Shown piece after piece: positions 1 to 64,000 of a DNA stretch of 64,000 nt. The notes under the pieces were generated by a model. The model ran no database searches. It was not told the DNA's origin and was given only the letters and a program-made list of their open reading frames with translations. Both the position numbers and the translations under genes were made by a program. This DNA is from Oscillospiraceae bacterium (GTDB lineage Bacteria > Bacillota > Clostridia > Oscillospirales > Acutalibacteraceae): NCBI GenBank assembly GCA_015066225.1, contig SVOT01000002.1:310001-374000 (forward strand), in the 5' to 3' direction. Position 1 is the stretch's first letter, and the number at the start of each line of letters is the position of its first letter.

Positions 1-2634
1 GTTGATTTTGTAGCAAATCCCGCCAAACGTAATCTCTTCGGGTGTGATTTCATAGGGGAGAGTGTATTCTCTGTCGCCCATATCATTTTGCTTTGTGATG
101 AGCTTTGTGTCAAAGGGCAAGTCGACCTGTATGCAATTCAGCGGTTTTGCATTTGTATCGTTTTTCTTGAGCGTGAGGGCAAATGATTTTATTTCATAGG
201 GGGCAAAGGATGTAACCAATTTGCCGTCAACAACCGTTGCATCGGCAATGTGCTCCTCGCTTGCGAAAACCTCACGGGCCTTTTCGATTCCGTCGCCAAG
301 GGTGAGGGTAAAGCTTTTAATCTCATTTTTTGTGCCCTCGCCGAGGCGGACAATTATTTCTTCGGATTCCTCTGCTTTTTTCATTGCTCGAAGAATGACG
401 GAGTTATCAGAAACAGAGCCGAAGGAATAGCTTGCACCAAGCTCGCCGTCATGTCTTGTGCAGACGTATGCTGACATTGGCTGTGTGAAAAGCCTTGCCT
501 GGAGCTGTGTGGGTGCGCCGACCTTACCCTTGTGGCTGAAGATACCGAACGAGTAACGGTTAAGCCCTAGATCCATCATTGATTGCATTGAGTCGATTCG
601 GTAGTTATCCTTGGGTGTGTGAACAACCGTAAGGCGAAGGGTGTTGTTGTCGAATTTATCCCAACCGTATTTGCATTCGCTGAGAACAGAAATGCCGAAA
701 TCGCCGTTTTTGTCGGTTAAATCCGCCCATTTCTGTGCGGGTACCTCGTAAAGCTGCTTTGTCATATTCCCGCGCTCAATTGCACCTAATCCCAGGTCGT
801 ATGTTGCTTTTTCGTTTTCAGCGGTGAAGGAGAAAACATTTTTAGCCATTGTTCTGAGTGATTGCCACTCGATTTCGGCTTTTATTTCTACTGTTTCGCC
901 GCCGTCTGAAAGTGAAATTATGTTGGTGAAAATGCTTCGGTCATCCTTTTGGGTAACCTTGAGGGATACCCTTGAAGCACCGTTATCATATTCTTCAATT
1001 TTTATAAGCTTCGGGCTTCTGTCGGGGCGTTTGTCAGCCTCTTTGAAATTCATTTCCCAAGCGGGCCAATCCCAAGAGCCTGTGTAGTTAAAAAGACCGA
1101 GGCTGACAGGTGCCTTGAGAAGCTCCTTGTTGTTTAAGGTTTTGTCGATTATTGAAGAAATATCGCCGTTTTTGTTAAGTGTAACAATGTATTTTTCGTT
1201 TTCGAGAGTGTTGTTTTTTAAAGAAATGACACTCTCGCCGTTGTAGGGTGTTTCGCTTTCTCTGACGTGATATATTTTTGTGCCGAGGCTTTCGACGTCT
1301 GCCGAGAAAACAATTTCTGAAAGACCGTTTTCAAGCTTTTTGCATTGACTTTTTACTTCTTTTTCACCGTCAAAAACTCTGACATAGTTGGCGGAAATGT
1401 TACTGAGCAGAACAGTTACACTGCCGTGGCGGTCAGCCTCAATGGGGTTGAAAACGGCAACAGGTGTACCGGCTGCTCCGTCTGTTTTCATAAGAGCAGT
1501 AATCGCCGAAACAGAGGCTTCAAGCTCGCTTTGAAATTGGTTTATTGAAACGTACAGATCATTCCATGAGCGTTTGTAAACACGCTGGCATGATGTGCCC
1601 GGCATATCGTCGTGGAAATGGTGGGCAATCACACGCTTCCACGAACGTGTCAGGCTTTCGCGGTTGTATTTATATGAGCCAAGCCAATCGCCGATAACGG
1701 AGCCACGCTCTGCCATATCCGCCATATCCTCGGCGTGGCGGTTCCAACGCTTGCTCATAACCCTTGAGGTGTAGCCGCCGATGGCGTGCTCGCTCATAAC
1801 AAGCTCGTTGCTCCAAAGGGGAAGCTTTTCTCTCTGCTCGGGTGTGAGCTTTGTTTCAATGTCACGGTACAGTTCATCTGCTTTTGCCTGATAAACCTCA
1901 ATATCGCTTGTTGCGTTTTCTTTCATAGCTTCTTCAACGTAGGCAACAGAGCATTCCTTGGGTGCACCGCCACGGTCACCTGTTCCGTGGAAAACGGTTG
2001 TCCAAGGCAGGTCGTATTTATCATTTTCCTTGAACTTTTCTTCAATGAAATCCCAATCTCGAAGCTTGTCGAGCGATTTTGAGTATGAGCCGAGCTTTAA
2101 GGTGGAGTAAACCTCCTTGCCGTCAACACCTTTCCATCTGCCAATGTCAAAGGGCACGCCGAAAGCACCGCCCCAGCTGAGCTTCTGTGTTGTGAAGCCC
2201 TTGAGATTTGCGTGGTGCATAACGCTGGGAAGAGCCCAACCAAAACCGAAGCAGTCGGGCAGATAAATATCACAGGAGGTTTTTCCGAATTTGTTGCGGA
2301 AATATGAGTTACCGATAAGAATGTTTCTGAAAAGAGCCTCGGGAGAGGGTACGTTTACGTCGCCGTTTTCAAAGGCGGAGCCGCAGACGTTCCACCTGCC
2401 CTGTTTTATGTAATCGGTCATTTTTGAAAAAAGCCGGGGATAATATTCTTCCATTAACTCGTATCGGTATGAGCCTTCGAAGTTGAAAACGTATTCGGGG
2501 TATTTTTCAAAAAGACGGAAGTTGTCAACCAGCGTGTCATAGAGGTATTTGTCTATTGATTCCTCAAGGTCCCAGCTCCACACCGTGTCAAGGTGGGCGG
2601 TGGCTATTGTGTATATTTTCTTTTTGTGTTCCAT
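1..2634 (-). CDS. GH38 alpha-mannosidase (3' end outside window)
   Basis: The minus-strand frame is open from an ATG at 2634, preceded by AAAGGAG, to the window edge, giving 878 codons without a stop. Glycoside hydrolase family 38 alpha-mannosidases hydrolyse alpha-linked mannose with a zinc-dependent retaining mechanism. Three family signatures are visible: HLDTVW at residues 14-19 (zinc-binding His and Asp), YLPDCFGFG around residues 124-132 with the likely nucleophile Asp127, and HHFHDDMPGTS near residue 340. The rest reads as the beta-sandwich domains usual in this family. No signal peptide is present, so it probably acts in the cytoplasm on imported oligosaccharides. It starts 22 bp after recD2 on the same strand, so the two may be co-transcribed. 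The C-terminus is cut by the window, not by a stop codon. The family call is secure; the substrate linkage cannot be read from sequence. Confidence 0.93.
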   Translation of the reverse strand, partial: MEHKKKIYTIATAHLDTVWSWDLEESIDKYLYDTLVDNFRLFEKYPEYVFNFEGSYRYELMEEYYPRLFSKMTDYIKQGRWNVCGSAFENGDVNVPSPEALFRNILIGNSYFRNKFGKTSCDIYLPDCFGFGWALPSVMHHANLKGFTTQKLSWGGAFGVPFDIGRWKGVDGKEVYSTLKLGSYSKSLDKLRDWDFIEEKFKENDKYDLPWTTVFHGTGDRGGAPKECSVAYVEEAMKENATSDIEVYQAKADELYRDIETKLTPEQREKLPLWSNELVMSEHAIGGYTSRVMSKRWNRHAEDMADMAERGSVIGDWLGSYKYNRESLTRSWKRVIAHHFHDDMPGTSCQRVYKRSWNDLYVSINQFQSELEASVSAITALMKTDGAAGTPVAVFNPIEADRHGSVTVLLSNISANYVRVFDGEKEVKSQCKKLENGLSEIVFSADVESLGTKIYHVRESETPYNGESVISLKNNTLENEKYIVTLNKNGDISSIIDKTLNNKELLKAPVSLGLFNYTGSWDWPAWEMNFKEADKRPDRSPKLIKIEEYDNGASRVSLKVTQKDDRSIFTNIISLSDGGETVEIKAEIEWQSLRTMAKNVFSFTAENEKATYDLGLGAIERGNMTKQLYEVPAQKWADLTDKNGDFGISVLSECKYGWDKFDNNTLRLTVVHTPKDNYRIDSMQSMMDLGLNRYSFGIFSHKGKVGAPTQLQARLFTQPMSAYVCTRHDGELGASYSFGSVSDNSVILRAMKKAEESEEIIVRLGEGTKNEIKSFTLTLGDGIEKAREVFASEEHIADATVVDGKLVTSFAPYEIKSFALTLKKNDTNAKPLNCIQVDLPFDTKLITKQNDMGDREYTLPYEITPEEITFGGICYKIN

Positions 2635-2656
2635 ATCGTTTTCTCCTTTGAAAGGG

Positions 2657-4849
2657 TTATTCCTTTGCTAAAAAGTGGGCAAGCGCCGAGTAGCGCTTTG
2701 CTTTTTTGTCGTTGAGAGCCATTGCGTGAATCTGCTGAGCTGAGCCGATTGTAACCAATAATTCTCTTGCCCTTGTTACGGCTGTGTATAAAAGGTTTCT
2801 GTATGCAAGATTCGGTACAAGATTTGATATTGGCAGAACAACTGCTTTGAATTCGCTGCCCTGACTTTTGTGAACGGTTACAGCGTATGCAAGCTCAAGC
2901 TCGCTGAGGTATTCTGCGGGAATAACGGCGATTTTACCCTCGAAATCAACAACCGCAACACCCGCTTTCGGGTCAACGGTTTTTAAAATACCGATATCGC
3001 CGTTGAATATTCCCGTGCCTTTTTCTTCATCGGTTTCCCACTCAATATTGTAGTTGTTTTTTATCTGCATTATCTTGTCGCCCTCGCGGAAAATCTGACC
3101 CGCAACGGTGATTTCGTTTTTCTTTTTATGGGGAGGGTTGAGCGTTTCCTGTAAAAGGCGGTTGAGGTTGTGAGTACCTGTTTCACCTTTTTTGGAGGGG
3201 CAGATAACCTGAACGTCTGTCAGCGGGTCCATATTATATGCTTCCGGAAGTCTTTCGCAACAGATTTTAATAACCGTCTGAGCGGCAGATGATGCCAAAG
3301 GTCTTTCTATGTGGAAAAAGTCCGTGTTGTCGTTTGAAAGGTCAGGGATTTCACCTGCCACTATTTTGTGAGCATTTGTTACTATTTTGCTTTCAAGAGC
3401 CTGTCTGAAAACCTGGTTAAGACAAACAACAGGCAACACCTCAGAAAGAATAAGGTCGTGCAGAACATTTCCGGCTCCCACGGGGGGCAGCTGGTCACTG
3501 TCGCCAACAAGAATAAGGCGGCAACCAAGGGGTAACGCCTCAAGAAGACTTGCAAAAAGGTGAATGTCTATCATCGAAAGCTCGTCAAGAATAAGTGCAT
3601 TGCATTCAAGTGGGTTTGAAATGTTCCGGCGAAAAACAGGACGGTCATTTTCATCCCATTCAACCTCAAGAAGACGGTGGATGGTTTTGGCATCCATACC
3701 CGTTACCTCGCTCATTCGCTTGGCGGCTCTGCCTGTTGGTGCGGCAAGGGCAATATCAAGACCCTGGTATTTGAAAATGCTTATTATACCCTTGATGGTG
3801 GTGGTTTTTCCCGTACCCGGTCCGCCCGTCAGAACAAGAAGACCTTTTTTTGCGGCGGTGGCGATTGCAAGGCGTTGCTGTTCCTCATAGGTGATGTTAT
3901 TAGTTTTTTCAACGTCGTCTATCCAGGCGGCAAGCCTTGATGAACCCTCGGGCGGGTAATCTGAAACTAGTCTTATTCTTTGTGCAATTTTTGTTTCGGC
4001 GGTATATGCCGAGGGGATAAAAACAAATTCCTCTTTATTTATTGTTTCGCATTTCAGTTGACCCGTTGCAACTAATTTATCAATAGCTATGTCAACCTCG
4101 TCAGGGGTAATTTCAAGAAATTCGGAGCAGGGCTTTAGGAGCTTCTCTCTCGGCAGACACGTGTGCCCGCTTTGGTTTGCGTTGTGGCGAACAACGTGCA
4201 GAATACCCTCAGCAGTTCTGCAATCGGGCAAGGGCTTTTTGGGTAATTTTTCCTCAATCATTTCTGCCCTTTCAAAGCTTATGCCGATACCGAGACCGCA
4301 TAAATAATAGGGGTTTTCCTCCACCCTTTCAACAGAGTGTATGCCGCTGTGCTTGTATATTTTCACACATTCCGCAGGTGTCAGCCCGTATTTTTCAAGG
4401 GCAAGCATAACCGTGCGCATGGCAAACTGACGCTTGAATTCTTCGCCCAAGGCCTTTGCCTGCTCTTCGGAAATACCCTTGATTGAAGCAAGACGCAATG
4501 GCTCCTTGTCAAGAACATCCAGTGTTTCGCCCCCGAATTTTTCAACAATGCTCATCGCCTTTTTCGGGCCGATGCCGCGTATTACGCCGGAAGCCAGATA
4601 TTTATAGATTTGCTCGGTGGTTTCGGGCATACATCTTGAAAGCGAGGATACCTTGAACTGTCTGCCGTATGATGGGTGAGTGGTATATACACCTGTCAGG
4701 GTGACGGTTTCGCCGGGGTTAACCTCCGGCATAATGCCAACTGCCGTCAGATAATCATTATTGCAGTCAATATCCATAACGGTGTAGCCGTTGGTATCGT
4801 TTCGGTATGTGACCTCTTCAACCGTGCCGGTTACGGTCATTTCATCCAT
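2657..4849 (-). CDS. recD2: RecD2-type ATP-dependent DNA helicase
   Basis: This 730-residue protein is a superfamily 1B 5'-3' DNA helicase of the RecD2 type, the form that works without RecBC and supports replication and repair. An N-terminal OB-like region is followed by helix-hairpin-helix motifs (for example GVIRGIGPKKA near residue 90). The motor has Walker A LTGGPGTGKTTT around residues 340-350, a LILDELSMID box, GDSDQLPPVG and a C-terminal AVTVHKSQGSEF motif. The length is normal for RecD2. The ATG at 4849 has AGGAGAG at a good distance. It lies upstream of the mannosidase on the same strand and diverges from the GH2 gene across about 150 bp. Confidence 0.95.
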   Translation of the reverse strand: MDEMTVTGTVEEVTYRNDTNGYTVMDIDCNNDYLTAVGIMPEVNPGETVTLTGVYTTHPSYGRQFKVSSLSRCMPETTEQIYKYLASGVIRGIGPKKAMSIVEKFGGETLDVLDKEPLRLASIKGISEEQAKALGEEFKRQFAMRTVMLALEKYGLTPAECVKIYKHSGIHSVERVEENPYYLCGLGIGISFERAEMIEEKLPKKPLPDCRTAEGILHVVRHNANQSGHTCLPREKLLKPCSEFLEITPDEVDIAIDKLVATGQLKCETINKEEFVFIPSAYTAETKIAQRIRLVSDYPPEGSSRLAAWIDDVEKTNNITYEEQQRLAIATAAKKGLLVLTGGPGTGKTTTIKGIISIFKYQGLDIALAAPTGRAAKRMSEVTGMDAKTIHRLLEVEWDENDRPVFRRNISNPLECNALILDELSMIDIHLFASLLEALPLGCRLILVGDSDQLPPVGAGNVLHDLILSEVLPVVCLNQVFRQALESKIVTNAHKIVAGEIPDLSNDNTDFFHIERPLASSAAQTVIKICCERLPEAYNMDPLTDVQVICPSKKGETGTHNLNRLLQETLNPPHKKKNEITVAGQIFREGDKIMQIKNNYNIEWETDEEKGTGIFNGDIGILKTVDPKAGVAVVDFEGKIAVIPAEYLSELELAYAVTVHKSQGSEFKAVVLPISNLVPNLAYRNLLYTAVTRARELLVTIGSAQQIHAMALNDKKAKRYSALAHFLAKE

Positions 4850-4937
4850 TTTGTGTCTCTCCTAAAATAAGTTTGGTTTATTTTAACACAAATGACCGAT
4901 AATTGCGATATTTTTCGGAAAATATATTAATAATTAA

Positions 4938-4966
4938 TTGAAAAGAATATGTCTGTATGATAATAT
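4938..4966 (+). promoter_or_regulatory. Putative promoter of the GH2-GH78 pair
   Basis: TTGAAA at 4938-4943 and TAATAT at 4961-4966 are separated by 17 bp, about 35 bp upstream of the GH2 start. An alternative -10, GATAAT, overlaps it at 4959-4964. The match to sigma-A consensus is moderate. Confidence 0.45.
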
Positions 4967-5001
4967 ATTAAGGTAATTTATCCGTGACGGAGGAATGTTA
5001 A

Positions 5002-8000
5002 ATGAAGTACATACTCGACAAGCTCAATCATTGCACCTTTAAAAAGGTCGAGGCAGGCAGACTGGCACCCAGAGCCTATGCAATACCTCACAAAAAATCC
5101 GCCGATGCCAAAAGGGCGGATTATAAAACCGAGCGTTTCAACAGCGATGTTGTAAGCGTGCTTTCCGGCGAGTGGGAGTTTAAATACTACAAGAAAAAAT
5201 CAAAGCTTCCCGCAACACTTGACACGTCAAAAATCAAGTTCGATAAAATCACCGTGCCCTCAACCTGGCAGAGAACAGGCTACGAGGAGCCCGTTTATAT
5301 CAACTGCCCCTATAGCTTTGATCCAAGAGCGTTGGGCGGTGAAAAGGGTCAGGGTGTAAAGCCCCCTGAAATTCCCGACGATTTTTCCTGCGGTATATAT
5401 CGCAAATGGCTTACCATCGACAAAAAGGCGGAAAACTACGTGCTTTGCTTCCTTGGCATTGCCTCTTGTGTTGATCTATATATAAACGGCATTTTTGTGG
5501 GCTACGGCGAGGGCTCCCACAACTCCTATGAATTCGACGTTTCGGATTTTCTCAAGGTTGGCGAAAACGAAATTATTGCTGTTGTTCACAAATGGTGTAA
5601 CGGTTCATATCTTGAGGCTCAGGATATGTTCAGAGAAAACGGCATTTTCCGTGACGTTCTTCTTTATTCCTATGACAAATGCTATATTAACGATTTTGAA
5701 GCAATTCCCCATAAAAAGGGTAAAAAATATAATCTTGATATCAAGGTTGCCCTCAAGGGTGCATTGAGTGCAACTAAGATTAAGGCTTCTCTTTATGACG
5801 GCAAAGAGCTTATCGCACAAAGCGAGGCAGACGGCGGTGCAGAGGTTAATATGTCAATGAACGCTCTCGACGTTAAGGAGTGGAGCGCAGAAATTCCCAG
5901 GCTTTATGAATTGTTCATCACCCTTTCAAATTCAAAGGGTGAGGTTATGACAATCCGCCAGTACGTCGGCTTCAAAAAAATCGAAATAAAAGAACAGGTG
6001 TTCCTCTTTAACGGCAAAAAAATCAAGCTCAAGGGTGTTAACCACCACGACACACATCAGAAAACGGGCTACGTTATGAGCTTTGCTGACCTTGAAAAAG
6101 ATGTTCAGCTTATGAAGGAGTTCAATGTAAACTGCGTCAGAACTTCTCACTACCCGCCCGACCCCTTCTTTATCGAGCTTTGCGACCACTACGGTCTTTA
6201 TGTTGTTGATGAAGCTGATATCGAAACCCACGGTATATGGGACTTGGGCTGTGACGGCGGTGCAATCAGCCACGATCTTAAATGGGCTCCCCGGTATATG
6301 GACAGAGTCAAGAGAATGTATTACCGTGACAGAACACACACCTCAATTATTATGTGGAGCCTCGGTAACGAATCCTGGGGCTACAAATGTCACGATAAAT
6401 GCTACAAAATGCTCAAGAGCTTCGGAACGGAAATACCCGTTCATTACGAGGGCGTTTGTCGCACGAGGCGTTACCATTATGACGTTTTCTCTGAGATGTA
6501 CACACATCAGGATGATATGATAAAAATGCGCGAGGGTAAACGTGGCAAGCAATATAAGGAAGTTCCCTTCTATCTTTGCGAATACTGTCACGCAATGGGT
6601 GTCGGCCCCGGTGCACTCGAAGAATATATGCAGATTTTCTTCTCTGACGATATGTTTATGGGTGGCTGCATCTGGGAATGGGCAGATCACTCCGTTCTTC
6701 ACGACGGCACAGATAAATATAAATATCAGTACACCTACGGCGGTGACCACGGCGAAAAGCTTCACGACGGTTGCTTCTGTGTTGACGGTCTTTTCTATCC
6801 CGACAGAACACCGCACACAGGCGCATATGAAATGAAAAACTGCTACCGCCCCATAAGAGCAACGAAGCTTTCCGGCAACAAGCTTACTCTTCTCAACACA
6901 AACCGCTTCCTTGCAACCGACGACATCGAGGTTTATTGGGAGGTTCAGGAGAACGGAGTTGTTCTCAACTGCGGCTCCTTTGTGACAGCTATTGCTCCCG
7001 AAAAAGAGCAGACCTTTAAAATTGATTTACCCAAGGTGAATTACGATAAAAACACATATCTCAACCTCACATATCTCAAGGGCGATTTCGAGGTTGCAAA
7101 AGAACAGCTCACTCTTTCAGAGGCACCGTTTATTCAGCCCTCACTTGAAATGGGCAAGGTTTCAATAACCTCTGAGGATGAAAAGCTCACAGTTAAATTC
7201 CCCGCCGGCTCAGTAGAATTTTCTGAGGTTACAGGCGAAATGCTTTCGTACAAGGCAAACGGCGTTTCTGTTCTCAACAAAGAGCCTGTTTCACACAAGG
7301 GCTTCCTTCTCAACCTTTCAAGAGCCTATGTTGATAATGACCGCTGGATTATTGAGGATTGGGAAAATCACAATCTCTTAGACCCCAAAATTGTGCTTGA
7401 GGATATGAGTGCAGAGGTGAAATCCGGCGTTGCATCCGTAAGCGAATATCTGTCTGTTTACGGCAAGGAGGATGTGCTTTTCAATGCCAACGTTCTTTAC
7501 ATCATCGGCGCAAACGGCGTAATTGATATTGAGGTTGCCATCGCTCCCGACAAAGACAGCAAGGAGCAGTTCTATGATGTAGCTGCATTAGGTCTTACTT
7601 TTGAGGCAGACAAGAAATTCAGCGAAATCGAATATTTCGGCAGGGGCGAAAAGGAAAATTACAACGACTTTAATTCCCACGCACCTATCGGCCTTTATAA
7701 ATCAACCGTTGCAGATGAGCACGAGCCCTACATCCGTCCGCAGGATAACTCAAACCACTCCGATGTTTCATATCTCAAGCTCAGAAACGACAAGGGTGAC
7801 GAGATTCTTATCTATTCTGACAAGCGCTTTGATTTTAATGTTCACAACTATACTCAGGCACTTCTTCAGAAGGCAGACCACCGTGAGGATGTTTATGACC
7901 AGAAAACAACCTTTGTAACCCTTAACGGCTATACAAAGGGAACGGGCACGGGCTCCTGCGGACCTGCAACACTTCCGCAGTACAGCATTGATGCTTCTAA

Positions 8001-8049
8001 AGAAAAAACATTCAATTTTATTATTGCTCCCCAAAAGGCTGAGAAATAA
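5002..8049 (+). CDS. lacZ: GH2 beta-galactosidase (LacZ-type)
   Basis: This 1015-residue protein has the full LacZ-type GH2 layout: a jelly-roll sugar-binding domain, an immunoglobulin-like domain, a TIM barrel, then the C-terminal beta-gal small-chain domain. The catalytic acid is Glu457 in SLGNESWG and the nucleophile is Glu527 in YLCEYCHAMG. The ADIETHG motif typical of the family is also present. Such enzymes remove terminal beta-galactose by a retaining mechanism. There is no signal peptide, so it is likely cytoplasmic. GGAGG sits 8 bp before the ATG. The gene is followed after 8 bp by the GNAT-GH78 gene, suggesting a two-gene operon for galactose- and rhamnose-containing glycans. Beta-galactosidase is the likeliest activity, but some GH2 members are glucuronidases or mannosidases. 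Confidence 0.93.
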   Translation: MKYILDKLNHCTFKKVEAGRLAPRAYAIPHKKSADAKRADYKTERFNSDVVSVLSGEWEFKYYKKKSKLPATLDTSKIKFDKITVPSTWQRTGYEEPVYINCPYSFDPRALGGEKGQGVKPPEIPDDFSCGIYRKWLTIDKKAENYVLCFLGIASCVDLYINGIFVGYGEGSHNSYEFDVSDFLKVGENEIIAVVHKWCNGSYLEAQDMFRENGIFRDVLLYSYDKCYINDFEAIPHKKGKKYNLDIKVALKGALSATKIKASLYDGKELIAQSEADGGAEVNMSMNALDVKEWSAEIPRLYELFITLSNSKGEVMTIRQYVGFKKIEIKEQVFLFNGKKIKLKGVNHHDTHQKTGYVMSFADLEKDVQLMKEFNVNCVRTSHYPPDPFFIELCDHYGLYVVDEADIETHGIWDLGCDGGAISHDLKWAPRYMDRVKRMYYRDRTHTSIIMWSLGNESWGYKCHDKCYKMLKSFGTEIPVHYEGVCRTRRYHYDVFSEMYTHQDDMIKMREGKRGKQYKEVPFYLCEYCHAMGVGPGALEEYMQIFFSDDMFMGGCIWEWADHSVLHDGTDKYKYQYTYGGDHGEKLHDGCFCVDGLFYPDRTPHTGAYEMKNCYRPIRATKLSGNKLTLLNTNRFLATDDIEVYWEVQENGVVLNCGSFVTAIAPEKEQTFKIDLPKVNYDKNTYLNLTYLKGDFEVAKEQLTLSEAPFIQPSLEMGKVSITSEDEKLTVKFPAGSVEFSEVTGEMLSYKANGVSVLNKEPVSHKGFLLNLSRAYVDNDRWIIEDWENHNLLDPKIVLEDMSAEVKSGVASVSEYLSVYGKEDVLFNANVLYIIGANGVIDIEVAIAPDKDSKEQFYDVAALGLTFEADKKFSEIEYFGRGEKENYNDFNSHAPIGLYKSTVADEHEPYIRPQDNSNHSDVSYLKLRNDKGDEILIYSDKRFDFNVHNYTQALLQKADHREDVYDQKTTFVTLNGYTKGTGTGSCGPATLPQYSIDASKEKTFNFIIAPQKAEK

Positions 8050-8057
8050 GGTGCGTT

Positions 8058-10430
8058 ATGAAACAAAGATTTGAAAAAGTAGATTTTTCAGACAAGCTTT
8101 TTAAAAACATTATCGCTCTTCGCCGTGAGGTTTTTTGCGGCGAGGAGGGTGAAAAAGCTTCATTTATAAAAGACAGCCGCGATGAAAAGGGCTTTCACGT
8201 TGTTTGCGCAATAGGTGACGAGCTTCTCGGCTGCGGCAGCCTTTATGATAACGGCGACGGCGAATTTGAAATATCAAAGATTGCCGTCAGTAAGGATTAC
8301 AGAAATTTCGGAATAGGAAGCAGCATTTTAAAAGAATTACGTAAAATTGCCAAAGAACATGGCGCAAAAAGCATTGTTGGCGAAAGCCTTGCGGAGTGCG
8401 TCGGCTTCTTTACAAAAAACGGCATTCCCTATGAAAATATTGCATTCGAAAAAGAGGGGAGAAGATATATAAAATATAATCTTAACCTTGTTTTTGAGGG
8501 TGCCGAATGGCTGGAATTTCAGAATACAGAGGCGGTTATTGCACGTTGTGATTTCGTGCTGGATAAAAAGATACCCGCAGACCTGTTTGTTACGGGACTT
8601 GGCTACTGCAACGTTTACGTGAACGGTAAAAGCATTACCGACAAGGTGCTTTACCCTGCCTGGACAAACTTCGATTTTATGGATACGGCAAATATGGAGT
8701 ACCCCATATTTGATAAAATGACACGCAGAATTGTCTATGAAAAAATTGACGTTTCAAAATTCTTGAAAAAAGGCGAAAACACAATCGTTTTTCATATTGG
8801 CGGCGGCTGGTATGCACAGCACGAATGCCCCAATGAGGGTGTAAAATGCTATGGCGACGGCAATTTAAAGCTTTGCTTCAAGCTCCTGAGCGGTAAAGCA
8901 ATAATTGCAAAAAGCGATAGCGCGGTGAAATACACAAAATCCTATGTCAAAAGAGCCAGCGTATATTACGGCGAGGATCAGGATTCAAGAATCGGCTTTT
9001 ATGACTTTTCTGATATTTCGTATTCAACAGATGGCTGGAAAACTCCCGAAATAATTCCCGCACCCGTTTCTGTTCTCAATGAAGCAGATTTCACCCCGGA
9101 TAGAATTATAAGAAAGCTCAAGCCAAAATGTATTTTCAGAAAAGGCGATTACGCTATTTATGACATTGGCGAAAACATTGCAGGTTACCCTGTTGTTGAA
9201 TTCATAGAAGATGCATACACGGGCGAAAGCTGTGTTATGCGTTTTGCTGAGAATTTGAATAAAGAAGGCGGCCTCGATTTTCATTCTGCAGGCGGGGAAT
9301 TCCGTATGCAGAAGGATACGTATATTTACGACAACAAATGCAAAGCCTTCCACCCGCAATTCACCTGGCACGGGGCAAGATATTTTGACGTTCTGGGCAG
9401 GGTAGAGGTGAAAGAATACAGAGTTGTTCACACAGATCTGAAGCCCATTGTAAAGTTTAAATCTTCAAATGAAACACTGCAATGGATTTTTGATGCATAC
9501 ATAAGAACGCAGAACTCCAATGTTCACGGTTGCGTTCCCTCAGACTGCCCCCACCGTGAAAGACTTGGCTACACGGGTGACGGTCAGCTGACGGTGAATG
9601 CCGTTATGACCTGCTTTGATGCAGAGAGTATGTATCGCAAGTGGATTCGTGACGTTGCGGATTGTCAGGATATTTTCAACGGCCACGTTCAGCACACCGC
9701 ACCGTTCTATGGCGGTGGCGGCGGCCCCGGCGGTTGGGGTGGTGCTATGGTTATTGTGCCGTACGCATTCTACAAGCACTACGGCGATAAGACTTTAATT
9801 GAGAAGTATTATCCCAATATGCTCCGCTACCTTGATTACCTTGAAAGCCACAGCGAGAAGGGTCTTGTGGTGCGTGAGGAAAAGGGGGGCTGGTGTCTTG
9901 GCGATTGGTGTTCACCAAAAAACAAAAATCTTATCCCCGAGCCATTTGTCAACACATATTTCCACCTCAAAACCCTTAAAATGACAATGGAGCTTGCAGA
10001 AGCTCTCGGAAAGCCGCAAAAGGAACTGAAAGCCCGCTATGAAACTGTCAAAAAGGCGTTTCTTGAAAAATATTACGACAAGAAAACCGCTACCTTCTGC
10101 GGTTCTGTCGAAGCCTGCGATGCCTATGGCTATGACCTTGGTCTGGGCAACGAAAAAACGCTAAAGGCGATTGTTGAAAAATATGAAAAGCTGGGTCAGT
10201 TTGACACGGGTATTTTCGGAACTGACATTCTTATCAGAACGCTTTGTGAAAACGGGCATAAGGATTTGGCGTTCAAGCTCCTTACAAGCGAGAAAGAAAA
10301 TTCCTTCTTCAATATGAAAAAACAGGGTGCAACCACCCTTTGGGAAAATTGGGACGGTTGCGATTCCCACAGCCATCCGATGTTTGGGGCGGTTGTTGAG
10401 TATATCGTTAAGTATTTTAATGAAATATAA
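8058..10430 (+). CDS. GNAT acetyltransferase-GH78 alpha-L-rhamnosidase fusion
   Basis: One uninterrupted 790-residue frame joins two families. Residues 1 to about 140 look like a complete GNAT N-acetyltransferase, with strands before the acetyl-CoA loop YRNFGIGSSIL near residue 80. Residues from about 150 follow the GH78 pattern: a rhamnosidase N-terminal sugar-binding domain with GLGYCNVYVNGKSI, then the (alpha/alpha)6 catalytic domain with SDCPHRERLGYTGDGQ near residue 494 and TLWENWDG near the C-terminus. GH78 enzymes remove terminal alpha-L-rhamnose by inversion. No signal peptide is seen. It follows the GH2 gene by 8 bp and is probably co-transcribed. The N-terminal acetyltransferase is unusual for this family. 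It could act on the released sugar or on a separate metabolite, and neither is shown by sequence. Confidence 0.85.
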   Translation: MKQRFEKVDFSDKLFKNIIALRREVFCGEEGEKASFIKDSRDEKGFHVVCAIGDELLGCGSLYDNGDGEFEISKIAVSKDYRNFGIGSSILKELRKIAKEHGAKSIVGESLAECVGFFTKNGIPYENIAFEKEGRRYIKYNLNLVFEGAEWLEFQNTEAVIARCDFVLDKKIPADLFVTGLGYCNVYVNGKSITDKVLYPAWTNFDFMDTANMEYPIFDKMTRRIVYEKIDVSKFLKKGENTIVFHIGGGWYAQHECPNEGVKCYGDGNLKLCFKLLSGKAIIAKSDSAVKYTKSYVKRASVYYGEDQDSRIGFYDFSDISYSTDGWKTPEIIPAPVSVLNEADFTPDRIIRKLKPKCIFRKGDYAIYDIGENIAGYPVVEFIEDAYTGESCVMRFAENLNKEGGLDFHSAGGEFRMQKDTYIYDNKCKAFHPQFTWHGARYFDVLGRVEVKEYRVVHTDLKPIVKFKSSNETLQWIFDAYIRTQNSNVHGCVPSDCPHRERLGYTGDGQLTVNAVMTCFDAESMYRKWIRDVADCQDIFNGHVQHTAPFYGGGGGPGGWGGAMVIVPYAFYKHYGDKTLIEKYYPNMLRYLDYLESHSEKGLVVREEKGGWCLGDWCSPKNKNLIPEPFVNTYFHLKTLKMTMELAEALGKPQKELKARYETVKKAFLEKYYDKKTATFCGSVEACDAYGYDLGLGNEKTLKAIVEKYEKLGQFDTGIFGTDILIRTLCENGHKDLAFKLLTSEKENSFFNMKKQGATTLWENWDGCDSHSHPMFGAVVEYIVKYFNEI

Positions 10431-10514
10431 CGCAATCCGTCACCTTGACTAAAAAAACATATGTAACATATTGGTATTTTTAACCTTTAAACTATGGAAA
10501 AATCCAAAAAGATG

Positions 10515-10523
10515 TGTTAGAAT
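10515..10523 (+). promoter_or_regulatory. Putative extended -10 promoter of ppdK
   Basis: TGTTAGAAT is an extended -10 box (TGn-TAGAAT) 66 bp before the ppdK start. No good -35 is visible. The leader contains a small hairpin, GCGTGC-AAAC-GCACGC, at 10551-10566. Confidence 0.4.
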
Positions 10524-10588
10524 GTTGGATGGTAATCAAATACTCAAATTGCGTGCAAACGCACGCAGGAAAATAATGGAGGTTTATT

Positions 10589-13219
10589 ATGAGCAAAAAA
10601 TTCGTTTATTTGTTCTCAGAGGGCGACGCTTCAATGCGTGAGCTTCTCGGTGGTAAAGGTGCAAACCTTGCAGAAATGACCAACATCGGTCTTCCTGTTC
10701 CCCAGGGTTTCACAATCACAACTGAAGCTTGTACTCAGTACTATGAGGACGGCAGAAAAATCAACGATGAAATCCAGGCACAGATCATGGAATACATCGA
10801 CAAAATGGAAGGCGTTGTCGGCAAAAAATTCGGCGACAAAGAAAACCCCCTTCTTGTTTCTGTTCGTTCAGGTGCTCGTGCATCAATGCCCGGTATGATG
10901 GATACAATCCTCAACCTTGGCCTTAACGAAGAGGTTGTTGAGGTTATGGCTGCTAAGTCAGGCAATGCTCGTTGGGCTTATGACTGCTACAGAAGATTCA
11001 TCCAGATGTACTCCGACGTTGTTATGGAAGTTGGTAAAAAATACTTCGAGCAGCTTATCGACGAAATGAAAGAAGCTAAAGGTGTAACTCAGGATATTGA
11101 GCTTACTGCTGAAGACCTCAAAGAGCTTGCAGGTCAGTTCAAGGCTGAATACAAATCAAAAATCGGTAAAGACTTCCCCTCAGATCCCAAAGAACAGCTT
11201 ATGGGCGCTGTTGAGGCTGTTTTCCGTTCATGGGATAACCCCCGTGCAAACGTTTACCGTCGTGACAACGATATCCCTTATTCATGGGGTACTGCTGTTA
11301 ACGTTCAGGCTATGGCTTTCGGTAACATGGGTGATGATTGCGGTACAGGTGTTGCTTTCACTCGTGACCCCGCAACAGGTGACAAAGGCCTTATGGGTGA
11401 GTTCCTTGTAAACGCACAGGGCGAAGACGTTGTTGCCGGTGTTCGTACTCCCATGCCCATCGCAGAAATGGCTGAGAAATTCCCCGAGGCATTCGCAGAA
11501 TTCACAAAGGTTTGCGCAATCCTCGAAGATCACTACAGAGATATGCAGGATATGGAGTTCACTGTTGAAGCAGGCAAGCTCTATATGCTCCAGACAAGAA
11601 ACGGTAAGAGAACTGCAAAGGCTGCTCTTAAAATTGCTTGTGACCTCGTTGACGAAGGCATGATCGACGAAAAGAAAGCTGTTGCAATGATCGACCCCAG
11701 AAACCTTGACACTCTTCTTCATCCCCAGTTCGATGCAAAGGCTCTTAAAGCTGCAACTCCTGCAGGTAAAGGTCTTGGCGCATCTCCCGGTGCTGCTTGC
11801 GGTAAGGTAGTTTTCACTGCTGAAGACGCAGAAGCTTGGAATGCTCGTGGCGAAAAGGTTGTTCTTGTTCGTCTTGAAACATCTCCCGAAGACATCACAG
11901 GTATGAAGGCTTCTCAGGGTATCCTCACAGTTCGTGGCGGTATGACATCTCACGCAGCTGTTGTTGCTCGTGGTATGGGTACTTGCTGTGTATCCGGTTG
12001 CGGCGATATCAAAATGGACGAAGAAAACAAGAAATTTGAACTCGCAGGCAAAACATACGTTGAAGGCGACTACATCTCAATCGACGGTTCAACCGGTAAC
12101 ATCTACGACGGCATCATCCCCACAGTTGACGCTGAAATCGCAGGTGAATTCGGCAGAATCATGGATTGGGCTGACAAATACAGAACTCTTAAGGTTCGTA
12201 CAAACGCTGATACTCCCGCTGATGCTAAGAAAGCTCGCGAGCTCGGTGCAGAAGGTATCGGTCTTTGCCGTACAGAGCACATGTTCTTCGAAGCTGAAAG
12301 AATCGCAGCATTCCGTGAAATGATTTGCGCTGACACAGTTGAAGAAAGAGAAGCTGCTCTTGATAAGATTCTTCCCTATCAGCAGGGCGACTTCGAAGCT
12401 CTCTATGAAGCTCTTGAAGGCAACCCCGTTACAATCCGTTTCCTTGATCCTCCGCTTCATGAGTTCGTTCCCACTGAAGAAGCTGATATCAAGCTCCTTG
12501 CAGATTCACAGGGCAAATCCGTTGAAGATATCAAAGCTATCATCGCTTCTCTTCACGAGTTCAACCCCATGATGGGTCACCGTGGCTGCCGTCTTGCAGT
12601 TACTTACCCCGAAATCGCTGCAATGCAGACAAAGGCTGTTATCCGTGCAGCTATCAACGTTCAGAAAGCACACGCTGATTGGAACGTAGTTCCCGAAATT
12701 ATGATTCCTCTTATCGGCGACGTAAAAGAGCTCAAATTCGTTAAGAAGGTTGTTGTTGAAACTGCTGATGCTGAAATCGCAGCTGCAGGTTCTGACCTCA
12801 AATACGAAGTTGGTACAATGATCGAAATCCCCAGAGCTTGTATCACTGCTGACGAGGTTGCTAAGGAAGCTGACTTCTTCTGCTTCGGTACAAACGACCT
12901 TACTCAGATGACATACGGCTTCAGCCGTGATGACGCCGGTAAGTTCCTTACAGCTTACTATGACAGCAAAATCTTCGAGAACGATCCCTTCGCAAAGCTC
13001 GACCAGAACGGCGTTGGCGCTCTTATGGAAATGGCTGTTGAAAAAGGTAAAGCAAGCGGCAAGAACCTCCACTACGGTATCTGTGGTGAGCACGGCGGCG
13101 ACCCCGTTTCTGTTGAATTCTGCCACAAGATTGGCCTCAACTACGTTTCTTGCTCTCCCTTCCGTGTTCCGATCGCTCGCCTTGCAGCAGCTCAGGCAGC
13201 AATCGCTGAAATGAAATAA
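10589..13219 (+). CDS. ppdK: Pyruvate, phosphate dikinase
   Basis: The 876-residue protein catalyses the reversible conversion of pyruvate, ATP and phosphate to phosphoenolpyruvate, AMP and pyrophosphate. In clostridia it often replaces or supplements pyruvate kinase in glycolysis. All three domains are present: the N-terminal ATP-grasp nucleotide-binding domain, the phosphohistidine domain with GGMTSHAAVVARGMG (catalytic His455), and the C-terminal PEP/pyruvate barrel with GLCRTEHMFF, GTNDLTQ and CGEHGGDP (catalytic Cys). The length is standard. The start has an excellent GGAGG site. Codon choice is strongly biased to a few codons, which is expected for a highly expressed gene and differs from the neighbours. 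It is monocistronic, ending in a strong terminator. Confidence 0.98.
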   Translation: MSKKFVYLFSEGDASMRELLGGKGANLAEMTNIGLPVPQGFTITTEACTQYYEDGRKINDEIQAQIMEYIDKMEGVVGKKFGDKENPLLVSVRSGARASMPGMMDTILNLGLNEEVVEVMAAKSGNARWAYDCYRRFIQMYSDVVMEVGKKYFEQLIDEMKEAKGVTQDIELTAEDLKELAGQFKAEYKSKIGKDFPSDPKEQLMGAVEAVFRSWDNPRANVYRRDNDIPYSWGTAVNVQAMAFGNMGDDCGTGVAFTRDPATGDKGLMGEFLVNAQGEDVVAGVRTPMPIAEMAEKFPEAFAEFTKVCAILEDHYRDMQDMEFTVEAGKLYMLQTRNGKRTAKAALKIACDLVDEGMIDEKKAVAMIDPRNLDTLLHPQFDAKALKAATPAGKGLGASPGAACGKVVFTAEDAEAWNARGEKVVLVRLETSPEDITGMKASQGILTVRGGMTSHAAVVARGMGTCCVSGCGDIKMDEENKKFELAGKTYVEGDYISIDGSTGNIYDGIIPTVDAEIAGEFGRIMDWADKYRTLKVRTNADTPADAKKARELGAEGIGLCRTEHMFFEAERIAAFREMICADTVEEREAALDKILPYQQGDFEALYEALEGNPVTIRFLDPPLHEFVPTEEADIKLLADSQGKSVEDIKAIIASLHEFNPMMGHRGCRLAVTYPEIAAMQTKAVIRAAINVQKAHADWNVVPEIMIPLIGDVKELKFVKKVVVETADAEIAAAGSDLKYEVGTMIEIPRACITADEVAKEADFFCFGTNDLTQMTYGFSRDDAGKFLTAYYDSKIFENDPFAKLDQNGVGALMEMAVEKGKASGKNLHYGICGEHGGDPVSVEFCHKIGLNYVSCSPFRVPIARLAAAQAAIAEMK

Positions 13220-13264
13220 TCAACCGATTATTCATTACGGAATAGCAAATAAATAAATAAACGA

Positions 13265-13297
13265 ATCCCCTTGGAGCAATCCAAGGGGACTTTTGTT
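13265..13297 (+). terminator. ppdK terminator
   Basis: CCCCTTGG and CCAAGGGG pair around a six-base loop, followed by ACTTTTG. A near-copy lies at 13568-13600. Confidence 0.85.
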
Positions 13298-13329
13298 GAC
13301 TTCATTTCATAATAATGATAGTATATATG

Positions 13330-13467
13330 TGCAGTTTCTCGCCACCTATGAGGGCAACGATATTATATCGACCTGAGTAGTTGGGTGAGGGCTGTAAAGA
13401 AGCAAAATTGTCATGCAGAGAGATATTGGAGTTTACTCCCTCTGGAATTCATTTTGCTTCTTTTTAT
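13330..13467 (+). ncRNA. Possible structured RNA ending in a nested terminator hairpin
   Basis: No reading frame fits this stretch. Its 3' half forms a nested hairpin. The outer stem GAAGCAAAAT (13399-13408) pairs with ATTTTGCTTC (13451-13460), followed by a T run. Inside, CAGAG (13416-13420) pairs with CTCTG (13440-13444), and GGAG-TTTA-CTCC forms the tip. The 5' half contains CGAT-ATTAT-ATCG and a repeated TGAGGGC. I do not recognise the family. It could be a small RNA with its own terminator or an eroded repeat. Confidence 0.4.
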
Positions 13468-13480
13468 ATATTTTTAAACA

Positions 13481-13533
13481 TTTTCCCCACTTTGCTAACT
13501 GCTGGACAGGCTGCTATCAAGGGCTAATTCTTA
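13481..13533 (+). repeat. Direct repeat A flanking the orphan gene
   Basis: This 53-bp sequence matches 14384-14436 at 46 of 53 positions, with the first 22 bases identical. The two copies bracket the AT-rich gene at 13691-14374. Confidence 0.85.
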
Positions 13534-13567
13534 AATGAATTATTCGGAAAAGCAAATAACTAAATGA

Positions 13568-13600
13568 ATCCCTTTGGAGAAATCCAAGGGGATTTTTGTA
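13568..13600 (+). terminator. Second copy of the ppdK-like terminator
   Basis: ATCCCTTTGG and CCAAGGGGAT pair around AGAAAT, followed by TTTTTG. About 65 bp up to and including this hairpin resemble the ppdK 3' flank at 13225-13297, so it looks duplicated. No gene lies between it and the previous terminator. Confidence 0.65.
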
Positions 13601-13690
13601 TATAGTCCGTTTTTAAGTACACCAAAATAAAAATTATAATTGAGATTTGTAAAAATGGGGCTTATACTGTATGTAAGAGGTGAAAAAATC

Positions 13691-14374
13691 ATGTTATCAC
13701 ATATTGATAGGTTATTTGAATTGTGTAAAGAGCAACCATTTAGTGAAGAGAAAATTACTAAGTATATATTAGATAATAAAATGAGTAGTGAGGAAGTAAC
13801 TCGTACTGCATTAAAATTGTGTAATTATGGTTTTTGCTCATATTCAGATTACTTATATGAAAAAGAAAAAGAACCCATGCCAGAAGATTTGATAACATTC
13901 AATTGGGAAACTTTATTTAATATTCTTATAAAAAACGGTTTAGATGCAAATCTTGTAATATGTGATGATGGAATGAATTACGAAAATATTTTGCAGGAAA
14001 TAAAATATTTTGATGATGGTAACCTTGGTGCAAAAATTTTGAGAAACACCCTGAATCACAATGGAAATCCCAATATTGTAATTGATAATCAAAACCTTTT
14101 TGAAGAAATAGATTCAGATTTGATGCTTGATATTTCAATGGGTTTGTATCATCATAAATGGCAACTTGATAATGCATGGCGATTTTGGTTAGTTATGGTG
14201 GGATTTGGTGGAACGATTAACAATGTTCAATGTCCTGTAGAAATGCGTGATGGGTTTCAAGTTGAGATTTTTAAAGAATTTGAAAAATTTGATTACAATA
14301 TTAAGTGGTTAGAAAAGGATTTCGAAATGCAGATTTTTGATAAAGAAACAAAAACAGTTGTTGCTATTGCTTAA
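13691..14374 (+). CDS. AT-rich orphan protein in a repeat-flanked cassette
   Basis: The frame opens at a TTG at 13640, but the ATG at 13691 has AAGAGGTG 9 bp upstream and is the better start. That gives 227 residues, beginning MLSHIDRLFELCKEQ. I do not recognise a family. The protein is acidic, has no membrane segment or signal peptide, and has a helical N-terminus (LCKEQ to LCNYG) and a W-rich C-terminal half (HHKWQLDNAWRFWL). Base composition is much richer in A and T than the neighbours, including third codon positions. Together with the flanking direct repeats this suggests horizontal acquisition. Single-gene AT-rich cassettes of this size are often orphan immunity or defence proteins, but nothing here proves that. 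Confidence 0.75.
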   Translation: MLSHIDRLFELCKEQPFSEEKITKYILDNKMSSEEVTRTALKLCNYGFCSYSDYLYEKEKEPMPEDLITFNWETLFNILIKNGLDANLVICDDGMNYENILQEIKYFDDGNLGAKILRNTLNHNGNPNIVIDNQNLFEEIDSDLMLDISMGLYHHKWQLDNAWRFWLVMVGFGGTINNVQCPVEMRDGFQVEIFKEFEKFDYNIKWLEKDFEMQIFDKETKTVVAIA

Positions 14375-14383
14375 TAAATGATA

Positions 14384-14436
14384 TTTTCCCCACTTTGCTA
14401 ACTGCACCTCAGGCCGCTATCAAGGACTAATTCCTA
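14384..14436 (+). repeat. Direct repeat B flanking the orphan gene
   Basis: This is the partner of 13481-13533. The differences cluster in a four-base block near position 23, with three further single changes. It lies 9 bp after the stop codon of the orphan gene. Confidence 0.85.
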
Positions 14437-14490
14437 ACACAAAAAATTCCACCCGAGAGAAAAATCGGGTGGATATTTTTTTGTGTTAGC
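14434..14490. terminator. Long bidirectional terminator
   Basis: CTAACACAAAAAA and TCCACCCGA pair with TCGGGTGGA and TTTTTTGTGTTAG around an eight-base loop. It closes the orphan cassette and insulates the next gene. Confidence 0.85.
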
Positions 14491-14550
14491 ACATTAACTT
14501 TTTCCTTGCGGGAACTATGTGTTTTTTAACCAGCAAAGATTGTTTTAACA

Positions 14551-14579
14551 TTGATTATATGGAGTAAATGTGATAAAAT
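14551..14579 (+). promoter_or_regulatory. Promoter of the PHP gene
   Basis: TTGATT and TAAAAT are spaced by 17 bp, with TG just before the -10. It overlaps the longest possible reading frame and so supports the downstream start at 14620. Confidence 0.6.
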
Positions 14580-14619
14580 ACGTATAAAAATGAAGTGGAT
14601 ATTTAAGGAGAGAGCGCTG

Positions 14620-15567
14620 ATGAAGCATATACTGATTTCTAAAGAGAAAAACCAATATATTGCGAATTTGCATTGTCATACCACACTCTCTGACGGCAGA
14701 AAATCGCCGGAAGAAATTCGTGATGCGTATAAGGAGCAGGGGTACAGCATAGTTGCATTTTCGGATCACGATAATTATTTTGATCATAGCGATTTTTGCA
14801 CAGAGGATTTTGTTGCAATTAATTCCTTTGAGGCAGATATCAGCGACAATATAGTGAGTAGCAGTCAGTTTCGAAGATGTTATCACCTCAATGCATTTAA
14901 TATAAAAGGCGACAAAGAGGTTAAGCTTCCTGCCACACCCGACTACAGAGATATGAAAGCTGTAAACGAATATATACAAAAGCTTAAAGAATCAGGATTT
15001 ATAGTTGCTTATAATCATCCGTATTGGTCAATGCAGTGTCTTGACGACTATCGTGATTTAGAAGGCTGCAGCATTGTTGAAATATATAACAATTCTGTAT
15101 TTATAGAGGGTGGAGATGACGGTCAGGAGCAGGTTTATGATGAAATGCTCCGTAGCGGAAAGAGACTGTTTTGTACTATGGCAGACGATAATCATAATGA
15201 GTTTCCGTTTGGTGATGTGCGTTGCGACAGCTTCGGCGGAAAAACAGTTTTTCTCTGTGATTCACTTAGTTATGACTCTGTTATATCTGCTATGCAGAAT
15301 GGGTCATTTTACTGTACCCGTGAGCCGAGAATCCTTGAGCTGACATTGGAGGATGGCAGAGTTCACATTGAGTGTTCGCAGGCTCAACGCATAGCGCTCT
15401 CAACAGCAGGCAGACGCTCAAAGGCTTTACATGCTCCTGCGGGTGAATACGTAACCCAAGCGGATTTTCAGCTGGAGGATGAGGATGTATACTTCCGGAT
15501 TGAAGTGATAGGTCCTTCAGGGAAAAAGGCGAACACTAACGCATATTTTGTTGAAGATTATATATAA
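14620..15567 (+). CDS. PHP-domain metal-dependent phosphoesterase
   Basis: The 315-residue protein starts at an ATG with AAGGAG 9 bp upstream; upstream in-frame codons overlap the promoter. The PHP signature is at the N-terminus: NLHCHTTLSDGRKSPEE, then AFSDHDNYFDH, with later metal-binding positions in YNHPYWS and ADDNHNEF. PHP proteins use two or three metal ions to hydrolyse phosphoesters, but the substrate of stand-alone members is mostly unknown. A beta-rich C-terminal extension of about 80 residues follows the barrel. No signal peptide is seen. It is probably monocistronic, since the sulfatase follows after 173 bp. Confidence 0.85.
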   Translation: MKHILISKEKNQYIANLHCHTTLSDGRKSPEEIRDAYKEQGYSIVAFSDHDNYFDHSDFCTEDFVAINSFEADISDNIVSSSQFRRCYHLNAFNIKGDKEVKLPATPDYRDMKAVNEYIQKLKESGFIVAYNHPYWSMQCLDDYRDLEGCSIVEIYNNSVFIEGGDDGQEQVYDEMLRSGKRLFCTMADDNHNEFPFGDVRCDSFGGKTVFLCDSLSYDSVISAMQNGSFYCTREPRILELTLEDGRVHIECSQAQRIALSTAGRRSKALHAPAGEYVTQADFQLEDEDVYFRIEVIGPSGKKANTNAYFVEDYI

Positions 15568-15740
15568 TTGACATTTTAGTAGAGATTAACGGGTTTTCGG
15601 ACCTTGCTGATTGTCTCGAAAGCTTAAAGGGTCGATTCCCGGTTTATTTGTTTTGAAAAAGCAAGCATTTCTGATCCCGACTGAGCAATCGTCGGGATTT
15701 GCTGTTAATGCTGTAAATATATGTAAAAGACGGTGCTTTT

Positions 15741-17147
15741 ATGAAGAAAAAACCTAATGTTTTATTTATTGTTACCGATGACCAGCGCTTTGATACAATT
15801 CACGCTCTGGGCAATAAAGAGATAATCACACCAAATCTAGACAAATTGGTTCAGCGGGGGTGTTCTTTTGTTCGTGCCCATATTGCGGGCGGAACCTGTG
15901 GCGCAGTTTGTATGCCAAGCCGTGCAATGGTTTTGTCGGGCCGTAACCCCTTCCATCTGGAGGAGCTTGGCGGCAATATTCCGCCCGAGCACAAAACCCT
16001 TGCAGAAACCTTTAAAAACAACGGCTATGAAACAATCGGACTCGGTAAATGGCACAACGGTTGCCCCGCCTATGCAAGAAGCTTTACACAGGGCGCAAAG
16101 ATATTTTTTGGCGGTATGTGGGACCACTGGAATGTTCCCACCTGCAGATATGACCCAACGGGCGAATACGACAACGTAATAAATTTTGTAGTGGATTTTT
16201 ATAAAGATAATCATCCACAGCAGCAACATTGTGATGAATTTGACCCGGGCAAGCATTCCAGCACTCTGCTTACAGATGCGGCAATCGATTTGTTGGTGAA
16301 AAACGCAGGGCAGGAGAAGCCGTTTTTTATGTATCTTGCGTATTTAGCACCCCACGACCCGAGAACAATGCCCGACGAATTCCGCAAAATGTATGATTCA
16401 GAAAAAATAACTCTGCCGCCGAATTTTCAAGAGGTTATTGACACAAATTATCCATTAATGGTGCATCGTGACGAGCATCTTGCGTCATACCCCCGAAATG
16501 AGGATGAAATAAAGCAGCATATTGCCGAATATTTTGCGATGATAACACACCTTGACTATGAAATCGGCAGATTACTTGACGCTTTGCATAAATCAGGGGA
16601 AGAGGATAACACAATTATTGTATTCACGGGTGATAACGGTCTTGCGGTGGGTCAGCACGGGTGGCTCGGCAAAGAGGATATTTATGAGCACGGTGTTCGT
16701 GTACCTCTTGTTATTGCGGGGCCGGGCGTTGCCGAAAACACACGCAACGATGCATACGTTTATCTGTATGACATTTTCCCCACACTTTGCGAAAAAGTGG
16801 GTGTGGAAATCCCGGAATCCGTTGACGGCAAAAGCTTTGCGCACCTTCTTGACGGTGAGCACGGTGACAAATTCCGTGATGAGCTGTATCTGATTTTTGA
16901 CGAGTTTGTTCGTGGTGTCAAGGATGATAATTATAAGCTTATTGAGTACCGTAACGGCGACGAGAAAGAGGATAAGTGGACATTCCTTTATGATATAAAA
17001 AATGACCCTTGGGAAACTGAAAACCTTGCTTTAAAAGAGGGTTATGAAGATAAGATAAAAGAGCTGCGGGGAAAAATTCTTCAACACCGTGATTCGTGGG
17101 AGGAGCAAGCACACCCGTGGGGCACGGCTTTCTGGAAAAGATTTTGA
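15741..17147 (+). CDS. Cys-type sulfatase
   Basis: This 468-residue protein belongs to the alkaline-phosphatase-like arylsulfatase family, which hydrolyses sulfate esters. The activation motif is CMPSR with Cys57. That Cys must be converted to formylglycine, which in anaerobes is done by the radical SAM enzyme anSME; no maturase gene is in the window. Metal ligands are seen in FIVTDDQR near the N-terminus and FTGDNGLAVGQHGWLGK near residue 300. There is no signal peptide, so it probably acts on imported sulfated sugars. It neighbours a PHP phosphoesterase and a secreted hydrolase. The substrate, for instance a host mucin or algal sugar, is not readable. Phosphonate hydrolases share this fold and remain an alternative. 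Confidence 0.92.
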   Translation: MKKKPNVLFIVTDDQRFDTIHALGNKEIITPNLDKLVQRGCSFVRAHIAGGTCGAVCMPSRAMVLSGRNPFHLEELGGNIPPEHKTLAETFKNNGYETIGLGKWHNGCPAYARSFTQGAKIFFGGMWDHWNVPTCRYDPTGEYDNVINFVVDFYKDNHPQQQHCDEFDPGKHSSTLLTDAAIDLLVKNAGQEKPFFMYLAYLAPHDPRTMPDEFRKMYDSEKITLPPNFQEVIDTNYPLMVHRDEHLASYPRNEDEIKQHIAEYFAMITHLDYEIGRLLDALHKSGEEDNTIIVFTGDNGLAVGQHGWLGKEDIYEHGVRVPLVIAGPGVAENTRNDAYVYLYDIFPTLCEKVGVEIPESVDGKSFAHLLDGEHGDKFRDELYLIFDEFVRGVKDDNYKLIEYRNGDEKEDKWTFLYDIKNDPWETENLALKEGYEDKIKELRGKILQHRDSWEEQAHPWGTAFWKRF

Positions 17148-17165
17148 TGGAAATAAATATTCATG

Positions 17166-17202
17166 CAAACCGACATTTGTGTTTGAAAATGTCGGTTTTT
17201 TG
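17166..17202 (+). terminator. Sulfatase terminator
   Basis: AACCGACATTT pairs with AAATGTCGGTT, followed by TTTT. It lies 20 bp after the stop codon. Confidence 0.85.
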
Positions 17203-17259
17203 TGTGCGTAATTGTGTTTTTTTACAATATTTCAAGGTAAAAGTTGTGCAATGATTTTA

Positions 17260-17288
17260 TTGTTAAAAATGTATATATGTGTTAGTAT
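17260..17288 (+). promoter_or_regulatory. Putative promoter of the lipase-like gene
   Basis: TTGTTA and TAGTAT are separated by 17 bp, 34 bp before the start codon. Confidence 0.5.
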
Positions 17289-17321
17289 TTATTTAACAAT
17301 TTGTTAACAAGAGGTGTTTTT

Positions 17322-19109
17322 ATGAAAATGAAGCGATTAGTAAGCTTTCTGTTGGTGCTGAGCTTGCTTCTCTCGGCATTTATTATCCCGACTTCTGCTA
17401 AAAGTCCGTCAGCAGCCGGCTACCTTACCGATTATGATACCGAAACCCCCATTATCATCGTTCACGGTATGAGCCAGAATGACACGTATCTTCTCAATGA
17501 AGACGGTTCAAGAATGACCGACGACAGCGGTGATTATATCACCGGCTGGCCATTGGAGCTTGATATCGGTGCCCTTATTAAAGAAGCACTTGTTCCCCTT
17601 ATTACATCTGCTCTCACAAGAACCGATGCGGGTCTTTCCGAGGCTATGCGAAAGGGTGCATACGAAGCACTTTTCGCCTTGCACAAGGATAACGAGGGTA
17701 ACTATCTCACTCCTGTGGAGGTTCCCTGTTATGAATATCCTATGAGCGAAATGACAGATGAACTCAAAGAATTCTACTATAACTTCATCCCGCTTCAGGG
17801 TCTTGGCGAAATTGTGGGCGAAGAAAACATCTATTATTTCGGCTATGACTCATTCGGCGACGTTATCGGCGAAGCAAAGAAGCTTCATCACTATATCCAC
17901 GACGTTGTTTTGCCCCAGACAGGTGCAGACCAGGTAAGAATCTGCCCCATCAGCCTCGGCGGCACTATTGCGGTTACATATCTTGAAATGTATCCCGAGG
18001 ATTATGAGCTTATCAAGAGAATGGTTTTCGTAATCCCTGCTATTGATGGCTCCGACATCATCGGTGACCTTCTCACAAACAACGTAAGTATTCTTGAGGA
18101 TAACGAAATGCTTTACGGCGATTTCCTTCCCTCACTTCTCGGCGACGGTGCCCTCGGCTATTTCCTTAATATCTGCTTGCGTATTCTGCCCTCAGACGTT
18201 CTGAAGAGTGCGTTGTCTTCCCTTGTGGACGGTGTTGTTGAAACGGCAATTCTTCCCACAACAATTATGTGGGCTCTTTGTCCCACGGACTATTATGAAG
18301 AGGCAAGAGCAAAATGGCTCGACAATGAAGAATACTCAGCCATAGCAGAAAAGGTTGATTATTATATGAACGCCAGAGCAAACTTCGGCGAAAACCTTTA
18401 CGAGATGATGAATACGGGCACAAAGGTGTTTGATATTTGTTGCTACGGCGGCGGAATGTTCCCCCTTTGCAAGGATTATAACAAGACAAACGGCGACGGA
18501 ATAGTTCACGCAAACTCTGCTTCAATGTGGGCAACCTTTGCAAACGTTGGTGAAACCTTGGGTGACGATTACGTTGCGGCAGGCACATATTGCAACAACC
18601 CCGCTCACGACCACATTTCACCCGACAACACCGTTGACCCAACAACCGGTCTTTTGCCCTGCACAACCTGGTACATCAAGAATCAGGATCACGAGAAGCT
18701 TCCACACAATGACGTTGCTTTGCAGATGGCATTTGAGATTATGACAAATGAAAAAATCGTTGACGTTTACAGCTTCCCCGAGATTTATCCCCAGTATAAC
18801 GAGGGTAGATTGACAAACACAGTCAATGAATATCTCGAAATTTGGGAGAATGCAGACAAGGATGCTTATGCACCTGAGCAGATTGAATACGTTGAATATG
18901 CCGTTTCGGAAATCGAAAGAATGCTCGATGAAACGATTGTTGACAACGCAAGGTGGAAAGCCGCTGAGGAGGAGCTGAGATTGGCTCTTGTCAGCGTTGG
19001 TCTGGTTGAAGACACAACACCCACAACTCTTGACAACACGTTGACCTCGTTCACAAAAATTCTTAACGAATTTTCTAACTTCTTCTTTGATTACGTTATA
19101 AGAGCATAA
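17322..19109 (+). CDS. Secreted lipase/esterase-like alpha/beta hydrolase
   Basis: The ATG at 17322 with AGAGGTG upstream is preferred over an in-frame TTG at 17301, giving 595 residues. A classical signal peptide (MKMKRLVSFLLVLSLLLSAF) precedes the mature protein. PIIIVHGMSQND near residues 43-54 matches the oxyanion-hole strand of lipases. CPISLGGTIAVTYLEMYP contains the probable nucleophile Ser211 in an S-L-G-G elbow that departs from the usual G-x-S-x-G. A His in DHISPDNT or NQDHEKLPHND could complete the triad. The last 110 residues form a helical region (TVNEYLEIWENADK onward) resembling FIVAR-type cell-wall modules. The protein ends in a Phe-rich amphipathic tail. No cell-wall sorting signal is seen. 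The substrate is unknown. Confidence 0.75.
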   Translation: MKMKRLVSFLLVLSLLLSAFIIPTSAKSPSAAGYLTDYDTETPIIIVHGMSQNDTYLLNEDGSRMTDDSGDYITGWPLELDIGALIKEALVPLITSALTRTDAGLSEAMRKGAYEALFALHKDNEGNYLTPVEVPCYEYPMSEMTDELKEFYYNFIPLQGLGEIVGEENIYYFGYDSFGDVIGEAKKLHHYIHDVVLPQTGADQVRICPISLGGTIAVTYLEMYPEDYELIKRMVFVIPAIDGSDIIGDLLTNNVSILEDNEMLYGDFLPSLLGDGALGYFLNICLRILPSDVLKSALSSLVDGVVETAILPTTIMWALCPTDYYEEARAKWLDNEEYSAIAEKVDYYMNARANFGENLYEMMNTGTKVFDICCYGGGMFPLCKDYNKTNGDGIVHANSASMWATFANVGETLGDDYVAAGTYCNNPAHDHISPDNTVDPTTGLLPCTTWYIKNQDHEKLPHNDVALQMAFEIMTNEKIVDVYSFPEIYPQYNEGRLTNTVNEYLEIWENADKDAYAPEQIEYVEYAVSEIERMLDETIVDNARWKAAEEELRLALVSVGLVEDTTPTTLDNTLTSFTKILNEFSNFFFDYVIRA

Positions 19110-19114
19110 TTGGT

Positions 19115-19396
19115 AAAAAGGAGCTGTAAAAAAACGAATGTTTTTTTACAGCTCCCTTTTTAGGGGTTAGGAAAAAAGATGCAGAACAAACAAACCGAGC
19201 AAAAACAAGGCTTCAGACTTGTTTTTGTTTGCCCGAAGGCGTACAAAGGTACGTCGAGTGGCGAGGTTTGTTCGTAGCACAAAACGCAAGAATTTCGATT
19301 TTTATTAAAAAATAGGACTTTTATAGGCTTTAAACCTATAAAAGTCCCTTTATTTATATAGTTTTGTGCGGTCTGCGCTTTTTTTACAGCCCCTTT
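19115..19396. repeat. Multi-hairpin element bounded by inverted repeats
   Basis: GGAGCTGTAAAAAAA near the left end is inverted at the right end as TTTTTTTACAGCCCC. Between them lie four hairpins: the left terminator itself (19115-19161), AAAAACAAG/CTTGTTTTT (19201-19226), CGTAC-AAAG-GTACG (19240-19253) and GGACTTTTATAGG/CCTATAAAAGTCC (19315-19347). No gene is present. The outer hairpins can act as terminators for the convergent genes on either side, but they do not explain the middle. It resembles a non-autonomous repeat or MITE-like element. Confidence 0.6.
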
Positions 19397-19398
19397 TC

Positions 19399-20775
19399 TT
19401 ATAATGCTTTAACGTGTTTTATTTCAATATCCTTTTCGGCGAAGAAAGCTGTTGTTTTCTTTTCAAACTCCTTTGCTGAGAAAAACGTTGAATCATAAAG
19501 GTCTATTTTTGCACCGCTTTTTGTAACAAAAACAATGTGCTTGTCCTCAATAAAATTGTCGTCGTAATAATAACCGTCAACAACAGCGATGTAGTCTATT
19601 GAAGAATATTTACACTCCTCTCTGGAGAAGGGCAGGCTCTCTGCACTGTAAAGAAAGCTGTTGTTATAAAAGGTTGTGGTGGAATTTACCGAAGACCAGA
19701 GAAGAGCAATGGCGATTGCTTCAACTGTGATTGTAAAATATTTGAGAAGTGCTTTTGTTTTTGGCGGTAGCTCGGGATTGTTGATTTCGGTTTTGTTTTT
19801 TCGCCTGATTTTTCTGCGACTGATTAAATTCAGCGAAATGACAAGACCCGGCAAAAATGCGTAGAACGGCAAGAAAACCAGGTTTTCTTTTATACCGAAA
19901 ACAAATACGCCATCGTGGGAGACAAGATATACAAGACCGACAAAAATCACTGTGAAAACAGCCGTCAAGGGTATTGCGAGAAGAAATGTTGTCAAAAAAA
20001 GTCTGAGAGCACCTTTGGCGTCTGTGCCGTGGCGGGACGAGCCCTTTGCGGCAGAGGCATTTTGAACGGCTTCGCTGATTTCGGGCGCCGTGCCACCGTT
20101 TGAGAGATGCTCCAGAAGCTTATCCTCATAAATTGAACGGTATTTTGAGCGTGACAATCGTTTGAGTGCTTTTTCTTCCTTGTGGGCATAAAATAATGCC
20201 TGATTTCCCACAACAGCACTTTCAATCTGATACTGAAAGAAGTTGTAGAGCATCATCGCCATCAGCTTGTCAACCTTGCCGCCAAGCATTTCACTCTGCT
20301 CAAGAACAGATGAGCCAAAATAGCTGTTGATTTTTTCTTTCTGTGCAGAAATCAGTTTGTTTTTCTGCACGCCATCTTGCAGAAAGTCATCAAGCTCGGG
20401 TAAAAGCGTGGCGAGAAGTGTAGTTATTTCTTCAAAACAACTGCGCATCAACTCCTGTGAATCGACGTAGGTGTAGGTGTAGCAGTTGAAATCGTTTTCG
20501 CGGCAAAAGGTGAGAATATCGTAAACTGAAAAAACAAGCAAGGGCTCGTTATCAAGCACGAAAGAAAGCCATATGGTTTGTTGGGCATAGGCTTCCTTGC
20601 CACGCTCAATGTAGAAAATTGAAAAGCTGTAGCCGTCTTTTCTGTAGGTGGCAACCACACCTGTTTTTGTGGGATTTTTTCTGCCTGTTGTAAGACTTTT
20701 GAATGAAGGACTGTCGATTTTTAGCTTAACGCCGATTTCACGACTGAGTGATGCAAAATATTCGTTTAATTCCAT
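19399..20775 (-). CDS. Membrane protein of unknown function
   Basis: This 458-residue protein is not recognised. The N-terminal 250 residues look cytoplasmic, with a mixed alpha/beta start (YFASLSREIGVKLK, YSFSIFYIERGKEAY) and a helical middle. Three hydrophobic segments follow: about residues 258-288, 295-320 and 347-366. After the last one comes a roughly 90-residue C-terminal domain beginning near NSTTTFYNN that contains YVAVVDGYYYDD-like and IVFVTKSGAKIDLYD strands, resembling small PH-like or stress-sensing domains. It stands alone on the minus strand, convergent with the lipase gene and divergent from the rhamnosidase. Confidence 0.7.
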   Translation of the reverse strand: MELNEYFASLSREIGVKLKIDSPSFKSLTTGRKNPTKTGVVATYRKDGYSFSIFYIERGKEAYAQQTIWLSFVLDNEPLLVFSVYDILTFCRENDFNCYTYTYVDSQELMRSCFEEITTLLATLLPELDDFLQDGVQKNKLISAQKEKINSYFGSSVLEQSEMLGGKVDKLMAMMLYNFFQYQIESAVVGNQALFYAHKEEKALKRLSRSKYRSIYEDKLLEHLSNGGTAPEISEAVQNASAAKGSSRHGTDAKGALRLFLTTFLLAIPLTAVFTVIFVGLVYLVSHDGVFVFGIKENLVFLPFYAFLPGLVISLNLISRRKIRRKNKTEINNPELPPKTKALLKYFTITVEAIAIALLWSSVNSTTTFYNNSFLYSAESLPFSREECKYSSIDYIAVVDGYYYDDNFIEDKHIVFVTKSGAKIDLYDSTFFSAKEFEKKTTAFFAEKDIEIKHVKAL

Positions 20776-20876
20776 AATATCCTCGTTATTGTTTATGGCT
20801 ATATGAGAGTTTTAGCCTTATGGGGTATATTGTACAGGAATGCAGTGGATTTATCAATATATAATTTATTTTTCTG

Positions 20877-20905
20877 TTGCAGAGACGGGGTCGATAGGTT
20901 ATTAT
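20877..20905 (+). promoter_or_regulatory. Putative promoter of the second GH78 gene
   Basis: TTGCAG and TATTAT are spaced by 17 bp, 32 bp before the start codon. Confidence 0.5.
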
Positions 20906-20937
20906 ATATGTAACAGCAAAATGCGTGAGGTGTTTTT

Positions 20938-23271
20938 ATGCTTTCGAATAAATTTATTTGTGCTTCACATAGCTACACAACCTTTAATCAATTCGTGCCG
21001 GCGCCGTATTTCAGAAAAAGCTTTGTTGTTTATTCAATGCCTGAAAAATGCACCGTGACAATCGGTACGCCAGGCTTTTACGAGCTTTACATAAACGGCG
21101 AAAGAATAACAAAGGGCATTCTTGCCCCGTATATTTCCAACCCGGACCACGTCGTTTATTATGATGAATACGACATAACCGGCTACCTTGCCGAGGGCAG
21201 AAACGTTCTTGGTATTCAGCTTGGTAACGGTATGCAAAATTCTATCGGCGGCGAGATATGGGATTTTGACAAGGCGCCCTTCAGAGGCTCGCCGAGGGTG
21301 GCTTTTGCCATTGAACTTACAAATCCCGACGGCACCGTTGACGTTATTGAGGCTAACAGAACGGTTAAAACAGCGCCGTCACCCCTTATTTTTGATGATT
21401 TGCGTTGCGGATGTTTTTATGATGCACGTCGTGAAATACCCGATTGGTCACAGATAAGGTTTGTTGACGACAGCTGGAACGATGCCCTTATTGCAGAAGC
21501 ACCTCGCGGTGAAAAACGCTTGTGCAAGGCGGAGCCTATAACCTCTGTAAGGCATATAAGGGCAACAAAAATCCGCAGATGCACAATGGAGGAGTTTCGT
21601 TCTGATAACCGTGTTTCAAGAGATGTTTCAGATTACCCCACAAAAATGAAGGATGGCTGGCTATACGATTTCGGCATCACAACTGCAGGCATCGCAAGGC
21701 TGAAAATAAAGGGCGAAAGGGGTCAGAAAATTGACCTTCAGTTCGGTGAATACATCGGTCCGGACGGCAAGCCCGACATAAGCAACCTTCAGTTTTTGCC
21801 CGAGGGCTTTGCCCAAAGGGATATTTACGTTCTCAAGGGTGAGGGCGAGGAGATTTTTGAGCCCCGCTTTACGTACCACGGCTACAGATATTGCGTTGTT
21901 TTCGGAATCACCGAGGAGCAGGCAACACAAGACCTTTTAACCTGTATAGTGTGCAGCTCCGCTATCCCTGAAAACGGGGGCTTCCGTTGCTCCGATGACG
22001 TTCTCAATCGCTTGCAGGCGATGACACGTAACTCCACCCTTTCCAATTTCTATTATTTCCCCACAGATTGCCCCCAGCGTGAGAAAAACGGTTGGACGGG
22101 TGACGCCTCTATGTCTGCACGGCAGACAATTCTCAACCTTGCTCCCGAAAAAAGCTATAAGGAGTGGCTTTTTAACGTTCGCAAGGCACAGAACGAGGAT
22201 GGTATGATACCCGGCGTTGTTCCTACCGACAAATGGGGCTACGGCAAGGGCTTCGGTCCCTCGTGGGATGGAGTTATTGTAAATTTGCCGTATTTTATGT
22301 ATCTTTACCGTGGTGATAAAGAAATTCTTGAAGAAAATGCAGAGGCAATTTTCAGATATGCTTCATTTCTCTCACGCAACAGAACGAAAAGGGGCACGTT
22401 GAACAACGGTCTTGGTGATTGGTGCCCCGTGACAAAGGTGAAAACACCCGTTGAATTCACCTCCAGCGTTGTTGCGATGGATAATCTTTCAAAGAGTGTA
22501 TTTATATTCGACGTTCTCGGAATGAAGCTTCAAAAAGAATTCTGCCTGAAGCTTTATGAAGAAATACGCTCAGCGGTGAGAAAGTATCTTATAGATTTCT
22601 CGTCTATGACCGCTATCGGCAGATGTCAGACGGCTCAGTCAATGGCTATTTATTACAACGTTTTCGACGAGGGCGAAAAGCAACAGGCGTTCAAGGTTCT
22701 TGAGGAGATAATCGCAGAATCCGACGACCATATAGATTTCGGCTTTATCGGTGTTATGACGATTTTCAGAGTTCTTTGTGATTTCGGCAGACAAGACCTT
22801 GCGTATAAAATGATTGCCAGAGTGGACTACCCCTCTTTCGGCAACTGGGTAAAAATGGGCTACACCGCATTAGCGGAGAATTTTCATCCCGAAAACGAGT
22901 TCCCCGATTCTCTTAACCACCATTGCTTCGGCGATATTTCCGCAATTTTCATTGAGTATTTTGCGGGTCTTAAAGTAAATCCCTATGGTGACGATTGCAG
23001 AGAGGTAAACTTCCAACCCTGTTTTGTGAAGGCGTTGAATCATGCCGCGGCATTCTATGAAACTGTTGAGGGTAAGGTCAGCGTTAAGTGGGAAAGAATC
23101 AGCGGCGGAATGCTTCTCACCATTGAAAAGCCGGAGGGCGTTTACGGTGAAATACGCTTGCCGGCAGGCTACGTGCTTCGCGATAGCGGGTTATCATATG
23201 CAACGCTTGAAACAGGTGAGCTTGTGGTTGTTGATATTAACGCCGAGCCTGAAAATATTATAGAGGTTTAG
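20938..23271 (+). CDS. GH78 alpha-L-rhamnosidase
   Basis: This 777-residue enzyme has the usual GH78 domains without any extra module. The N-terminal rhamnosidase domain is seen in YELYINGERITKGIL-like strands and VLGIQLGNGMQNS. The (alpha/alpha)6 catalytic domain includes TDCPQREKNGWTGDAS near residue 377 and GPSWDGVIVNLPYF. The C-terminal beta-sheet domain includes VSVKWERISGGM. It removes terminal alpha-L-rhamnose with inversion. No signal peptide is visible, so it is probably cytoplasmic. The start follows a good GAGGTG. An alpha/beta hydrolase gene follows after only 3 bp, so the two are surely co-transcribed; rhamnosidase with an esterase could deal with acylated rhamnosides. It differs clearly from the GNAT-GH78 protein at 8.1 kb. 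Confidence 0.93.
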   Translation: MLSNKFICASHSYTTFNQFVPAPYFRKSFVVYSMPEKCTVTIGTPGFYELYINGERITKGILAPYISNPDHVVYYDEYDITGYLAEGRNVLGIQLGNGMQNSIGGEIWDFDKAPFRGSPRVAFAIELTNPDGTVDVIEANRTVKTAPSPLIFDDLRCGCFYDARREIPDWSQIRFVDDSWNDALIAEAPRGEKRLCKAEPITSVRHIRATKIRRCTMEEFRSDNRVSRDVSDYPTKMKDGWLYDFGITTAGIARLKIKGERGQKIDLQFGEYIGPDGKPDISNLQFLPEGFAQRDIYVLKGEGEEIFEPRFTYHGYRYCVVFGITEEQATQDLLTCIVCSSAIPENGGFRCSDDVLNRLQAMTRNSTLSNFYYFPTDCPQREKNGWTGDASMSARQTILNLAPEKSYKEWLFNVRKAQNEDGMIPGVVPTDKWGYGKGFGPSWDGVIVNLPYFMYLYRGDKEILEENAEAIFRYASFLSRNRTKRGTLNNGLGDWCPVTKVKTPVEFTSSVVAMDNLSKSVFIFDVLGMKLQKEFCLKLYEEIRSAVRKYLIDFSSMTAIGRCQTAQSMAIYYNVFDEGEKQQAFKVLEEIIAESDDHIDFGFIGVMTIFRVLCDFGRQDLAYKMIARVDYPSFGNWVKMGYTALAENFHPENEFPDSLNHHCFGDISAIFIEYFAGLKVNPYGDDCREVNFQPCFVKALNHAAAFYETVEGKVSVKWERISGGMLLTIEKPEGVYGEIRLPAGYVLRDSGLSYATLETGELVVVDINAEPENIIEV

Positions 23272-23274
23272 TTT

Positions 23275-24024
23275 ATGGAAAAACAGGTTAATGTTATTGA
23301 TTACGGATTTTTTGAGCACGATGGTTTAGCATTTGAATATCACCTCAGCGGTAACCCCGAAGGGGAAGTTCTTGTGATGCTTAACGGCAACGGCGGTGAT
23401 TACCGTTGCTTTGAGGGGGATTTATACAAGCCTCTTTCGGAGGAATACAAAATATTAAGATTTTCAACAAGGGGAACGGGCAAAACTCCCCTTGGCGACA
23501 AAAAGCTTACTTTTGAATTGTTCTGTGATGATTTAAAGGCGTTGCTTGATTATCTGAATTTTAAAAGCGTTATGATTTGCGGCTTCTCAGATGGCGGCAA
23601 CCTTGGTATGTGCTTTGCGGTGTATTACCCCGAATACGTTAAAAAACTAGCTGTTTTCGGCTCCAATCTCAACACAAGGGGCACGAAAACTTTTGACCAG
23701 CTCGGAATTATAAAGGATCATCGGATTTTTGCAATCAAAGCCGCTCTCACAAAGGACCCCGAAATGGTGAGAAGAAGAGAGATTGAGGGGATGATGGTTG
23801 GCCAGCCAAAGCTCAATTACAAAAAGCTTTCGGCATTAAAAATACCGTTTCTTAACGTTTTCGGCGAATTTGATATGATAAAACGCAGTCATTCAAGAAA
23901 AATAACCAAAGCTGTCGAGGGTGCGGAAGAGGTTATTGTTTTGAACGGCGGTCACAGCACGGCGTTCAGAAAAACCGATTTTCTCATTCTTCCGGTTGTG
24001 AGAAATTTTCTTAAAACAAAATAA
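23275..24024 (+). CDS. Alpha/beta-fold hydrolase
   Basis: This 249-residue protein has the compact alpha/beta hydrolase fold. VLVMLNGNGGDY carries the oxyanion turn, ICGFSDGGNLGM the nucleophile elbow (G-F-S-D-G), FLNVFGEFDMI the acid strand and LNGGHSTAF the catalytic His. The likely reaction is ester or thioester hydrolysis. It begins 3 bp after the rhamnosidase stop and ends before a terminator, so it forms a two-gene operon. The context suggests removal of acyl groups from rhamnose-containing compounds, which is inference only. Confidence 0.82.
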   Translation: MEKQVNVIDYGFFEHDGLAFEYHLSGNPEGEVLVMLNGNGGDYRCFEGDLYKPLSEEYKILRFSTRGTGKTPLGDKKLTFELFCDDLKALLDYLNFKSVMICGFSDGGNLGMCFAVYYPEYVKKLAVFGSNLNTRGTKTFDQLGIIKDHRIFAIKAALTKDPEMVRRREIEGMMVGQPKLNYKKLSALKIPFLNVFGEFDMIKRSHSRKITKAVEGAEEVIVLNGGHSTAFRKTDFLILPVVRNFLKTK

Positions 24025-24029
24025 ACAGG

Positions 24030-24067
24030 AATCCTTGCAGCGCTATAAAAGTTGCAAGGATTTTTAT
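24030..24067 (+). terminator. Terminator of the rhamnosidase operon
   Basis: AATCCTTGCA pairs with TGCAAGGATT, followed by TTTATT. Confidence 0.85.
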
Positions 24068-24089
24068 TGCTATAAAACGGCGTTTTTCG

Positions 24090-24118
24090 TTGCATTATCA
24101 AGGGGGTTATGATATAAT
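24090..24118 (+). promoter_or_regulatory. Promoter of the recJ-HU operon
   Basis: TTGCAT and a perfect TATAAT are separated by 17 bp, 31 bp before the recJ start. It is the only good promoter seen before the long run of tightly packed genes up to 34.8 kb. Confidence 0.7.
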
Positions 24119-24149
24119 GTACTCTGTAATATTATAATCGGGTGATTTT

Positions 24150-26183
24150 TTGAACAGAAAGAAATGGGTCGTTTCCGGTTGCGACAAGGATGTGGCGGCA
24201 AGCCTTGCGGAAGCTTGCGATATAGAGCCATTTACAGCCTTTTTGCTTTGTTCCCGCGGTATGACCAATGAATTTGAAATTGAAAGCTTTTTATATGACA
24301 CCGATTTGTGTGATCCCTTTTCGCTCCCCGACATGGAATTAGCGGTGCAACGAGTTTGCGACGCTATTGAGAATGGTGAAAAAATCACAATTTTCGGTGA
24401 CTTTGATGCTGACGGTGTTACATCGACAGCGCTGGTTTACTTGTATCTGACAAGCAAGGGTGCAGTTGTGGATTACTATATCCCCGACCGTGCAACTGAG
24501 GGCTACGGTATGAACGTTAATGCTGTTGATGTTCTCAAAGGCAGAGGCACACAGCTTATTATAACCGTGGATAACGGCATCAGCGCCGTTGAAGAAATCA
24601 GCTATGCCAAATCCTTGGGCATTGACGTTGTTGTTACAGACCACCACAAGGTTGGTGACGTTCTTCCCGAGGCGGTCGCTGTTGTTGACCCCCACCGAGA
24701 GGATTGCGATTGTGATTTCACCGAATGGGCAGGAGTTGGCGTTGCCTTTAAATTCATCAGTGCCATTGAGGGTGATGACGGCGAATACCTTCTTGAAAAA
24801 TACGGTGATATAATTGCTCTGGGCACAGTTGCAGATATTGTACCCTTGAAGGGCGAAAACAGAATAATAGTTAAACGGGGTATAGAAATTGTAAACTACG
24901 GCTTGCAGAACGGCGATCTCAGACCGGGGCTCAAGGCCTTGTCAGAGGTGAGTGCTGTCGGCACTGCAATTGATTCGGGCGGGCTTGCTTTCAGACTTGC
25001 TCCGAAAATAAACGCCGCAGGAAGAATGTACACGGCTGAAAAAGCGTTGCAGCTTCTTATCAGCAACGATGAAGCAGAATCAATGGTGCTTGCGGAGGAG
25101 ATTGTAAAAGCCAACTCCGAAAGGCAAAGCACCGAGGCTAAAATAACAGAGTCGGCTATAGAGTATATTGAAAGTAACCCCTGTATAAAATATAGTAGAA
25201 TTCTTGTTGTTGACGGTGAAGACTGGCATCAGGGTGTTATCGGTATAGTCGCATCCCGTCTTGTGGAAAAATACGGCAAGCCCTGTATCGTTATTTCAAA
25301 AAGCGAAGCAGGTGCAAAGGGTAGCGGCAGAAGTCTTGACGGCTTCGATTTATATGACGCTTTGGCTGAATGCTCCGACGTTTTGCGTCAGTTCGGCGGC
25401 CACACTCTTGCGGCAGGGCTCAGCCTTGATAATGACAGAATTGACGAGTTTAGAAAACGAATCAACGACTATGCCGCGACGAGAGCAACACCCGTTCCCG
25501 TTCTCAAAATTGATTGCAAGCTCAATCCGTTGTATCTTGATTTGAGCATTATTTCTTCACTTTCCTTACTTGAACCCTTTGGTGCAGAAAATCCCCAGCC
25601 TGTGTTCGGTTTGTTCAATATGAGGTTTGAATCTGCTCATTCTGCAGGTAACGGTAAATATATGATTCTTGAATTCAGCAGAAATATGCAAACTATAAAA
25701 GCAATCTGGTTTTCACCAAAGCTGAATAATTTTGATTTCAAAATCGGTGACAAGGTTGACGTTGCGGTGAAAATCGGCAGCTCTGAATACCAGGGGAAAG
25801 AAAGACTCAGTATTCAGATAAAGGATATAAGATTCAGTGATTGTGATGAGGATGCGTTAATTTCGGCTGTAAACGACTATGAAGAGTTTTGCCGTTCAGA
25901 AGAGGTTTCAAGAGAGTTGAAGGAAAAAATCAACATCGACAGAGATTTCTGCGGTAGCGTTTACAGAGCAATAAGAGGCAGTGCAGGGTGGAAGGGCAGT
26001 GCACATGCGCTTGCAAGAAGCCTGAAGCTTTCTGAAAGCAGAATAACAGCCTGCCTTATTGCATTGGATGTTTTACAGGAGCTCGGTATTGTTGAATGCC
26101 GTGACGAAGCGTATTACCCCACGCTCAAGGAGGGTAAAACAAATCTCGAAAATTCAAGGATTTTCAAAAAAGCAACGAAATAG
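24150..26183 (+). CDS. recJ: Single-stranded-DNA exonuclease RecJ
   Basis: The 677-residue protein starts with TTG. RecJ degrades single-stranded DNA 5' to 3' in recombination and base-excision repair. The DHH-family motifs are complete: FGDFDADGVTSTAL, TVDNGISA, VTDHHKVGD, then DHHA1 with QFGGHTLAAGLSL, followed by the OB domain (KIGDKVDVAVKIGSS). The C-terminal 100 residues contain a small helical domain with a winged-helix look (SAHALARSLKLSESRITACL). It is the first gene of a long operon; relA follows immediately. The ribosome site before the TTG is weak (GGGTGA). Confidence 0.95.
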   Translation: MNRKKWVVSGCDKDVAASLAEACDIEPFTAFLLCSRGMTNEFEIESFLYDTDLCDPFSLPDMELAVQRVCDAIENGEKITIFGDFDADGVTSTALVYLYLTSKGAVVDYYIPDRATEGYGMNVNAVDVLKGRGTQLIITVDNGISAVEEISYAKSLGIDVVVTDHHKVGDVLPEAVAVVDPHREDCDCDFTEWAGVGVAFKFISAIEGDDGEYLLEKYGDIIALGTVADIVPLKGENRIIVKRGIEIVNYGLQNGDLRPGLKALSEVSAVGTAIDSGGLAFRLAPKINAAGRMYTAEKALQLLISNDEAESMVLAEEIVKANSERQSTEAKITESAIEYIESNPCIKYSRILVVDGEDWHQGVIGIVASRLVEKYGKPCIVISKSEAGAKGSGRSLDGFDLYDALAECSDVLRQFGGHTLAAGLSLDNDRIDEFRKRINDYAATRATPVPVLKIDCKLNPLYLDLSIISSLSLLEPFGAENPQPVFGLFNMRFESAHSAGNGKYMILEFSRNMQTIKAIWFSPKLNNFDFKIGDKVDVAVKIGSSEYQGKERLSIQIKDIRFSDCDEDALISAVNDYEEFCRSEEVSRELKEKINIDRDFCGSVYRAIRGSAGWKGSAHALARSLKLSESRITACLIALDVLQELGIVECRDEAYYPTLKEGKTNLENSRIFKKATK

Positions 26184-26195
26184 GAGGTGTGGATG

Positions 26196-28400
26196 ATGAG
26201 CGAAAATATGAACGTTGAGCTTATGTATGATGAACTCAAGGAGCAGGCATCAAAGCTTTTTTCAGAAAAAGAAGCCGCTCTTATCGACAAAGCATTCAGA
26301 ATAGCAGATGAATGCCACAAAAATCAGAAGCGTTCGTCAGGCGAGCCGTATATTATCCACCCTATTGCGGTTGCAACAATAGTTTTAAACTACGGTATGG
26401 ATTATCAGTCCGTTGCGGCGGCTATGCTCCACGACACCGTGGAGGATACAGATATCACTCTTGACGATATCTGCAAGGAGTTCGGCCCAGAAATAGCAGC
26501 CCTTGTTGACGGGCTCACAAAATTGGGTAAGGTTCCACTTGATATAAAGGATAAAGAGGAGCAACAGGCGGAAAATGTCCGCAAAATGCTTCTTGCTATG
26601 TCTGAGGATATAAGAGTTATTATCATCAAGCTTGCTGACAGGCTTCATAACATAAGAACTCTTAATTTTCTGCCTGCACAAAAACGACGTGACAAGGCAA
26701 GAGAAACTCTTGAAATATACGCTCCCATTGCTCACCGTTTAGGTATCAGAGCAATGAAGGAGGAGCTTGAGGACAGGGCAATCAGCTTTCTTGACCCCAT
26801 AGGCTACAAGGAAATTGAAGAGTCTCTTGAAAATCAGGGCAAATCACACAAGGAGTTTCTGGAAACAATTAAAAAGCAAATCGGTGACAGAGTCCATGCG
26901 GTCATGCCCGATGCGAAGCTTGAGGCACGAATAAAAAGTGTTCACGGCATTTATCGTAAAATGTATATCCAGAACAAGGATTTTGATGAGATATATGACG
27001 TTTATGCCGTTAGACTTATTGTTAATTCAACAATTGAGTGCTATGACTGCCTTGGCATAATTCACGATATGTTCACGCCCATCCCCGGCAGATTCAAGGA
27101 TTATATTTCAACACCAAAGCCCAATATGTATCAATCCTTGCACACCACCGTTCTGGGCAAGGCGGGCATCCCATTTGAGGTGCAGATAAGAACGTGGGAT
27201 ATGCATCACACCGCAGAATTCGGTATCGCCGCCCATTGGAAATACAAATTGGGAATAAGCGGTAAAGAAAAAATAGAAGAACGTCTTGCGTGGATAAGAC
27301 AGCTTCTTGACAGCCAGCAGGAGGCTGACGACGTCAAGGATATTGTCACAACTATTAAAAACGACCTTGTCAGCGAAGAGGTTTACGTTTTCACGCCCAA
27401 GGGCGATGTTATCAACCTGCCTGTCGGCTCAACAGTTATTGACTTTGCCTATGCAATACATTCGGCAGTTGGTACAAAGATGGTGGGCGCAAAGGTCGGG
27501 GGCAAAATAGTTTCCCTTGACTATAAGGTGCAGACAGGCGAAATTATTGAAATTCTTACCTCGTCACAGCAGGGCAAGGGTCCCAGCCGTGACTGGTTGA
27601 ATATTGTCAAAACAAGCAGTGCGCGAACAAAAATCCGTGCTTGGTTCAAAAAAGAGCGCCGCGAGGAAAACATTGCAGAGGGTCGCAATGAGTTTGAAAA
27701 AGAAATCAAACGAAATAAAATCCGCTTCACCGATGAGGAGCTGGCGGGTGTTGTGGCAACGCTCACAGAAAGAAACCATTGCGCAACAACAGAGGATTTT
27801 TATGCCGCAATAGGCTACGGCGGTATTCCGCTTTCAAAGGTTATGCCCTTTGTAAGGGATGAATACCACAAAATAGTCACCTCAAAGCAGCCCGAAAAAA
27901 TTACGGTTACCGAAACTAAATCCAAAAAGCACGCTGTTGGTGAGGGTGTTGAGATTGAAGGGTTGGATAATTGCCTTATAAAGCTTTCAAGGTGCTGTGC
28001 GCCTATCCCCGGTGATGAGATTATCGGCTTCATAACAAGGGGTCACGGTGTATCTGTTCACAAAAGAGATTGCAGTAACGTTCCTGCGGACATATCAAGC
28101 TGTGAAGAGCCTGAAAGATGGGTGAGCGCCCGTTGGCTTTCAGACAATGTCATAAAGGAATTCAAGGCGAGCCTTGCAATAGAATGCGAGTCACGTGTTG
28201 CTATGATGGCGGACGTTGCTAATGTTCTTGCGGATATGCGTGTTATGATAAACGCAATTAACACAAGAGATTTGAAAAACGGCAATTCAATTATTTACAT
28301 TACAATCACAGTAAAAAGCACAGATTTCCTCAATATTGTTATTTCAAAATTAAAGGGAATCAACGGTGTTGAAAGCGTTACAAGGAGCAAAAACGGATGA
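26196..28400 (+). CDS. relA: Bifunctional (p)ppGpp synthetase/hydrolase
   Basis: The ATG at 26196 is chosen because AGGAGGTG ends 6 bp upstream; a GTG inside that site and an ATG 3 bp earlier are in frame too. The 734-residue RelA/SpoT homologue makes and breaks the stringent-response alarmone. An HD hydrolase domain with HDTVEDTD (about residues 79-86), a synthetase domain with YQSLHTTV (about 311), a TGS domain with VYVFTPKGDVINLPVGST and a C-terminal zinc-finger and ACT region (CCAPIPGDEI, then IAIECESRVAMMADV) are all present. An intact HD motif suggests both activities. It sits between recJ and dtd as in many Clostridia, with a 4-bp overlap to dtd. Confidence 0.97.
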   Translation: MSENMNVELMYDELKEQASKLFSEKEAALIDKAFRIADECHKNQKRSSGEPYIIHPIAVATIVLNYGMDYQSVAAAMLHDTVEDTDITLDDICKEFGPEIAALVDGLTKLGKVPLDIKDKEEQQAENVRKMLLAMSEDIRVIIIKLADRLHNIRTLNFLPAQKRRDKARETLEIYAPIAHRLGIRAMKEELEDRAISFLDPIGYKEIEESLENQGKSHKEFLETIKKQIGDRVHAVMPDAKLEARIKSVHGIYRKMYIQNKDFDEIYDVYAVRLIVNSTIECYDCLGIIHDMFTPIPGRFKDYISTPKPNMYQSLHTTVLGKAGIPFEVQIRTWDMHHTAEFGIAAHWKYKLGISGKEKIEERLAWIRQLLDSQQEADDVKDIVTTIKNDLVSEEVYVFTPKGDVINLPVGSTVIDFAYAIHSAVGTKMVGAKVGGKIVSLDYKVQTGEIIEILTSSQQGKGPSRDWLNIVKTSSARTKIRAWFKKERREENIAEGRNEFEKEIKRNKIRFTDEELAGVVATLTERNHCATTEDFYAAIGYGGIPLSKVMPFVRDEYHKIVTSKQPEKITVTETKSKKHAVGEGVEIEGLDNCLIKLSRCCAPIPGDEIIGFITRGHGVSVHKRDCSNVPADISSCEEPERWVSARWLSDNVIKEFKASLAIECESRVAMMADVANVLADMRVMINAINTRDLKNGNSIIYITITVKSTDFLNIVISKLKGINGVESVTRSKNG

Positions 28401-28855
28401 GAGCGGTTATACAAAGAGTTTCTGAAAGCTCGGTTACTGTTGACGGTAAGGTTGTAGGCAGCTCTCAGAAGGGATATATGATTTTGCTGGGTGTTGTCAG
28501 GGGTGATACCGACGAAAATGCTCAGCTTCTTGCACGAAAAACAGCAGCTCTGCGTGTTTTTGAGGATGAAAACGGGAAAATGAATAAATCCGTTATTGAT
28601 ATTGACGGCGAAATTCTTGCCATTTCTCAGTTCACACTTTGTGCCGATTGCAAAAAGGGCAACAGGCCATCATTTACCGACAGCGAGGAGCCCGAAAATG
28701 CAAAACGGCTGTATGAGCTTTACTGTGAGGAATTGAAGAAAAACGGTGTCAGACGTGTTGAAAAGGGCATATTTGCCGCTGATATGAAGGTTTCGCTTGT
28801 GAACGACGGGCCTGTTACAATTTGCCTTGATACCGATATCTGGAATAACAGGTGA
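28397..28855 (+). CDS. dtd: D-aminoacyl-tRNA deacylase
   Basis: This 152-residue protein hydrolyses D-amino acids mischarged on tRNA and also glycyl-tRNA(Ala). Signature motifs are MRAVIQRVSESSVTV at the N-terminus, SQFTLCADCKKGNRPSF in the middle and NDGPVTICLDT at the C-terminus, which carries the cross-subunit Gly-Pro motif. The length is standard. It overlaps relA by 4 bp, indicating translational coupling. Confidence 0.97.
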   Translation: MRAVIQRVSESSVTVDGKVVGSSQKGYMILLGVVRGDTDENAQLLARKTAALRVFEDENGKMNKSVIDIDGEILAISQFTLCADCKKGNRPSFTDSEEPENAKRLYELYCEELKKNGVRRVEKGIFAADMKVSLVNDGPVTICLDTDIWNNR

Positions 28856-28859
28856 TTTT

Positions 28860-29489
28860 ATGGTTCTTAAACATCTGACCCTTGGCGATTTGGGGACTAA
28901 TTGCTACGTTTTGTGCGATGAAGAGAGCAAAGAGGGTGCGGTTATAGACCCCGCTGTTTACAGCGTCGAAATAGAAAAAGCGATTATTGAGGCAGGCATT
29001 AAAAGCTTAAAATATATCATCTGCACCCACGGTCATTTCGACCATGTGGGCGGTGTGTGTGAGCTTTCAAGAAAGCATCCGCAGGCTGAAATTGTTGCAG
29101 GTAAAGATGAGGCAACGCTTCTCAGAAGCCCAATGCTAAACCTTTCGGGGCATTTCGGCTACCCCTTTGAGATGTTTGACGCAGACCTTTCTGTTGAAGG
29201 CGGTGACGTGTTGGCTCTTGGCGAAAACACCTTTAAGGTCTATTCAGCACCCGGTCACACAAAGGGCGGTATCGTGCTTGTGTGCGAAAATGCAGAAATA
29301 ATATTCTCCGGTGATACGCTTTTTATGGGGAGCATCGGCAGAACGGATTTCCCCGGCGGAAGCTACTCGGAGCTTATGAACAGCCTCAGCTTATTTAAAA
29401 GAATGCCTGAAAGCTACAAAATATATTCAGGTCACGGCCCCGCAACAACCGTGGGGTATGAACTGAAAGCGAATATGTATTTAAGATGA
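28860..29489 (+). CDS. MBL-fold metallohydrolase (glyoxalase II-like)
   Basis: The ATG at 28860 directly follows the dtd stop and has GGTGA upstream; a longer in-frame start at 28827 lies inside dtd. The 209-residue protein has the metallo-beta-lactamase motif THGHFDHVGG, a second ligand in SAPGHTKGG, the Asp in IFSGDTLFMGSIGRTD and the last His in YSGHGPATT. This pattern is typical of hydroxyacylglutathione hydrolase-like proteins, although clostridia often lack glutathione, so the substrate is uncertain. It is fixed between dtd and hemZ in many Clostridia. Confidence 0.9.
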   Translation: MVLKHLTLGDLGTNCYVLCDEESKEGAVIDPAVYSVEIEKAIIEAGIKSLKYIICTHGHFDHVGGVCELSRKHPQAEIVAGKDEATLLRSPMLNLSGHFGYPFEMFDADLSVEGGDVLALGENTFKVYSAPGHTKGGIVLVCENAEIIFSGDTLFMGSIGRTDFPGGSYSELMNSLSLFKRMPESYKIYSGHGPATTVGYELKANMYLR

Positions 29490-30949
29490 ATTTATATTAC
29501 GTTTCACATAATTACAGATACGAGGCGGAAAAGCTTCTGCGACTGTTTTTCCCCCTTGAAAAAATTAATGAATTTACAGAGTTTGCAGAAGACCACGGCA
29601 ACTATCTTCTCACCGAGATAAGGGGTGAGGATGAACTTCTTATGATTGCCGAGCTTTCTGTTGACGGCGTAAAGAAGAGAAAAGAAAAAACCGTGAAAAG
29701 CGACGAATGCCGTGACCAAGAGCTTGAGCTGTTGCTTATGGCGTATGAATTGCTTTGTGAAATTTGCGGTTTCACCCCCAAATGGGGTATTCTGACAGGT
29801 GTCAGACCATCAAAGCTTTTGCTCAGCCGTCTTGCTGAATTGGGTGAAGAGGGCGCGAAGGCTTGGTTTATTAATACATACAGGGTTTCACCCGAAAAAA
29901 CCGACCTTGCAATGCAGGTTGCAAAGCGTGAGGTTGAAATAATAAAAAAAGCGGGGACAAATTCATTCAGCCTTTATATCAGCATACCCTTTTGCCCCAC
30001 AAGATGCAGTTATTGTTCCTTTGTTTCTCACTCCGTTGCAACGCAAAAAGCAAAGGAGTTAATCCCCGCATATATCGAAAAGCTCTGCAGAGAGCTTGAA
30101 ATAACTGCAGACAAGGTGAAAGAAAGCGGCTTGCATCTTACAAGCGTCTATTGGGGTGGCGGTACACCCACAACTCTTGAGCCCTCTGAGCTTGAAATGA
30201 TACTTGAAAAAATTGAAGAATGCTTCGATTTATCGGGGTGCCTTGAATACACCGTTGAGGCGGGCAGACCCGACACAATAACAGAGGAAAAGCTTCTTGT
30301 GCTGAAAAAACACGGAGTGGGAAGAATAAGTGTTAACCCACAGACGTTTTCGGATTCTGTTCTCAGAGCCATCGGGCGCAATCACACTGCAGGTCTTACG
30401 GAAGAAAAATATATTCTTGCAAGAAGGGTTGGCTTTGACAGCATAAATATGGACCTTATTGCAGGTCTCCCCACAGATACGCTTGAGGGCTTCAAAAACA
30501 GTGTGGATAAGGCGGTGGAGCTTGGTGCGGATAACATAACGGTGCACACTCTGGCGCTGAAAAAATCCGCAACCATTGTGACGGAAAATGAAAGCGAAAG
30601 CCTTGAAAAAGAGAATGTTTCAAAAATGCTTGAATATTCTCAAAAGGTGCTCAGAGAAAACGGATATTACCCATACTATATGTACAGGCAGAGCAAATCT
30701 CTTGGTAATTTCGAAAATGTGGGCTGGAGTAAAGATGGTAAGGAATGCTTTTATAACGTGCTTATGATGGAAGAATATCAGAGCATATTATCCGTTGGTG
30801 CGGGGGCAGTTACAAAGCTCCGTGCCGAGGACGGAAGCGTTATTGAACGCATTTTTAATTTCAAATACCCATTTGAATATATTTCGCAGTTTTCGGTTAC
30901 TGAAGATAAAAAGAAGAGAATTACCGAATTTTTCGAAGAATATAAATAA
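29486..30949 (+). CDS. hemZ: HemZ-type coproporphyrinogen dehydrogenase-like radical SAM protein
   Basis: This 487-residue protein overlaps the MBL gene by 4 bp. The radical SAM cluster motif is C-P-T-R-C-S-Y-C near residue 170, preceded by LYISIPF. GGGTPTTLEPSEL and VEAGRPDTI follow as in the HemN/HemZ group. An N-terminal domain of about 160 residues, found in HemZ but not in HemN, is present (YYVSHNYRYEAEKLL onward). HemZ is annotated as an oxygen-independent coproporphyrinogen III oxidase, but the true substrate in haem-lacking clostridia is not established. No other haem genes are in the window. Confidence 0.9.
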   Translation: MNLYYVSHNYRYEAEKLLRLFFPLEKINEFTEFAEDHGNYLLTEIRGEDELLMIAELSVDGVKKRKEKTVKSDECRDQELELLLMAYELLCEICGFTPKWGILTGVRPSKLLLSRLAELGEEGAKAWFINTYRVSPEKTDLAMQVAKREVEIIKKAGTNSFSLYISIPFCPTRCSYCSFVSHSVATQKAKELIPAYIEKLCRELEITADKVKESGLHLTSVYWGGGTPTTLEPSELEMILEKIEECFDLSGCLEYTVEAGRPDTITEEKLLVLKKHGVGRISVNPQTFSDSVLRAIGRNHTAGLTEEKYILARRVGFDSINMDLIAGLPTDTLEGFKNSVDKAVELGADNITVHTLALKKSATIVTENESESLEKENVSKMLEYSQKVLRENGYYPYYMYRQSKSLGNFENVGWSKDGKECFYNVLMMEEYQSILSVGAGAVTKLRAEDGSVIERIFNFKYPFEYISQFSVTEDKKKRITEFFEEYK

Positions 30950-30965
30950 TCGAGGCGGTGAATTT

Positions 30966-31892
30966 ATGTCGAACATCAACAACACCCTTGAGTATATTAT
31001 TGAACGTGCATCTTGCCCTTTGGATTTTGTTTCGGAGTGTGAAGAAGCCTACAACAAAAAAATCGACAGAATAGCAGAGCACATAAAGCAAAACAAAAAA
31101 ATCGAGATAGTTATGCTGGCGGGGCCCAGCTCGGCGGGTAAAACCACCACAGCAAAAAAGCTGAAGGCCGCACTTTCTTCAAAGGGTATGAAATGCCACA
31201 CTTTGTCGCTGGATGATTTTTATCTTGACAACTGCGACGCACCCCGTCTGCCCGACGGCACACCGGATTTTGAAACGGTTGAAGCACTTGATATCAAATG
31301 CTTTGAGGAAACAATGAAAGCGCTTCTTGATAGAGGCGAGGCGGAAATGCCGTTGTTTGATTTTATAACAGGCACGAGAAAGCCTGTTGGCGAAAAGCTT
31401 TCGGTGGGTGAAAACGACGTTATAATCGTTGAGGGGTTGCATGCACTTAACCCCGTGATTACAAAAAATCTCCCCAAAGAGTCGCTTTTGAAAATATATA
31501 TCAGCGTTTCATCCAGGATATATGACGCAGATAAGAACATTGTTCTTAACAAAAGAAATATAAGGTTTCTTCGCAGAATGGTCAGGGATTATAAATTTCG
31601 TGGCAACTCTGTTGAGAATACCTTTAAAATGTGGATTACGGTGCGCTACGGCGAGGATGCGTATCTTTTTCCCTATAAAGATAATGCGGATTTCAGAATA
31701 AACACAATCCACCTTTATGAGATATGTGTTATCAAGGATTTTGCAGAAGAGCTTCTGAAAAGCGTTGAAAAGTCATCACCCTTTTACAAGGAATCTCAAA
31801 GGCTTATCAGAAATCTGAGAAAATTTCCGTCTGTATGCAGTAAAGTTGTTCCGGATGATTCTTTGTTGAGAGAATTCATCGGAAAGGAGTAA
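30966..31892 (+). CDS. Uridine kinase-like nucleoside kinase
   Basis: The ATG at 30966 follows a GAGGCGGTG site 16 bp after hemZ; a longer open frame begins inside hemZ and is rejected. The 308-residue protein has the P-loop GPSSAGKTTTAKKL at about residues 52-65, LSLDDFYLDN and VIVEGLHALNP, which match the phosphoribulokinase/uridine kinase family. It phosphorylates a nucleoside or a related small molecule. Many clostridial homologues have an extra N-terminal TGS-like domain of about 200 residues. Here only about 50 residues precede the P-loop, so this is a short version. Confidence 0.85.
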   Translation: MSNINNTLEYIIERASCPLDFVSECEEAYNKKIDRIAEHIKQNKKIEIVMLAGPSSAGKTTTAKKLKAALSSKGMKCHTLSLDDFYLDNCDAPRLPDGTPDFETVEALDIKCFEETMKALLDRGEAEMPLFDFITGTRKPVGEKLSVGENDVIIVEGLHALNPVITKNLPKESLLKIYISVSSRIYDADKNIVLNKRNIRFLRRMVRDYKFRGNSVENTFKMWITVRYGEDAYLFPYKDNADFRINTIHLYEICVIKDFAEELLKSVEKSSPFYKESQRLIRNLRKFPSVCSKVVPDDSLLREFIGKE

Positions 31893-31895
31893 GCA

Positions 31896-33677
31896 ATGTC
31901 AGAAAAATCAATGAAAAAGCAGAACGTTTTAGGCGGTGCAATGGTCCTTGTTGTGGCAACTGCATTGGTTAAAATAATCGGTGCTGTTTATAAAATCCCT
32001 GTTACCGGCATTATCGGCTCCCTTGGTCGAGGCTATTTCGGTGCGGCGTATAATATCTATACCCCCATATATGCAATTTCAATGGCAGGCTTGCCTGTTG
32101 CGGTTTCTGCAATAGTTTCAAAAAATGCAGCATTGGGAAAATACCGTGACGTTAAACAGGTTTTGAAAATAACCTTCCCGCTGTTTCTCGTTCTTGGCAT
32201 TGTTGGAACGGGGGCTCTTTTGCTTGCGGCGAAGCCCTATGTTACTTCTGTTGGCTCACCCCTTGCCATATACAGCGTAATCTGTATTGCTCCCTCAATC
32301 CTTTTTTGCTGTATTATGAGCACCTACCGTGGATATTACGAGGGTCTGAGCAATATGTACCCCACGGCGATTTCACAGGTTATTGAGTCGGTGGGTAAGC
32401 TTGTATTCGGGCTTGTTTTCTCATATATGGTTCTGGGCTATGCCACAGAGCAGATTGAAGCTACAGGCTCCGTGTTCGGCTTTGTTGTTAAAACCGAGGC
32501 AGATGAAGCAATAGTTTATGCCCTTGCGGCGGCAGGTGCAATTCTTGGTGTTACCCTTGGCACTGTTTTCGGCGCCATTTACACAATATTACGCCACAAA
32601 ATCAGAAAAGACGGCATATCAAAAGAGATGCTGGTGAATTCACCTCTGGCTTCACCCAGAAAAGTAACGCTCAGGGAAATAATCGCAATTGCTATTCCTA
32701 CAGCGGCAAGCTCACTCGTGCTAAATGTTACAAATTTCATTGACACGTTTATGATTCAGAGCCGTCTTGAAACTGTTGTTGAAAGAAACTACGACACGAT
32801 AATGGGGCTCTACGGCGAATCAATAACTGCCGCAGGTATCGCAAAGGAAAATATAGATACGTTCCTTTACGGTGCATATGACACAACGCTTGATTTCAGA
32901 AATCTTGTTCCCACGATTATGATGACTCTTGGCGTCAGCGCAATCCCCATTGTTTCTGCGGCTGTTGCAAAAAGAGATTATAAAACAGTTAACGGAACGG
33001 TTAACACGGTTTTCAGAATGACAATGCTTATTGCACTCCCTGCAGGTGCGGGCTTCTTTGCCCTTTCCGAGCCCATTATGAATTTGCTTTATAAAGGCAC
33101 AGAGGGTGAAAGCGGTATCGCAATCGCCGCTCCCGTGCTTGGGCTTTACGGTCTTATGATGGCAATACTTACGCTTTCTTCACCGCTCACAAACCTGTTG
33201 CAGGCAATCGGCAGGGCGGATGTCCCCGCAAAATCTTTGGCATTGGGCTGTGTATTCAAAATCGGTCTTAACTACGTTCTTATAGGCATACCTGAAATAA
33301 ACGTTAAGGGTGCAGTTTTCGGTACGGCATTTTTCTACCTTATTTGTATTGCATATAACTTTGCCGTTCTCAAAAGAGAAACCCGCATTAAGCTTGATTT
33401 GAAAACTGTTCTTGTAAAGCCTCTTATTTCATCGGTGCTTTGCGGCGGTGCGGCTTACGGCTCCTATGCATTTCTGAGCTCTGTGTTGACCTTCGGCGAC
33501 CCTGCATCAAGACTCAACGGTCAGTCACTTGCTTGCATTATTTCCGTTGGTGTTGCAGTGCTTGTGTATGCAATTTCGGTGCTTTTGATGAAAACTTTGG
33601 TAAAAGATGACATTTTAATGCTTCCAAAGGGAGAAAAATTGGCGGAAATACTTGAAAAATATAAACTTATAGTTTAA
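31896..33677 (+). CDS. SpoVB/MOP-superfamily lipid flippase
   Basis: This 593-residue protein starts 3 bp after the kinase gene and has about 14 hydrophobic segments. The N-terminal pattern (LGGAMVLVVATALVKIIGAVYKIP) and YRGYYEGLSNMYPTAISQ are typical of the SpoVB/YabM branch of polysaccharide transporters in the MOP superfamily, which includes MurJ-like flippases. It probably flips lipid-linked sugar precursors across the membrane for cell wall, cortex or exopolysaccharide. An extra loop after residue 190 (VFGFVVKTEADEAIV) is not common. Context gives no further clue to the substrate. Confidence 0.85.
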   Translation: MSEKSMKKQNVLGGAMVLVVATALVKIIGAVYKIPVTGIIGSLGRGYFGAAYNIYTPIYAISMAGLPVAVSAIVSKNAALGKYRDVKQVLKITFPLFLVLGIVGTGALLLAAKPYVTSVGSPLAIYSVICIAPSILFCCIMSTYRGYYEGLSNMYPTAISQVIESVGKLVFGLVFSYMVLGYATEQIEATGSVFGFVVKTEADEAIVYALAAAGAILGVTLGTVFGAIYTILRHKIRKDGISKEMLVNSPLASPRKVTLREIIAIAIPTAASSLVLNVTNFIDTFMIQSRLETVVERNYDTIMGLYGESITAAGIAKENIDTFLYGAYDTTLDFRNLVPTIMMTLGVSAIPIVSAAVAKRDYKTVNGTVNTVFRMTMLIALPAGAGFFALSEPIMNLLYKGTEGESGIAIAAPVLGLYGLMMAILTLSSPLTNLLQAIGRADVPAKSLALGCVFKIGLNYVLIGIPEINVKGAVFGTAFFYLICIAYNFAVLKRETRIKLDLKTVLVKPLISSVLCGGAAYGSYAFLSSVLTFGDPASRLNGQSLACIISVGVAVLVYAISVLLMKTLVKDDILMLPKGEKLAEILEKYKLIV

Positions 33678-33696
33678 AATAGAAGAGGTATTAAAT

Positions 33697-34494
33697 ATGG
33701 CTGTTAGCTTTGAGTTTAAAGAGAAATACAATTTCAACGACCTTGTTGAGATTGTCAGAATTCTTCGTGAGCCCGGTGGTTGCCCCTGGGATATGGAGCA
33801 AACTCACCAGAGCATCCGTGAGAATTTTCTTGAAGAAACATACGAAGTAATTGAAGCAATCGACACAAACAATCGTGAGCTTATGCAAGAGGAATTGGGT
33901 GATGTTCTTCTCCAGGTTCTTATGCATTCCGATATGGCAAGAACAGAGGGTTGGTTCACAATTGATGACGTTGCCGACGGTATAAGTCAGAAGCTTATTA
34001 TCCGTCACCCCCACGTTTTTGGCGATGTTAACGTAAACTCCACCGATGACGTTCTCAAAAATTGGGATACAATTAAAAGACAGACAAAGGACCAACGCAC
34101 TCAAAGTGAGGCTATGGCGGCTATCCCCGCAACATACCCTGCACTTATGAAAGCCCAAAAGGTTCAGGAAAAGGCTAAAAAAGCCGGGTTCGATTGGCGT
34201 GAAGCCGACGGTGCTTTTGACAAAATTTCTGAAGAGGCGGCAGAGCTTAAAGAGGCTCTCGCAAGGGGCGATAAGGCTTCTGTTGAGGACGAATTGGGTG
34301 ATTTGCTTTTCTCGGTTGTTAACACAGCTCGTTTTTGTGGCTGTGAAGCAGAAACGGCTCTTGATAAAGCAACAAAGAAGTTTATGGCTCGCTTCAATAT
34401 TGTTGAAAGGCTGGCTTCAGAAAAGGGTATTGATATGAAAAGTGCATCCATAGAGGTTCTTGACGAGCTTTGGGATTGTGCAAAGAAAAACTAA
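33697..34494 (+). CDS. mazG: MazG nucleoside triphosphate pyrophosphohydrolase
   Basis: The 265-residue protein has two MazG domains. The first carries GGCPWDMEQTHQS and the metal-binding ENFLEETYEVIEAI with a later EELGDVLLQV. The second has KISEEAAELKEAL and VEDELGDLLFSVV. MazG hydrolyses nucleoside triphosphates to monophosphates and pyrophosphate, cleaning the nucleotide pool and modulating ppGpp-linked responses. Placement between the flippase and HU matches many Clostridia genomes, where mazG and hup are neighbours. Confidence 0.96.
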   Translation: MAVSFEFKEKYNFNDLVEIVRILREPGGCPWDMEQTHQSIRENFLEETYEVIEAIDTNNRELMQEELGDVLLQVLMHSDMARTEGWFTIDDVADGISQKLIIRHPHVFGDVNVNSTDDVLKNWDTIKRQTKDQRTQSEAMAAIPATYPALMKAQKVQEKAKKAGFDWREADGAFDKISEEAAELKEALARGDKASVEDELGDLLFSVVNTARFCGCEAETALDKATKKFMARFNIVERLASEKGIDMKSASIEVLDELWDCAKKN

Positions 34495-34555
34495 GTCCAT
34501 TTAAAATCGCCTGTGAGCGATTTGGAAATAAAAAATTATTTTGGAGGATTCTAAA

Positions 34556-34825
34556 ATGAACAAAACAGATCTTGTAAATGCAGTTGCAGCTGCAGGTTTC
34601 ACAAAAAAGGACGCAGACAAAGCAGTAGCAGCAGTTTTCGAAGCTATCGAAGGCGCTCTTGTAAAAGGTGATAAGGTTCAGCTTATCGGTTTCGGTACAT
34701 TCGAAGTTCGTGAGAGAGCAGCTAAAGAAGGCCGCAACCCCAAGACAGGCGAAACAATCAAAATTGCAGCTTCTAAGGTTCCCGCTTTCAAGGCAGGCGC
34801 AGCTCTTAAAAACGCTGTTAAATAA
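34556..34825 (+). CDS. hup: HU-type nucleoid protein
   Basis: The ATG at 34556 with GGAGG 8 bp upstream gives an 89-residue HU/IHF-family protein that bends and compacts [42 protein letters not shown] and [14 protein letters not shown] cover the dimer core and the DNA-binding arm with its Arg-Asn-Pro tip. Codon choice resembles ppdK, as expected for an abundant protein. It ends the recJ operon but may have its own promoter in the 60 bp after mazG. Three terminator copies follow. Confidence 0.97.
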
Positions 34826-34833
34826 TTGATTTT

Positions 34834-35102
34834 GTGCAGAACACCCCCGACATTTCTGTCGGGGGTTAAACATTTTTTTGCCCACTCGCAGTATCTTCAT
34901 ACAGCGTCGGAGCAAAGAAAATGCTTTCTGCAGCAAAATCGATATGGTATGTGCAGAACACCCCCGACACTTCTGTCGGGGGTTAAACATTTTTTTGCCC
35001 ACTCGCAGTATCTTCATACAGCGTCGGGGCAAAGAAAATGCTTTCTGCAGCAAAATCGATATGGTATGTGCAGAACACCCCCGACATTTCTGTCGGGGGT
35101 TA
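34834..35102 (+). repeat. 117-bp tandem repeat carrying the HU terminator
   Basis: Copies start at 34834, 34951 and 35068. The first two are full length and nearly identical, differing by a few bases; the third has only the first 35 bp. Each copy starts with GTGCAGAACACCCCC, which leads into the hairpin ACCCCCGAC/GTCGGGGGT. The first two continue with an A/T run and a second inverted pair, GCAGAAAG/CTTTCTGC-like. Nothing here codes for protein; apparent frames are repeats of the same unit. The remaining sequence to 35208 holds only a short AGTGGCAAGTT duplication. Confidence 0.95.
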
Positions 35103-35208
35103 GTTTTTTTAGTGGCAAGTTGGAAGTGGTAAGTGGCAAGTTAAGGGGCGCAAGTGCCGATTATTTAATTTGTTGCGAAACTTCGTGCTGACGAGGTGGT
35201 GGTTTTAT

Positions 35209-36597
35209 TTATTCTGAAACAATGTTATTGAGCCAGACCTTCTTTTTAACAAGGATGATACCGATAATAACCTTTACAATGTCTATGCATTGAACAATGG
35301 GGAAGGTGTACCATATCGGCAGATGGAATACATAATAAAGGGAGAAGGCTATTGGCACGCTGACAGACATTATAAAAACGCTGTCCATAAGAAACGTAAC
35401 GAGAGTTTTGCCGCCGCTTCTAATGGTAAAATATGTTGCATTTGCAAAGGAGTGCACGGGAATGAATAGCGAGCAGACCTTTATAAAATATGCGGCTAAC
35501 TCTTTTGATTCCTCTGTGGTGTTATAAAGCAGAGGAATTTTGTCGCCTATAAAGAACACACCAACACCGATAACTGCGCTGAGAAATGCCGAGAAAGCAA
35601 TCAGCTTACGGTCTGTGTCAACCGCCTCCTTAAATCTGTTGGCACCAAGCTGTTTGCCGACGATGATGCCGATGCTGCTGCCAAGAGAAATGAAAGCGAT
35701 GTTTGCAAGGTTCATAACAGTTGAAGAAATACTGTAGCCTGCAACAACAGAAATTCCGTAAAGGCTGTACGCCATGCTGAGAAGTGACATTCCCAAGGAC
35801 CAGAAAAACTCATTAAACAGCAAGGGCATTCCCTTGAGGGTTATATCCTTGAAAACCTTTTTAGGCATTGAAAAGCTTCTGAAAGCACCTTTGAAATATG
35901 GGAAACGGTATCTCTTTTTTACAACGTAGAATATAATTACGGCACATTCAACGTACCTTGAAATTACGGTTGCCGTAGCCGCACCGACAACGCCCAATTC
36001 AGGAAAGCCCAGTTTGCCGAAAATCAAAACCCAGTTGAACGCACAGTTTGTGAGCACGGCAATAAAGCCCGCCACCATGGGGGCTACCGTTTCGCCTGTT
36101 TCACGAAGCGTGCTTGAAAAAATCTGGGCTATGCAGAAGGGTAACAAGCCCCAAAGAATAACCTTGAGATATTCCTTGGCATAGAAAAGGGTTTTGGCAA
36201 TATCGCCCGAATCTCCGCTTTCGTGAAGATAAAGGTTGATAAGAGTGTCGTCAAAGAAAATGAAAACCAACAACGCAACGGCAAAAAGAACTACCGAAAC
36301 TATCAGCTTATATCTGAGGGTAAAGCGGATACCGTTGTTGTCGTCCTTGCCAAAGAATTGGGCGGTGAAAATACCCGCACCGCTGAGAGCGCCAAAAACA
36401 GCAAGGCTGAACACAAATATAAGCTGATTGACAATCGAAACTCCCGACATCTGTTCGGTGCCGAGAGATCCAACCATCAAATTGTCAAGCATACTGACAA
36501 AGTTTGTTATAAAGTTTTGAATCATTATGGGGACAGCCACCGCAAGGGTCATTTTATAAAAGGCTCTGTCCCCTACAAATTTTTTAACTAAAGACAT
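35209..36597 (-). CDS. MATE-family efflux transporter
   Basis: This 462-residue protein has about 12 membrane segments in two halves, typical of the multidrug and toxin extrusion family (NorM/DinF branch), which exports organic cations with sodium or proton gradients. The N-terminus VAVPIMIQNFITNFVSMLDNLMVG and the motif SGAGIFTAQFFGKDD match the family. It is the last gene of the minus-strand operon from sufC; the stop of the upstream GH130 enzyme is 2 bp before it. The drug or metabolite is unknown. Confidence 0.9.
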   Translation of the reverse strand: MSLVKKFVGDRAFYKMTLAVAVPIMIQNFITNFVSMLDNLMVGSLGTEQMSGVSIVNQLIFVFSLAVFGALSGAGIFTAQFFGKDDNNGIRFTLRYKLIVSVVLFAVALLVFIFFDDTLINLYLHESGDSGDIAKTLFYAKEYLKVILWGLLPFCIAQIFSSTLRETGETVAPMVAGFIAVLTNCAFNWVLIFGKLGFPELGVVGAATATVISRYVECAVIIFYVVKKRYRFPYFKGAFRSFSMPKKVFKDITLKGMPLLFNEFFWSLGMSLLSMAYSLYGISVVAGYSISSTVMNLANIAFISLGSSIGIIVGKQLGANRFKEAVDTDRKLIAFSAFLSAVIGVGVFFIGDKIPLLYNTTEESKELAAYFIKVCSLFIPVHSFANATYFTIRSGGKTLVTFLMDSVFIMSVSVPIAFSLYYVFHLPIWYTFPIVQCIDIVKVIIGIILVKKKVWLNNIVSE

Positions 36598-36598
36598 A

Positions 36599-37549
36599 TT
36601 ATTTGATTAAATCGTGTTCCTTGATGAATTTGATTGTTTCATCAACTGTTGTGAATGCAAGACCGACAACGGTGTCAGCACCGCCGTAGTAGATTGCTAT
36701 TTTGCCGCTTTCAGAGTCTGCAAGTGCGGCACAGGGGAAGCAAACGTTGGGAACGTCGCCAACGAATTCATAGCTTTCACGGGGTGAGAGAAGGTAGCAA
36801 TCTGCTCTGTGAAGCACCTTCCAGGGCTCGTTGATATCTGTAATCATTGCCCCCATACTGTATGTGAAGCCGTTGCAGCTTGTGATAACGCCGTGATAGA
36901 AGCAAAGCCAGCCCTCATCTGTTTCAATAGGTGTGGGGCCTGCGCCAACCTTTGTCATTTCCCAGTTCTGCTCGGGCTTTATTACAAAGCGGTGTTTGCC
37001 CCAATATGTAAGGTCGGGGCTGTGGCTGAGGAAAATGTCGCCGTAGGGTGTGTGACCCTTGTCGCAGGGACGGGTGAAAATCATATATTCACCGTTGACC
37101 TTTCTGGGGAAAAGCACGCCGTTTCTTGAAACGGGGAGAACAGCATTTTCTTTTCTGTCCCATGTGATGAAATCCTCGGTTATTGCTATACCGATTGAAG
37201 TGCCTCTGTCGGTGTGGCAAACCCAGGAAAGGTAGTATTTACCGTCCATTTCGCAAAGACGGGGGTCATAGCCTCTGAAGATTTTTTCATCGTTAAGCTT
37301 CCAATGAATGCCGTCATCGCTGAAGCCCGTTACAAGATACTGCTCACGGGTGATGTCATCCATTCTGAAAACACCTGCAAAGCCGTTACCGTAGGGCACA
37401 ACAGCGGAGTTGAAAATGCTGTTTGCTTCTTTTACAAAGGTGCGGTCGATAATGGGGTTTTCGGTGTATCTCCATACGGGGTCTGTGCAATTGGCGGGTT
37501 TATCCTGCCAAGGGATGTTTTTTACAGTCGAGTTTAAAATTTTAGCCAT
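36599..37549 (-). CDS. GH130 mannoside phosphorylase/hydrolase
   Basis: This 316-residue protein has the five-bladed propeller repeats of glycoside hydrolase family 130, most of which phosphorolyse beta-mannosides. Family features are NSAVVPYGNGFAGVFRMDD, the YDPRLCEMDGKYYL blade, GAGPTPIETDEGWL and VPNVCFPCAAL near the end. The phosphorylase-type phosphate-binding residues cannot be verified by eye, so a hydrolase or oligosaccharide phosphorylase both remain possible. Its start overlaps the upstream stop by one base (TAATG). Together with the GH38 enzyme it suggests mannose-containing substrates. No signal peptide is seen. Confidence 0.88.
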   Translation of the reverse strand: MAKILNSTVKNIPWQDKPANCTDPVWRYTENPIIDRTFVKEANSIFNSAVVPYGNGFAGVFRMDDITREQYLVTGFSDDGIHWKLNDEKIFRGYDPRLCEMDGKYYLSWVCHTDRGTSIGIAITEDFITWDRKENAVLPVSRNGVLFPRKVNGEYMIFTRPCDKGHTPYGDIFLSHSPDLTYWGKHRFVIKPEQNWEMTKVGAGPTPIETDEGWLCFYHGVITSCNGFTYSMGAMITDINEPWKVLHRADCYLLSPRESYEFVGDVPNVCFPCAALADSESGKIAIYYGGADTVVGLAFTTVDETIKFIKEHDLIK

Positions 37550-38757
37550 TATAAAATCTCTCCATCAAAATAGTTTAGTGCTTCTATGAGAAGCTCACCG
37601 ATGCTTGAAACAGTAAGCTCTGTTTCTTTTGTAAGGCGTGATGATTTGGGACGTGTTTTTTGCGTTGTTCCCAACGAACAAGCAGGGAAGCGTTCCTTTG
37701 CAAAAGGGGAGTAGCTTCCGGTGCCTAAAAGAAAGCTTTCAGAAACAGTGCTTATATTAAGGTTTTCGGCGGCATCAGAAATTATTGATGCAATATCGGT
37801 GCTTCCGTTTGTGCCGCTGCTGTCGCGGTAAATTATTGCAGGCTTTTTCGGGTCCTCAATTTCTTCAAGACAGATGAAGAATGTGGGGATATCGCGAAAT
37901 ACCCGTTTGTATTTTTTAGCGAAGGCATACGAGCCTGCGTGGGAGGAATAGTCGCTGCCCACAAACAAAAAGCATATTTCGGTGTTTGGGTATCTGAAGC
38001 TTTCCTCAAAAAACTTTTTTGCTACAGATAACAGCGTCACCGACGGAATGATGCTTGAATACAATCCTGTGGTTGTTTTTTTGTTGTTGACGAGCAAGAT
38101 TGCTCCCATATAAATCGGGATAAATGCAAGGCATAAGCCTTGAAAAAGCTTGAAGAGTGTCGAGTTTTCGGGAGCGCCTGAAAAAAGATAAAACAATTCA
38201 CTGACAAACAACAATGTGTTTCCTGCCATTGCACACAGGCTTAATATGTAAGGTGTTCTTTTGCCGAAAAAGCTGAATCTGTGAACAGGGGCGGAATCGG
38301 TTCTCGCCACGAGCACCACACGTGTTTTCGGCGTTGCTCCTGAATTTTTTATGCCCAGAATGTTTTTGCTTCTTTTTGACGGAGTGATAAAATCCAGCAT
38401 TTTCCCATCAAACACAATTTTATAAGAGAAAACACAAAAAACAACAAGGCTGATAATGAGCGAGACGGCAACAGGAGCCACCAAGCCCTTGCCGGTTGAA
38501 ATGCAAAAGAGCAGAGCCGAGAAAATCAGCAAGCAACACAAAAGCTTTTCCAGAAGAGTACCGGCTCCGGGGTGGGTTTTGAATCCTTGGGTGGAGACGC
38601 TGTCACAATAGTGCGACAGTTCTTCGAGAATTATGTTTTGCGCTTGCTGTTCACCGGGGGAGCCTGCACGTCTGTTTTTAGAAAAGTTCAGAATTTTTTT
38701 GGCAGTGTATAAAGCGTATTGTACATCTGTTGATGAAAGCTTTGGTGTAACTGTCAT
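37549..38757 (-). CDS. M28-like membrane protein lacking metal ligands
   Basis: This 402-residue protein has an N-terminal soluble part, about four hydrophobic segments between residues 70 and 220, and C-terminal strands that resemble the M28 aminopeptidase fold. RAGSPGEQQAQNIILEEL is like the start of M28 peptidases. The expected metal-binding H-x-D and E-E motifs are missing: the equivalent places read LVARTDSAPVH and FVGSDYSSHAGS. It may thus be an inactive, scaffold-like relative. It lies between rhaB and GH130 in a tight operon (2 bp after rhaB, 1-bp overlap with GH130). The family assignment is tentative. Confidence 0.6.
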   Translation of the reverse strand: MTVTPKLSSTDVQYALYTAKKILNFSKNRRAGSPGEQQAQNIILEELSHYCDSVSTQGFKTHPGAGTLLEKLLCCLLIFSALLFCISTGKGLVAPVAVSLIISLVVFCVFSYKIVFDGKMLDFITPSKRSKNILGIKNSGATPKTRVVLVARTDSAPVHRFSFFGKRTPYILSLCAMAGNTLLFVSELFYLFSGAPENSTLFKLFQGLCLAFIPIYMGAILLVNNKKTTTGLYSSIIPSVTLLSVAKKFFEESFRYPNTEICFLFVGSDYSSHAGSYAFAKKYKRVFRDIPTFFICLEEIEDPKKPAIIYRDSSGTNGSTDIASIISDAAENLNISTVSESFLLGTGSYSPFAKERFPACSLGTTQKTRPKSSRLTKETELTVSSIGELLIEALNYFDGEIL

Positions 38758-38759
38758 TG

Positions 38760-40229
38760 TTATTCACCGATTATTTTAACAAAACGTTTGTAGGCATCTT
38801 CCCACTCGGGAGAAAATTCTGCCTCGTATAGCTTGAGATTTTCGCCCTGAGCAATGATTTTTCTTGCACTTGAAATTGAGTCAATGGCGCCACAGGACAT
38901 AAGCTGAATTGCAACGTTGCCGAGAGCGGTCGCTTCAATAGGGCCACCGTAAACATCAACGTTACAGCTCTGTGCTGTCATTTTCAGCAGGAGCTTGTCT
39001 TTTGTGCCGCCGCCCATAACGTGAATTCTGTCGTAGCTTTTGCCGGTGCAATCCATAATTCCGTCAAAGGTAAGGCGGTATTTAAGGGCAAGGCTTTCGT
39101 AAATGCAGCGCATTATTTCGCCAACGGTTTCCGGAACGTACTGCCCTGTTTTCTTGCAATATTCACGAACTCTTTCGGGCAGGTTACCCATTGAGCCGAA
39201 TTCGGGAGCATCGGGGTCAATAAAGCATTTGAGCGGCTCACATTCCAATGCCAGCTTTTCAAGCTCCGCATAGGAATACTCCTTGCCCTCACGAATCCAT
39301 TGACGGCGACTTTCCTGAATGAGCCAGAGTCCGCAGATGTTTTTGAGGAATGCTGTTGTGTAGTTGTAGCCACCCTCGTTTGTAACGTTGAGGGCTTTTG
39401 ATTTTTCGTTTATTATGGGGTCTTTTACCTCGGTGCCGAAAAGTGACCATGTTCCGCAGGAGATAAAGGCGAAATCTTCAAATTCGCAGGGTGTTGCGGT
39501 TATTGCACTTTGCGTATCGTGGGCGGCAACGCTGATAATATCTGCCGCAGGTACGCCGAGCTCTTCACAGATTTCAGGTGAAAGCTTGCCGATAACCGCA
39601 CCCGTGGGAGCGATGGGTGTAAGCAAATCCTTTTTGAGACCCAGTGTGTCTAAAATCTCGTCGGACCAATCGTGGGTTTTCAAATCAACCATCTGTGAGG
39701 TGGTTGCGATTGAATACTCGGTGGATTTTACACCTGAAAGCATATAATTGAGAAGGTCGGGCATAAAGAGAAGCGTATCAGCCTCCTCAAGGATATATGG
39801 TCTGTTTTCTTTTAATGAAAGAAGCTGAAAAACTGTGTTAAAGTCCATAAACTGAATGCCTGTTATATCGTACATTCTTTCACGGCTCATATATTTCTCG
39901 GCTTTTTCAATCATACCGTCGTTTCGTGCATCACGGTAGTGAACGGGGTTTTCAACAAGAGTGCCGTCTTTACGCAAAAGACCGAAATCAACGCCCCAGG
40001 TATCAATACCGATGGAGTCAAAGCCACCGTCCTCTTTAGCCTTGAGAATGCCCTGTTTTATTTCGTAAAAAAGGCGCTGAACGTCCCAATAGATAGTTCC
40101 GTTTATTTTAACGGGATCGTTTGAGAAACGGTGAACCTCACGAAGCTCGATTTTTTCACCGTCAAATTCACCTATGATTGCTCTGCCGCTGGAAGCGCCA
40201 AAGTCGAATGCGAGAACTCTTTTTTTCAA
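38760..40229 (-). CDS. rhaB: Rhamnulokinase
   Basis: This FGGY-family sugar kinase is about 489 residues long. The TTG at 40229 is preferred because GGAAAGGG lies 6-13 bp upstream; the GTG at 40238 falls right against that site. The start KKRVLAFDFGASSGRAIIGEF, the INGTIYWDVQRLFYEI region and SIGIDTWGVDFGLL match RhaB, which phosphorylates L-rhamnulose. DRIHVMGGGTKDKLLLKMTA is the adenosine motif. Rhamnose isomerase and aldolase are not in the window. It links the two GH78 enzymes to rhamnose use, although it lies in a different operon with sufCB upstream. Confidence 0.92.
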   Translation of the reverse strand: MKKRVLAFDFGASSGRAIIGEFDGEKIELREVHRFSNDPVKINGTIYWDVQRLFYEIKQGILKAKEDGGFDSIGIDTWGVDFGLLRKDGTLVENPVHYRDARNDGMIEKAEKYMSRERMYDITGIQFMDFNTVFQLLSLKENRPYILEEADTLLFMPDLLNYMLSGVKSTEYSIATTSQMVDLKTHDWSDEILDTLGLKKDLLTPIAPTGAVIGKLSPEICEELGVPAADIISVAAHDTQSAITATPCEFEDFAFISCGTWSLFGTEVKDPIINEKSKALNVTNEGGYNYTTAFLKNICGLWLIQESRRQWIREGKEYSYAELEKLALECEPLKCFIDPDAPEFGSMGNLPERVREYCKKTGQYVPETVGEIMRCIYESLALKYRLTFDGIMDCTGKSYDRIHVMGGGTKDKLLLKMTAQSCNVDVYGGPIEATALGNVAIQLMSCGAIDSISSARKIIAQGENLKLYEAEFSPEWEDAYKRFVKIIGE

Positions 40230-40253
40230 AATTAACACCCTTTCCTGTGGGAA

Positions 40254-41171
40254 TTATTTAAGGAAGCAGTTTATTATAATTTCTTCTGCCTCTTCTTCGG
40301 TTTTGCCGAGAGTCTGAAGCTTAAGAAGCTGGTCGTTGTTTATTCTGCCGATTGCCGCCTCGTGAACGATGTTTGCATCGCAATGGTTTGCGGCGATTTC
40401 GGGGATTGAGCGGATATGTGCATTGTCCATAATAATGGAGTCGCACTGCACGTGGGCCTTGCAGGGAGCATTGCCCACAGCTCTCGGGTAAAAGACCTGT
40501 GTTGAATTGTCCTTTGCAACCGAGCGGGAAATAATCTGCGAAGAAGCATCCTCGCCGTTGAGCTCAATTACAACGTCGGAATGTGCAACCTGGTTGCCGT
40601 GTGTCATAAGCTTTTCAAGCATAACAAGGCGGGCACCGCTTTTGAGCCTTGCAACTGTGTCACGCTTTGTGGAGTCAACGCCTTTGATTTGCACCGTTTC
40701 CATTTCACAGAAGGAGTTTTCATCCATTTCAATGGTGGTTGTGGGGTTGAGAATTCTTTCTCCCTTGCCGTCACCCTCACCGTAGTGCTTCTCTACATAT
40801 TTGATTTTTGCGTTTTTGCCGATATGGAAGGAATGGATGCCGTCGTGCTCACTTGCCTTGTCGCCGCTGTTGTGGATTCCACAGCCTGCAACAATGAGAA
40901 CATCCGCATCCTCGCCAATATAAAAATCGTTATATACAAGGTCATCCACACCCGCCTGGGTAATGATAACGGGTATGTGAACGCTTTCATTTTTGGTGCC
41001 GGGCTTTACGATTATATCAATACCCGGCTTGTCCTTTTTAGGCTCAATAATAATATTAGCCGTGGACTGTCTTTCAACGCCTTCACCGTTTTTTCTGATA
41101 TTGTATGCACCCTGAGGAACGCCGTGAAGGTCCGCGACTGCCTCAAGCATATGGAGTTCTGTTTTATTCAT
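40254..41171 (-). CDS. sufB: SufB/SufD-family Fe-S assembly scaffold
   Basis: The ATG at 41171 (AGGAAC upstream) gives 305 residues; longer readings begin inside sufC and are discarded. The protein is the beta-helix core of SufB/SufD: GIDIIVKPGTKNESVHIPV, then a repeated strand pattern, and IIMDNAHIRSIPEIAANHCDANIVHEAAIGRINNDQL-type C-terminal residues that carry the conserved Cys/His assembly surface. It lacks the long N-terminal part of classical SufB. With SufC 10 bp upstream it forms the two-gene, SufU/SufS-free arrangement described as a minimal SUF-like (SmsCB) system. It helps assemble Fe-S clusters for enzymes such as HemZ. Confidence 0.9.
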   Translation of the reverse strand: MNKTELHMLEAVADLHGVPQGAYNIRKNGEGVERQSTANIIIEPKKDKPGIDIIVKPGTKNESVHIPVIITQAGVDDLVYNDFYIGEDADVLIVAGCGIHNSGDKASEHDGIHSFHIGKNAKIKYVEKHYGEGDGKGERILNPTTTIEMDENSFCEMETVQIKGVDSTKRDTVARLKSGARLVMLEKLMTHGNQVAHSDVVIELNGEDASSQIISRSVAKDNSTQVFYPRAVGNAPCKAHVQCDSIIMDNAHIRSIPEIAANHCDANIVHEAAIGRINNDQLLKLQTLGKTEEEAEEIIINCFLK

Positions 41172-41181
41172 AGTCTGTTCC

Positions 41182-41898
41182 TCATCTGAATGTGCAGGTG
41201 TTGTCGAATTCTGACATAAGCTCGGGGAACACCTCATCGGTGGGGCCGATTTTCTTAACAACACCGTTTGCAATAATTGCGATTTCGTCGGCGATTTTCA
41301 TTATCCTCTCCTGGTGGGAGATGATAATCATACTTTCTTTGCGTCTTTTTGCAATACCCTTGAAGCTTTCAACAAGCATATTAAAGCTCCACAGGTCAAT
41401 GCCTGCCTCAGGCTCGTCGTAAATTGCAAGCTGAAGATTTCTTGCCATAAGGGTAGCGATTTCTATTCTTTTTATTTCACCGCCTGAGAGGGAGGTGTCA
41501 ACCTGACGGTTGAGATAATCTCTTGAGCAAAGACCGACGTTTGTGAGGTATGCACAGCATTGGTCCTCGGGCAGGTCACTGCCGTGGGCAAGCGAAAGAA
41601 GGTCTCTTACAGAAAGCCCTTTAAAGCGGGGAGGCTGCTGAAATGCATAGCCGATGCCCAGCTTTGCCCTGTCGGTTATGGACATATCGGTGATATCGGT
41701 ACCGTTCCAGATTATTTTACCGCCTGTTGGCTTTTCAATGCCCATAATGAGCTTTGCAAGGGTGGATTTGCCACCGCCGTTGGGGCCTGTTATTACAATA
41801 AATTTACCGTCGTCAAGAGTCAGAGAAACGTCTTTTATGATTTCTGCGGTGCCCTTGTCATCGGATACTTTAAATGAAACGTTTTTTAATTCGAGCAT
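41182..41898 (-). CDS. sufC: SufC Fe-S assembly ATPase
   Basis: This 238-residue ABC-type ATPase has Walker A GPNGGGKSTL, signature TSLSGGEIKR, Walker B LAIYDEPEAGIDLW and the switch His in IIISHQERI. SufC has no transport role; it drives conformational change in the SufB/D scaffold. It is the first gene of the minus-strand operon (sufC, sufB, rhaB, M28-like, GH130, MATE). The promoter probably uses TTGCAC with TACTAT about 18 bp further, at 41945-41917, with an imperfect palindrome GCAC-N6-GTGC between the boxes. Confidence 0.96.
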   Translation of the reverse strand: MLELKNVSFKVSDDKGTAEIIKDVSLTLDDGKFIVITGPNGGGKSTLAKLIMGIEKPTGGKIIWNGTDITDMSITDRAKLGIGYAFQQPPRFKGLSVRDLLSLAHGSDLPEDQCCAYLTNVGLCSRDYLNRQVDTSLSGGEIKRIEIATLMARNLQLAIYDEPEAGIDLWSFNMLVESFKGIAKRRKESMIIISHQERIMKIADEIAIIANGVVKKIGPTDEVFPELMSEFDNTCTFR

Positions 41899-42008
41899 AG
41901 TTTTCTCCGAAAAAATATAGTATTAAAACAGCACGCAAGAGTGCAAAGTTTTTCAATTTTAAATTATATATAATTTTATTAGTTTATTCAAGTCTTTTTC
42001 AAAAATCC

Positions 42009-42037
42009 TTGTTAAAGAAGCTAATTTATGATATAGT
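42009..42037 (+). promoter_or_regulatory. Putative promoter of the diguanylate cyclase gene
   Basis: TTGTTA and TATAGT are separated by 17 bp and lie 29 bp before the start codon. Confidence 0.55.
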
Positions 42038-42065
42038 TGTAATATAAAGACATCGAGGTGATTAT

Positions 42066-43379
42066 ATGAACAAAAGATTGGGCGGAAACCTTGAAAAGGA
42101 TTTAAGCCGTGAAGAGCTGGAAATGATACTCGGTCAGGTTAACGTGGGAATTGCCATGGTTTCACCGCACCCGGACGGTGTGCGCCTTGACTACACAAAC
42201 GAGGCTTTTTTCAAGCTTTTCGGTTATGAGCGTGACGAGTACGAAAATCTTGGCCTTGACGTAAGACTCAACTTGTTTAACAGCGAAGATTTTATGGAAA
42301 TCATTTCCAGAATCAATACTCATTACGAAGCGGGCTCATCACAGTTTTTTGAATGCCGAATAAATAAAAAAGGCGGCGAAACAGGCTGGGTTCTTATCAG
42401 CACGAAAAAACCTGTTGAAGCAAGCGAAGATAGCCAATCGTTTATCTGTAGCTTTACAGATATAACAGAAATGAAAAAAATGCAGATGATGCTTCAGCAA
42501 ATTCAGAATCAGTATGAAATTGTTGAAGAGATTTCAGACACAATTCTTTTCACCTATGATGTTGAGGCGGACGTTTTCGAGGCATCCTCCAAAATCCTCA
42601 GAAGTCTTGCAAGCAAAGTTAAATACGACAATGCTATTGAAAATTTCACATACGGCAATATTATTGACCACCGTGATGTTCCGGTGTTTATTGCGGCGCT
42701 CAGCAACGCCCTTTCGGGAAAAAGAAGCAATGTTTTTGACGCCAGACTCATAAATAACAGGGGCGAAAGCGTTTGGTACAGAATCAAATTTGTTGTTGTT
42801 TATGACAATAACGGCAATGCAAAACAGTTTATTGGTAACCTTATAGACGTTGATAAAGAAAAACGAGAGAAAAACAGGCTTATTGTTCAGGCTCAGACTG
42901 ACCAATTAACGGGCTTCCTCAATAAAATTTCAACAAGCCTTAAAATCAGTGAAATTATAAAAGAAAACCCCGAGGAGCACGGCGCGTTGTTCCTTATTGA
43001 CCTTGATGATTTCAAGAAGCTTAACGATACCTACGGTCACCACGAGGGTGACAAATTCCTGAAGGATTTTTCAACCAACCTTACCCTTTCCTTCCGTTCA
43101 ACCGATATTCTCGGCAGAGTCGGCGGTGAAGAGTTTGTTATATACATCAGCGGTGTCGGTGATTCAACACGCTTTATTGAAGAAAAAGCTGAGCAAATTG
43201 AAAAAATCTGCCACGGTGTGCGTCTTGACAGCGCAATGGGTGAGGAGTTCTCTTGCAGTATCGGTATTGCAAGATACCCCCAGGACGGTTCAAATTACAC
43301 CGAGCTTTACAAAAAAGCAGATAAAGCGATGTATTCCGTAAAGCACAACGGCAAAAACGACTACGCATTTTTTGAATGA
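42066..43379 (+). CDS. PAS-PAS-GGDEF diguanylate cyclase
   Basis: The 437-residue protein has two PAS-like sensor regions (about residues 20-140 and 150-265) and a GGDEF domain that makes cyclic di-GMP. LIDLDDFKKLNDTYGHHEGD binds metal and substrate. The active loop is GGEEF at 353-357, preceded five residues earlier by an RSTD inhibitory site at 344-347, so product inhibition is expected. There are no membrane segments, so the signal is probably cytoplasmic. It precedes murD by 15 bp and may share its transcript. No c-di-GMP receptor is visible in the window. Confidence 0.94.
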   Translation: MNKRLGGNLEKDLSREELEMILGQVNVGIAMVSPHPDGVRLDYTNEAFFKLFGYERDEYENLGLDVRLNLFNSEDFMEIISRINTHYEAGSSQFFECRINKKGGETGWVLISTKKPVEASEDSQSFICSFTDITEMKKMQMMLQQIQNQYEIVEEISDTILFTYDVEADVFEASSKILRSLASKVKYDNAIENFTYGNIIDHRDVPVFIAALSNALSGKRSNVFDARLINNRGESVWYRIKFVVVYDNNGNAKQFIGNLIDVDKEKREKNRLIVQAQTDQLTGFLNKISTSLKISEIIKENPEEHGALFLIDLDDFKKLNDTYGHHEGDKFLKDFSTNLTLSFRSTDILGRVGGEEFVIYISGVGDSTRFIEEKAEQIEKICHGVRLDSAMGEEFSCSIGIARYPQDGSNYTELYKKADKAMYSVKHNGKNDYAFFE

Positions 43380-43394
43380 TTACAGGAGCATTTT

Positions 43395-44705
43395 ATGTCT
43401 CAGATAACAGAGTATATTAAAGATAAAAGTGTGTTGATTCTCGGCTTTGGCAGAGAGGGGCAGTCAACCTACAACTACATCAGAAAGCATTTGCCCGAAA
43501 AAGAGTTGACTATTGCCGATAAAAACAAGCCTACAGTTAACGATAGCAAGGTAAGTGTGATTTTCGGCGACGATTATCTGAAATCGCTTGGCGATTTCGA
43601 CATAGTTTTTAAAAGCCCCGGAATTGCATTTCTTGACGATGTTACTTACCCCGATACAACGGAGATTACCTGCCAGACAGATATGTTCCTGCGCTTTTGC
43701 AAGCCGACGGTTGTGGGTATAACAGGCTCAAAGGGCAAAACCACAACGTCAACGCTTATTTACGAAATGCTCAAACACGGCGGTGTTAAAACCTGCCTTA
43801 TAGGTAACATAGGTGTGCCTGTGTTCGAAATGGCAGATGAAGACGAGGATTTGGTGGCAGTTATTGAAATGTCATCGCACCAACTGGAGTTTACAACGGT
43901 TTCACCACACGTTGCTGTACTTGTGAACATTTATCAGGAGCATCTTGACCACTATAAAACAGGCTTCAGGGGCTATGTTGATGCAAAGCTCAATATAGCG
44001 GTTCACCAAAACACAGAGGATTATTTGATTTATAATCCCGAGCAGGAGCTTGAGGGTATTGTCGATTGGGAAAAGGTTATTAAAGGCAACCGAAAGCCTG
44101 TAACCTTTACCGATGCTAAAAACGATGCCTTTGTCAACGAGCTGTGGAAATCAACAAACCACCTTAAAGGTGAGCACAACAGACAGGATATTGCCTATGC
44201 ATTAACTGTTGCAAGGATTTTCGGTGTCGGCGATGATGCCGTAAGAGAGGCTATCAAAAACTTTGGCGGGATTGAACACCGAATGGAGTATGTGGGTGTT
44301 GTGGAGGATATAATCTGGTATAACGACAGCATTGCCACAATTCCAACGGCGGTTATGGGTGCAGTGAAGGCTCTCGGTAACGTTGATACACTTCTTTTCG
44401 GCGGTCTTGACAGGGGCATTGACTATTCGGATTTTATAGAATATCTTGCCCGGTGTGATATCAGAAACCTTGTCGGGCTCCCTGAAACGGGTCACAACAT
44501 AATAAAAGCTCTCAAGGAAAAAGGTGCAGATAAAAGCTTTTTCTGTGCAAGGGATATGGAGGATGCAGTAAAAAAATGCGCCGAAATAACCCAGAAAGGC
44601 AAAAGCTGTTTGTTTTCACCTGCAGCGGCAAGCTACAATTACTATAAAAACTTTGAGGAAAAGGGCAGACATTACAAAGCCGTTATTCATTCATTGACAA
44701 AATGA
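43395..44705 (+). CDS. murD: UDP-N-acetylmuramoylalanine-D-glutamate ligase
   Basis: This 436-residue Mur ligase adds D-glutamate to UDP-MurNAc-L-alanine in peptidoglycan synthesis. The ATP site GITGSKGKTTTSTLI, VIEMSSHQLEF, NIYQEHLDHY and the C-terminal FGGIEHRMEYV and LFGGLDRGIDY motifs are present. The length is normal. It is unlinked to a dcw cluster here, lying between a diguanylate cyclase and a secreted phosphoesterase. Confidence 0.95.
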   Translation: MSQITEYIKDKSVLILGFGREGQSTYNYIRKHLPEKELTIADKNKPTVNDSKVSVIFGDDYLKSLGDFDIVFKSPGIAFLDDVTYPDTTEITCQTDMFLRFCKPTVVGITGSKGKTTTSTLIYEMLKHGGVKTCLIGNIGVPVFEMADEDEDLVAVIEMSSHQLEFTTVSPHVAVLVNIYQEHLDHYKTGFRGYVDAKLNIAVHQNTEDYLIYNPEQELEGIVDWEKVIKGNRKPVTFTDAKNDAFVNELWKSTNHLKGEHNRQDIAYALTVARIFGVGDDAVREAIKNFGGIEHRMEYVGVVEDIIWYNDSIATIPTAVMGAVKALGNVDTLLFGGLDRGIDYSDFIEYLARCDIRNLVGLPETGHNIIKALKEKGADKSFFCARDMEDAVKKCAEITQKGKSCLFSPAAASYNYYKNFEEKGRHYKAVIHSLTK

Positions 44706-44722
44706 GGAAATAGTTTTATAAT
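44694..44722 (+). promoter_or_regulatory. Consensus promoter of the phosphoesterase gene
   Basis: A perfect TTGACA and TATAAT are separated by 17 bp. The -35 lies inside the 3' end of murD. Confidence 0.85.
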
Positions 44723-44754
44723 TAAACCAAATATTCCGGATAAGGAGAATAAAG

Positions 44755-45915
44755 ATGAAAAAGTTTATTGCATTGACTTTAGCGGTCTGGATGCTCTTTT
44801 CACTCAGCGTGATGAGCTTTGCAGGCTACAAAGAAGAAGCTAAGCTTCAGTTTAACGAAAACGGAAGCTTCAAAATCCTTTGCCTTGCAGACGTTCAGGA
44901 TGATTATCCTTTGGAGCCCGACGTGCTTCAGTTTATTAATGAAGCTCTTGATTTTGCTTCGCCTGACCTTGTTGTTTTTGTTGGTGACAACGTTGTTGGT
45001 GAGGACTTCAGAGCAATCGGCGAAATGGTTGCCCCCCTCGTTGACAGAGACATTCCCTTTACATTTGTTTTCGGTAACCACGATGATGAGGGCGGTATGG
45101 CTAAGGAAGACCAGCTGGCAGAATACCAGAAATTCCCCGGCTGCCTTGCATACGATGCTGACCCCGACCTCACAGGCTGTGCAACACACAACCTTCCTAT
45201 CCTTTCAAGCGACGGAAGCAAGGTTGCATTTAACGTTTGGTGCTTTGACAGCGGCGGAAGCTACCATGATGCAAACGGCAAATGGCTCGGCTACGATTGG
45301 GTAAGAGAAGATCAGATTGAATGGTACAACACAACACGTGATGCAATGACTGCAGAAAATGGCGGCGAGGTTGTTCCCGCTATGGCATTCCAGCACATCA
45401 TTCCTCAGGAGCCCGTTGAAATGATTTTCTTTGAGGGCGCTATTGCTCTCGGCGAGGCTACCATCAACTTCTCAGACGGTTCTGTTTATACGCCCATCCC
45501 CGACATCACCAAATACGACGGTCTTATTTTTGAAAAGAGCTGCCCCAGCTACGGTAACGACGGCCAGTGGGATGCAATGCTTGCAGGCGGAGATGTTCTT
45601 GGTCTTGTTGTTGGTCACGACCATCAGAACAATTTCGTTGCACATTGCGACGGAATAGATCTTATCCAGACTCCCGGTGTAACATACAATTCATATTACA
45701 GCAATATGTTCCAGGGTGCGAGAGTCATTGAACTTTATGAGGATGACCTTACAACCTATGAAACATATAACCTTACATCAAACGAGCTTGCTCAGAGAGA
45801 TGATTCACAGTTAGGCGAGCTTGGCGGAAGAAACAACTACGATTTCTTCTATGTATTTGAAAAGCTCTTCTCAACAATCTACAATTTCATTGTTGATTTC
45901 TTTAAGGGTCTTTAA
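44755..45915 (+). CDS. Secreted calcineurin-like metallophosphoesterase
   Basis: This 386-residue protein starts with a signal peptide (MKKFIALTLAVWMLFSLSV, then FAG). The two-metal site is formed by CLADVQDD, DLVVFVGDNV, FVFGNHDDEGG, QHIIPQEP and GLVVGHDHQNNF. Such enzymes hydrolyse phosphomonoesters or diesters outside the cell; the arrangement resembles purple acid phosphatase-like proteins. The final 25 residues form a Phe-rich amphipathic helix that could hold the protein to the membrane. It has its own strong promoter and terminator. Confidence 0.88.
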   Translation: MKKFIALTLAVWMLFSLSVMSFAGYKEEAKLQFNENGSFKILCLADVQDDYPLEPDVLQFINEALDFASPDLVVFVGDNVVGEDFRAIGEMVAPLVDRDIPFTFVFGNHDDEGGMAKEDQLAEYQKFPGCLAYDADPDLTGCATHNLPILSSDGSKVAFNVWCFDSGGSYHDANGKWLGYDWVREDQIEWYNTTRDAMTAENGGEVVPAMAFQHIIPQEPVEMIFFEGAIALGEATINFSDGSVYTPIPDITKYDGLIFEKSCPSYGNDGQWDAMLAGGDVLGLVVGHDHQNNFVAHCDGIDLIQTPGVTYNSYYSNMFQGARVIELYEDDLTTYETYNLTSNELAQRDDSQLGELGGRNNYDFFYVFEKLFSTIYNFIVDFFKGL

Positions 45916-45923
45916 TTAAAAAC

Positions 45924-45957
45924 GGTTCGGAATCCTGTGATTCCGAACCATTTTTTA
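45924..45957. terminator. Bidirectional terminator
   Basis: GGTTCGGAAT pairs with ATTCCGAACC and is followed by a T run. It serves the phosphoesterase gene and possibly the convergent DUF4037 gene. Confidence 0.85.
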
Positions 45958-46896
45958 TACACCGATTAAAATATTACTGTTTCTTATATTGCCGTCTTTT
46001 ATAAAATCGTTAACAGAGTAGGCGTGCTTTTCAAGGTCGTTGCAGGTGGCTTTTGTGATATCTTTTTCTTTTAAAAGATTAACAATATCCTCTGCGACGG
46101 TGTTTATTATATCGGCTTTTATGTTGGCGTTTTCTTCTGTGTTGTCGGTTGAAATAAGAAATTCAAGGGAATCTGCCAAATATTCACCACCGGGTAAATC
46201 CCGTAACGCTCTGAACTGCCATTTGTAATACGGCATATATTTGCAGTTTAAAAGAAAATATATTTGCGATACCGCTTTTGAAAACTCAAAGAGCGCAAGC
46301 TGGGCAGAGGCGGTTTCGCCACGCTTTATAATACGGGGGTAGTTATATTGCCCGCTTTGTGATGCAATAAGAAGGTTACCCGCAAGCTTCTTGAGAAAAA
46401 CATCCTCGGGCATATTGAGAAGTCTGTTGCGTATAGCGGTGAATTCACCAAAATCATCCTTGAAAACCTCGCCGTTTGTGGCTTCTGCCAAAGCGTAATC
46501 GGGGAGTGTAAACCATTGCTCCACAGTCAGGTCACCTGTTGGCGAGCCGATTTTTTTAGCGTAAAAATCACTTGTTCTGAAAACACCGTTTCTTTTGCCG
46601 CCCACCGGCTTCACAAGGCTTCGTCTGTAGCCGAGAAATTCCTTCGGAAGCCTGCTGTATGCCCTTTCTAAATTAAAAAAGGCTTTATCATCAATAACGC
46701 TTTCATCGGGCAGAAACAAGCAAAAGCCCGGCTCGAAATCGTGGTCGTGAGAAATGTTGTCATCGTAGCCGTAGCAATCCGACCCGCTGCCAACAAGCCC
46801 GACTGCAATTAAATGCTCGTATTGCGGGAATAGCTCGCGGAGCATAGGTCTGCCGAATTCTTCATAGTATTTTTTTGAAAGCTCAAGTCCTTTCAT
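45955..46896 (-). CDS. DUF4037-type nucleotidyltransferase-like protein
   Basis: This 313-residue protein has a nucleotidyltransferase-like start, VGSGSDCYGYDDNISHDHDF, where G-S and D-x-D fit a polymerase-beta fold active site, followed by helical regions. It matches the DUF4037 family, whose substrate is unknown. It overlaps the upstream TPR gene by 14 bp, so the two are translated together. TPR plus nucleotidyltransferase pairs of this kind are common in Clostridia, but their role is not known to me. Confidence 0.8.
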   Translation of the reverse strand: MKGLELSKKYYEEFGRPMLRELFPQYEHLIAVGLVGSGSDCYGYDDNISHDHDFEPGFCLFLPDESVIDDKAFFNLERAYSRLPKEFLGYRRSLVKPVGGKRNGVFRTSDFYAKKIGSPTGDLTVEQWFTLPDYALAEATNGEVFKDDFGEFTAIRNRLLNMPEDVFLKKLAGNLLIASQSGQYNYPRIIKRGETASAQLALFEFSKAVSQIYFLLNCKYMPYYKWQFRALRDLPGGEYLADSLEFLISTDNTEENANIKADIINTVAEDIVNLLKEKDITKATCNDLEKHAYSVNDFIKDGNIRNSNILIGV

Positions 46897-47647
46897 AAAT
46901 AACCCGTGCCCTTTCTTTTAATTCGTTTTCATAGAAAAATCTGCCGTAGTATCCAAAGGTGGGGGCGCATTTTTCGCAGACAAAAGCGTAGTTGCCGTCT
47001 GTTTGAGAATATTTTTCATCAAGCACCTTCTGAGCCTTATCAAGTAAAACGTCAATTTCCTCGCAGGAGTTTTCAAGACCCTTTTCTGCTTCAACGGCAT
47101 TTGCCATATTAAGGTAGCTTACAGCCTGCTCAAGACTTTTTTCGGGGTTGTTGGCGAGAATTTCAATGGCCTTGCTGTAAAGTGAATATGCCTTTTCAAA
47201 TTCTTTCAAATCCACAAGTGTAAGTGCAAAATTGTTATATAATCCCGCAAGCCTGGGGTCGTTTGGCGGAAGGAGCTTTTCATATAGAGCCTGTGCTTTA
47301 GTGAAAAGCGCTAGACTTTTTTCAGCCTCGCCAAAGGCTTTGTAGGCTGTGGCACAGTTGGTGAGTGCGGTTGCACCGGCGATTGTGTTTTCAATATTTA
47401 AAATAATTAGTAACTCCTGAATTTTTTCACAATGCTTGTAACAAAGCTCTTTTTCGCCCCGTTTTCTGTAAAGCCCGATACATTCGTTGCAAAGCGAAAA
47501 TAAAGAATTATTGTCGTTTCGGTCTTGGGCAACAGAAACCCATTTTTCTAAAAAGTCACGGGCAGAGCTATAGTCGTTTCTGCTTAAAATGTGGTCAAGC
47601 TCTGCAATAAGAAGCTTGATATTAATCTGATTTTCAAAACTGTTCAT
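46883..47647 (-). CDS. Tetratricopeptide repeat protein
   Basis: This 254-residue protein consists of helical pairs with TPR spacing, for example ALTNCATAYKAFGEAEKSLALFTKAQ, NNFALTLVDLKEFEKAYSLYSKA and AVSYLNMANAVEAEKG. It has no signal peptide or membrane segment. TPR folds bind other proteins; here the partner could be the overlapping DUF4037 protein. It is the first gene of the two-gene unit. Confidence 0.85.
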   Translation of the reverse strand: MNSFENQINIKLLIAELDHILSRNDYSSARDFLEKWVSVAQDRNDNNSLFSLCNECIGLYRKRGEKELCYKHCEKIQELLIILNIENTIAGATALTNCATAYKAFGEAEKSLALFTKAQALYEKLLPPNDPRLAGLYNNFALTLVDLKEFEKAYSLYSKAIEILANNPEKSLEQAVSYLNMANAVEAEKGLENSCEEIDVLLDKAQKVLDEKYSQTDGNYAFVCEKCAPTFGYYGRFFYENELKERARVIYERT

Positions 47648-47726
47648 ATAAAAACCTCGGATACGTTATGAGTATATTCTATCACGACAAAAGACTTTTT
47701 ACAATGATAATATGTTACCAAGGGCT

Positions 47727-47746
47727 CACTTTAGTGCGCTAAAGTG
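47727..47746. promoter_or_regulatory. Palindromic operator 1
   Basis: CACTTTAG and CTAAAGTG are separated by TGCG. The outer half-sites match operator 2 about 100 bp downstream. Confidence 0.6.
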
Positions 47747-47827
47747 GTAAAGTTGCATAAAAGAACGGAATATTGCACAGGGGTCTATGGCAAAACATAC
47801 AAAATAAAAGAAAATGGCAAAAAACAC

Positions 47828-47856
47828 TTTACTTTATCACGCTAAAGTGCTAAAAT
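47828..47856 (+). promoter_or_regulatory. Promoter overlapped by palindromic operator 2
   Basis: TTTACT and TAAAAT have a 17-bp spacer. The spacer is almost filled by ACTTTA-N6-TAAAGT at 47831-47848, which repeats operator 1. This position suits repression by a dimeric regulator that is not in the window, probably tied to amino-acid availability. Confidence 0.5.
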
Positions 47857-47901
47857 AACCACACAAAATAAAAGGTGAGTTCACCTATGGAGGAAAATAT
47901 T

Positions 47902-48699
47902 ATGAAAAAAGTATTAGCTATTGTAATGAGCCTTGTTCTCGTTGCAGGTATCGTTCTTGCTTTCACCGCTTGCGGCGAAGAAAAGAAGATTGTTGTTGCA
48001 GAAGCAGGTTCAGCAGGCGAAAGCGTAATGAATGAAGACGAGTATTTCGCAGATTATGAAAAGACTCCCGTTGACACACAGTCAAAGGCTCTTATGGAGG
48101 TTTCTGCAGGCACAGCTGATATGGCAGTTATCGACTACGTTATGTCTATCGGTTCAATCGGTGAAGGCACAGACTTCGCAAACCTTAAACTCGTTGAAGA
48201 TGCCAAATTCTCCCCCGAAGAGTACGGTATCGCATTCAGAAAAGGTTCTGATGCTGTTAACTACGTAAACAAAGCAATCAAAGAGCTCAAAGCTGACGGC
48301 ACCCTTGAAGATATCGCAAAGGATTACAAGCTTCAGGATCAGCTTCTCGGTGATGCTGACTACGAAGAAGTAAAGGCTAAAGAATCCGATTGGGAATATA
48401 TCAAAGACAAGGGCACACTTGTTGTTGGTATCACATACTTTGCTCCCATGAACTACGAGGATGAAAACGGCGAGCTTACAGGCTTCGAAACAGAGTTTGC
48501 AAAAGCAGTTGCAGCAAAGCTTGGTGTTAAGGTTAAATTCCAGGTTATTGACTGGAACTCAAAAGAAACAGAGCTTGCAGGTAAAAACATCGACTGCATC
48601 TGGAATGGTATGACAATCACTCCCGAAAGACAGGAGAATATGCAGATTTCCATTCCCTATATGAAAAATGAGCAGGCAGTTGTTGTTAAAGCTGACTGA
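47902..48699 (+). CDS. Lipoprotein amino-acid binding protein with permuted lobes
   Basis: The ATG at 47902 has GGAGG upstream; upstream codons are rejected. The 265-residue protein has a lipoprotein signal ending LAFTAC, with Cys24 as the lipid anchor. It belongs to the family 3 solute-binding proteins, but the order of its parts is unusual. Residues 29 to about 140 look like the second half of the normal protein, including YGIAFRKGSDAVNYVNKAI and ELKADGTLEDIAKDY, which normally closes the chain. Residues from about 171 look like the usual start: GTLVVGITYFAPMNYEDENG, LTGFETEFAKAVAAKLG and DCIWNGMTITPERQENM. It is the first gene of the ABC operon. The ligand is probably a polar amino acid. 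Confidence 0.9.
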   Translation: MKKVLAIVMSLVLVAGIVLAFTACGEEKKIVVAEAGSAGESVMNEDEYFADYEKTPVDTQSKALMEVSAGTADMAVIDYVMSIGSIGEGTDFANLKLVEDAKFSPEEYGIAFRKGSDAVNYVNKAIKELKADGTLEDIAKDYKLQDQLLGDADYEEVKAKESDWEYIKDKGTLVVGITYFAPMNYEDENGELTGFETEFAKAVAAKLGVKVKFQVIDWNSKETELAGKNIDCIWNGMTITPERQENMQISIPYMKNEQAVVVKAD

Positions 48700-48717
48700 T
48701 TTTCAGGAGTAAATTAA

Positions 48718-49362
48718 ATGTCTTTTGCTGAAGTTAGCCTTGAGTTACTCGAAGGCTTTTACCAAAACTGTTATTTATTCGGAGCAACGCTGCTCTTTGC
48801 TTTACCGTTGGGTCTTGTTATTTCCATGGGCTCAATGTCAAAGCTCAAAATATTAAAGGTTATAACAAAAGCATTTGTCTGGGTCATCAGAGGTACACCT
48901 CTGATGCTCCAGCTTTTTGTGGTGTTTTACGTTCCCGGTCTTCTGTTCGGCACACCGATGAAATCACGTATGACAGCCGCACTTCTCGCTTTTGTTATCA
49001 ACTATGCCGCATATTTTTCTGAGATTTACAGGGGCGGTATCGAGTCCATCCCCAAAGGTCAGTACGAAGCGGGTCAAGTGCTTGGTATGACAAAAACGCA
49101 GATTTTCTTCAAGGTTGTTCTTATGCAGGTTGTGAAGAGAATTCTTCCGCCTATGAGCAACGAAATAATAACACTTGTTAAGGATACCTCTCTTGCAAGA
49201 GTTATTGCAGTTTCCGAGATACTTATGCAGGCAACTGATTTCTCGAGCAAGGGTATTATATGGCCGTTGTTCTATACCGCTGTGTTCTTCCTTGTGTTCT
49301 GCGGCGTTCTTACATTGCTTTTCAATTTCATTGAGAAGAAATTTGATTATTACAAAAACTAA
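48718..49362 (+). CDS. Amino-acid ABC transporter permease
   Basis: This 214-residue inner-membrane protein has about five membrane segments and the HisM/GlnP-family EAA loop, [18 protein letters not shown], which contacts the ATPase. [17 protein letters not shown] is a second family motif. It begins 18 bp after the binding protein and is followed closely by the ATPase, forming a complete polar amino-acid importer with one permease gene. Confidence 0.94.
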
Positions 49363-49382
49363 GGTCGGAGGGAGCTTTTAAA

Positions 49383-50162
49383 ATGTCTGTGCTTGTTGTA
49401 AAAGATTTGAAAAAAAGCTTCGGAAAGACCGAGGTTTTAAAGGGTGTTTCGTTCACCCTTGAAGAGGGCGAGGTTCTCAGCATTATCGGCTCATCCGGTA
49501 GCGGTAAAACCACAATTCTTCGTTGCATAAACCAGCTTGAAACACCTGACAAGGGCTTTATTTCTGTTGCTGATAAAGTGTTTTTCAATGGAGTGATCGG
49601 TAAAGACAGTGCTGAAGAAAAACGTCGTCGACAGCTTCTTGTTGGTCTTGTTTTTCAGGATTTTCACCTTTTCCCCCAATACAACGTTTTGAAAAACGTT
49701 ACACTTGCGGCGGAGCTTCTTGCTGCTGAGGAGAAGGACTATAAAGAGAACAAAAAGCAGATTCACGAAGAGATAGAGGCAAAAGCCAAGGAATTGCTTG
49801 CAAAGGTCGGTCTTTCAGAGAAGCTTGCAAACTATCCCTGCGAGCTTTCAGGCGGCCAGAAACAGCGTGTTTCTATTGCAAGAGCATTGATGCTTGAGCC
49901 TAAGGTTTTGTTCTTTGATGAGCCAACGTCTGCCCTTGACCCTGAGCTTACGGGTGAAATTCTCAAGGTTATTAAAAGCCTTGCGGAAGAAAAAATAACA
50001 ATGGTAATTGTTACCCATGAAATGTCCTTTGCAAAAGCCGTTTCCACAAAGGTTATTTTTATGGATAATGGCGTTATTGCGGAAGAGGGCACACCCGAAG
50101 AGGTTTTCGACAACCCCAAATCGGAAAGAACAAAGGCTTTTATCTCAAAATTTTCTGATTAA
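49383..50162 (+). CDS. Amino-acid ABC transporter ATPase
   Basis: This 259-residue ATPase has Walker [11 protein letters not shown], a Q-loop [17 protein letters not shown], signature LSGGQKQR, Walker [15 protein letters not shown] and switch His VTHEMSF. It matches GlnQ/HisP-type importers. A somewhat long helical insert follows the Q-loop ([20 protein letters not shown]). It is the last gene of the operon and ends before a strong terminator. Confidence 0.95.
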
Positions 50163-50170
50163 ATTATAGA

Positions 50171-50213
50171 AAATTCCCGATTGACCTTGTGTCAATCGGG
50201 AATTTGTTTTTTA
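50171..50213 (+). terminator. ABC operon terminator
   Basis: AAATTCCCGATTGAC pairs with GTCAATCGGGAATTT around CTTGT, followed by GTTTTTTA. Confidence 0.9.
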
Positions 50214-50257
50214 ACAAAAACGCGTTAAATGCATAGTATGTATAGAAAGATTCGCGT

Positions 50258-50352
50258 AAAGTGGGGGCGGTGGTTAAGAAAAACTGAGCTTAACCCGCAG
50301 AGTAGCCAAACCTTTGAATGATTTCTCGTTCTGCCTTTTCGCTTTATATAGA
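50258..50352. other. Non-coding stretch with two adjacent hairpins
   Basis: Between two terminators there is no reading frame. GGTTAAG pairs with CTTAACC at about 50272-50295, and GCAGA near 50299 pairs with TCTGC near 50332. The function is unknown; it could be a small RNA or only incidental structure. Confidence 0.3.
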
Positions 50353-50363
50353 TTTTTCTGTGA

Positions 50364-50402
50364 AAACACCCTGAACAACCAATGTTGCTCAGGGTGTTTT
50401 TT
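50364..50402. terminator. Terminator of the mfd-region operon
   Basis: ACACCCTGA pairs with TCAGGGTGT, with an inner CAAC/GTTG pair. Its position directly after the nucleosidase stop suggests it ends the minus-strand operon. Confidence 0.8.
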
Positions 50403-51078
50403 AAAGCTTTTTAAGAACGTTAAGAACGATGTCTGAAAATGCGGTAACGTCTGTTTTTACAGAGGTGGTGTAGTCTTCAACACCAACATCGTCAGCGCTG
50501 TCGGATATTTTTCTTATGCTCACAAAGGGTACATCGAGAAGGTAGCAAACAGCACCGAGGGCGCCACTTTCCATATCAAAAGCATTTATGCCGAAAATCT
50601 CTTTGTATTTCTGACCAAGCTCTTTATCGGTAAGGAAAAAATCACCTGTGCCAAGCTTTCCGTGCTTGAAGCCTTCAACCGAGCAGGCGGCTTTGTGAAG
50701 CGCATTGTCGCATTTGTATATGTAATCATCCTGACCGGGCTTCTGACCGGGGAGTCTGCCGATGGGGGTCAGGTCAAAGTCACATTCAACACAGGAATCT
50801 GAAACAAGAATATCGCCCTTGAAGACGCCCGAAACTGCACCACTCCAGCCGGTGTTGATTACACCGTCAAATTTATCATAGTTAAGAGCGAGCGATGCAC
50901 CCATAGCCGCATTAACCTTGCCTATGCCGAAACACACGGCGGTGCATTGGTGGTTGTTGTATGAAAAATCAAAGGCGGGCATATGCTTGATTTTATATTC
51001 TTTTTCAACAATGTCGCCAAGACTGTTTTTGCAGGGGTCAAATTCATCGATGTCAGCAATAAGAATAAGATATTTCAT
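50401..51078 (-). CDS. mtnN: 5'-methylthioadenosine/S-adenosylhomocysteine nucleosidase
   Basis: The 225-residue protein is a purine/uridine phosphorylase-fold nucleosidase. VCFGIGKVNAAMGASLAL, VINTGWSGAVSG, FDMESGALGAVCYLLDVPF and FVSIRKISDSADD match MTA/SAH nucleosidases; Asp in the last motif is the catalytic acid and Glu in MESG binds ribose. It hydrolyses the by-products of methylation and polyamine synthesis to release adenine. It is the last gene of the minus-strand run, 1 bp after the TSCPD gene. Other nucleosidases of the family cannot be excluded. Confidence 0.88.
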   Translation of the reverse strand: MKYLILIADIDEFDPCKNSLGDIVEKEYKIKHMPAFDFSYNNHQCTAVCFGIGKVNAAMGASLALNYDKFDGVINTGWSGAVSGVFKGDILVSDSCVECDFDLTPIGRLPGQKPGQDDYIYKCDNALHKAACSVEGFKHGKLGTGDFFLTDKELGQKYKEIFGINAFDMESGALGAVCYLLDVPFVSIRKISDSADDVGVEDYTTSVKTDVTAFSDIVLNVLKKL

Positions 51079-51079
51079 A

Positions 51080-51337
51080 TTATTTATCCTCGCTTTCGAG
51101 TGCGTTTTTTAGTGCGATTGCAAGCTGATCGGGGCAGGAAGTGGATTTAAAGCCACATCGGATTCCCGAAACTGCATTTATGATTTCTTCTGCCGGTTTG
51201 CCCTCGCAAAGTGCGGCAATTCCCTGAAGATTACCGTGGCAGCCGCCTGTGAATTTAACATTTTTTACGATGCCGTCTTCAATATCAAAGGTAAGGCTTC
51301 TTGAACAAACACCTTGGGGTCTGAAATTATACGTCAT
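51080..51337 (-). CDS. TSCPD-domain (TIGR03905-type) protein
   Basis: This 85-residue protein has the TSCPD signature (here STSCPDQLA) with additional Cys in VCSRS, GGCHGN and IRCGF. The domain is otherwise found at the C-terminus of class II ribonucleotide reductases, where it may bind zinc or Fe-S. Stand-alone copies have no known function. It overlaps mfd by 11 bp. Confidence 0.85.
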   Translation of the reverse strand: MTYNFRPQGVCSRSLTFDIEDGIVKNVKFTGGCHGNLQGIAALCEGKPAEEIINAVSGIRCGFKSTSCPDQLAIALKNALESEDK

Positions 51338-54300
51338 TTTTTATTTCCTCCGTGTTATTGTTTTGTGCTAACAGCCCGAATGCCTCCTCAAGAGTGTCGA
51401 GGGCGGTCTGTCGGGGCGCTTTTTTTAGTGTGATATATGGCTTAGGACCCGTGGAAACAAGAATTCTGCCACGCATACCTTTAACAAGCACGGCAACCTT
51501 TTCCATATCAATCTTTTCAACGTAAAGCAAAAGGCTGTTGCTGTTCTGCTTTATTTCATATACTCCTGCCGCTGATGCGGAATTTCTGAGAAGTGAAATA
51601 CGCACAAGGCCCGAAACGCTTTCGGGTGGTTCGCCGAAACGGTCAATGAATTCATCAATAACGTCCATTGAATCCTCGCGGGATTTTATATCTGCTATTC
51701 TGCGATACATAGAAAGGCGTTGTGGCAGGCTTTCTATGTATGCTTCGGGAATATATGCATCAATGGTTATGTCAATAAGACATTCCTTGGGGGTTGTGGC
51801 GGGGAGCTCGCCCTTTTCTTCAAGCACAGCCTCCTGCAGAAGCTTCATATACATGTCGTAGCCGACAGACTCCATATGACCGTGCTGTTCAGCACCGAGA
51901 AGGTTGCCTGCACCCCTGATTTCAAGGTCACGCATGGCAATTTTGAAGCCCGAGCCGAATTCGGTGTATTCGCGTATAGCCGTCAGACGCTTTGTGGCAA
52001 TTTCTGAAAGGGCGGATTTCGGCGGGAAGGTAAGGTATGCAAAGCCACGCCTTGCGGACCTGCCCACTCTGCCTCGTATCTGGTGAAGCTGTGCAAGCCC
52101 GAGACGGTCTGCATTTTCAATAATCAGCGTGTTGGCGTTGGGTACGTCCACGCCTGTTTCAATTATTGTTGTGCAAACAAGAATATCTATTTCGCCGTCA
52201 AGCAGGCTTCGCCACACCTCTGAAAGCTCATCCTCACTCATTTTGCCGTGACCGATACCGATGTTGGCATCGGGGAGCCATTCCTTGAGTGTTGCGGCTG
52301 TTTTTTCAATTGTTTCAACCTTGTTGTGCAGGTAATATACCTGCCCGCCGCGGCGCAGCTCCTTTGATATAGCCTCTGCAATAACAGACCAATCGTGTTG
52401 CAGAACATAGGTCTGAACGGGGAATCTGTCCTGTGGGGCTTCTTCAATAACTGACATATCACGTATGCCCGACATCGCCATATTCATAGTTCTGGGAATG
52501 GGGGTTGCTGAAAGTGTGAGGCAGTCAACCTTTGGGTAAAGCTCCTTGAGCTTTTCTTTCTGGCCAACACCGAAGCGTTGCTCCTCGTCAACTATTATAA
52601 GACCAAGGTCCTTGAATTTTATATCCTTTGAAATAAGTCGGTGAGTTCCCACGATTATGTCGATGGAGCCACGTTTAAGGTCTTTTATTATTTTAGTCTG
52701 CTCTTTGGCTGTTCTGAAGCGTGAGAGCATTTGTGCTTCTATGGGGAAGCCCTCAAATCGTCTGATTATTGTGTTGTAATGCTGAAGAGCAAGAATGGTT
52801 GTGGGCACAAGAATTGCACATTGCTTGCCGTCGGCAATACATTTGAATGCCGCCCTTAACGCAACCTCGGTTTTGCCGAAGCCCACATCACCGCACAGGA
52901 GTCTGTCCATAGGTACGGATTTTTCCATATCACGCTTTATTTCGTTGATGGTGCGCAGCTGGTCGTCGGTTTCCTCGTATTCAAAACGGCGCTCAAAGTC
53001 GTTCTGCATATCAATATCGGGCGAGAAAGCGTGACCTTGAAGTGAAAGACGCTGCGAATAGAGCTTTATTAATTCCTTTGCCATATTTTTGGCAGAGGTT
53101 TTAACACGTTGCTTGAGCTTTTCCCAATCGTGACCGCCAAGGTGCGAAAGCTTCAGCGTTTTTGTTTCTTCACGGGGGCCGATGTATTTTGTTACAAGGT
53201 CAAGCTGGGTTACCGGTACGTATAAAGCACCGCCCTTGGCATAGAGAATGTGTATATAATCCTTTACGTGGCCGCTTGCCTCGATTTTTTTTATTCCGTT
53301 GAAAACACCGATACCGTGAACGGAGTGAACAACGTAATCACCCTTTGAAAGCTCCTCAAGGCTTTGTATTGCATTTGCCGCCTTGTAGTTCTTTTTACGT
53401 TTTTGCTTTGAAAGCGTTCGTTGACCCTTTGAATATGAAAAAATATCAAAGCCTTCCGATGGGAAGAAATAGCCCGATGATAAGCTGCCCGGCAGTACGT
53501 TGACCGTTTTTGTGAGAAATTCTTTTGGCAGAACGGGGCAGAAAAGCGCTTTAATATCTTCGTTTTCAAGCGCCTCTGCAAGAGCGTAGGCGGCTTTCTG
53601 AGTTCCTGCAAAAATGATGCAGGTTTTATTTTTGCTTAAAGCGGGCCGTAAATCGTCTGTTAGCGTTTCAAGGGAGCCGTTCCACATCGGATTTTGCTGA
53701 ACGCTGAATGTAAAAAGTGCTTTTACGGGTGTGTCAAAGCTACCGCGTGCAAGGTTATCTGTGTAAATTGCGTTACGCTTTTCGTAAATGTTAAGAAGCT
53801 CTGGGAATGTAAGAGAAAATCTGTCGAGCCCTTTAGAAAGCACGCCGTTTTCAAACTGCGCCTTGAGTTCCTGTTGAAAAAGCTTTGATGAGCTCTGAAC
53901 TTTTTCTTTTACAGATGATGTTTCGCTTATGAAAAGCAAAGCCTCACCGCAATAGTCGAAAATTGCTTCGGGGGTGCTATATGCAAGTGAAAGGTATTTG
54001 TCAACGGATTGCAGCTTGATTCCAGAGCCGAGATATTCGCAATCCTTTAAAAGAAGCTCCTTTGCCTTCCGTGAGCCTTTGCCCGAAAGGTTTTTAGCGT
54101 GCTCCTCAATTTTTTCTTTTAAATCCTGCTCACTGTCAAAAAGAATCTCGGTTGCGGGAACAATTTCGCAATGTTCAAGGGCATCAACACGCCTTTGGGT
54201 TGAAACGTCAAAGGTCGAAACCGTGTCAACCTCGTCACCCCAAAGCTCGATTCTTATGGGGTATTCACTTTCGGCAGGAAAGAAATCAACAATACCGCCC

Positions 54301-54833
54301 CTTATTGCAAATTGTCCCGCACCCTCAACTGAATCCGTTCTTTTAAAGCCTGCGGCGGTAAGGTGACGTGAAAGGGCTTGTGTTGAGATTTCATCACCGG
54401 GGCAGATTTTTCTGATGCGTCTTGAAAGCTCATCGCGGGGAATAGTGAGCTGTAAGGCGGCTTCTGCCGAGCAAGCAATTACAGAATAATCGTTTTTGAG
54501 AATCTTGCAAAGAACCCGAAGCCTTAACTGCTCGTATTCACGGGATTGACCTTGTGAAGAGTCAAATGAAAAATCTCTTGCGGGGTAGAAAAGTGCTTTG
54601 TCGGTATTGCCGAAGAATTCGTTGATGTCGGCTGTGAATTTTCTTGCAGAGGCTTCGTCGGGCAACACAACAAGCGCCTTGCGGGATAAATCCTCACAAA
54701 GCGAGTGAACAACGTGGGCTTTTGCTGCACCGGGCAAGCCGATTAAACCAACAGCACCCTTTTGTGCTCTGATATTTTGCACCGCATCATTGTACGGGGC
54801 ACAGCTTCTCAGAAGTGTTGCAAAACAGGACAT
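51327..54833 (-). CDS. mfd: Transcription-repair coupling factor
   Basis: This 1168-residue protein removes stalled RNA polymerase and recruits UvrA for repair. UvrB-like N-terminal domains, an RNA polymerase-interacting domain beginning with KGDYVVHSVHGIGVFNGI, and a RecG-type translocase are in order. Walker A is GDVGFGKTEVALRAAFK near residue 650, with VDEEQRFGVGQ and SATPIPRTMNMA downstream. The C-terminal regulatory domain is present. It is preceded by pth after 7 bp, an arrangement that is common in Firmicutes, where the order is usually glmU-prs-pth-mfd. Confidence 0.97.
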   Translation of the reverse strand: MSCFATLLRSCAPYNDAVQNIRAQKGAVGLIGLPGAAKAHVVHSLCEDLSRKALVVLPDEASARKFTADINEFFGNTDKALFYPARDFSFDSSQGQSREYEQLRLRVLCKILKNDYSVIACSAEAALQLTIPRDELSRRIRKICPGDEISTQALSRHLTAAGFKRTDSVEGAGQFAIRGGIVDFFPAESEYPIRIELWGDEVDTVSTFDVSTQRRVDALEHCEIVPATEILFDSEQDLKEKIEEHAKNLSGKGSRKAKELLLKDCEYLGSGIKLQSVDKYLSLAYSTPEAIFDYCGEALLFISETSSVKEKVQSSSKLFQQELKAQFENGVLSKGLDRFSLTFPELLNIYEKRNAIYTDNLARGSFDTPVKALFTFSVQQNPMWNGSLETLTDDLRPALSKNKTCIIFAGTQKAAYALAEALENEDIKALFCPVLPKEFLTKTVNVLPGSLSSGYFFPSEGFDIFSYSKGQRTLSKQKRKKNYKAANAIQSLEELSKGDYVVHSVHGIGVFNGIKKIEASGHVKDYIHILYAKGGALYVPVTQLDLVTKYIGPREETKTLKLSHLGGHDWEKLKQRVKTSAKNMAKELIKLYSQRLSLQGHAFSPDIDMQNDFERRFEYEETDDQLRTINEIKRDMEKSVPMDRLLCGDVGFGKTEVALRAAFKCIADGKQCAILVPTTILALQHYNTIIRRFEGFPIEAQMLSRFRTAKEQTKIIKDLKRGSIDIIVGTHRLISKDIKFKDLGLIIVDEEQRFGVGQKEKLKELYPKVDCLTLSATPIPRTMNMAMSGIRDMSVIEEAPQDRFPVQTYVLQHDWSVIAEAISKELRRGGQVYYLHNKVETIEKTAATLKEWLPDANIGIGHGKMSEDELSEVWRSLLDGEIDILVCTTIIETGVDVPNANTLIIENADRLGLAQLHQIRGRVGRSARRGFAYLTFPPKSALSEIATKRLTAIREYTEFGSGFKIAMRDLEIRGAGNLLGAEQHGHMESVGYDMYMKLLQEAVLEEKGELPATTPKECLIDITIDAYIPEAYIESLPQRLSMYRRIADIKSREDSMDVIDEFIDRFGEPPESVSGLVRISLLRNSASAAGVYEIKQNSNSLLLYVEKIDMEKVAVLVKGMRGRILVSTGPKPYITLKKAPRQTALDTLEEAFGLLAQNNNTEEIKNDV

Positions 54834-54840
54834 AAAAACC

Positions 54841-55443
54841 TCAGGAGTTGAATTTTGACATTGCGCCGTCGATGTCGCCGTTTATTATGTACTCGAGGGC
54901 ATCGCAGGCATCGGAAATAGCGTCACGCATAGGGGGTATATCTTTTTTTGGAATATTTGCAAGCACCCAGTCTGCAAGGTCGTAATCGGGGTGGGGCTTT
55001 GCACCGACACCAAGCTTGATTCTCGGGAAGCTTTCACTGCCGAGGTGGCTGATGATGCTTTTTATTCCGTTGTGACCGCCGGCGCTTCCCTTTCTTCTGA
55101 TGCGGAGCTTGCCGGGGTCAAGAGAGATATCGTCGTAGATAACAATGATGTTTTCTGGTGGTATTTTGTAGAATGATGCACACTCAGCAACGGCTGTGCC
55201 GCTGTTGTTCATCATTGTCTGGGGCTTCATCACAAGAACACGCTTGTTGCCTATTTTTGTGTCGCCGATAAGGGCGTGAAATTTCAGCTTTTTTACAGAA
55301 AAGCCCAGCTTATCCTCAAGATAAGTTACGCACAGAAAGCCCGCGTTGTGGCGGGTTGTTTCGTATTTTGCGCCCGGGTTTCCCAAGCCCACAATAAGGT
55401 ATTCGTAGGTTGAAGAGCTGTCTTTTTTGAATTTGTTGAACAT
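54841..55443 (-). CDS. pth: Peptidyl-tRNA hydrolase
   Basis: This 200-residue enzyme releases peptides from prematurely dropped peptidyl-tRNA. IVGLGNPGAKYETTRHNAGF contains the conserved Asn and catalytic His, MKPQTMMNNSG the second Asn, and VIYDDISLDPGKLRIRRKGSAGGHNG-type residues form the substrate groove. It has a slightly extended N-terminus (FNKFKKDSSSTYEY). It is the middle gene between a GlmU-like protein and mfd. Confidence 0.96.
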   Translation of the reverse strand: MFNKFKKDSSSTYEYLIVGLGNPGAKYETTRHNAGFLCVTYLEDKLGFSVKKLKFHALIGDTKIGNKRVLVMKPQTMMNNSGTAVAECASFYKIPPENIIVIYDDISLDPGKLRIRRKGSAGGHNGIKSIISHLGSESFPRIKLGVGAKPHPDYDLADWVLANIPKKDIPPMRDAISDACDALEYIINGDIDGAMSKFNS

Positions 55444-55455
55444 TTTAAAATTCCT

Positions 55456-56142
55456 TTATTTTTTGTGTTGTCTTTCGTATGGCTTTTTTATATTGACCCA
55501 ATCGTTTTTTACAGTCTGCCTTGATCTTGCAAGTGCAAGTGCATTATCCGGCACGTCTTCGGTTATCGTGCTTCCTGCGGCGGTGAAGGCGTTTTCGCCA
55601 ACGGTTACGGGGGCAACAAGGTTTGTGTTGCAGCCGATGAATGCACCGTCCTTGACAACGGTCCGGAACTTGTTTTTGCCGTCGTAGTTGACTGTTACGC
55701 AACCGCAACCGAAGTTTACGTCCTTGCCGACGTCGGAGTCGCCGATATAAAGCAGATGGGGGAGCTTTGAGCCCTCGTCAACGGTTGAATTTTTAACCTC
55801 AACAAAATTGCCTATGTGGACGTTGTCTGCAATTTGCGAATTCGGGCGGATGTGAACAAAGGGCCCGCTTGTTACACCGCTACCCACAACTGAATTGTAG
55901 CACTGGGTGTTATTTAGCTTTGTGTTTTCTCCCACGGTTGAATCGCTGATGTAGGAGTTTGGACCGATGACACAGCCTTTGCCGATGGTGCATTTACCGA
56001 GAATAATTGTTCCGGGGAGGATAAGGGTTCCTTTTTCGATTGTTGAAGACGGTTCAATTATTATTCCGTCAAAGCAGGGTATGCTGACTCCGTTTTCAAC
56101 AAGGGCAGTGAGTATTTCAAGTCGTTCGGTATTGTTTATCAT
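55456..56142 (-). CDS. GlmU-like protein with only the left-handed beta-helix domain
   Basis: The ATG at 56142 has GAGGAG upstream; the GTG at 56157 lies within that site. The 228-residue protein has a hexapeptide-repeat left-handed beta-helix (LILPGTIILGKCTIGKGCVIGPNSYI, then HIGNFVEVKNS) and the acetyl-CoA region (NVHIGNFVEVKNSTVDEGSK to AAGSTITEDVP). It matches the C-terminal acetyltransferase half of GlmU. The N-terminal uridylyltransferase half of about 230 residues is absent, replaced by a short leader. It sits where glmU is usually found, before pth, with prs missing. It could be an acetyltransferase for glucosamine-1-phosphate or a related acyltransferase. Confidence 0.85.
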   Translation of the reverse strand: MINNTERLEILTALVENGVSIPCFDGIIIEPSSTIEKGTLILPGTIILGKCTIGKGCVIGPNSYISDSTVGENTKLNNTQCYNSVVGSGVTSGPFVHIRPNSQIADNVHIGNFVEVKNSTVDEGSKLPHLLYIGDSDVGKDVNFGCGCVTVNYDGKNKFRTVVKDGAFIGCNTNLVAPVTVGENAFTAAGSTITEDVPDNALALARSRQTVKNDWVNIKKPYERQHKK

Positions 56143-56267
56143 AAAAAATCTCCTCACGATTAATTATTTCACCAACTAAATATACTATCATATTTTATAA
56201 TATTTTTCAAGTTGGGTTGCTATGATGGTTATTCTCGCATTTGTTACGCTATTATCCCAAAAAAATG

Positions 56268-56296
56268 TTGATTTGTTCACGTTGGGGGTGTATAAT
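56268..56296 (+). promoter_or_regulatory. Promoter of the two-component system
   Basis: TTGATT and TATAAT are separated by 17 bp, 29 bp before the kinase start. Confidence 0.65.
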
Positions 56297-56324
56297 TGAC
56301 AGTGGATAAAAAGGAGGGGTGAGC

Positions 56325-58229
56325 TTGAGTAAAAAAACTAAACGCTTTTTTATTTTTGCCGTTGCGGTTTTGTTAACTTTTGTTGCGGGCTTTATCCTTC
56401 CTTGGCTGTCACAGCTTTCACCGGGCTTTCTGGGTGGTGCACCTGTTGTTGACGGTGTGCTTGACGGAGTTGTGGTTGAAGGCGGTAAAGACATATATCT
56501 CAGCGGCGAGTGGCAATTTTTTAAAGGGGAACATATTATATCCCAAAATCTTGAAAATATTGAGCCCGATTCATACGTTAAAGTTCCGTCGCCGTGGACA
56601 GAGTATGAGTTAGACGGGCACAAGCTCAATAACGGCGGCAGTGCAAGCTACCGTGCATACATAAAGAACATTGACACAAAAGAGCCTTTTGTTGTTACCG
56701 TGCCCAACGTTCCCGGTCAATGTAAGGTTTTTGTGGATGGTGAATGCGTTTTTTTAAACCGTGGCTTTTATGCTGATTCCGTGACGTTGACTGCAGGCAC
56801 GTATTCGCAACCTGTAGCACCTGATTTTGAAGATAACGTTACTCACGAAATTGTAATTGAAATGACCTGCGAGTATTCAAGCGGGCTGACAACAATCCCG
56901 GTTCTTTCTGAATACGAGCATTTTCAGAGCAATACGATGACAAATCTTGCTCTCAGATACCTTTTGGTGGGTATTGTGCTGTTCTTTGCATTGGCTGTTC
57001 TTCTTTTCACTATTATGAGAAAAGATATGAATATTCAGATATGGCTTGTTGTTTTGTGCGTTGCGTTTATTTTCAGAATGCTCATTTCAAACACAGGCTA
57101 TCTCGCATCATACAGGCTTTTCGGCGGCATTAACTATGAGATAATGGTGAGTCTTGTGTTTGTCAGCACATACATAATAAAGCTTTCTATGATGATGCAC
57201 CTTAACAATACGGCAAGGCTCAACATAAAGCAGAACACAATTGTGTTTATTTCCGCACTGTTTCTGATATGTGCCTTTGTGCCGTATTTCCTGTACGATT
57301 ATATTTACGTTGCGGATGCGTATATATGGCTTCAATCCGTGCCGTATATTCTTGATATTGTTATGATATACAAGCTGTCAGAGGCGATTGCAGAGAAGAA
57401 GCGCTTTTCGGCTGTTCACCTTGTGGCGTATTGCATAACGGCGGCGGCAATAATAATTGACAACTACTTTATTAACGGCTATATTTCGGGAACGGTGTCT
57501 TGGGTGATGCCCACGGCATGTGTTGTGTTTATCAGCTGTATGGTGCTTGTTCATTTTGTTGAAACTATTGAGGCTTTCTCGAAAGCCAAGGAAGCGGCAC
57601 GGCTTTCAAGAGAGCTCAGCGATATAAATATGACGCTTATGCTCAGCCAGATTCAGCCCCACTTCTTATATAATGCACTGAATACCATAAAATATTTAAC
57701 AAAAAAAGACCCCAAAACGGCAGAAACGGCAATAGTCAAGTTTTCAAACTATCTCAGGGCAAATATGGATTCTTTAACACAAAAGGAACCGATACCCTTT
57801 GAAAACGAGCTTGAGCACGTGAAAAACTATATATCTATTGAGATGCTGCGCTTTGCAGACAGGCTGAGTGTTGAATATGATATTAGCTTTTCGGATTTTA
57901 AAATACCGCCGTTAACAGTTCAGCCCATTGCAGAAAATGCAATAAAACACGGCGTTAATCAGCGACCCGAGGGCGGAACTGTTAAAATCTCCGCCTATGA
58001 AGAGGGCGGCAACGCCATAGTTGTTGTTGAAGACAACGGTGTGGGCTTTGATATTAATCAGAAGCACACCGACAACCGCTCACACGTGGGCATAAAAAAT
58101 ATTATTGTGCGCCTTAAAGAAATGATGAATGCCGAGGTCAAAATTGAAAGTGTTATCGGCGAGGGCACAAAGGTTACTATTATAATTCCCAAGGAGGAAG
58201 CTTATAATGAGAATAATGGCAGTAGATGA
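56325..58229 (+). CDS. 7TM sensor histidine kinase (LytS-type)
   Basis: The TTG at 56325 is 8 bp after AAGGAGG; the GTG at 56319 is closer and less likely. The 634-residue protein has an N-terminal membrane segment, an extracellular beta-sandwich of about 170 residues (LSGEWQFFKGEHII, VPSPWTEYEL) resembling sugar-binding GH2-type domains, seven membrane helices, then a LytS-type kinase. The phospho-acceptor is His446 in QIQPHFLYNALNTIKYL. NAIKHGVNQ, DNGVGFD and GEGTKVTI form the ATP lid. It probably senses an outside carbohydrate. The response regulator overlaps it by 23 bp, and a GH3 enzyme is the next gene. Confidence 0.9.
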   Translation: MSKKTKRFFIFAVAVLLTFVAGFILPWLSQLSPGFLGGAPVVDGVLDGVVVEGGKDIYLSGEWQFFKGEHIISQNLENIEPDSYVKVPSPWTEYELDGHKLNNGGSASYRAYIKNIDTKEPFVVTVPNVPGQCKVFVDGECVFLNRGFYADSVTLTAGTYSQPVAPDFEDNVTHEIVIEMTCEYSSGLTTIPVLSEYEHFQSNTMTNLALRYLLVGIVLFFALAVLLFTIMRKDMNIQIWLVVLCVAFIFRMLISNTGYLASYRLFGGINYEIMVSLVFVSTYIIKLSMMMHLNNTARLNIKQNTIVFISALFLICAFVPYFLYDYIYVADAYIWLQSVPYILDIVMIYKLSEAIAEKKRFSAVHLVAYCITAAAIIIDNYFINGYISGTVSWVMPTACVVFISCMVLVHFVETIEAFSKAKEAARLSRELSDINMTLMLSQIQPHFLYNALNTIKYLTKKDPKTAETAIVKFSNYLRANMDSLTQKEPIPFENELEHVKNYISIEMLRFADRLSVEYDISFSDFKIPPLTVQPIAENAIKHGVNQRPEGGTVKISAYEEGGNAIVVVEDNGVGFDINQKHTDNRSHVGIKNIIVRLKEMMNAEVKIESVIGEGTKVTIIIPKEEAYNENNGSR

Positions 58230-59004
58230 CGAATTACTCGCTCTTGAGGATTTTGAAGACACCTGTAAAGAGGTTGGCATAACCGATGAAATCGTAAAAT
58301 TCAGCAATCCGCTGGATGCTTTGAGCTATGCGGCTATGAACAAGGTTGACATCGCTTTTCTTGATATTGAAATGCCAATAATAAAGGGTATTGACCTTGC
58401 GAAAAGAATAAAGGCGGTCAGCCCCAACGTGAGAATCGTTTTTGCAACAAGCTACAGCGAATATGCTCTTGAGGCTTTTTCTGCGGATGCAGTTGATTAT
58501 GTTATGAAGCCCTACGAGCCCGAGGACATTAAAAGGGCTTATGACAAGGCGCTTCTTGTTCGTGACGTTGTTGCAGAAAACCACGTTTTTGTTAAAACCT
58601 TCGGTTATTTTGACGTTTTTGTTGATGGCAAATCCGTTTCGTTCACAAGTGCGAAATCAAAGGAGCTGCTGGCACTTCTGGTTGACCGTAACGGCGGGGT
58701 TATAACAACCGAGCAGGCAATAGCAATCCTTTGGGAGGGCAGAAAATACGACGAAACGGTTCAGTCGCTTTTCAGAAAGGTTCTTAAATCCCTCAGAGCA
58801 TCTCTTGAAGAAGTGGGAATTCAGGATATTTTCATTGATAACAGAAATCAGCGTAGTATAGACAAGAGTAAATTTGCTTGCGATTATTACGATTTTCTTG
58901 AAAACGGCAAAAGCGACAGAATAAAATACTTCGGAAAATATATGGAGCAATACGAGTGGGCGAAGGACACTGAGAATCAGATAAACGCAATGTTTAATTT
59001 GTAA
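58207..59004 (+). CDS. Response regulator with winged-helix output domain
   Basis: The 265-residue protein has a receiver domain with the phospho-acceptor Asp53 in AFLDIEMPIIKG, Thr/Ser in FATSYSEYA and Lys in YVMKPYEPED. Residues from about 125 (FGYFDVFVDGKSVSFTSAKSKELLALLVDR) form a winged-helix DNA-binding domain of the SARP/OmpR type, with a BTAD-like helical tail (KSDRIKYFGKYMEQYEWAKDTENQ). LytS kinases usually pair with LytTR regulators, so this output is uncommon. It probably regulates the adjacent GH3 gene or a transporter outside the window. Confidence 0.9.
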   Translation: MRIMAVDDELLALEDFEDTCKEVGITDEIVKFSNPLDALSYAAMNKVDIAFLDIEMPIIKGIDLAKRIKAVSPNVRIVFATSYSEYALEAFSADAVDYVMKPYEPEDIKRAYDKALLVRDVVAENHVFVKTFGYFDVFVDGKSVSFTSAKSKELLALLVDRNGGVITTEQAIAILWEGRKYDETVQSLFRKVLKSLRASLEEVGIQDIFIDNRNQRSIDKSKFACDYYDFLENGKSDRIKYFGKYMEQYEWAKDTENQINAMFNL

Positions 59005-59026
59005 TTATTATAATAAACGTAATAAC

Positions 59027-59119
59027 GATTATAGTTAGTCGAAACAGTGTGAAATTACACTGTTTCGATACCAAATTATGATTTGGTATCGAATTTTCTT
59101 CGAAAATTCGACTATAATC
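59027..59119. repeat. Cloverleaf inverted-repeat element 1
   Basis: The outer arms GATTATAGT (59027-59035) and ACTATAATC (59111-59119) are perfect complements. They enclose three hairpins without gaps: TCGAAACAGTGT/ACACTGTTTCGA (59039-59068), GATACCAAAT/ATTTGGTATC (59067-59090) and TCGAATTTTC/GAAAATTCGA (59089-59111). No coding frame is present. The same layout is repeated directly downstream. Confidence 0.85.
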
Positions 59120-59124
59120 CTTTC

Positions 59125-59228
59125 AATGAGTGTAATGCAAAATTGTATTTATAAAAAACAATTTTGCTAAAAGCCGATAAAATCGGCTTTTGCGAAACGC
59201 GACTGCGTTTCGACAAATTACAATCATT
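59125..59228. repeat. Cloverleaf inverted-repeat element 2
   Basis: The outer arms AATGAGTGTAAT (59125-59136) and ATTACAATCATT (59217-59228) pair with one mismatch. They enclose GCAAAATTGT/ACAATTTTGC (59137-59167), AAAAGCCGAT/ATCGGCTTTT (59169-59191) and CGAAACGC/GCGTTTCG (59193-59212). The arms and hairpins differ from element 1; only the architecture is shared. Confidence 0.85.
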
Positions 59229-59230
59229 AT

Positions 59231-59272
59231 AAAAACGGATGCAGAGAATTTGAAAATCTGCATCCGTTTTTG
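59231..59272. terminator. Bidirectional terminator
   Basis: AAAAACGGATGCAGA pairs with TCTGCATCCGTTTTT. It serves the convergent response-regulator and GH3 genes. Confidence 0.85.
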
Positions 59273-59276
59273 TTGT

Positions 59277-61700
59277 TTATTTAATTTTCATAACAACGCC
59301 CAAAACGTGCTTTGCTGTATCCTGCATTTCGCCTAGGGTTATGCCGTCGGGTTTGCCGAATGTCTTTAGAAGTGTGCCATCGGGCTTCTTTTTGCCGGTG
59401 CGCTTGCCACCGGGCATAAGAACATCAACGCCCGCTCTTACACGGTATGCGTTATCCTTCATTTCGGGGAACTCGGGGCTGTTGGTGTATTGCATCCACC
59501 AGTCGGTCATAACAAGACCCGAAAAGCCCCACTCCTGACGAAGAATGCGTGTGCAGAGATTGTAGTTGTAGTGACCCCACACGCCGTTTATTTTGTTGTA
59601 GGATGTCATAATAGTCAAGGGGCTTGCTTCTTTAACGCAGATTTCAAAGCCCTTGAGGTAAATCTCACGCAACGCTCTTTCTGAAAGGCGGGAGTCTGTT
59701 TTGTTTCGGTTTGTTTCCTGACTGTTGCAGGCAAAGTGCTTGGGACAGGCGGCAACGCCCGCACTCTGCACGCCATTTACAACAGCGGCGGCTGTTTTGC
59801 CTGTTACAAACGGGTCTTCGGAATAATATTCAAAGTTTCTGCCGCAAAGGGGACTTCTGTGAATATTCATACCCGGTGCCAGAAGAATGTCTGAGCCTTT
59901 TTCTTTCATTTCGGCACCAACCTTGGCATAAATTTCTTGAGCCAAAGGCAGATTCCACATTGAGGAAAGCGCCGTGCCGATGGGAAGAAGCGAGCAACAA
60001 GCCTTTATGCGTATGCCTGAGGGGCCGTCGGTGGTGGTCAGGGGGGCAACACCCTTTTTTCGAAGTGAGGGCAGAACACCCGCCATGGTGCCTGCGTTGC
60101 CCTCGTTACCGAGGGAGCTGTTCATTGTGTAGTCGCCACGGCTGATTGCCTCAAGCTCGTCAAGAGTCAGTTGCGAAACGAACTCATCAAGAGTGTTTTT
60201 GCCGTTTCTGACGTCATCCAGGGTGATGCCGAGATTGCCCTTGTAGCCACAATCAGCGGGAAGATTTTCGAGAATTATTTCTTTAAGGTTTTCTGTTGAA
60301 AGGGGAACGTTTTCAAATTCTTCAATCAGTTTGCCGTTTACTTCTTTCGGGAAAATTCTTTCAAAGTGGTATTTCGGTGCGCTGACTTCCTTGAGCTCTT
60401 CAATGACTATGGTGTTGTCGATATTCAAGGACCACACCCTTTCGGTGTCACGGCAGTTGTCGCCTATATAGAAGATATATTCGCCTTTTTCGACGACATA
60501 GCAGCTTTTGTGACCTGTTTTGCCGCTGTCATCATAAGAAGCAAGCAAATTGAGAGGAACGGTTATGGTGAAATTCTCACTTTCGCCGTTTTTGAGCTCG
60601 TTTGTTTTATGAAATCCGCAAAGCACTTTTGCGGGCTTTCCGAGAGAACCCTGTGGCTGTGAAACGTAAACCTGCACAACGTCCTTGCCGCAAAGCTCAG
60701 CCGTGTTGGTGGTTTTACCGCTGAGGGTTATCTGCGAATTCTGAAAGCTACCGCCAGAAAATTCTCTTTTGAAAGAAGCGTAGCCCATACCGAAGCCGAA
60801 GGGGTAAAGAACCTTTTCGGGTGCAAAGGTTTCAAAATAACGGTAGCCAACGTAAATATCCTCGGTGTAGTTGTTATAATCCTTTTCGCCGAAATCGTCG
60901 GAGCATGGGTAGTCAAAATAGTTGGCGGCGATTGTGTCGGGGAGCCTGCCCGAGGGCTCGGCTTTGCCGAGAAGCACGTCTGCAACGGCGTTGCCGCTTT
61001 CCATACCGCCCTGCCAGGGGATAAGAATAGCGGAGCTGTTTTTGAGAAGCTCTTTTTCCCAAGCCATATCGATTATGCTGCCGACGTTGAGAACGATAAC
61101 GGTTTTTTCAAACGCCTTGTTAACACGCTCTATGAGTGATTTTTCATCGGCGGTGAGAAGATAGCTGCCCTCGGTGAGGTAGTTTTCTCTGTCTTCACCT
61201 GCGGAGCGACCGATAACGATAACGGCGCAATCACTCTTTTTGGCGGCGGTTTCAATAACGCTTGTTTCAATGGGCATTTCTTCATAATAATGGGGCCAAT
61301 GTCCCCAGAAGCCGTGGTCGGGAGGATTCTTTTTGCACCACTCCTTATAGATATCTGAAAGCTCGGTGTTGATTTTTGCACCTGCGTTTTCAAGACCCTC
61401 CATAAGGCTGACGGTGTAGGGCTTTATAACGTCGCCGCCTGAGCCGTAGCCAACGAACATATAATCGTTCTGAACTCTGCCGAAAACCGAGATAACCCGG
61501 TTTTCGGAAAGGGGCAGAACGCTGTCGTTTCTCAAAAGCACCGTGCCCTCTGCCCCCGCTTTTCTGAGAAGCTCGGGCATACCGGGTGTGACAGACCTGT
61601 CAAGACCGTCGTTCGATTTTGCCTCGTTCTGGGCAAGGCGGTTAATGGCAAACCCGATTGTGTTGAACAGCTTGCGCTTGGCTTTTTCAATGAATTTCAT
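59277..61700 (-). CDS. GH3 beta-glucosidase with reversed domain order
   Basis: This 807-residue enzyme belongs to glycoside hydrolase family 3. Its N-terminal half is the usual GH3 C-terminal domain (LLRKAGAEGTVLLRNDSVLPL, VLNVGSIIDMAW), followed by a fibronectin-like domain (VYVSQPQGSLGKPAKVL). The usual N-terminal barrel comes last: TDGPSGIRI, LAPGMNIHRSPLCGRNFEY, ACPKHFACNSQE, and the nucleophile Asp733 in LVMTDWWMQ. This permuted order is known in some Ruminococcus and Butyrivibrio beta-glucosidases. There is no signal peptide. It faces the two-component system convergently. Likely activity is beta-glucosidase or beta-xylosidase. Confidence 0.92.
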   Translation of the reverse strand: MKFIEKAKRKLFNTIGFAINRLAQNEAKSNDGLDRSVTPGMPELLRKAGAEGTVLLRNDSVLPLSENRVISVFGRVQNDYMFVGYGSGGDVIKPYTVSLMEGLENAGAKINTELSDIYKEWCKKNPPDHGFWGHWPHYYEEMPIETSVIETAAKKSDCAVIVIGRSAGEDRENYLTEGSYLLTADEKSLIERVNKAFEKTVIVLNVGSIIDMAWEKELLKNSSAILIPWQGGMESGNAVADVLLGKAEPSGRLPDTIAANYFDYPCSDDFGEKDYNNYTEDIYVGYRYFETFAPEKVLYPFGFGMGYASFKREFSGGSFQNSQITLSGKTTNTAELCGKDVVQVYVSQPQGSLGKPAKVLCGFHKTNELKNGESENFTITVPLNLLASYDDSGKTGHKSCYVVEKGEYIFYIGDNCRDTERVWSLNIDNTIVIEELKEVSAPKYHFERIFPKEVNGKLIEEFENVPLSTENLKEIILENLPADCGYKGNLGITLDDVRNGKNTLDEFVSQLTLDELEAISRGDYTMNSSLGNEGNAGTMAGVLPSLRKKGVAPLTTTDGPSGIRIKACCSLLPIGTALSSMWNLPLAQEIYAKVGAEMKEKGSDILLAPGMNIHRSPLCGRNFEYYSEDPFVTGKTAAAVVNGVQSAGVAACPKHFACNSQETNRNKTDSRLSERALREIYLKGFEICVKEASPLTIMTSYNKINGVWGHYNYNLCTRILRQEWGFSGLVMTDWWMQYTNSPEFPEMKDNAYRVRAGVDVLMPGGKRTGKKKPDGTLLKTFGKPDGITLGEMQDTAKHVLGVVMKIK

Positions 61701-61791
61701 AAAAGCACCTCCGTTGATTATACTTGGATTATACAGGTTTTCACCCGTTGGGTCAATATGGGAAGTAATAAAGGTAAATAAAAATAAACCC

Positions 61792-61820
61792 TTGACAATG
61801 ATGGCTTATGAATGTATAAT
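61792..61820 (+). promoter_or_regulatory. tRNA-Thr promoter
   Basis: TTGACA and TATAAT are perfect matches with a 17-bp spacer, 20 bp before the tRNA. Confidence 0.9.
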
Positions 61821-61840
61821 AACTTTTGCTTGTTAAGCAC

Positions 61841-61916
61841 GCTGATATAGCTCAGGCGGTAGAGTGCATCCTTGGTAAGGATGAGGTCACCGGTTCGAAT
61901 CCGGTTATCAGCTCCA
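61841..61916 (+). tRNA. tRNA-Thr(GGT)
   Basis: The 76-bp gene folds into a standard cloverleaf. Acceptor GCTGATA pairs with TATCAGC. The anticodon stem CATCC/GGATG holds the loop TTGGTAA, giving anticodon GGT. The T arm contains GGTTCGAATCC. CCA is encoded at the 3' end. It has its own promoter and a terminator. Confidence 0.97.
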
Positions 61917-61918
61917 AA

Positions 61919-61953
61919 AAGAAAGACACGATGAAAATCGTGTCTTTCTTTTT
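61919..61953 (+). terminator. tRNA-Thr terminator
   Basis: AAAGAAAGACACGAT pairs with ATCGTGTCTTTCTTT around GAAA, followed by T residues. Confidence 0.9.
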
Positions 61954-61958
61954 GTGTT

Positions 61959-62154
61959 TGTGTCCGCAAGGACACAATATCGTTTTGCAACGTAGTTGCA
62001 AACCTCATTTGACCGTTAGGTCAACATCGTTCCGCTGTGCGCACACAAAACGATGTTACGGCAAAAGCCGTAAACGATGTTGCCTTCGGCAAACAGTGTT
62101 GTGCTTCACACAAACGATGTGGGCTAACGCCCAATGATGTTGCACGGCGTGCAA
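61959..62154. repeat. Mini-hairpin array with conserved 7-bp linkers
   Basis: Nine short hairpins of about 10-18 bp follow each other every 20-26 bp. Examples are TGTGTCC-GCAA-GGACACA (61959), TTGCAAC-GTA-GTTGCAA (61985), TTACGGC-AAAA-GCCGTAA (62056), TTGCC-TTC-GGCAA (62080) and TTGCAC-GGC-GTGCAA (62140). Stem sequences differ, but the linkers are conserved. To the right of about 62046 they read ACGATGT or close variants; to the left they read the complement, ACATCGT or variants. No gene fits, so this fills most of the interval between the tRNA and the XRE gene. Confidence 0.85.
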
Positions 62155-62167
62155 AATATGGTATAGT
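62140..62167 (+). promoter_or_regulatory. Possible promoter within the array
   Basis: TTGCAC and TATAGT have a 16-bp spacer. A transcript from here would contain only a 16-codon frame (62191-62241) before a terminator. The match is weak. Confidence 0.3.
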
Positions 62168-62233
62168 TTACTTACAAATGAGTGATAGCAATGAAAGATG
62201 GTAAGCTTTTTGTTTTGTCTATTTCTAATAATA

Positions 62234-62278
62234 TCCGCATCCCTTGAAATGATTTTTGTCGGGATGCGGAGTTTTTTA
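62234..62278 (+). terminator. Terminator after the array
   Basis: TCCGCATCCC pairs with GGGATGCGGA, followed by a T run on the plus strand. No plus-strand gene ends here, so it may end a small RNA. Confidence 0.7.
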
Positions 62279-62476
62279 TTTTAACCCAAGAATATAATCT
62301 GCTGACACGTTATAATATTTGCAGAGTGCGATAATGTGTCTTACGGGTATTTCGTTTTCGCCTTTTTCATAGCGAGAATAAACCTGTTGGGTTGTTCCTA
62401 AATAATCGGCGATTTCCTTTTGGGTTTTATCGTTATCTTCTCGTAAGTCCCGGATTATTACAATAAAACTTTTCAT
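62276..62476 (-). CDS. XRE-family transcriptional regulator
   Basis: This 66-residue protein is a single helix-turn-helix domain of the Cro/CI (XRE) type: QKEIADYLGTTQQVYSRYEKGENEIP, then LCKYYNVSADYILGL. It has an AAGGAG site before the ATG. Two palindromic sites lie in the divergent region upstream. Small XRE proteins often come from mobile elements, and remnants of such elements are found nearby. Confidence 0.9.
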   Translation of the reverse strand: MKSFIVIIRDLREDNDKTQKEIADYLGTTQQVYSRYEKGENEIPVRHIIALCKYYNVSADYILGLK

Positions 62477-62515
62477 ATAACTATCTCCTTGATGTGTGAT
62501 AGTTAAATTTTACAT

Positions 62516-62558
62516 TACACTATATTTGGTGTATTGACTTTACACTAGATATGGTGTA
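62516..62558. promoter_or_regulatory. Twin palindromic operators with divergent promoter
   Basis: TACAC-N8-GTGTA occurs at 62516-62533 and again at 62541-62558, 25 bp apart. TTGACT (62534-62539) lies between them and TATATT (62557-62562) overlaps the second, with a 17-bp spacer, forming a plus-strand promoter for the zinc-ribbon gene. Binding by the adjacent XRE protein is likely. Confidence 0.7.
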
Positions 62559-62664
62559 TATTATTCGCGGTAAACAGATAATTAATACCAAAAGCAAATC
62601 GAGGTTTGCATTTTTCGTGTGTGTGACTTCGGTTGCACACTTTTTTGTTTTAAGGAGGGTAAAT

Positions 62665-62943
62665 ATGAATAAAGGCGGTCTTGCGATTTTAGGTGTTGGT
62701 GTGTTTATCTTTATATGCGGTTATTTATCTGAAGAAAAAGTAATAATGGGTTTTGCTGCATTTATAATTCTAGCCGGATTTGGGTTGCTTGCTGCAAAAA
62801 CATCTAACGGTAAAAATCCCGTAACAGGACAAGTGTATTTCCGATGCCCAAATTGCAAACGAAATGCCGGCGAAGAAATCCCTAAAGAAAAGCAAGAAAA
62901 CGGGAAATCGTACAAGTGTACCATTTGTAATTACAAATGGTAA
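62665..62943 (+). CDS. Small membrane protein with a zinc ribbon
   Basis: The ATG at 62665 has AAGGAGGG upstream, giving 92 residues; longer readings overlap the operators. Two hydrophobic segments (LAILGVGVFIFICGYL and MGFAAFIILAGFGLLAA) are followed by a C-terminal zinc ribbon, CPNC and CTIC. The function is unknown. The divergent XRE gene and shared operators suggest it is the regulated target. Confidence 0.75.
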   Translation: MNKGGLAILGVGVFIFICGYLSEEKVIMGFAAFIILAGFGLLAAKTSNGKNPVTGQVYFRCPNCKRNAGEEIPKEKQENGKSYKCTICNYKW

Positions 62944-63031
62944 TTATAAAAAATTCTATAAACAAGCGTACTATAAATATAGTAAGGTTTTATATTGGTT
63001 CAATTTTGAGTGTTGCGTGGCTAATGAATAA

Positions 63032-63214
63032 TCTTTGCCATTCCGCCGCATAGATAGCGACCATATTTGGGATTCTGAAATTACAAATGAATCGTTAAAT
63101 ACAATTAAAGAATATCGAGAAAATGCAGCTAGAATTATTTCCACAAAAAACAAAAAATCCCACAGGAAACCTGCGGAACAAAATAAAAATATAAAAGCTA
63201 TAAAATTGAAATAA
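63032..63214 (+). pseudogene. Start-less C-terminal gene fragment
   Basis: An open stretch without a clear start or ribosome site encodes about 60 residues, including RIDSDHIWDSEITNESLN and a Lys-rich tail. The wording is protein-like, but the upstream part is missing. Family unknown. Confidence 0.35.
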
Positions 63215-63359
63215 CCCTTGACCGAGTGTTTCTTTACACACTGTTTGCCGGTCAAGGGCTATTTCTGTTCACTCTTGATATCTAACATCTTTTTGTGTAC
63301 CTCTCTTTCATAGGCTTGCAAGATTTTCTGCTTCTTGAAATTCATTCATAAACTACACT

Positions 63360-63560
63360 TTATTTTTTCATTCCCTCAAGTGGGAACACACTTTGTTCTG
63401 AATAATCTTCTTTTTCAGAAACCTTGCGTTTTTGCTCTGCGGGTTTAGTGTTCAACTTTGCCTCAATCAAATCTTTTTGTTTGATTTTAGCTTTTGCTGA
63501 AGTTAACACTTCCGGCTTTTGTTGAAGTGACTCTATCCGTCTTTTAAGAGCTAAGAAAAG
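63360..63560 (-). pseudogene. Broken Lys/Glu-rich gene fragment
   Basis: The minus-strand frame encodes about 66 residues (LKRRIESLQQKPEVLTSAKA, later EDYSEQSVFPLEGMKK) ending in TAA at 63360. In the same frame an earlier stop at 63561-63563 follows KKKKVGPMYN, so a longer gene appears interrupted. Such charged tails occur in plasmid and conjugative element proteins, but I cannot name it. Confidence 0.35.
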
Positions 63561-63755
63561 TTAGTTGTACATCGGACCCACCTTTTTCTTTTTAGGTTTG
63601 GTTGTTACCTGTACATTGGACTCACCCTTTCTTTGTCTATATCATATCACGAAAAAACAGGGTTTTCAATATGTAATATTGTATAAAGTTCACTAAAAAC
63701 AATTATTAAAAACAGAGAATTTGTGCAATAAGTCAAATGTATTTTGAAAAATCTA

Positions 63756-63785
63756 TTGACTTTTGTGTGTTATATTTGATATACT
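63756..63785 (+). promoter_or_regulatory. Promoter of the last gene
   Basis: TTGACT and TATACT are separated by 18 bp. A transcription start would fall at about 63791, directly before a terminator hairpin. Confidence 0.6.
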
Positions 63786-63792
63786 GAATTTG

Positions 63793-63821
63793 TTGGGCGG
63801 TTTGAAAACCGCCCTTTTTTG
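63793..63821 (+). terminator. Leader terminator hairpin
   Basis: GGGCGGTTT pairs with AACCGCCC around a short A-rich loop, followed by TTTTTT. It lies between the promoter and the gene start, about 30 bp before the start codon. Confidence 0.75.
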
Positions 63822-63847
63822 TTGAATTTTGTAAAATAGGTGACAAT

Positions 63848-64000
63848 ATGGATTTTGAAATAATCGGCGGCAATAAAAACGCAGAATTTAAAACGAACAA
63901 AAGAACAGAAAATGGCATTCTTTTTCTTGACATTAAAATGATTCTTGAAAAAGAAGCTGTGCCCGAAAAATTCACCTTGCGCTGGTATTTCAGCGCGGCA
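63848..64000 (+). CDS. N-terminus of a gene cut by the window end
   Basis: ATG at 63848 follows AGGTGA and stays open for 51 codons to the edge. The visible protein (MDFEIIGGNKNAEFKTNKR, then EAVPEKFTLRWYFSAA) resembles the beta-sandwich start of alpha-galactosidase-like glycosidases, but this is too short for a firm call. Confidence 0.55.
   Translation, partial: MDFEIIGGNKNAEFKTNKRTENGILFLDIKMILEKEAVPEKFTLRWYFSAA

Follow-up and report, generated by a model that had tools for sequence, protein, structure and literature searches.

The array of small hairpins behind a tRNA gene in this 64,000-nucleotide stretch of an Oscillospiraceae genome (the window) probably represents the conserved 5' part shared by a family of small mobile cassettes. 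The array family looks like a set of mobile DNA cassettes of uncultured gut bacteria that lie behind tRNA genes and usually carry a gene for a 23S rRNA intervening-sequence protein (IVP). The proposed order of parts is terminator, mirrored hairpin array, promoter, IVP gene and, often, one variable gene, and the cassettes would insert directly behind the CCA of tRNA genes (once of a tmRNA gene), leaving the tRNA intact. The window has a terminator and mirrored array directly behind a tRNA CCA, a promoter-like pair and the start of an IVP gene, of which only a stub (62191-62247) is present in place of an intact PF05635 gene. As part of the same explanation, the window copy is more probably than otherwise a remnant from which IVP and whatever followed it have been lost.

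All parts of the window unit lie on the forward strand. The host gene on its 5' side encodes tRNA-Thr(GGT) (61841..61916; ARAGORN and Rfam RF00005) and is the sole Rfam match in the window above its own cut-off. A terminator-like hairpin with 18-bp perfect arms (61915..61954) is probably part of the unit, and its 22-nt core, AGACACGATGAAAATCGTGTCT, is also found 5' of arrays in three other loci, where the tRNA is tRNA-Cys or tRNA-Leu. The left half of the array comprises hairpin 1 (61958..61977), whose 5' arm TTGTGTCC could alternatively pair with the array centre, and hairpins 2 (61984..62002) and 3 (62009..62024). The latter two were recovered by the perfect-hairpin search and covary in an alignment of relatives (A1, below), and linker ACATCGT lies 3' of hairpin 3. 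The centre (62031..62049) looks, on the basis of A1, like a decayed form of TCCGC-loop-GCGGACACAAA, because many relatives read this sequence at that place. The right half (62050..62154) contains five hairpins with the linkers ACGATG, ACGATG, ACAGTG, ACGATG and ATGATG, which begin at 62050, 62074, 62093, 62114 and 62134, respectively. Right linkers are of the ACGATG type and left linkers of the CATCGT type, and the linker positions given in the first-pass annotation are correct (ACGATGT at 62050, 62074 and 62114, ACATCGT at 62024, and ATATCGT at 61977). A promoter-like pair, TTGCAC-16-TATAGT (62140..62167), recognized from sequence, has its -35 box inside the last hairpin. The IVP gene stub (MKDGKLFVLSISNNIRIP*, 62191..62247) was placed by alignment to locus L081; window DNA from approximately 62151 to 62222 aligns to the promoter and IVP start of that locus with a score of 44 (shuffled maximum, 21).

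Eight perfect hairpins (stems of ≥5 bp) were found in 61955-62160, compared with a mean of 1.3 and a maximum of 5 in 500 dinucleotide-preserving shuffles, none of which reached 8. The first-pass annotation described nine hairpins, nearly all perfect; eight of the nine are indeed perfect, but the central ninth, TGTGCGCACA, is weak (4 bp). It also bounded the feature at 61959..62154, where the array does lie, but the feature is larger, extending from the terminator at 61915-61954 through the promoter-like pair to the end of the gene stub at 62247. Immediately to the right of the unit is a small ORF on the reverse strand (62276-62476) with, by eye, an XRE-like helix-turn-helix. Its candidate orthology with the helix-turn-helix gene at the unoccupied site L296 was dropped, as blastp gave no match. 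A leader-like stretch at 62590-62653, common to L291 and L296 (83 to 88% identity over 56 to 65 nt), lies by eye upstream of genes.

Copies elsewhere, for which the first-pass annotation proposed a search, do exist. Two more close copies are present in the same genome, behind tRNA-Ala and tRNA-Cys, and array matches turned up in 12 of the 60 genomes examined and, within the genus, in 7 of 22; both counts include the own genome. Arrays lie behind approximately 10 of the 27 transcription-terminal tRNAs of the own genome by our reading, but only two of them have IVP next to the array, which weighs against the cassette proposal. Beyond the array, loci L010 and L013 encode an intact protein matching PF05635 (23S_rRNA_IVP; E = 4e-26 and 1e-25, respectively) and TIGR02436 (four helix bundle protein). 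One relative, 2rld, has a solved structure (E = 2e-25). The named close relatives, among the best 80 of 112, belong to uncultured Clostridia and Oscillospiraceae, many from the ruminant gut. A record titled Lentisphaeria (L098) encodes an IVP 88% identical to the Clostridia query, reflecting either transfer or a binning error. With the own genome counted, IVP homologues occur in 54 of 120 family, 71 of 147 order and 29 of 149 phylum genomes.

Arrays are associated with IVP genes well beyond these loci. The 158 IVP hits yielded 142 distinct upstream regions after regions of <200 nt or with identical last 150 nt were dropped, and an array was called where ≥5 perfect hairpins lay within 320 nt upstream of IVP. 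This threshold was reached in 114 of the 142 regions, in 6 of 1,420 shuffled regions and in 24 of 319 windows downstream of IVP. The hairpin count is a proxy, as 88 of the 114 arrays have a clear, mirrored linker class and 26 do not, and the loci are mostly from metagenome assemblies. Regions with <5 hairpins were left out of the mismatch, cargo, promoter and tree counts. Arrays are present in 71 of 74 loci of close IVP relatives (from the best 80 of 112), in 25 of 27 family-genome loci, in all 4 early loci, in 14 of 27 order loci and in none of 10 phylum loci. These set-by-set counts confine the array to one IVP lineage rather than the whole protein family. A promoter-like pair (≤3 mismatches) was found in 79 of the 114 arrays (shuffled, 71 of 570), and its -35 box overlaps one of the last two hairpins in 26 of those 79.

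Linkers fall into classes that are mirrored between left and right halves: CATC/GATG with CTTC/GAAG (window type, 56 arrays), GATG/CATC (11), GAAG/CTTC (9) and the rarer GATAT/ATATC (8), GAAAT/ATTTC (3) and TTATAT/ATATAA (1). On an IVP tree of 88 rows, which left out the 26 arrays without a clear class and is a quick tree of few columns (14 of 85 inner branches starred), linker class required 6 changes, against a minimum of 5 and 30.6 after shuffling (none of 200 shuffles was as low). The isotype of the neighboring tRNA required 41 changes (least, 17; shuffled, 48.8; 18 isotypes, 64 rows) and was still more clustered than expected by chance (0 of 200 shuffles as low). Among IVP pairs with ≥85% identity, 91 of 116 are located at different tRNA isotypes. 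Linker class thus tracks the IVP tree and the tRNA neighbor hardly does. The linker adjoins IVP, and co-inheritance alone could therefore couple them. Another reading of this coupling is that linkers are duplex operator sites spaced by roughly two helical turns, to which IVP or some other protein regulating the IVP promoter binds, with the palindromic spacers secondary. Such an arrangement is consistent with the spacing of the right linkers (24, 19, 21 and 20), a promoter at the array end and a linker class that follows IVP, but it explains neither perfect palindromic spacers with double changes nor arrays without IVP, and we consider it unlikely.

The location of the units supports the proposal of a mobile cassette. 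A tRNA end lies ≤450 nt upstream of 77 of the 114 arrays, the other 37 having no annotated tRNA in that range. A terminator was detected in 81 arrays (not in the remaining 33), and CCA lies ≤6 nt before it in 71 of them, compared with 8.7% of random positions in the same loci. The proportion was 57 of 62 with an annotated tRNA and 14 of 19 without. One array (L045, 2098-2458) is directly preceded by a tmRNA gene with a tRNA-like CCA end, and some lie behind a protein gene or its terminator (L048, L313 and L317). Identical terminator cores occur behind different tRNAs, and the 3' flank of tRNA-Tyr is polymorphic within the genus. At the site occupied in the window, tRNA-Thr(GGT), most relatives lack an array. 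In L293, an insert of approximately 795 bp after the CCA comprises a terminator, an array and a 181-amino-acid ORF and is followed by a terminator 79% like that of L295, leading to sequence 89% like L296. In two other relatives, an insert with an IVP gene and no hairpin array lies directly behind the same tRNA gene. That of L288 (approximately 500 bp) is followed by a terminator that is 82% like the one in L297, then by sequence 77% like L289, and that of L291 (approximately 505 bp) by sequence 87% like L292, with no recognizable terminator there. Each of these occupied/unoccupied comparisons is a composite of several relatives. Comparison of the L293 insert with those of L288 and L291 indicates that the array unit and the IVP-only units share one insertion point, and the filled and empty sites, as compared in sequence, point to insertion directly after the tRNA CCA. 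A further idea is that the hairpins serve the tRNA gene as a series of additional terminators or insulators, which the position of the array behind the tRNA terminator might suggest. No T-tract follows any hairpin of the window array, however, most same-site relatives do without an array, and arrays go with IVP more than with the tRNA, making this idea hardly credible.

Two candidate right ends of the units were rejected. An inverted T-arm was found in 3 of 77 IVP units (shuffled expectation, 0.0) and is not a general right end, and of GTTCGTAACAGC, tried as a right-end motif, the form TTCGTAACAG matched at four distinct places in the fetched loci, of which two were unit ends (L013 and L219). 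A separate kind of repeat also occurs at tRNA ends in the own genome, where 15 of 39 distinct tRNA genes are followed by exact repeats of their final 18 nt (e.g., L244, L256, L275 and L285). These repeats are mostly units of 147 to 184 bp with a terminator, often with an inverted T-arm and hairpins, and several are tandem. They occur in series with arrays at tRNA-Tyr and tRNA-Arg(ccg). Locus L229, from another genome, has two tandem array units behind tRNA-Tyr, each right after a copy of the tRNA 3' end. It is these tandem repeats, and not the array, that resemble the rtT repeats of Escherichia coli tyrT; RtT gave no match up to an E value of 0.5 in five loci scanned.

Stem pairing was analyzed in alignment A1, which consists of 46 left domains from window-type arrays, one from the window and 45 from relatives, and excludes arrays that lack a start and centre of the window class, differ in length or are almost identical to others. 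Paired cells amounted to 92.3%, compared with 76.3% after shuffling and 28 to 44% in slid controls. Both sides had changed in 197 cells (shuffled, 59.5; 0 of 500 as high). Stem covariation, suggested for checking by the first-pass annotation, is thus strong. The same annotation took near-perfect stems to imply selection on pairing. Perfect stems and covariation are both present and make such selection plausible, but it stays unproven because a mutational process can likewise yield perfect palindromes. Template switching corrects quasi-palindromes, and a process of this kind, rather than function, might keep the palindromes perfect. It would account for perfect stems and for double changes with few GT intermediates and little strand bias. 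It would leave unexplained the constant TT..AA stem feet, conserved linkers and architecture seen in A1, as well as the association with IVP and tRNA ends, and such a process is quite improbable as the full explanation.

A further proposal of the first-pass annotation, that complementary left and right linkers fold the array into a branched structure, received little support. At the innermost linker pair, 72.1% of A1 cells are standard pairs, compared with a shuffled mean of 72.9%, in an alignment where approximately 10 of 46 rows are out of register at this pair, which works against detecting linker pairing. Central linkers are complementary in 30 of 53 arrays (permutation, 25.0; reached in 372 of 10,000). 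The presence of CATC on the left is associated with that of GATG on the right (Fisher P = 0.0025), and the corresponding association of CTTC and GAAG is unclear (P = 0.10). A different long-range pairing, between TTGTGTCC at the left start and GGACACAA at the centre, is kept in 99.2% of cells, in pairs that hardly vary and so leave little variation as a test. It excludes hairpin 1, and the window has one mismatch in it.

Sister arrays with other linkers match an RNA motif in Rfam. The Gut-1 (RF01706) table entry lists it for the human gut only, among likely non-coding RNAs (Weinberg et al. 2010, PMC2864571). Its 77-position model spans about half of an array, and half of a sister array is already catalogued as Gut-1, a motif of no known function. 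At an E value of up to 0.1, 18 places in the own genome match, 14 of them over the cut-off (a covariance-model match of ≥50 bits), and none of 14 control genomes has a match over it. The window array is absent from the 18 places, and 61900-62300 gives no match to Gut-1 up to an E value of 1. Array loci also gave Rfam matches to mir-255, lactis-plasmid and others, which were set aside because all were under their cut-offs. The array could accordingly be a structured non-coding RNA like this filed relative, transcribed downstream of the tRNA or from a promoter of its own. The filing of Gut-1 as a likely non-coding RNA in that table and the above-cut-off matches of sister arrays are in keeping with this, as are the covariation and a strong predicted RNA fold (61940-62170, z = -3.74; 0 of 200 shuffles equally good). 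In contrast, the model matches the left and right halves of sister arrays on opposite strands, and the array sits between a terminator-like hairpin and the IVP promoter.

Stem mismatches also argue against an RNA. One-mismatch hairpins (106 distinct, from 112 arrays with 731 perfect hairpins) have GT:AC:other ratios of 37:23:46, with GT slightly ahead of AC (binomial P = 0.09), and 178 GT and 140 AC were counted among 984 mismatches in control DNA. In 146 tRNA acceptor stems, excluding genes with <5 Watson-Crick acceptor pairs or without CCA, the ratios are 67:2:1 (37:23 versus 67:2, Fisher P = 2e-7). Chance hairpins dilute the array set, as the 46 other mismatches indicate. Within A1, GT:AC is 7:6 in hairpin 2 and 6:2 in hairpin 3 (joint, 13:8 versus 67:2; P = 9e-5). 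Hairpin 1 (6:0) and the centre (23:4), both partners of the alternative pairing, have an excess of GT, which is consistent with an RNA. Overall, a sense-strand RNA is not supported by a GU excess, and the structured-RNA explanation is rather doubtful. Since G-U is not enriched among the stem mismatches as it is in tRNA stems, we favor a mainly DNA-level role for the array, as far as sequence can indicate one and short of proof. The interpretation in the first-pass annotation (a repeat built by hairpin gain, a small RNA or a DNA-structure target) is partly supported: other copies and stem covariation exist, and sister classes match Gut-1.

Cassettes often carry a further gene. A next ORF of ≥55 amino acids lies near the IVP stop in 50 of the 114 units, 63 have none and one is too short to judge. 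The start overlaps as ATGA in 20 of the 50, which represent 43 families, a few of them doubtful. Twenty cargo proteins were hand-picked from the 50 for a Pfam scan, and 17 had a match (E up to 0.001) and 3 did not. Matches include six GNAT, two AAA, and NUDIX, methyltransferase, P-loop kinase-like, nucleotidyltransferase, WapI and sulfite reductase families; those to MazG, InPase and DUF6304 fall under curated cut-offs (E up to 0.001). Variable small genes (GNAT, NUDIX, methyltransferase and AAA) beside a foldable DNA element recall integron gene cassettes. Integron cassettes are defined by the integron integrase and the attC site, whereas array units are located at tRNA 3' ends. REPIN/RAYT systems have a GTAG foot and a Y1 transposase (RAYT) as neighbor. 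Short hairpins, a conserved foot and inverted orientation are common to REPINs and the array, but the array has ACGATG/CATCGT linkers and class variants instead of GTAG, hairpins of free sequence and IVP as neighbor. The 23S rRNA intervening sequences with IVP/S23 proteins (PF05635, TIGR02436; PMC4990558) share the protein family and are likewise small elements at a stable RNA gene. In contrast, arrays lie behind tRNA genes (the window unit behind tRNA-Thr) and not in a 23S rRNA helix, and units additionally contain a mirrored array and a promoter and, in many cases, another gene. In the open-licence literature, searched by title and abstract, neither IVP nor Gut-1 was joined with tRNA ends; the parts are known separately, and those searches yielded neither the unit nor its site nor a link between it and IVP.

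A mechanism can be proposed for the cassettes. The hairpins may act as DNA, in cruciform or single-stranded form, the class-specific linkers may be the recognition sequence, and the IVP four-helix-bundle protein may bind them. No recombinase or reverse transcriptase was noticed among the genes of the units, and a putative moving enzyme would act in trans. A more speculative and less likely reading is that this is a new class of mobile cassette able to recognize almost any tRNA at its 3' end (18 isotypes, once a tmRNA) via shared features, the CCA end or T arm. It would use folded hairpin arrays with class-specific linkers as a handle for the Avd-like IVP protein and carry accessory genes singly from one tRNA locus to another, perhaps through tRNA-primed copying, in which case insertion immediately after CCA would be accounted for.

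The association places the orphan RNA motif Gut-1 in a genomic context and gives the IVP/S23 family a testable partner and site. It points to tRNA 3' ends as sites at which very small gene cassettes insert widely in gut Clostridia. If the proposal is true, the binding targets of IVP proteins, and the way in which small elements lacking a visible recombinase are moved, would become directly testable.
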